A stretch of 12,997 bases of DNA from an uncultured Bacteroidales bacterium (GTDB lineage: Bacteria; Bacteroidota; Bacteroidia; Bacteroidales; UBA932): contig CAMOVV010000011.1 in the NCBI GenBank assembly GCA_946627685.1, forward strand, positions 1 through 12,997, read 5' to 3'. Positions 1 through 12,997 of this stretch are shown piece after piece; the stretch's first letter is position 1; the number at the start of each line of letters is the position of its first letter. The translations under genes were made by a program, and so were the position numbers. The notes beneath the pieces were generated by a model, which was given only the letters and a program-made list of their open reading frames with translations, did no database searches and was not told the origin of the DNA.

Positions 1-1410
1 ATGGCAAGAAAGAAAATAGATTTGACGTTAGAAAATGTTAAGATAGAATCGGTTGCAGCCGAAGGAAAGGCCATTGCGCACACTCCGGAAGGAATCGTGG
101 TTTTCGTCCCGTTCGCCGTTCCCGGAGACGTTGTCGATATCAAGGTCCTGAAAAAGAAGAAGAATTACATGGAGGGCGTCGTTTCCAGGATTGTGACCCC
201 GTCTGCGGAGCGTCTTGAGCCGTTCTGCCGTCATTTCGGAATCTGCGGCGGCTGCAGGTGGCAGCCTCTGCCGTATGCCATGCAGCTTGAGGCTAAAAGG
301 CAGCAGGTGTGCGACCAGCTGGTGAGAATCGGCCATCTCAAAGTGCCGGAAATACGTCCCACACTCCCCTCCCCGAAGACTGTTTTTTATCGTAACAAAT
401 TGGAATTCAGCTTCTCCAGCAAAAGATGGATTCTCGACGGGGAAAATCCGGAGGAGGTTTCGGGGCCGGATCGCTGCGGCCTCGGGTTCCATGTGGGTAA
501 ATTCTTTGATAAAGTGTTGGATATCAAGGAGTGCCACCTTCAGAAGGAGCCTTCCAACTCGATACGGCTCTTTGTAAGGGAATATGCCGTCAGCCATAAC
601 CTCGAATTTTACGATATACGGGAAAACAAGGGTTTCCTCAGGAACATGTTCATAAGGACTACCGAGGACGGCCAGGTGATGGTCATAATCTGCATGGCCT
701 TCGACGACCGCGATTCCCGGGAAGGGCTGCTTTCAGCCCTTTCTGAAGCTTTCCCTCAGATAACATCCATTTATTACGTCATAAACAGCAAGTTGAACGA
801 CTCCATCAGCGACCAGGAATGTGTCCTTTACAAGGGTTCGGACGCCATTTATGAGTCGATGGAAGGGCTCAGGTTCCGCATAGGTCCAAAATCATTTTAC
901 CAGACCAATTCCCTCCAGGCTGAAAGGCTCTACGGCGTCGCAAGGGATTTTGCCGCCCTCACCGGAAACGAGCTTGTGTATGACCTTTATACGGGAACCG
1001 GCACCATCGCCCAGTTTGTTTCGCGCAAGGCCCGGAAAGTGATTGGCATAGAATACGTTCCGGAGGCGATAGAAGACGCCTGGGCAAATGCCGCGACCAA
1101 CGGGACGGATAACTGCGAGTTTATTGCCGGGGATATGAAAGATATTCTGACAGAGGAATTTATAAAGGAAAAAGGACGGCCTGACGTCATTATCCTGGAC
1201 CCTCCCCGGGCAGGAATCCATCCGGACGTCGCGAAGGTCATTCTCGCCGCCGCCCCCTCGAGGATCGTCTATGTCAGCTGCAATCCCGCTTCCCAGGCCC
1301 GCGACCTTGCCATCCTGTGCGAAAAATACCGCATCACGGCCGTCCAGCCCGTGGACATGTTCCCCCACACCCAGCATGTGGAAAATGTCTGCGCCCTCGA
1401 ACTTGTCTGA
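1..1410 (+). CDS. rlmD: 23S rRNA (uracil-5-)-methyltransferase, RlmD/RumA family
   Basis: This 469-residue cytoplasmic enzyme transfers a methyl group from SAM to C5 of a uridine in 23S rRNA (U1939 in the E. coli RlmD prototype; the exact target here cannot be read from sequence). An N-terminal TRAM RNA-binding domain spans about residues 8-65. A 4Fe-4S ligand set follows: C76, C82, C85 (pattern CxxxxxCxxC) and C178 (context IKECHL). The C-terminal Rossmann methyltransferase carries the SAM loop DLYTGTGT (328-335), acidic E351, DPPRAG (400-405), the catalytic cysteine C427 in VSCNPA, and the closing HVENV motif with the presumed general base E461. FYQTN (299-303) is also typical. Length and motif order are normal for the family. 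The window opens exactly on the ATG, and the MARKK start matches what I recall of Bacteroidales relatives, so the gene looks complete. RlmD rather than RlmC is inferred from the Fe-S cluster plus TRAM domain. Confidence 0.93.
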   Translation: MARKKIDLTLENVKIESVAAEGKAIAHTPEGIVVFVPFAVPGDVVDIKVLKKKKNYMEGVVSRIVTPSAERLEPFCRHFGICGGCRWQPLPYAMQLEAKRQQVCDQLVRIGHLKVPEIRPTLPSPKTVFYRNKLEFSFSSKRWILDGENPEEVSGPDRCGLGFHVGKFFDKVLDIKECHLQKEPSNSIRLFVREYAVSHNLEFYDIRENKGFLRNMFIRTTEDGQVMVIICMAFDDRDSREGLLSALSEAFPQITSIYYVINSKLNDSISDQECVLYKGSDAIYESMEGLRFRIGPKSFYQTNSLQAERLYGVARDFAALTGNELVYDLYTGTGTIAQFVSRKARKVIGIEYVPEAIEDAWANAATNGTDNCEFIAGDMKDILTEEFIKEKGRPDVIILDPPRAGIHPDVAKVILAAAPSRIVYVSCNPASQARDLAILCEKYRITAVQPVDMFPHTQHVENVCALELV

Positions 1411-1436
1411 AAGTATGGTATTTCCGGCCGTTTTTG

Positions 1437-1444
1437 TAAATTTG
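1437..1444 (+). promoter_or_regulatory. -7-like box upstream of the exchanger gene
   Basis: TAAATTTG matches the Bacteroidetes -7 consensus TAnnTTTG and lies 19 bases before the exchanger ATG, in the 53-base gap after rlmD. I found no TTTG-like -33 box at the expected 19 to 21 base spacing, so this is weak evidence. The exchanger may equally be read from the rlmD transcript. Confidence 0.25.
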
Positions 1445-1463
1445 CAAGATTAAAATATCTGCA

Positions 1464-2426
1464 ATGTCAGTTCCGCTTCTTATCCTGATACTTGTCGCAG
1501 GCCTTCTGCTGGTGGTTTTCGGCGCGAATTATCTCGTTGAAGGCGCCTCGGCAATAGCCAGAAGGGCCGGCATAAGCGAGTTCGTCATCGGTCTCACCAT
1601 CGTGGGAATCGGCACGTCCCTCCCGGAGATGGTCGTCAGCTTCATAGGCGCGATTGAAGGAAATTCAGCCGTATCTGTCGGAAACATAGTTGGTTCCAAC
1701 ATATTCAACGTCCTTCTCATCCTCGGAGTCGTCGGCCTTATATGCCCCATAGGCATCACCAAAGACAACATCAAGAAGGATATCCCCATCAATATCGGGG
1801 TCACGGTCCTTCTAATTCTGCTGGGATTCAACCGCGACCTGTTCGGTTTGGGTGAAAATACCCTCAGCCGGATCGACGGCCTCGTATTCCTCGCCCTTTT
1901 TGCCCTCTACCTATATTTCTCCTTCAAAAATTCCCCTGCGACGCAGGACTCCCCTTCCGGTCCTCCCCCCATGAAGACGGTCCTTGCCATCCTCGCCGTC
2001 CTCGGCGGCCTTGCAGGCCTTGTTTTTGGCGGCAGAACCTTCATGTGGGCGGCCGAGAACCTTGCCAAAGCCCTGGGAATGAGTGACAAATTCATAGCCG
2101 TCACCATCCTTGCCGGCGGCACTTCCCTTCCCGAGCTGGCGGCCTCCGTCGTTGCGGCCTTGAAACACAAAGACCAGATGGCGCTTGGAAACATCATAGG
2201 TTCAACCGTTTCCAACGTTCTCTTCATTCTGGGAGGCTCCGCCCTTATCCATCCCCTCTCCCTCGATGCGATGAGCTATATCGACATGGGAGTCTTCCTT
2301 CTCAGCTCCCTCCTCCTCTTTACGTGTGCCTTCGCCGGAAAGAAAAACAAGCTGGACCGCTTCGACGGAACGTTTTTCCTCCTGGTCTTCGCGGCATATA
2401 TGGCCTGGCTCGTAATTAATTTGTAA
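1464..2426 (+). CDS. CaCA-family Na+/Ca2+ exchanger (YrbG-like calcium/sodium antiporter)
   Basis: This inner-membrane antiporter of 320 residues belongs to the Ca2+:cation antiporter family, which usually couples Na+ or H+ entry to Ca2+ export. Two inverted alpha-repeats are clear. Alpha-1 has GIGTSLPE (48-55) followed by GNIVGSNIFN (73-82). Alpha-2 has GGTSLPE (218-224) followed by GNIIGSTVSN (242-251). By analogy with the NCX_Mj structure, the ion-binding residues should be E55, N82, E224 and N251. About ten hydrophobic segments are visible, with a short polar loop around residues 155-170 linking the two halves. In alpha-2 the usual SNIFN-type segment reads STVSN, a mild departure. The gene starts 53 bases after rlmD and ends 23 bases before the cysteate synthase-like gene, so co-transcription with the latter is likely. 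Ion specificity cannot be decided from sequence. Confidence 0.92.
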   Translation: MSVPLLILILVAGLLLVVFGANYLVEGASAIARRAGISEFVIGLTIVGIGTSLPEMVVSFIGAIEGNSAVSVGNIVGSNIFNVLLILGVVGLICPIGITKDNIKKDIPINIGVTVLLILLGFNRDLFGLGENTLSRIDGLVFLALFALYLYFSFKNSPATQDSPSGPPPMKTVLAILAVLGGLAGLVFGGRTFMWAAENLAKALGMSDKFIAVTILAGGTSLPELAASVVAALKHKDQMALGNIIGSTVSNVLFILGGSALIHPLSLDAMSYIDMGVFLLSSLLLFTCAFAGKKNKLDRFDGTFFLLVFAAYMAWLVINL

Positions 2427-2449
2427 TTAGGCATTAAAACATCGATACA

Positions 2450-3733
2450 ATGAGATTTACACCCACCAAGTACACCCTCGTGAACGTTTCGGACGGCCAT
2501 ACCTTCGACGATGAGGGCTGGTCCCTTTCCGATCCCGCAGCCAAGTCCCCTTCCCTTGTCCGCGCAGTGTATCAGAACCGTCTTTTCGAGCCCGGCTCCC
2601 CGCGTCGCGGGCTGTACAAATATGCCGACTGGCTTCCCGTGAAGAGGATGCTCCGCGGCTCCCACGCCCCCGTAACCTACAGGAGCAAGGGCCTCGCCGC
2701 CTTCCTCGGCATGGAGAACCTCTACATCACCTTCTCCGGTTACTGGCCCAAGATAGGCGCCAAGATGGAGACCTGCACCTTCAAGGAGACGGAGGCTTTC
2801 AGCGTCTGCGCCAGAAGGCCCAGGAATGACAAGCACGTGCTTGTGGTCCAGAGCGCCGGCAACACCGCAAGGGCTTTCGCCAGGGTCTGCTCCGACAACG
2901 ACATTCCTGTTGTCATCTGCATTCCCCAGGACAATGTCAGCGACCTTTGGTTCCTGCGCAGGCTGAAATCTTGCGTGAAGGTGATAGCCACGCCCCACGG
3001 GACCGACTATTTCGACGCCATCACCCTCGGCGAAAAGCTCTGCAAGGATCCGAGGTATCTTGCCGAAGGAGGGGCCAAAAACGTCGCCAGACGCGACGGA
3101 ATGGGTACGACGGTACTCAGCGCCGTCGAGAAGATTGGAAGGATTCCTGACGCATATTTCCAGGCCGTAGGAAGCGGTACTGGCGCGATTGCCGCCTGGG
3201 AAAACAACCTCAGGCTGATTGAAGACGGCCGTTTCGGAAAGAACAAGATGAAAATTTTCGTCTCCCAGAACGTTCCCTTCACCATAATGTACGATTCCTG
3301 GAAAGCGGGTTCCCGGGAGCTTCTTCCCCTGGCCCCCGAAGATTCACGCAGGAATGCGGAAGTCATCCTCGCGAAGGTGCTGTCCAACAGGAAACCGCCT
3401 TACAGTCTCGCCGGAGGCCTTTTCGACACCCTCAAAGACTCGGGCGGAGACATGTTCAAGGTGACAAACGACGAGATTGTCTATTGGATGCTCCAGTTCT
3501 TCAACACCGAAGGGGTGGATATCTTCCCCGCCGCCGCCACTGCCGTGGCTTCTCTCAGCAAGGCCCTGGAAGAAGGGAAGGTGGGGCCTGAAGACACCGT
3601 CATGCTCAATGTCACCGGCGGAGGAATGCTGAATGCGACAAAGGCCGGATTCTCGCTGAAAGAACCCGACCTCGTACTCAGTCCCGACCTCCCCTACGAA
3701 GAGGTTGTGGCCGCTGTTGACAAGCTATTTTAA
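2450..3733 (+). CDS. Cysteate synthase-like PLP enzyme (threonine synthase paralog)
   Basis: This 427-residue, fold type II PLP enzyme is of threonine synthase ancestry. K112 in CTFKETEA is the likely PLP Schiff-base lysine, SAGNTARAF (135-143) the substrate/phosphate loop, and GSGTG (241-245) the cofactor phosphate-binding turn. Several blocks match what I recall of Methanosarcina cysteate synthase rather than ordinary ThrC: WLPVK (61-65), FSGYWP (95-100), GGAKNVARRDGMGT (207-220), FQAVGSGTG (237-245), NRKPPYSLAGGL (313-324) and LNVTGGG (386-392). Cysteate synthase makes L-cysteate from O-phospho-L-serine and sulfite. In methanogens it feeds coenzyme M synthesis; in some Bacteroidota cysteate is the headgroup precursor of capnine-type sulfonolipids. 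The usual N-terminal motifs of bacterial ThrC are absent. An N-terminal CxxC pair that I recall in the archaeal enzyme is also absent. No fatty-acyltransferase partner lies in the window. A general threonine synthase label is the fallback. Confidence 0.8.
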   Translation: MRFTPTKYTLVNVSDGHTFDDEGWSLSDPAAKSPSLVRAVYQNRLFEPGSPRRGLYKYADWLPVKRMLRGSHAPVTYRSKGLAAFLGMENLYITFSGYWPKIGAKMETCTFKETEAFSVCARRPRNDKHVLVVQSAGNTARAFARVCSDNDIPVVICIPQDNVSDLWFLRRLKSCVKVIATPHGTDYFDAITLGEKLCKDPRYLAEGGAKNVARRDGMGTTVLSAVEKIGRIPDAYFQAVGSGTGAIAAWENNLRLIEDGRFGKNKMKIFVSQNVPFTIMYDSWKAGSRELLPLAPEDSRRNAEVILAKVLSNRKPPYSLAGGLFDTLKDSGGDMFKVTNDEIVYWMLQFFNTEGVDIFPAAATAVASLSKALEEGKVGPEDTVMLNVTGGGMLNATKAGFSLKEPDLVLSPDLPYEEVVAAVDKLF

Positions 3734-4897
3734 TCCTTCCTCCTCCTCCCGGAAGGCTTCTTTCGTCGCCACCGGATTGGCGTAGATTCTGAGGAATATG
3801 TCGCGGAGCTCCTCCCTGTTGAGAGTGGGCTCCGCTTTGTCAAGCTGCTTCTCCGTGTATTCGGTGAAGGCTTCCAGCTCCTGCGGGGTGTATTTGTCGG
3901 CGAACCTGTAGCTGTGGTTGGCCAGGTCGTAGCCCATGTAGTTGGTGTTCCACAGCTTGTATCCTTCGATGACCCTCTTGTCCACGGCGTGGCGGATGGC
4001 CTGGTAGCGGTCGTTTTTCTGGTCGCAGTAGGAGGCGTCCTCCACTTCTTTCTCATTGAGGGGCTCACCGATGTTGAGATGGACGTTCCCCTTCTGCTGG
4101 GTAATGCCTACAAGGATGCTGTGGAGGTCTTCGTTTTCCCCTTTGACGTATTTTTGGGTGCGCGAAATCAGGATTTCGCGGGCCTTGAGGATGTCGCAGG
4201 GCTCATACTCGTAGGAGATGCTGAGAGGCACGATGTGGAGCTCCATGAAGTTCTCCGTGAAAGACTTGCTGCCGCTCATGTCAAGCATCTTCAAAAGTCC
4301 CTGCTCGGTGGTGTCGATGCCGTTTTTGGTCCTTCCCTGCCTCTGCGCGAGCCAAATCGAGCTCTCGCCCCCGGAGATGGTCTTCCTTATGTATTTGGAG
4401 AGCATTCCGGAGAAAAGGTAGAGTTCCCTCGCTGAAATCCCCCGGATCACCTTTATCATCCTGTTCGACCTCAGAAGATATTCCACCGTCTTGCTGGACA
4501 GGAGGTTGCTCCCCACGGCAATCTGGCTCAGCGGAATGCCGTTCTGGTAGAGGGCATACTGGGTGATTGCGGGATCCAGGATGATGTCCCTGTGGTTGGA
4601 CATCATGAGGAATTTGGTATCCAGGTTCTTTATGTTGTTGATGCCGTCGTATGAGAAGTTGTGAATGGTGGTGTCAATGTTCTATTTGATGGCCTTTGAC
4701 ATCACTATTAGCTGGAACTCATCGATGCTGCGGATGCTTTTGAGGGCGTTCTTCAGGAAGTCGGGTTCCTCATCGGGAAATACGTATTTGGAAATGACCG
4801 GTACCATCGGGTGGTCGGCCACCTTTCCAAGCGCCTGTACGGCCTCTTCGTCGCTGTACGGGCTGATGCTTTCGAATTCCTTTGATTCTTCCGTCAT
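3725..4897 (-). pseudogene. Glycerolipid acyltransferase (PlsC-like, Bacteroidales type) interrupted by an in-frame amber codon
   Basis: One reading frame encodes about 390 residues, the normal size for this Bacteroidales 1-acyl-glycerol-phosphate acyltransferase-like family. It is split by TAG at codon 72 (4682-4684) into a 71-residue head (4682-4897, starting MTEESKEF) and a downstream part. The frame is identical on both sides and family-like sequence continues directly after the stop (NIDTTIHNF), so there is no indel. The catalytic box is NHRDIILD (101-108), followed by the QRQGRTKNG segment (185-193) in place of the usual glutamate-containing QREGR. The first ATG pair after the stop (codons 98-99, 4606) lies just before the NHRD box, so a re-initiated 293-residue product (3725-4606) would keep the catalytic motif but lose the N-terminal region. 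CAG to TAG is the simplest mutation. The gene ends in TAG itself, arguing against recoding. Family assignment is confident; exact substrate and whether the gene is dead are not. Confidence 0.8.
4682..4684 (-). other. In-frame amber (TAG) codon inside the acyltransferase
   Basis: The minus strand reads AAG GCC ATC AAA TAG AAC ATT GAC: the frame is continuous before and after the stop. A glutamine codon (CAG) is one transition away. Possible explanations are a real nonsense mutation, a consensus or assembly error, or suppression. Confidence 0.9.
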
Positions 4898-4901
4898 TTG
4901 T

Positions 4902-4937
4902 AAAAAAAATTAACCGCGGTTTGCGGAAACCTTTCCG
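4902..4937 (-). terminator. Hairpins plus T8 tract: possible terminator or attenuator before the acyltransferase start
   Basis: On the minus strand, two mutually exclusive stems can form: CGGAAA-GG-TTTCCG (4937-4924) and GGTTT-CCGC-AAACC (4931-4918). They are followed by the palindrome AACCGCGGTT and an eight-T run (4909-4902) that ends 4 bases before the acyltransferase ATG. This could stop read-through from queA or, lying downstream of a promoter-like site at 4959-4990, act as a leader attenuator. No leader peptide or known riboswitch was recognised. Confidence 0.35.
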
Positions 4938-4958
4938 TTAACCGTCTGTATTATTATG

Positions 4959-4990
4959 CAAATCTAATCAATACCTTTTGATTCAGCAAA
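4959..4990 (-). promoter_or_regulatory. Bacteroidetes-type promoter for the acyltransferase
   Basis: On the minus strand a TTTG -33 box (4990-4987) is followed after exactly 20 bases by TAGATTTG (4966-4959), a full match to TAnnTTTG. The -33 box lies in the last codons of queA. Transcription would start near 4950, leaving a leader of roughly 50 bases that contains the hairpins and T tract before the ATG at 4897. Confidence 0.6.
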
Positions 4991-6200
4991 TATCTTTCCT
5001 CTCGAGAAGGGAGCTGTCGCCGTAACTGAGGAAACGATAGCCGTTTGCGAGCGCGTGGTCATATATTGGCCTCCACTGCCCCCCGGTGAAGGAAGACACC
5101 AGGAGCAGAAGGGTGCTTTCCGGCTGGTGGAAGTTGGTTACGAGCCTGTCCGTGAGCCTCCATTTGAAACCGGGAAGGATGATGATTCTCGTTCCGAGGG
5201 TAAGTTCATCCAATGAGTTGTCTTCCAGGTATTTGACAAGGGCTCCAAGAGATTCTTCCACCGGTTGGGAATACTTCCTTGCGTAGGGCTCCCATTGTTC
5301 TATGTCGGAGGGGGCTCCGTTTTCTATGCACTTGACTCCGGCGTAATAGAGTGATTCAAGCGTCCTTACCGAAGTCGTACCCACGGCTGTGACCTTCCTT
5401 CCTCCGTGAAGGATCTCTTTCAGCAGTCCCAGGGACACGGTGAAAGGTTCCCTGTGCATGGGATGGTCCGAGACGAACTCGCTTTTGACCGGAAGAAAGG
5501 TGCCGGCTCCCACGTGCAGGCAGACTTTTTCTATCAGTATTCCCCTGTCTATTATTGCGTTAAGCTCTTTATCCGTAAAATGAAGGCCGGCGGTGGGGGC
5601 GGCGACCGAACCCCTGATGCGGGCGTAGAGGGTTTGGTATCTTTCCGAGTCGATGGCCTCGGATTCCCTGTTCAGATAGGGCGGGATGGGAATGGTGCCG
5701 CATACTTCCAGGACTCTCGAAAACGGAGCGCCGTCGTCCCATGAAAAATCCACGATTCCCGTTTCGCCCTCCCTTTTCACCAGGGCGGCCCTCAGGTTCA
5801 TTCTCTCCACATCGGCGGCGCCAAGAGGGTTATATAGGTGAAGAATATCTGATTTCCAACGCTTTGAGTTCCCTATTACGCATTTCCACCGGCAGGTGGC
5901 CGAGGCTGCGAAACTGAGGTTGTACTCCGAGGGTTCGACCGGTTCCAGGCAAAAAATCTCGATATGGGCGCCGGTCTCCCTTTGGAAATGGAGTCTGGCA
6001 GGCACGACCCTGGTCTCATTGAAAACCATCAGCGAGTCTTTGTCCAGAAGGGTCGGAATCTCGCTGAAAACGTGGTCCTCGATTTTCCCCCCGTGCATGA
6101 ACAAAAGCTTGGAGGCATCCCTCTGGGGAAGCGGATATTTGGCTATCCTGCTGTCGGGAAGAGGATAGTTGAAGTCTTCTATGCGTATTTCAGGTATCAT
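4983..6200 (-). CDS. queA: tRNA preQ1(34) S-adenosylmethionine ribosyltransferase-isomerase (QueA)
   Basis: QueA moves the ribosyl part of SAM onto preQ1 at position 34 of GUN-anticodon tRNAs, giving epoxyqueuosine, the penultimate step of queuosine synthesis in the cytoplasm. The 405-residue product carries the family blocks in order: DFNYPLP near the N-terminus (9-15), FNETRVVPARL (60-70), CGTIPIPPY (167-175), APTAGLHFT (201-209), VGAGTFLPV (230-238) with the following HPMHREPF (246-253), AVGTTSVRTLESL (272-284) and TNFHQPESTLLLL (355-367). Length is slightly above the roughly 350 residues typical of many bacteria because of a longer middle region, which I believe is common in Bacteroidales. 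The start at MIPEIRIEDF is the family start. A promoter-like element lies about 50 to 80 bases upstream (6252-6283). No other queuosine gene is in the window. The acyltransferase follows 85 bases downstream on the same strand, apparently with its own promoter. Confidence 0.95.
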   Translation of the reverse strand: MIPEIRIEDFNYPLPDSRIAKYPLPQRDASKLLFMHGGKIEDHVFSEIPTLLDKDSLMVFNETRVVPARLHFQRETGAHIEIFCLEPVEPSEYNLSFAASATCRWKCVIGNSKRWKSDILHLYNPLGAADVERMNLRAALVKREGETGIVDFSWDDGAPFSRVLEVCGTIPIPPYLNRESEAIDSERYQTLYARIRGSVAAPTAGLHFTDKELNAIIDRGILIEKVCLHVGAGTFLPVKSEFVSDHPMHREPFTVSLGLLKEILHGGRKVTAVGTTSVRTLESLYYAGVKCIENGAPSDIEQWEPYARKYSQPVEESLGALVKYLEDNSLDELTLGTRIIILPGFKWRLTDRLVTNFHQPESTLLLLVSSFTGGQWRPIYDHALANGYRFLSYGDSSLLERKDIC

Positions 6201-6251
6201 CTTACGTGTTCTTCACTGTTTTTGTAATGAAGCGAGAATTGTAAATCCGCG

Positions 6252-6283
6252 CAAAATTACACAATAGGTCTGAAATTCTGAAA
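6252..6283 (-). promoter_or_regulatory. Bacteroidetes-type promoter for queA
   Basis: On the minus strand TAATTTTG (6259-6252) fully matches TAnnTTTG. TTTC, one mismatch from TTTG, lies exactly 20 bases upstream (6283-6280). The predicted start near 6244 gives a leader of about 45 bases before the queA ATG at 6200. Confidence 0.6.
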
Positions 6284-6287
6284 TCTC

Positions 6288-6307
6288 GCGGCAGGTCGTC
6301 TTGCCGC
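6288..6307. repeat. GC-rich inverted repeat with TCGT loop
   Basis: GCGGCAGG (6288-6295), loop TCGT, then CTTGCCGC (6300-6307) form an 8-base stem with one G-T pair. On the plus strand it is followed by CCCTTTTCC. It sits 4 bases upstream of the queA -33 box in otherwise AT-rich DNA, so it may be an operator or a terminator of an unseen plus-strand transcript. Its role is not known. Confidence 0.4.
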
Positions 6308-6464
6308 CCTTTTCCGCAGCGTTTCATACGCCCGCCCTTGTTTACAAATGTGAAAATATGATTAAGTTTTTCATCATTTCGTCGAGCGGCGAATAAATGT
6401 TAATTTTTGTATCATAAGGAAATTTTATCACAAAATTTATGGAAATGTATTATGCAAGAAAATC

Positions 6465-6481
6465 AGATATTTACAATATCT
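6465..6481. repeat. Inverted repeat AGATATT-TAC-AATATCT
   Basis: A perfect 7-base inverted repeat with a 3-base centre. Its compact dyad form suits a DNA-binding dimer site as well as an RNA hairpin. It lies about 230 bases upstream of the HTH gene. Confidence 0.4.
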
Positions 6482-6490
6482 ATCTTTAGT

Positions 6491-6515
6491 AATCGTTCAA
6501 GTTAAAGGAACGATT
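6491..6515. repeat. Inverted repeat AATCGTTC-N9-GAACGATT
   Basis: A perfect 8-base inverted repeat around a 9-base centre, in the gap between queA and the HTH gene. A direct repeat TTCAAG overlaps it (6496-6501 and 6514-6519). It could be an operator or an RNA stem-loop. No T tract follows, so it is not an obvious terminator. Confidence 0.4.
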
Positions 6516-6661
6516 CAAGCGCAGAGCCCGTCAGGAATGTGTTAGCAAAGTTGTTTTCTTGTGTTTTATATCACGAATATGAGTATATTATCAGTTATTA
6601 TTTTTAGTGTTTTTCAGATTGTTTCCGACCTCTTCGCTCCCCTTTTTCCGTTGATTTACCC

Positions 6662-6692
6662 TTTGCTTTCTTCTTTATAAATATTATATTTG
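6662..6692 (+). promoter_or_regulatory. Bacteroidetes-type promoter for the HTH gene
   Basis: TTTG (6662-6665), a 19-base spacer and TATATTTG (6685-6692) match the consensus TTTG-N19-TAnnTTTG completely. The -7 box ends 20 bases before the ATG at 6713, so the leader would be very short. Confidence 0.7.
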
Positions 6693-6712
6693 TAAAAAAT
6701 ACATTTACAAAA

Positions 6713-7090
6713 ATGAACAAGCGTCTGCTGCAATTTTTAGCTGTCGAGAACATTTCCCAGGCCCAGTTCGCGGATACCATCCACGTGGCGAGGGCCAGCG
6801 TCTCCCATATTCTGTCCGGCCGCAACAAGCCGGGCTTCGATTTCATTGAGAGCATGCTCACCCATTACCCCGAACTCAACCCCGAATGGCTCATTACAGG
6901 CTCCGGAAAGATGTATAAGACGCGTGAAGAGGGCCCTTTGGCGCCTCCGACTCCCCTTCCGGCCACGGAAAACCAGCCCACGAGTGAAATCAATGCTGTA
7001 GATAACAAAACTCAACCAATTGAAGAAAAGCCACATATAACTAAAATTGTCGTTTTTTTCTCTGATGGCACTTTCCACGAGATATCGTGA
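6713..7090 (+). CDS. Small XRE-family helix-turn-helix regulator
   Basis: A 125-residue, probably DNA-binding protein. Residues about 5-50 form an XRE/Cro-CI type helix-turn-helix: NISQAQFADTIHVARASVSHI with the loop SGRNKP (35-40). It is followed by LNPEWLITGSGKMYK (55-69), a run typical of Bacteroidales XRE proteins. Residues 70-107 form a proline- and charge-rich, low-complexity linker. A hydrophobic tail follows (KIVVFFSDGTF, 111-121), which I recall as recurring in related Bacteroidales proteins and which may be a small beta or dimerisation element. The gene has its own strong promoter match, is divergent from queA and lies 37 bases before pyrD. Its target is unknown; the inverted repeats upstream (6465-6481, 6491-6515) are candidate sites for autoregulation. 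Phage-repressor ancestry is possible for the HTH fold, but there are no phage genes nearby. Confidence 0.85.
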   Translation: MNKRLLQFLAVENISQAQFADTIHVARASVSHILSGRNKPGFDFIESMLTHYPELNPEWLITGSGKMYKTREEGPLAPPTPLPATENQPTSEINAVDNKTQPIEEKPHITKIVVFFSDGTFHEIS

Positions 7091-7098
7091 GTTTTTTA

Positions 7099-7106
7099 TA
7101 TATTTG
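7099..7106 (+). promoter_or_regulatory. -7-like box upstream of pyrD
   Basis: TATATTTG fully matches TAnnTTTG and lies 21 bases before the pyrD ATG, the same geometry as the HTH-gene promoter. The nearest -33-like box, TTTC at 7072-7075, is 23 bases upstream, longer than usual. pyrD may therefore be read both from this site and from the HTH-gene promoter. Confidence 0.4.
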
Positions 7107-7127
7107 TGCATCTAAAGTTCCGGACTG

Positions 7128-8162
7128 ATGTACAAATTCTTAATAAGACCTCTGCTTTTCAGGCTGAGCGCTGAGAGGGCCCACAACATCACCCTGGCAC
7201 TGTTGTCTGTTTTCAAGCATTCAGCTGTGGCTTCGGCGATTCTCCGGCTCTTTTTCAAAAAGACCCATCCCTCGCTTGAAAAAGAGGTTTTCGGCCTTAA
7301 ATTTCCCAATCCTGTGGGTCTTGCCGCGGGTCTGGACAAAAACGGGGAGCATTATAACGCCTTCGCCGACATGGGATTCGGTTTCGTGGAAATCGGCTCG
7401 CTCACTCCGAGGCCGCAAAAGGGCAATCCCAAGCCCCGTCTTTTCCGCCTCCTGAAGGATAAGGCAATCATCAACCGCATGGGAATCAATAACAAAGGTG
7501 TCCGGAACGCCATTTCCCAGATTCAGAAATATCCGCCCCGGACGATTCTCGTTGCCAACATTGCAAAGAACACCGTGTCGAAAAGTGACGACGAGGTTGT
7601 CGGGGACTATGAGAAGGCCTTTTCCATGATGTACGACTTTGCAGATATGTTCACGGTCAACGTGTCCTGTCCCAATGTCGAGGGCCTTCAATCCCTTCAG
7701 GACATATCGTTCCTCTCCGACATCATGGACCCGATCCTCGACCTGAGACTCTGCTACGACACCTACAAACCCATCCTTGTCAAGGTCTCCCCCGACATTG
7801 ATTTTCAGCAACTTGACGAAATTCTGGACTGGTGCATGCTTTCCGGGGTGGATGGTATCGTGGCCGGAAACACGACCCGGAGCCGGGAGAACCTGGCCAC
7901 TGGAAAGAAGGTCATCGAGAAGATAGGTGACGGCGGACTGTCCGGAGCTCCCCTTTTCTCTAAAAGCCTCACCCTTGTCAGCCATATACGCGAACACACC
8001 AAGGGCAGGCTGGGCATCATAGGCGTGGGAGGGATAATGACTCCGGCCCAGGCCGGGGAAATGCTCGCCGCCGGAGCCGACCTCATAGAGGTTGCCACCG
8101 GTTTTGTGTACGAGGGCCCTTCTTTCGTGAAAAGGATTCTTAAATTTCTACAAATCAAATAA
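7128..8162 (+). CDS. pyrD: Dihydroorotate dehydrogenase, class 2 type (PyrD)
   Basis: PyrD oxidises dihydroorotate to orotate with FMN, the fourth step of UMP synthesis; class 2 enzymes pass electrons to membrane quinone. The 344-residue length and the N-terminal helical extension (MYKFLIRPLLFRLSAERAH, 1-19, continuing to about 45) are class 2 features that dock the enzyme on the inner membrane. FMN/substrate motifs follow: GLAAGLDKNGE (64-74), EIGSLTPRPQKGNPKPRLFR (88-107), NRMGINNKG (116-124), NVSCPN (178-183), LVKVSPD (217-223), GNTT (247-250) and GVGGIMT (299-305). The catalytic-base position is C181, whereas the E. coli class 2 enzyme has serine there and class 1 enzymes cysteine. The ATG has a modest GGA element (CCGGACTGATG). 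cinA follows 9 bases downstream, so the two are probably co-transcribed. Confidence 0.94.
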   Translation: MYKFLIRPLLFRLSAERAHNITLALLSVFKHSAVASAILRLFFKKTHPSLEKEVFGLKFPNPVGLAAGLDKNGEHYNAFADMGFGFVEIGSLTPRPQKGNPKPRLFRLLKDKAIINRMGINNKGVRNAISQIQKYPPRTILVANIAKNTVSKSDDEVVGDYEKAFSMMYDFADMFTVNVSCPNVEGLQSLQDISFLSDIMDPILDLRLCYDTYKPILVKVSPDIDFQQLDEILDWCMLSGVDGIVAGNTTRSRENLATGKKVIEKIGDGGLSGAPLFSKSLTLVSHIREHTKGRLGIIGVGGIMTPAQAGEMLAAGADLIEVATGFVYEGPSFVKRILKFLQIK

Positions 8163-8171
8163 TTATTGCTA

Positions 8172-9443
8172 ATGACAACGGCTTCGGTCTGCACAATCGG
8201 TGACGAGATTCTCATCGGGCAGATAGTTGATACCAATTCCTCCAGGCTTGCCGGCGCCCTCAATGAGGCCGGTATCAGGGTGTCCCGGATGGTTTCGATT
8301 GGAGATGAAGGGAACGTAATCATTGAATCCCTTCGCAATGAACTCAAAAACAACGATATAGTTATTACCCCCGGGGGCCTCGGCCCCACGAAGGACGATA
8401 TAACGAAGGCTGCCCTGGCAAAGCTTTCCGGCAGCGGAGGCTATGTCGAAAACGAAGTCCAGTTCTCCATCATCCACAGGATTCTCTCCTCCCGCGGCCT
8501 GGACGTCCTGGACAGCAACCGGGCCCAGGCCCTTGTCCCGGACACCTGCGAGGTGATACCCAACAATCTGGGCACCGCACCGATTATGGTTTTCCGCTTC
8601 CCTGAGGCCGTTTTCGGCCACTCTGCCGCACTCTACGCCCTTCCCGGGGTACCTTATGAGGCTGAAGGGGCGATACCCTCCGTAATCGAAGATATAAGGC
8701 GCCATTTCCCCGTCTCTTCCATCATCCACAGGAACATCATGACGTACGGCCTTGCCGAATCGGCCCTTGCCGCGCTGATAGAACCTTGGGAAAACAGTCT
8801 TCCCGGGGATATCCACCTTGCCTACCTCCCCAATCAGCTTACGGGCGTAAGGCTCAGGCTTTCAATTTATAGCGAGGATTCTGAAAAAGGAGCCGCCGCC
8901 CTCGAGGAAGAAATCGGGAAGCTCCGCGCCCTGCTCGGGGACAAAATTTATTCCCTTTCCGACGACAATCTCCAAAGCGCTGTCGGAAGGCTCCTGAAAG
9001 AGGCGGAAAAGACCCTCAGCGCCGCGGAATCCTGCACGGGAGGTGAGATAGCGTCGCTGATAACCTCCGTGCCGGGCTCGTCAAGCTACTTTCTCGGCTC
9101 CGTGACCTCCTATGCCGTTTCAGTCAAGGAAAAGGTCCTCGGGGTGAGCCCTGATGTCATCGCGAAGTTCGGCGTCGTGAGTTCCGAGGTCGCCGCAGCC
9201 ATGGCCCGCGGGGTGAAAAAACTCACCGGCAGCGACTACTCGGTCGCCACGACGGGACTCGCCGGTCCTTCCGGAGACGGGACGAACCGGGTAGGTACAG
9301 TATGGATAGGAGTGAGCGGTCCGGGCGGTACAAAGACTTATACGAAGAACTACCAGAACGACAGAAAACGGAATATAGACCGTTTTTCCGCCACTGCGCT
9401 GGATTATCTGAGGCAAATGATAGAATCAGATTTAAATAGTTGA
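8172..9443 (+). CDS. cinA: CinA family: nicotinamide-nucleotide amidohydrolase with N-terminal MoCF-like domain
   Basis: A 423-residue two-domain protein. The N-terminal MoCF/COG1058 domain (about 1-170) has IGDEILIGQ (9-17), TPGGLGPTKDD (66-76) and LPGVPYE (157-163); in other bacteria this half has ADP-ribose pyrophosphatase activity. The C-terminal PncC domain (about 265-415) has AESCTGG (285-291) with the catalytic serine S287, a conserved lysine in the SVKEKVLGV segment, and TGLAGPSG (361-368). It deamidates NMN, recycling it to NAD. The name comes from a competence-induced gene, but nothing here suggests competence. I chose the ATG at 8172 (MTTASVCTIGDE), the family start, over a TTG two codons upstream. 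It begins 9 bases after the pyrD stop. Convergent with the DUF2807 gene. Confidence 0.93.
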   Translation: MTTASVCTIGDEILIGQIVDTNSSRLAGALNEAGIRVSRMVSIGDEGNVIIESLRNELKNNDIVITPGGLGPTKDDITKAALAKLSGSGGYVENEVQFSIIHRILSSRGLDVLDSNRAQALVPDTCEVIPNNLGTAPIMVFRFPEAVFGHSAALYALPGVPYEAEGAIPSVIEDIRRHFPVSSIIHRNIMTYGLAESALAALIEPWENSLPGDIHLAYLPNQLTGVRLRLSIYSEDSEKGAAALEEEIGKLRALLGDKIYSLSDDNLQSAVGRLLKEAEKTLSAAESCTGGEIASLITSVPGSSSYFLGSVTSYAVSVKEKVLGVSPDVIAKFGVVSSEVAAAMARGVKKLTGSDYSVATTGLAGPSGDGTNRVGTVWIGVSGPGGTKTYTKNYQNDRKRNIDRFSATALDYLRQMIESDLNS

Positions 9444-9457
9444 TTCTTAATTTTTAA

Positions 9458-9490
9458 AACATTTTTGTTTTATTTGATAACAAAAATGTT
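9458..9490. terminator. Long AT-rich hairpin between convergent genes
   Basis: AACATTTTTGTT (9458-9469), a 9-base loop and AACAAAAATGTT (9479-9490) make a perfect 12-base stem starting 15 bases after the cinA stop. Its symmetry suits a two-way transcription barrier, but it is AT-rich and lacks a clean T tract on either strand. Confidence 0.5.
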
Positions 9491-9495
9491 AAGGG

Positions 9496-9516
9496 GCGTT
9501 TTTGGCCCGAAAACGC
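9496..9516. terminator. GCGTTTT...AAAACGC hairpin abutting the DUF2807 stop
   Basis: GCGTTTT (9496-9502), loop TGGCCCG and AAAACGC (9510-9516) form a perfect 7-base stem. On the plus strand TTATTT follows, a short T-rich tail suited to ending cinA transcripts. On the minus strand it begins directly after the DUF2807 TAA (9519-9517). Confidence 0.5.
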
Positions 9517-10431
9517 TTATTTGGACGGCATGTCCGAGTACTGCATCAGGGTGGAAGCCTTCACCTTTACGATCTCGATGACGGGCTGGCCGCTGAAGTA
9601 GAGTTTGCTGCCTCCGGCGATGTCAACCTTCAGGTTTTCCGAAGCGCTTTCCGTCAGGGTGCAGGAGCCGGAGAGGGAAACGTCGGCAGTCGCGGTCTCG
9701 ACGTTCACGAGATCCATGTCGGCGGATTTCAATCCCCTGACGGTAACGGTCCCGGCCTTTCCGGAAATCTTGACGGAGGAACTGTTGTCCCCGTTCACCA
9801 CCAAATCCGACGTGTCACCGATTATGCTCGTGCTTGAGGAGCCTTTGGAGTTGACCGTGAGAATCTTTGAGGTCAGGGATACGCTCAGGGAGGAGGAGCC
9901 TCCCGCATTTATTTCGATATCGTCGGCCTCGAGTTTCAAGGTGGATGAACTCTTCTTGTCTGCGGCCACCTTTATGCTCGCCCCTTTTATGTCAAGATCG
10001 CGGACGACGGCGTTGTTGGTGGTCGTAATGATGATATGCCCGCCCTCGAAAACCGACAGGGAGCTCAGTTTTGCGTTGTCCTTCAGGTCGATGCCTTCCA
10101 GGCTCTGAAGATATACCTTGGCCTTGAGGGTCGGGGTCAGGCCGTTGCGGCCGCCGTACTGCTTCTTGAGTTCCTTCGGCACGGCCTTCCAGTCCAAATC
10201 GAGGACTAGCGTACGGGACTTGACTTCGACCTTCACATAATCTGCGAGGGCCTTGTCAACGGAGAGAACCACCTTGTGGCGGTCGGACTGGCTGAGCGTC
10301 ACGTCAAACCCGTTGGACGCCGAGACTGCCGTAAATGCGCTGAACTTGTGCTCTATGTCCTGCACCTGCGCCAGGGAAATGAAGCAGGATGCGAATAAAG
10401 CTATTGTTCCGATAATAGTCCTTAATCTCAT
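9517..10431 (-). CDS. Secreted DUF2807 (GIN-domain) beta-helix protein
   Basis: A 304-residue exported protein. Residues 1-21 look like a signal peptide (basic MRLR, hydrophobic core, cleavage likely after ISLA). C16 is not in a good lipobox, so a lipoprotein is less likely. The body resembles the 'auto-transporter adhesin head GIN' family (DUF2807), common in Bacteroidota and of unknown function: FSAFTAVSASNGFDVTLSQ (30-48) is the typical opening. From about residue 118 a short motif recurs every 18 to 20 residues, with triple serines at 161-163, 179-181, 198-200 and 217-219, as expected of a right-handed parallel beta-helix. No enzyme motif, anchor or sorting domain is visible. It lies 21 bases downstream of the ABC-F gene and may be read with it. 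The adhesin name is historical and should not be taken as function. Confidence 0.85.
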   Translation of the reverse strand: MRLRTIIGTIALFASCFISLAQVQDIEHKFSAFTAVSASNGFDVTLSQSDRHKVVLSVDKALADYVKVEVKSRTLVLDLDWKAVPKELKKQYGGRNGLTPTLKAKVYLQSLEGIDLKDNAKLSSLSVFEGGHIIITTTNNAVVRDLDIKGASIKVAADKKSSSTLKLEADDIEINAGGSSSLSVSLTSKILTVNSKGSSSTSIIGDTSDLVVNGDNSSSVKISGKAGTVTVRGLKSADMDLVNVETATADVSLSGSCTLTESASENLKVDIAGGSKLYFSGQPVIEIVKVKASTLMQYSDMPSK

Positions 10432-10452
10432 GATAATTATGTGGTAAATGTG

Positions 10453-12255
10453 TTATTCTTCCAATTTCTCTATCAGTTTTCCCCACTCTTCCGTCATGGC
10501 TTCGACGTTCCTTTTATGGTCGAGATAGGTCGAACTCAGAGCAAAAATATCGTCATTATTCCCGGGATTTGCAAGTTTTGCCTCGATTTTCTTCATTTCT
10601 TCTTCGAACCTTGCGATTTCCTTTTCCAGGAAAGAAACCTGTGAGCGTAGCTTCCTTTCTTCTTTCGCGGCGGCTTTCCTCTCCTGGAATTCACGTTTCG
10701 CATCCTCCTTCCTTTCTGCCGGGGCCGGCTGCATGGAGGCCTGCGGCGCGTCGGCTCCCGTCCTTTCAAGCTCCCTCAGGCTGTCTATCTTCTTTTTCTT
10801 CAGGAATTCCGACACTCCTCCGAGGTGTTCCTTCACCTTCCCGCCTTTGAACTCGTACAGCTTGTCCACCAGTCCGTCGAGGAATACCCTGTCATGGGAA
10901 ACGACTATGAGAGTGCCGTCGAAGTCTTTCAGGGCCTGTTTCAGTATGTCCTTGGACTTGATGTCCATGTGGTTCGTGGGTTCGTCGAGGGCCAGGACAT
11001 TGTGCTTTTTCAGCATCATCCTTGCCATGCCGAGCCTCGCCCTTTCCCCTCCGCTGAGGACGGAAACCCTCTTGTCGATGTCTTCCCCCCTGAAGAGGAA
11101 CTGGGCGAGAAGGTCCCTCAGCTTGGGCCTGAGTTCCGGCGGGCAGACCCTTTCCACCGTGCTCATGACCGTCTCCTTGGGGTCCAGGACATCTTCCTGG
11201 TTCTGGGCGAAATAGCCGAGGTTGACGTTATATCCGAGCCGGGACTCCCCTTCCACAGGTTCCAACTCTCCTGTTATCACCCTCATAAGGGTTGTCTTTC
11301 CCTCGCCGTTCCTTCCCACCAGGGCCACCTTCTCCCCCCTTCTTATTTCTATGTCGGCCCCTGAAAACACCGTCTTTCCGGGGTATCCTGCGGTCAGTCC
11401 CACGGCCTTGTAAACGACGTCGCCGCTACGCTCCGCAGGAGGGAACTTGACCCTCAGGGTGGCATTGTCGGTCTCGTCAATCTCTATTCTTTCCAGCTTC
11501 GCGAGGGCCTTGATTCTGCTCTGCACCTGGTTGCTCTTCGTGGGCTTGTACCTGAAGGCGCGTATGAAATCCTCGGTCTTGGCAATCATCTTCTGCTGGT
11601 TCTCGTATGCCGCGGCCTGCTGGGCCATCCTTTCTTTCCGGAGTTCTTCGAACTTGGAGTAAGGCACCTTGTAGTCATACAGTTTCCCGAGGATGATTTC
11701 TATCGTGCGGGAGGTGACGTTGTCGAGGAATCTGCGGTCGTGGGAGACGACCAGGACGGCTCCCCTGTAGGAACGGAGATAGGTCTCGAACCATTCGATG
11801 GATTCGATGTCAAGGTGGTTCGTCGGCTCGTCCAGAAGGAGGAGAGAGGGTTTTGCGAGAAGAATCTTCGCAAGCTCGATTCTCATGTTCCACCCCTGCG
11901 AGAAGGTCTCCGTGGGGCGGGAAAATTCTTCCTGGAGAAAGCCGAGGCCGGAAAGGATTTTCTCGGCTTCGCCTGGACCCGCTTCGGGAGAAGAGTCTTT
12001 CACCTCGTCCAGAACGGATTTCCCCTTGTGATGGCTCATGATTTGGGGCAGGTAGCCGATGGTCTGCTCCCTCGGAATCTCAACCTTTCCCCCGTCCGGC
12101 TTCTCAAGCCCCATGATGATTTTCATGATGGTGCTCTTCCCCGCCCCGTTCTTTCCTACAAGGCCGATTTTCTCTCCGTCGGAAATGTGGAAAGAAATGC
12201 CGTCCAGCAGGGGTGTGCCGCCGAAGGCTACGGTGAGGTTGCTTATGCCTATCAT
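10453..12255 (-). CDS. ABC-F family ATPase (Uup/YdiF-like, with C-terminal coiled coil)
   Basis: A 600-residue soluble protein with two ABC ATPase domains and no membrane segment, as in ABC-F proteins that act on the ribosome. Domain 1 has Walker A GKNGAGKST (34-42), signature-like FSQGW (118-122) and Walker B LLLLDEPTNHLD (138-149). A charged helical linker (about 195-270) corresponds to the P-site tRNA interaction motif. Domain 2 has Walker A GRNGEGKTT (314-322), signature LSGGE (400-404) and Walker B LALDEPTNHMD (421-431). The C-terminus (about 520-600) is a charged coiled coil typical of Uup/YdiF-type members. The first signature has Q where LSGGQ-type motifs have G. The ATG overlaps the thioesterase stop in an ATGA, indicating translational coupling. 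Translation factor or antibiotic-target protection cannot be told apart here; a housekeeping role is more likely given the neighbours. Confidence 0.92.
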   Translation of the reverse strand: MIGISNLTVAFGGTPLLDGISFHISDGEKIGLVGKNGAGKSTIMKIIMGLEKPDGGKVEIPREQTIGYLPQIMSHHKGKSVLDEVKDSSPEAGPGEAEKILSGLGFLQEEFSRPTETFSQGWNMRIELAKILLAKPSLLLLDEPTNHLDIESIEWFETYLRSYRGAVLVVSHDRRFLDNVTSRTIEIILGKLYDYKVPYSKFEELRKERMAQQAAAYENQQKMIAKTEDFIRAFRYKPTKSNQVQSRIKALAKLERIEIDETDNATLRVKFPPAERSGDVVYKAVGLTAGYPGKTVFSGADIEIRRGEKVALVGRNGEGKTTLMRVITGELEPVEGESRLGYNVNLGYFAQNQEDVLDPKETVMSTVERVCPPELRPKLRDLLAQFLFRGEDIDKRVSVLSGGERARLGMARMMLKKHNVLALDEPTNHMDIKSKDILKQALKDFDGTLIVVSHDRVFLDGLVDKLYEFKGGKVKEHLGGVSEFLKKKKIDSLRELERTGADAPQASMQPAPAERKEDAKREFQERKAAAKEERKLRSQVSFLEKEIARFEEEMKKIEAKLANPGNNDDIFALSSTYLDHKRNVEAMTEEWGKLIEKLEE

Positions 12256-12665
12256 TCCTTTTCCGCCGCCTTTCTCATCAGGGAAAGGAACTTTTCAGGG
12301 CAGCGCATCGGGCTCCCCGTGGCTGAATTGAGGAAGCCGAGGGTGACTGAACCTTCGCAGCAGAGTTCCCCTTTTCCGTTGAAAATCTGCTGGGTGACGT
12401 ACAGTTTCGCAAGGGGTTCCTGTTCAATGTCGGCGGTAATCCTGATGACATCCCCCGAAAGGGCGGGACGGTGGAACCTGAGCTGGGCGCTTACGAGCGG
12501 GAAGGTCAGTCCGTCCGCCTGGCATTTTTCGATGCCGTAGCCCCAGGAGTCAATCATTTCGTCCCTGGCGCACTCGAAATACCTGAGATAGTTGCTGTGA
12601 TGCACTATCCCCATGGGGTCGCATTCATAGTAGCGTACCTTGAGTGTTGTTTCGTAGTGTATCAT
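12252..12665 (-). CDS. Hotdog-fold acyl-CoA thioesterase (YbgC/FadM-like, 4HBT)
   Basis: A 137-residue hotdog-fold protein. RYYECDPMGIVHHSNYLRYF (11-30) is the 4HBT signature, with D16 at the position of the catalytic aspartate and the GxVxxxxY spacing of YbgC-type thioesterases. These hydrolyse acyl-CoA or acyl-ACP thioesters in the cytoplasm; the natural substrate cannot be inferred. I chose the ATG at 12665 (MIHYETTLKVRYYECD) because it gives the usual family start, lies 16 bases after the valS stop and has a CCGGAAATCAGT leader. A longer frame to a TTG at 12710 would overlap the valS end. The stop overlaps the ABC-F ATG by four bases (ATGA). Confidence 0.87.
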   Translation of the reverse strand: MIHYETTLKVRYYECDPMGIVHHSNYLRYFECARDEMIDSWGYGIEKCQADGLTFPLVSAQLRFHRPALSGDVIRITADIEQEPLAKLYVTQQIFNGKGELCCEGSVTLGFLNSATGSPMRCPEKFLSLMRKAAEKE

Positions 12666-12681
12666 ACTGATTTCCGGGTTG

Positions 12682-12997
12682 TTATCCGAGGGCTGCGAGG
12701 GCTTTTTCAATGGCCTCGATGCGGCTCAGGGCGTCGGCTTCCTTTTTCTTCTCCACGTCCACTACGGCCTGCGGGGCGCGTGAGACGAAGCCGGCGTTTC
12801 CGAGTTTTTTGCGGACGCCTTCGAGGAAGGCTTTCTGGTGGGCGAGGTCCGCTTCCAGGCGGCTCCTTTCTTCGGTAGTGTCCACAAGGCCGGACATGGG
12901 TACGGTGCATTGCACGGTCCCTACGATAAAGCTACTGGAAGGGCCTTCGGGGGCTGCGTCGAGAAGCTGCACGTTGGCAAGTTTCTCAAGGACGGGG
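12682..12997 (-). CDS. valS: Valine--tRNA ligase, C-terminal fragment (continues past the window edge)
   Basis: The last 104 residues of ValS are visible, and the frame is open to the right edge, so the gene is cut by the window and not broken. ValS charges tRNA-Val with valine. The fragment covers the end of the protein: VQCTVPMSGLVD, a short strand-turn, then a charged helical hairpin (LEADLAHQKAFLEGVRKKL and VEKKKEADALSRIEAIEKAL) that is the ValS tRNA-binding coiled-coil arm. The motif RAPQAVVDVEKKK matches the conserved xAPxxVVxxExxK turn of ValS. The internal GTG near 12972 is not a start. It appears to lead the minus-strand group valS, thioesterase, ABC-F and DUF2807. Confidence 0.92.
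   Translation of the reverse strand, partial: PVLEKLANVQLLDAAPEGPSSSFIVGTVQCTVPMSGLVDTTEERSRLEADLAHQKAFLEGVRKKLGNAGFVSRAPQAVVDVEKKKEADALSRIEAIEKALAALG

Follow-up and report, generated by a model that had tools for sequence, protein, structure and literature searches.

A probable archaeal-type cysteate synthase gene in an uncultured herbivore-gut Bacteroidales lineage, and a candidate further cysteate synthase in the order

In 2022 Liu et al. reportedly described CapA of Capnocytophaga as cystathionine-beta-synthase-like. According to a 2023 review (PMC10191378), CapA catalyzes the same reaction as the archaeal-type cysteate synthase, the sulfonation of phosphoserine, is only distant kin of that enzyme, and is replaced in Alistipes and Odoribacter by a homolog of the archaeal synthase. 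In A. finegoldii, SulA catalyses the condensation of cysteate with acyl-ACP; Lys281 has been proposed as the residue that separates SulA from serine palmitoyltransferase (PMC9304779). SDRs of A. finegoldii and of C. gleum have been shown to reduce 3-ketocapnine (PMC11211663). Cysteate is the sulfur-bearing unit from which sulfonolipids, a class of membrane lipids, are built. According to the introductions of PMC11211663 and PMC9304779, sulfonolipids influence host inflammation as well as the development of choanoflagellates.

The stretch of DNA analysed here (the window, 12,997 nucleotides) belongs to an uncultured Bacteroidales bacterium, whose assembly comprises 324 contigs and 1.67 Mb and is 65.6% complete, with a contamination estimate of 2.09%. 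An unbroken ORF of 427 codons starting with ATG occupies exactly positions 2450-3733 of the plus strand and is the single match of its kind in the assembly. A sequence-only reading had proposed that this ORF encodes a cysteate synthase rather than a threonine synthase; the ORF is present as claimed, and its matches are far beyond chance (TIGR03844, E = 1.4e-128; PDB 9k3c, E = 6.6e-158).

By each sequence test that was run, the gene (2450..3733, +; PLP fold type II) is a cysteate synthase of the archaeal type. In the comparison of TIGRFAM/NCBIfam models that the sequence-only reading had suggested, the protein scored 429.1 bits with the cysteate synthase model TIGR03844 (cut-off 324.9), whereas the threonine synthase models stayed far below their cut-offs (at best 58.5 of 303 bits, with NF006050; 40.7 of 167.1 bits with TIGR00260). 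The only Pfam match was the general PALP domain (108.5 bits). The nearest solved protein, PDB 9k3c ('Cysteate synthase'), was aligned by phmmer over residues 3-427 with 529 bits, compared with at most 51.9 bits for solved threonine synthases. In a tree of 92 rows the window protein fell into a 33-row clade with 9k3c (support 100/100) that contained none of the 13 Bacteroidales thrC rows or of the three solved threonine synthases. The tree was built without archaeal sequences, and the archaeal tie is the match of the TIGR03844 model in Methanosarcina acetivorans, the only one of 14 control genomes to pass the cut-off. Also omitted from the tree were L082 and L084, which are weak thrC matches of genomes G009 and G011 with starts resembling threonine dehydratases, and L078, L080, L253 and L257. 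An AlphaFold2 model of the protein had a mean pLDDT of 81 and a pTM of 0.83, residues 277-316 being mostly below 50. Models, solved relative and tree thus decided the choice in favour of cysteate synthase, as did the pathway company described below. The expectation that such a protein would often be auto-labelled threonine synthase was not borne out: among the best 120 of 7,999 homologs nine carried a name, and all nine were called 'cysteate synthase'.

The motifs are in line with this assignment. The four blocks cited in the sequence-only reading are all in the translation, and their conservation was assessed by aligning the window protein to 25 homologs (74-89% identical): FSGYWP (residues 95-100; 2732..2749, +) has three of six positions invariant, GGAKNVARRDGMGT (residues 207-220; 3068..3109, +) 12 of 14, FQAVGSGTG (residues 237-245; 3158..3184, +) eight of nine, and RKPPYSLAGGL (residues 314-324; 3389..3421, +) six of 11. 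Lys112 (codon 2783..2785, +), located in the sequence FKETEA, is invariant in all 26 rows and aligns with the lysine in the FKD motif of threonine synthases of known structure; it is the predicted PLP (Schiff base) lysine and would thus be catalytic. FQAVGSGTG occupies the place of VGNAGN of threonine synthases and, judged from the fold family, is the predicted PLP-phosphate loop. The window protein has PLP fold type II in common with threonine synthase (thrC; TIGR00260, NF006050), but the motifs FKDRG, VGNAGN and NPxRxEGQKT of that enzyme are replaced: relative to three solved chains, FKDRG has become FKETEA, GNAGN has become GSGTG, and the GGAKNVARRDGMGT block takes the place of the NPxRxEGQKT strand (N-P-x-R-x-E-G-Q-K-T). 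With the TIGR03844 enzymes of Methanosarcina and the Alistipes and Odoribacter homologs, by contrast, the protein shares near-full length and the conserved motifs; it differs from them in its host, an uncultured herbivore-gut member of the Bacteroidales, and no biochemical difference was seen. The notion that such an enzyme would be new in Bacteroidota has been overtaken by the literature: since an archaeal-type synthase is already on record for Alistipes and Odoribacter (PMC10191378), the window gene adds to a kind known from gut Bacteroidota.

The further proposal of the sequence-only reading, that the organism produces sulfonolipids, depends on the next enzyme of the pathway. Same-genus genomes encode a SulA protein of about 420 amino acids; the one examined (L058) matched PDB 7u7h with 574 bits and 28eh ('cysteate-C-fatty acyltransferase') with 548 bits. 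The former is taken to be A. finegoldii SulA, because its sequence fits the Lys281 primer of PMC9304779. In A. finegoldii SulA numbering, lysine was found at positions 281 and 251 in 74 of 75 aligned SulA copies or pieces, the 75th being a fragment that ends short of both positions. Among 12 same-genus genomes, each at least 90% complete, ten had the synthase above the cut-off and the same ten had SulA; G002 and G006 lacked both. Of 26 named relatives having the synthase, 24 had SulA (E <= 1e-90), and in two SulA was not found at this threshold. The two nearest relatives, G259 and G270, both had SulA, in the latter split over two contigs. Across 247 sampled Bacteroidales genomes (the order sample; synthase E <= 1e-50, SulA E <= 1e-90) the synthase was found in 74, SulA in 183 and both in 71; SulA thus occurred in 71/74 genomes with the synthase versus 112/173 without it (Fisher 2.7e-8, kinship ignored). 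The three exceptions were G053, G101 and the window's own incomplete assembly, in which searches with SulA and with L002 found no SulA. Because a third of that genome is missing, the absence says little. The producer claim is supported by the relatives: SulA/CFAT with Lys281 accompanies the synthase there (10/12 genus genomes, 24/26 named), and for the window organism the claim rests on those relatives.

L002 was considered as a SulA and rejected. By reading of the seven PF00155 matches in the own assembly it is the only AOS-like protein, and the NCBIfam search, run for L002 alone among the seven, identified it as glycine C-acetyltransferase.

The distribution of SulA bears on two other explanations. 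A divergent threonine synthase, making threonine in a lineage that often has no thrC, would belong to the same superfamily and might be expected to give weak threonine synthase matches such as those noted above. Apart from the synthase gene's own weak match, a search of the own assembly, 66% complete, yielded no thrC, an outcome that the sequence-only reading had listed against itself, and seven of the 12 genus genomes had none above the cut-off. This carries little weight, because the assembly is incomplete and only five of the 12 near-complete relatives have a thrC above the cut-off, all five also carrying the cysteate synthase. Besides the failure of every threonine synthase model to approach its cut-off, the coexistence of both genes in these five genomes argues against the explanation. 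Moreover, the two relatives without the synthase (G002, G006) are likewise without a thrC match. The distribution of the gene therefore follows that of SulA and not that of threonine synthesis. We consider a threonine synthase very improbable. Alternatively, cysteate could be made for another end than sulfonolipid, e.g. sulfopyruvate or sulfolactate metabolism. Archaeal cysteate synthase homologs feed coenzyme M, and SulA was not seen in a few of the genomes that have the synthase. Against such a role stand the presence of SulA in 71 of the 74 order-sample genomes with the synthase, the lack of SulA in the two genus members that lack the synthase, and the close proximity of the two genes (within about 1 kb) in two genus members, G001 and G011. 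A different destination of the cysteate appears very improbable. We estimate the probability that the window gene is an archaeal-type cysteate synthase serving the sulfonolipid pathway at roughly 0.9.

sulA was not found within the flanks (at most 5 and 6 kb) of 20 order-sample and 26 named synthase loci. sulA itself has a regular neighbour in the lineage. An SDR gene follows directly downstream on the same strand, the matches being less than 100 bp apart, at 24 of 25 named loci (L095:611-1462, minus strand, is one example among sulA loci L092-L115), and likewise at eight of ten genus loci, one of these SDRs being just 28% identical. In the order sample an SDR was found within 600 bp downstream of sulA at 4/20 loci from genomes with the synthase and at 0/20 from genomes without it. 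By analogy with the characterized reductases this SDR is a good candidate for the 3-ketocapnine reductase. In carrying SulA with Lys281 and an SDR, here an adjacent one, the relatives of the window organism resemble A. finegoldii, with its SulA/CapB/CFAT pathway (PMC9304779) and CapC/KCR reductases (PMC11211663). They differ in arrangement: the verified reductase genes of A. finegoldii are unclustered with cfat (PMC11211663), whereas here the SDR gene comes after sulA.

Two side observations may be added here. G001 (L052, L062) and G004 (L053, L058) each encode, along with Lys281 SulA, a serine palmitoyltransferase (Spt) that exceeds the cut-off of 640 bits, with 667 and 648 bits, and G007, G008 and G012 had an Spt-like protein just under the cut-off; sphingolipids and sulfonolipids may be mutually exclusive, according to the review cited above (PMC10191378). 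A protein of about 360 amino acids with glyoxalase-superfamily domains was encoded at 7/40 loci of the new enzyme described below, 7/75 sulA loci and 0/46 synthase loci (20 order-sample, 26 named); examples are L241:830-1924 (+), L122:1373-2443 (-) and L138:2987-4099 (-), and it also occurs in L047 and L062.

No known pathway genes adjoining the synthase gene were found within the window. Upstream lies a calcium/sodium antiporter gene (1464..2426, +; TIGR00367, 224.5 bits). Downstream and convergent with the synthase gene is a PlsB/PlsC-like acyltransferase gene (3725..4897, -), which matched PlsB weakly (18.2 bits) and forms a single reading frame with one in-frame stop, giving the ORF pieces 4682-4897 and 3725-4606; it is 86% identical to the L009 homolog over 386 residues. 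In the L009 relative the acyltransferase is intact, and the stop in the window is either a sequence error or a real loss. The antiporter homolog was present at the synthase loci of 24/26 named relatives, 7/10 same-genus genomes (own excluded) and 0/20 order-sample genomes, and the acyltransferase homolog at 23/26, 6/10 and 0/20, respectively. Since conservation of both neighbours is limited to the lineage, a link of either to cysteate was dropped, and we do not count the antiporter, a lineage-conserved neighbour, among the pathway genes. The same neighbours bear on the suggestion that the gene entered the assembly by contamination and the organism lacks it. The assembly is fragmented and only 66% complete, but the contamination estimate is low, the flanking genes adjoin the synthase in nearly all named relatives, and the window protein nests among same-genus proteins in the tree. 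We regard contamination as scarcely credible.

For an enzyme of the archaeal type serving sulfonolipid synthesis, a role that is very likely for the window gene, we infer the following course from homology. The enzyme would bind O-phospho-L-serine through the PLP-lysine Lys112; elimination of phosphate would yield aminoacrylate, and addition of sulfite would yield L-cysteate. From this cysteate and an acyl thioester, 3-ketocapnine would then be formed by SulA/CFAT, the product of a gene at another place in the genome. Its reduction to capnine would fall to the SDR that the relatives encode next to sulA, and a putative N-acyltransferase would complete the sulfonolipid.

Of the 183 SulA genomes in the order sample, 112 were without TIGR03844. 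Twenty sulA loci were picked from such genomes, and in three of them (L118, L121, L122) a threonine-synthase-like PLP enzyme adjoins sulA, with an SDR next in L118 and L122 and one gene further in L121. The enzyme of L122 (L122:3654-4874, -) was under all NCBIfam cut-offs (NF006050, 183.9 bits, cut-off 303; TIGR03844, 120.1 bits), and among the 120 matches listed for it the named homologs were called 'pyridoxal-phosphate dependent enzyme' or 'threonine synthase'. A second representative is L231:7989-9311 (+), and the 41 further loci are L118, L121 and the rest of L207-L246. An N-terminal CxxC...CxxC ribbon is present in 37 of the 43 enzymes. At E <= 1e-60 the enzyme was found in 45 of the 247 Bacteroidales genomes; 41 of the 45 had SulA and none had TIGR03844. 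Of the 183 SulA genomes, 71 accordingly carried TIGR03844 alone and 41 the new enzyme alone; none carried both, and 71 carried neither (Fisher 5.6e-11 for the split, kinship ignored). Thirty-three families had one enzyme and 26 the other, family f14 alone having both. In f14, the synthase of G026 (L162) falls into a 100/99 clade of otherwise window-genus rows, without a settled place there, and the new enzyme is present in two further genomes of f14; gene transfer or swap is a possible explanation of this pattern.

The surroundings of the new enzyme were examined in 43 of the 45 genomes (G061 and G128 were left out). sulA was located within about 8 kb at 13/43 loci from nine families, and at least one of cysH, cysD, cysN and cysQ within the same distance at 18/43; five loci had both sulA and a cys gene, 26 had at least one of the two and 17 had neither, several of these on short contigs. 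At 102 control loci around TIGR03844 genes or sulA there was no cys gene, the controls being shorter (mean 4.0 to 11.2 kb versus 13.6 kb). They comprised TIGR03844 loci (20 order-sample, 26 named and 11 genus including the own) and sulA loci (20 in synthase genomes, 25 named). The gene order is sulA-cysH-enzyme in L215, L216 and L246, sulA-cysH-symporter-enzyme in L237, and cysH-cysD-cysN-symporter-cysQ-enzyme in L236 and L241. One representative of each cys product passed its NCBIfam cut-off (CysH 278.7 bits, cut-off 154; CysD 444.9, 195; CysN 562.8, 336.1; CysQ 259, 228.8), as did the divergent CysH of L213, L215, L216 and L246 (224 to 232 bits). The symporter was under the NCBIfam DASS cut-off, yet it passed those of Pfam CitMHS and Na_sulph_symp.

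Its fold and its place beside sulfite-making and cysteate-using genes make the new enzyme a good candidate for a further cysteate synthase, one not recognised so far. Another match above the thrC cut-off was present in 29 of the 45 genomes, so in these the new enzyme is not the sole thrC candidate. The other 16 had no other thrC above the cut-off, and seven of them (G013, G062, G086, G116, G121, G175, G204) had sulA near the enzyme. The tree joins TIGR03844 with the new enzyme weakly (83/72) in what was flagged as a long-branch join, and for this reason a common origin of the two is not claimed. In the 71 SulA genomes with neither enzyme, cysteate may possibly come from a CapA-type enzyme. Taken together, it appears probable that Bacteroidales make the cysteate of sulfonolipids by interchangeable enzymes, either the archaeal-type synthase or the new enzyme, the latter a further separate class with its own sulfate-to-sulfite-to-cysteate module. 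Its genes often form clusters that begin with sulfate activation (cysH, cysD, cysN, cysQ and an anion symporter), or with just cysH, and end with the enzyme and sulA.

CysH (E <= 1e-20), which forms sulfite, was found in 144 of the 183 SulA genomes of the order sample (52 + 30 + 62) and in just five of 57 genomes without SulA, TIGR03844 and the new enzyme. In the genus sample CysH passed the cut-off of 154 bits in one of 12 genomes, two others having weak matches (49.6 and 32.1 bits), and the 66%-complete own assembly had no match. Across most of the order the formation of sulfite thus goes hand in hand with sulfonolipid genes, an association that does not hold for the gut lineage of the window. 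This lineage therefore needs another sulfite route, and its sulfite may come from outside. In the open-access literature sulfonolipid, sulfite and cysteate were not found treated together.

The 26 named relatives, all Bacteroidales or Bacteroidia MAGs (72-92% identity), place the host. For seven of them a source is stated, namely omasum, rumen or horse faeces (goat, roe deer, yak, horse), and the RUG names of relatives presumably denote rumen genomes; names of the AS10, SUG, SRR, UW_MP and UBA types give no source. No rumen sulfonolipid producers were named in the titles and abstract openings of the open-access literature on sulfonolipid and rumen. The findings single out a little-studied, uncultured group from the foregut of ruminants and the gut of herbivores as likely makers of sulfonolipids. 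Beyond this lineage, 112 of the 183 SulA genomes have no TIGR03844, and in some of these an alternative enzyme lies beside sulA and cysH; the lack of TIGR03844 in a genome that has sulA is therefore no reason to count it as unable to make cysteate.
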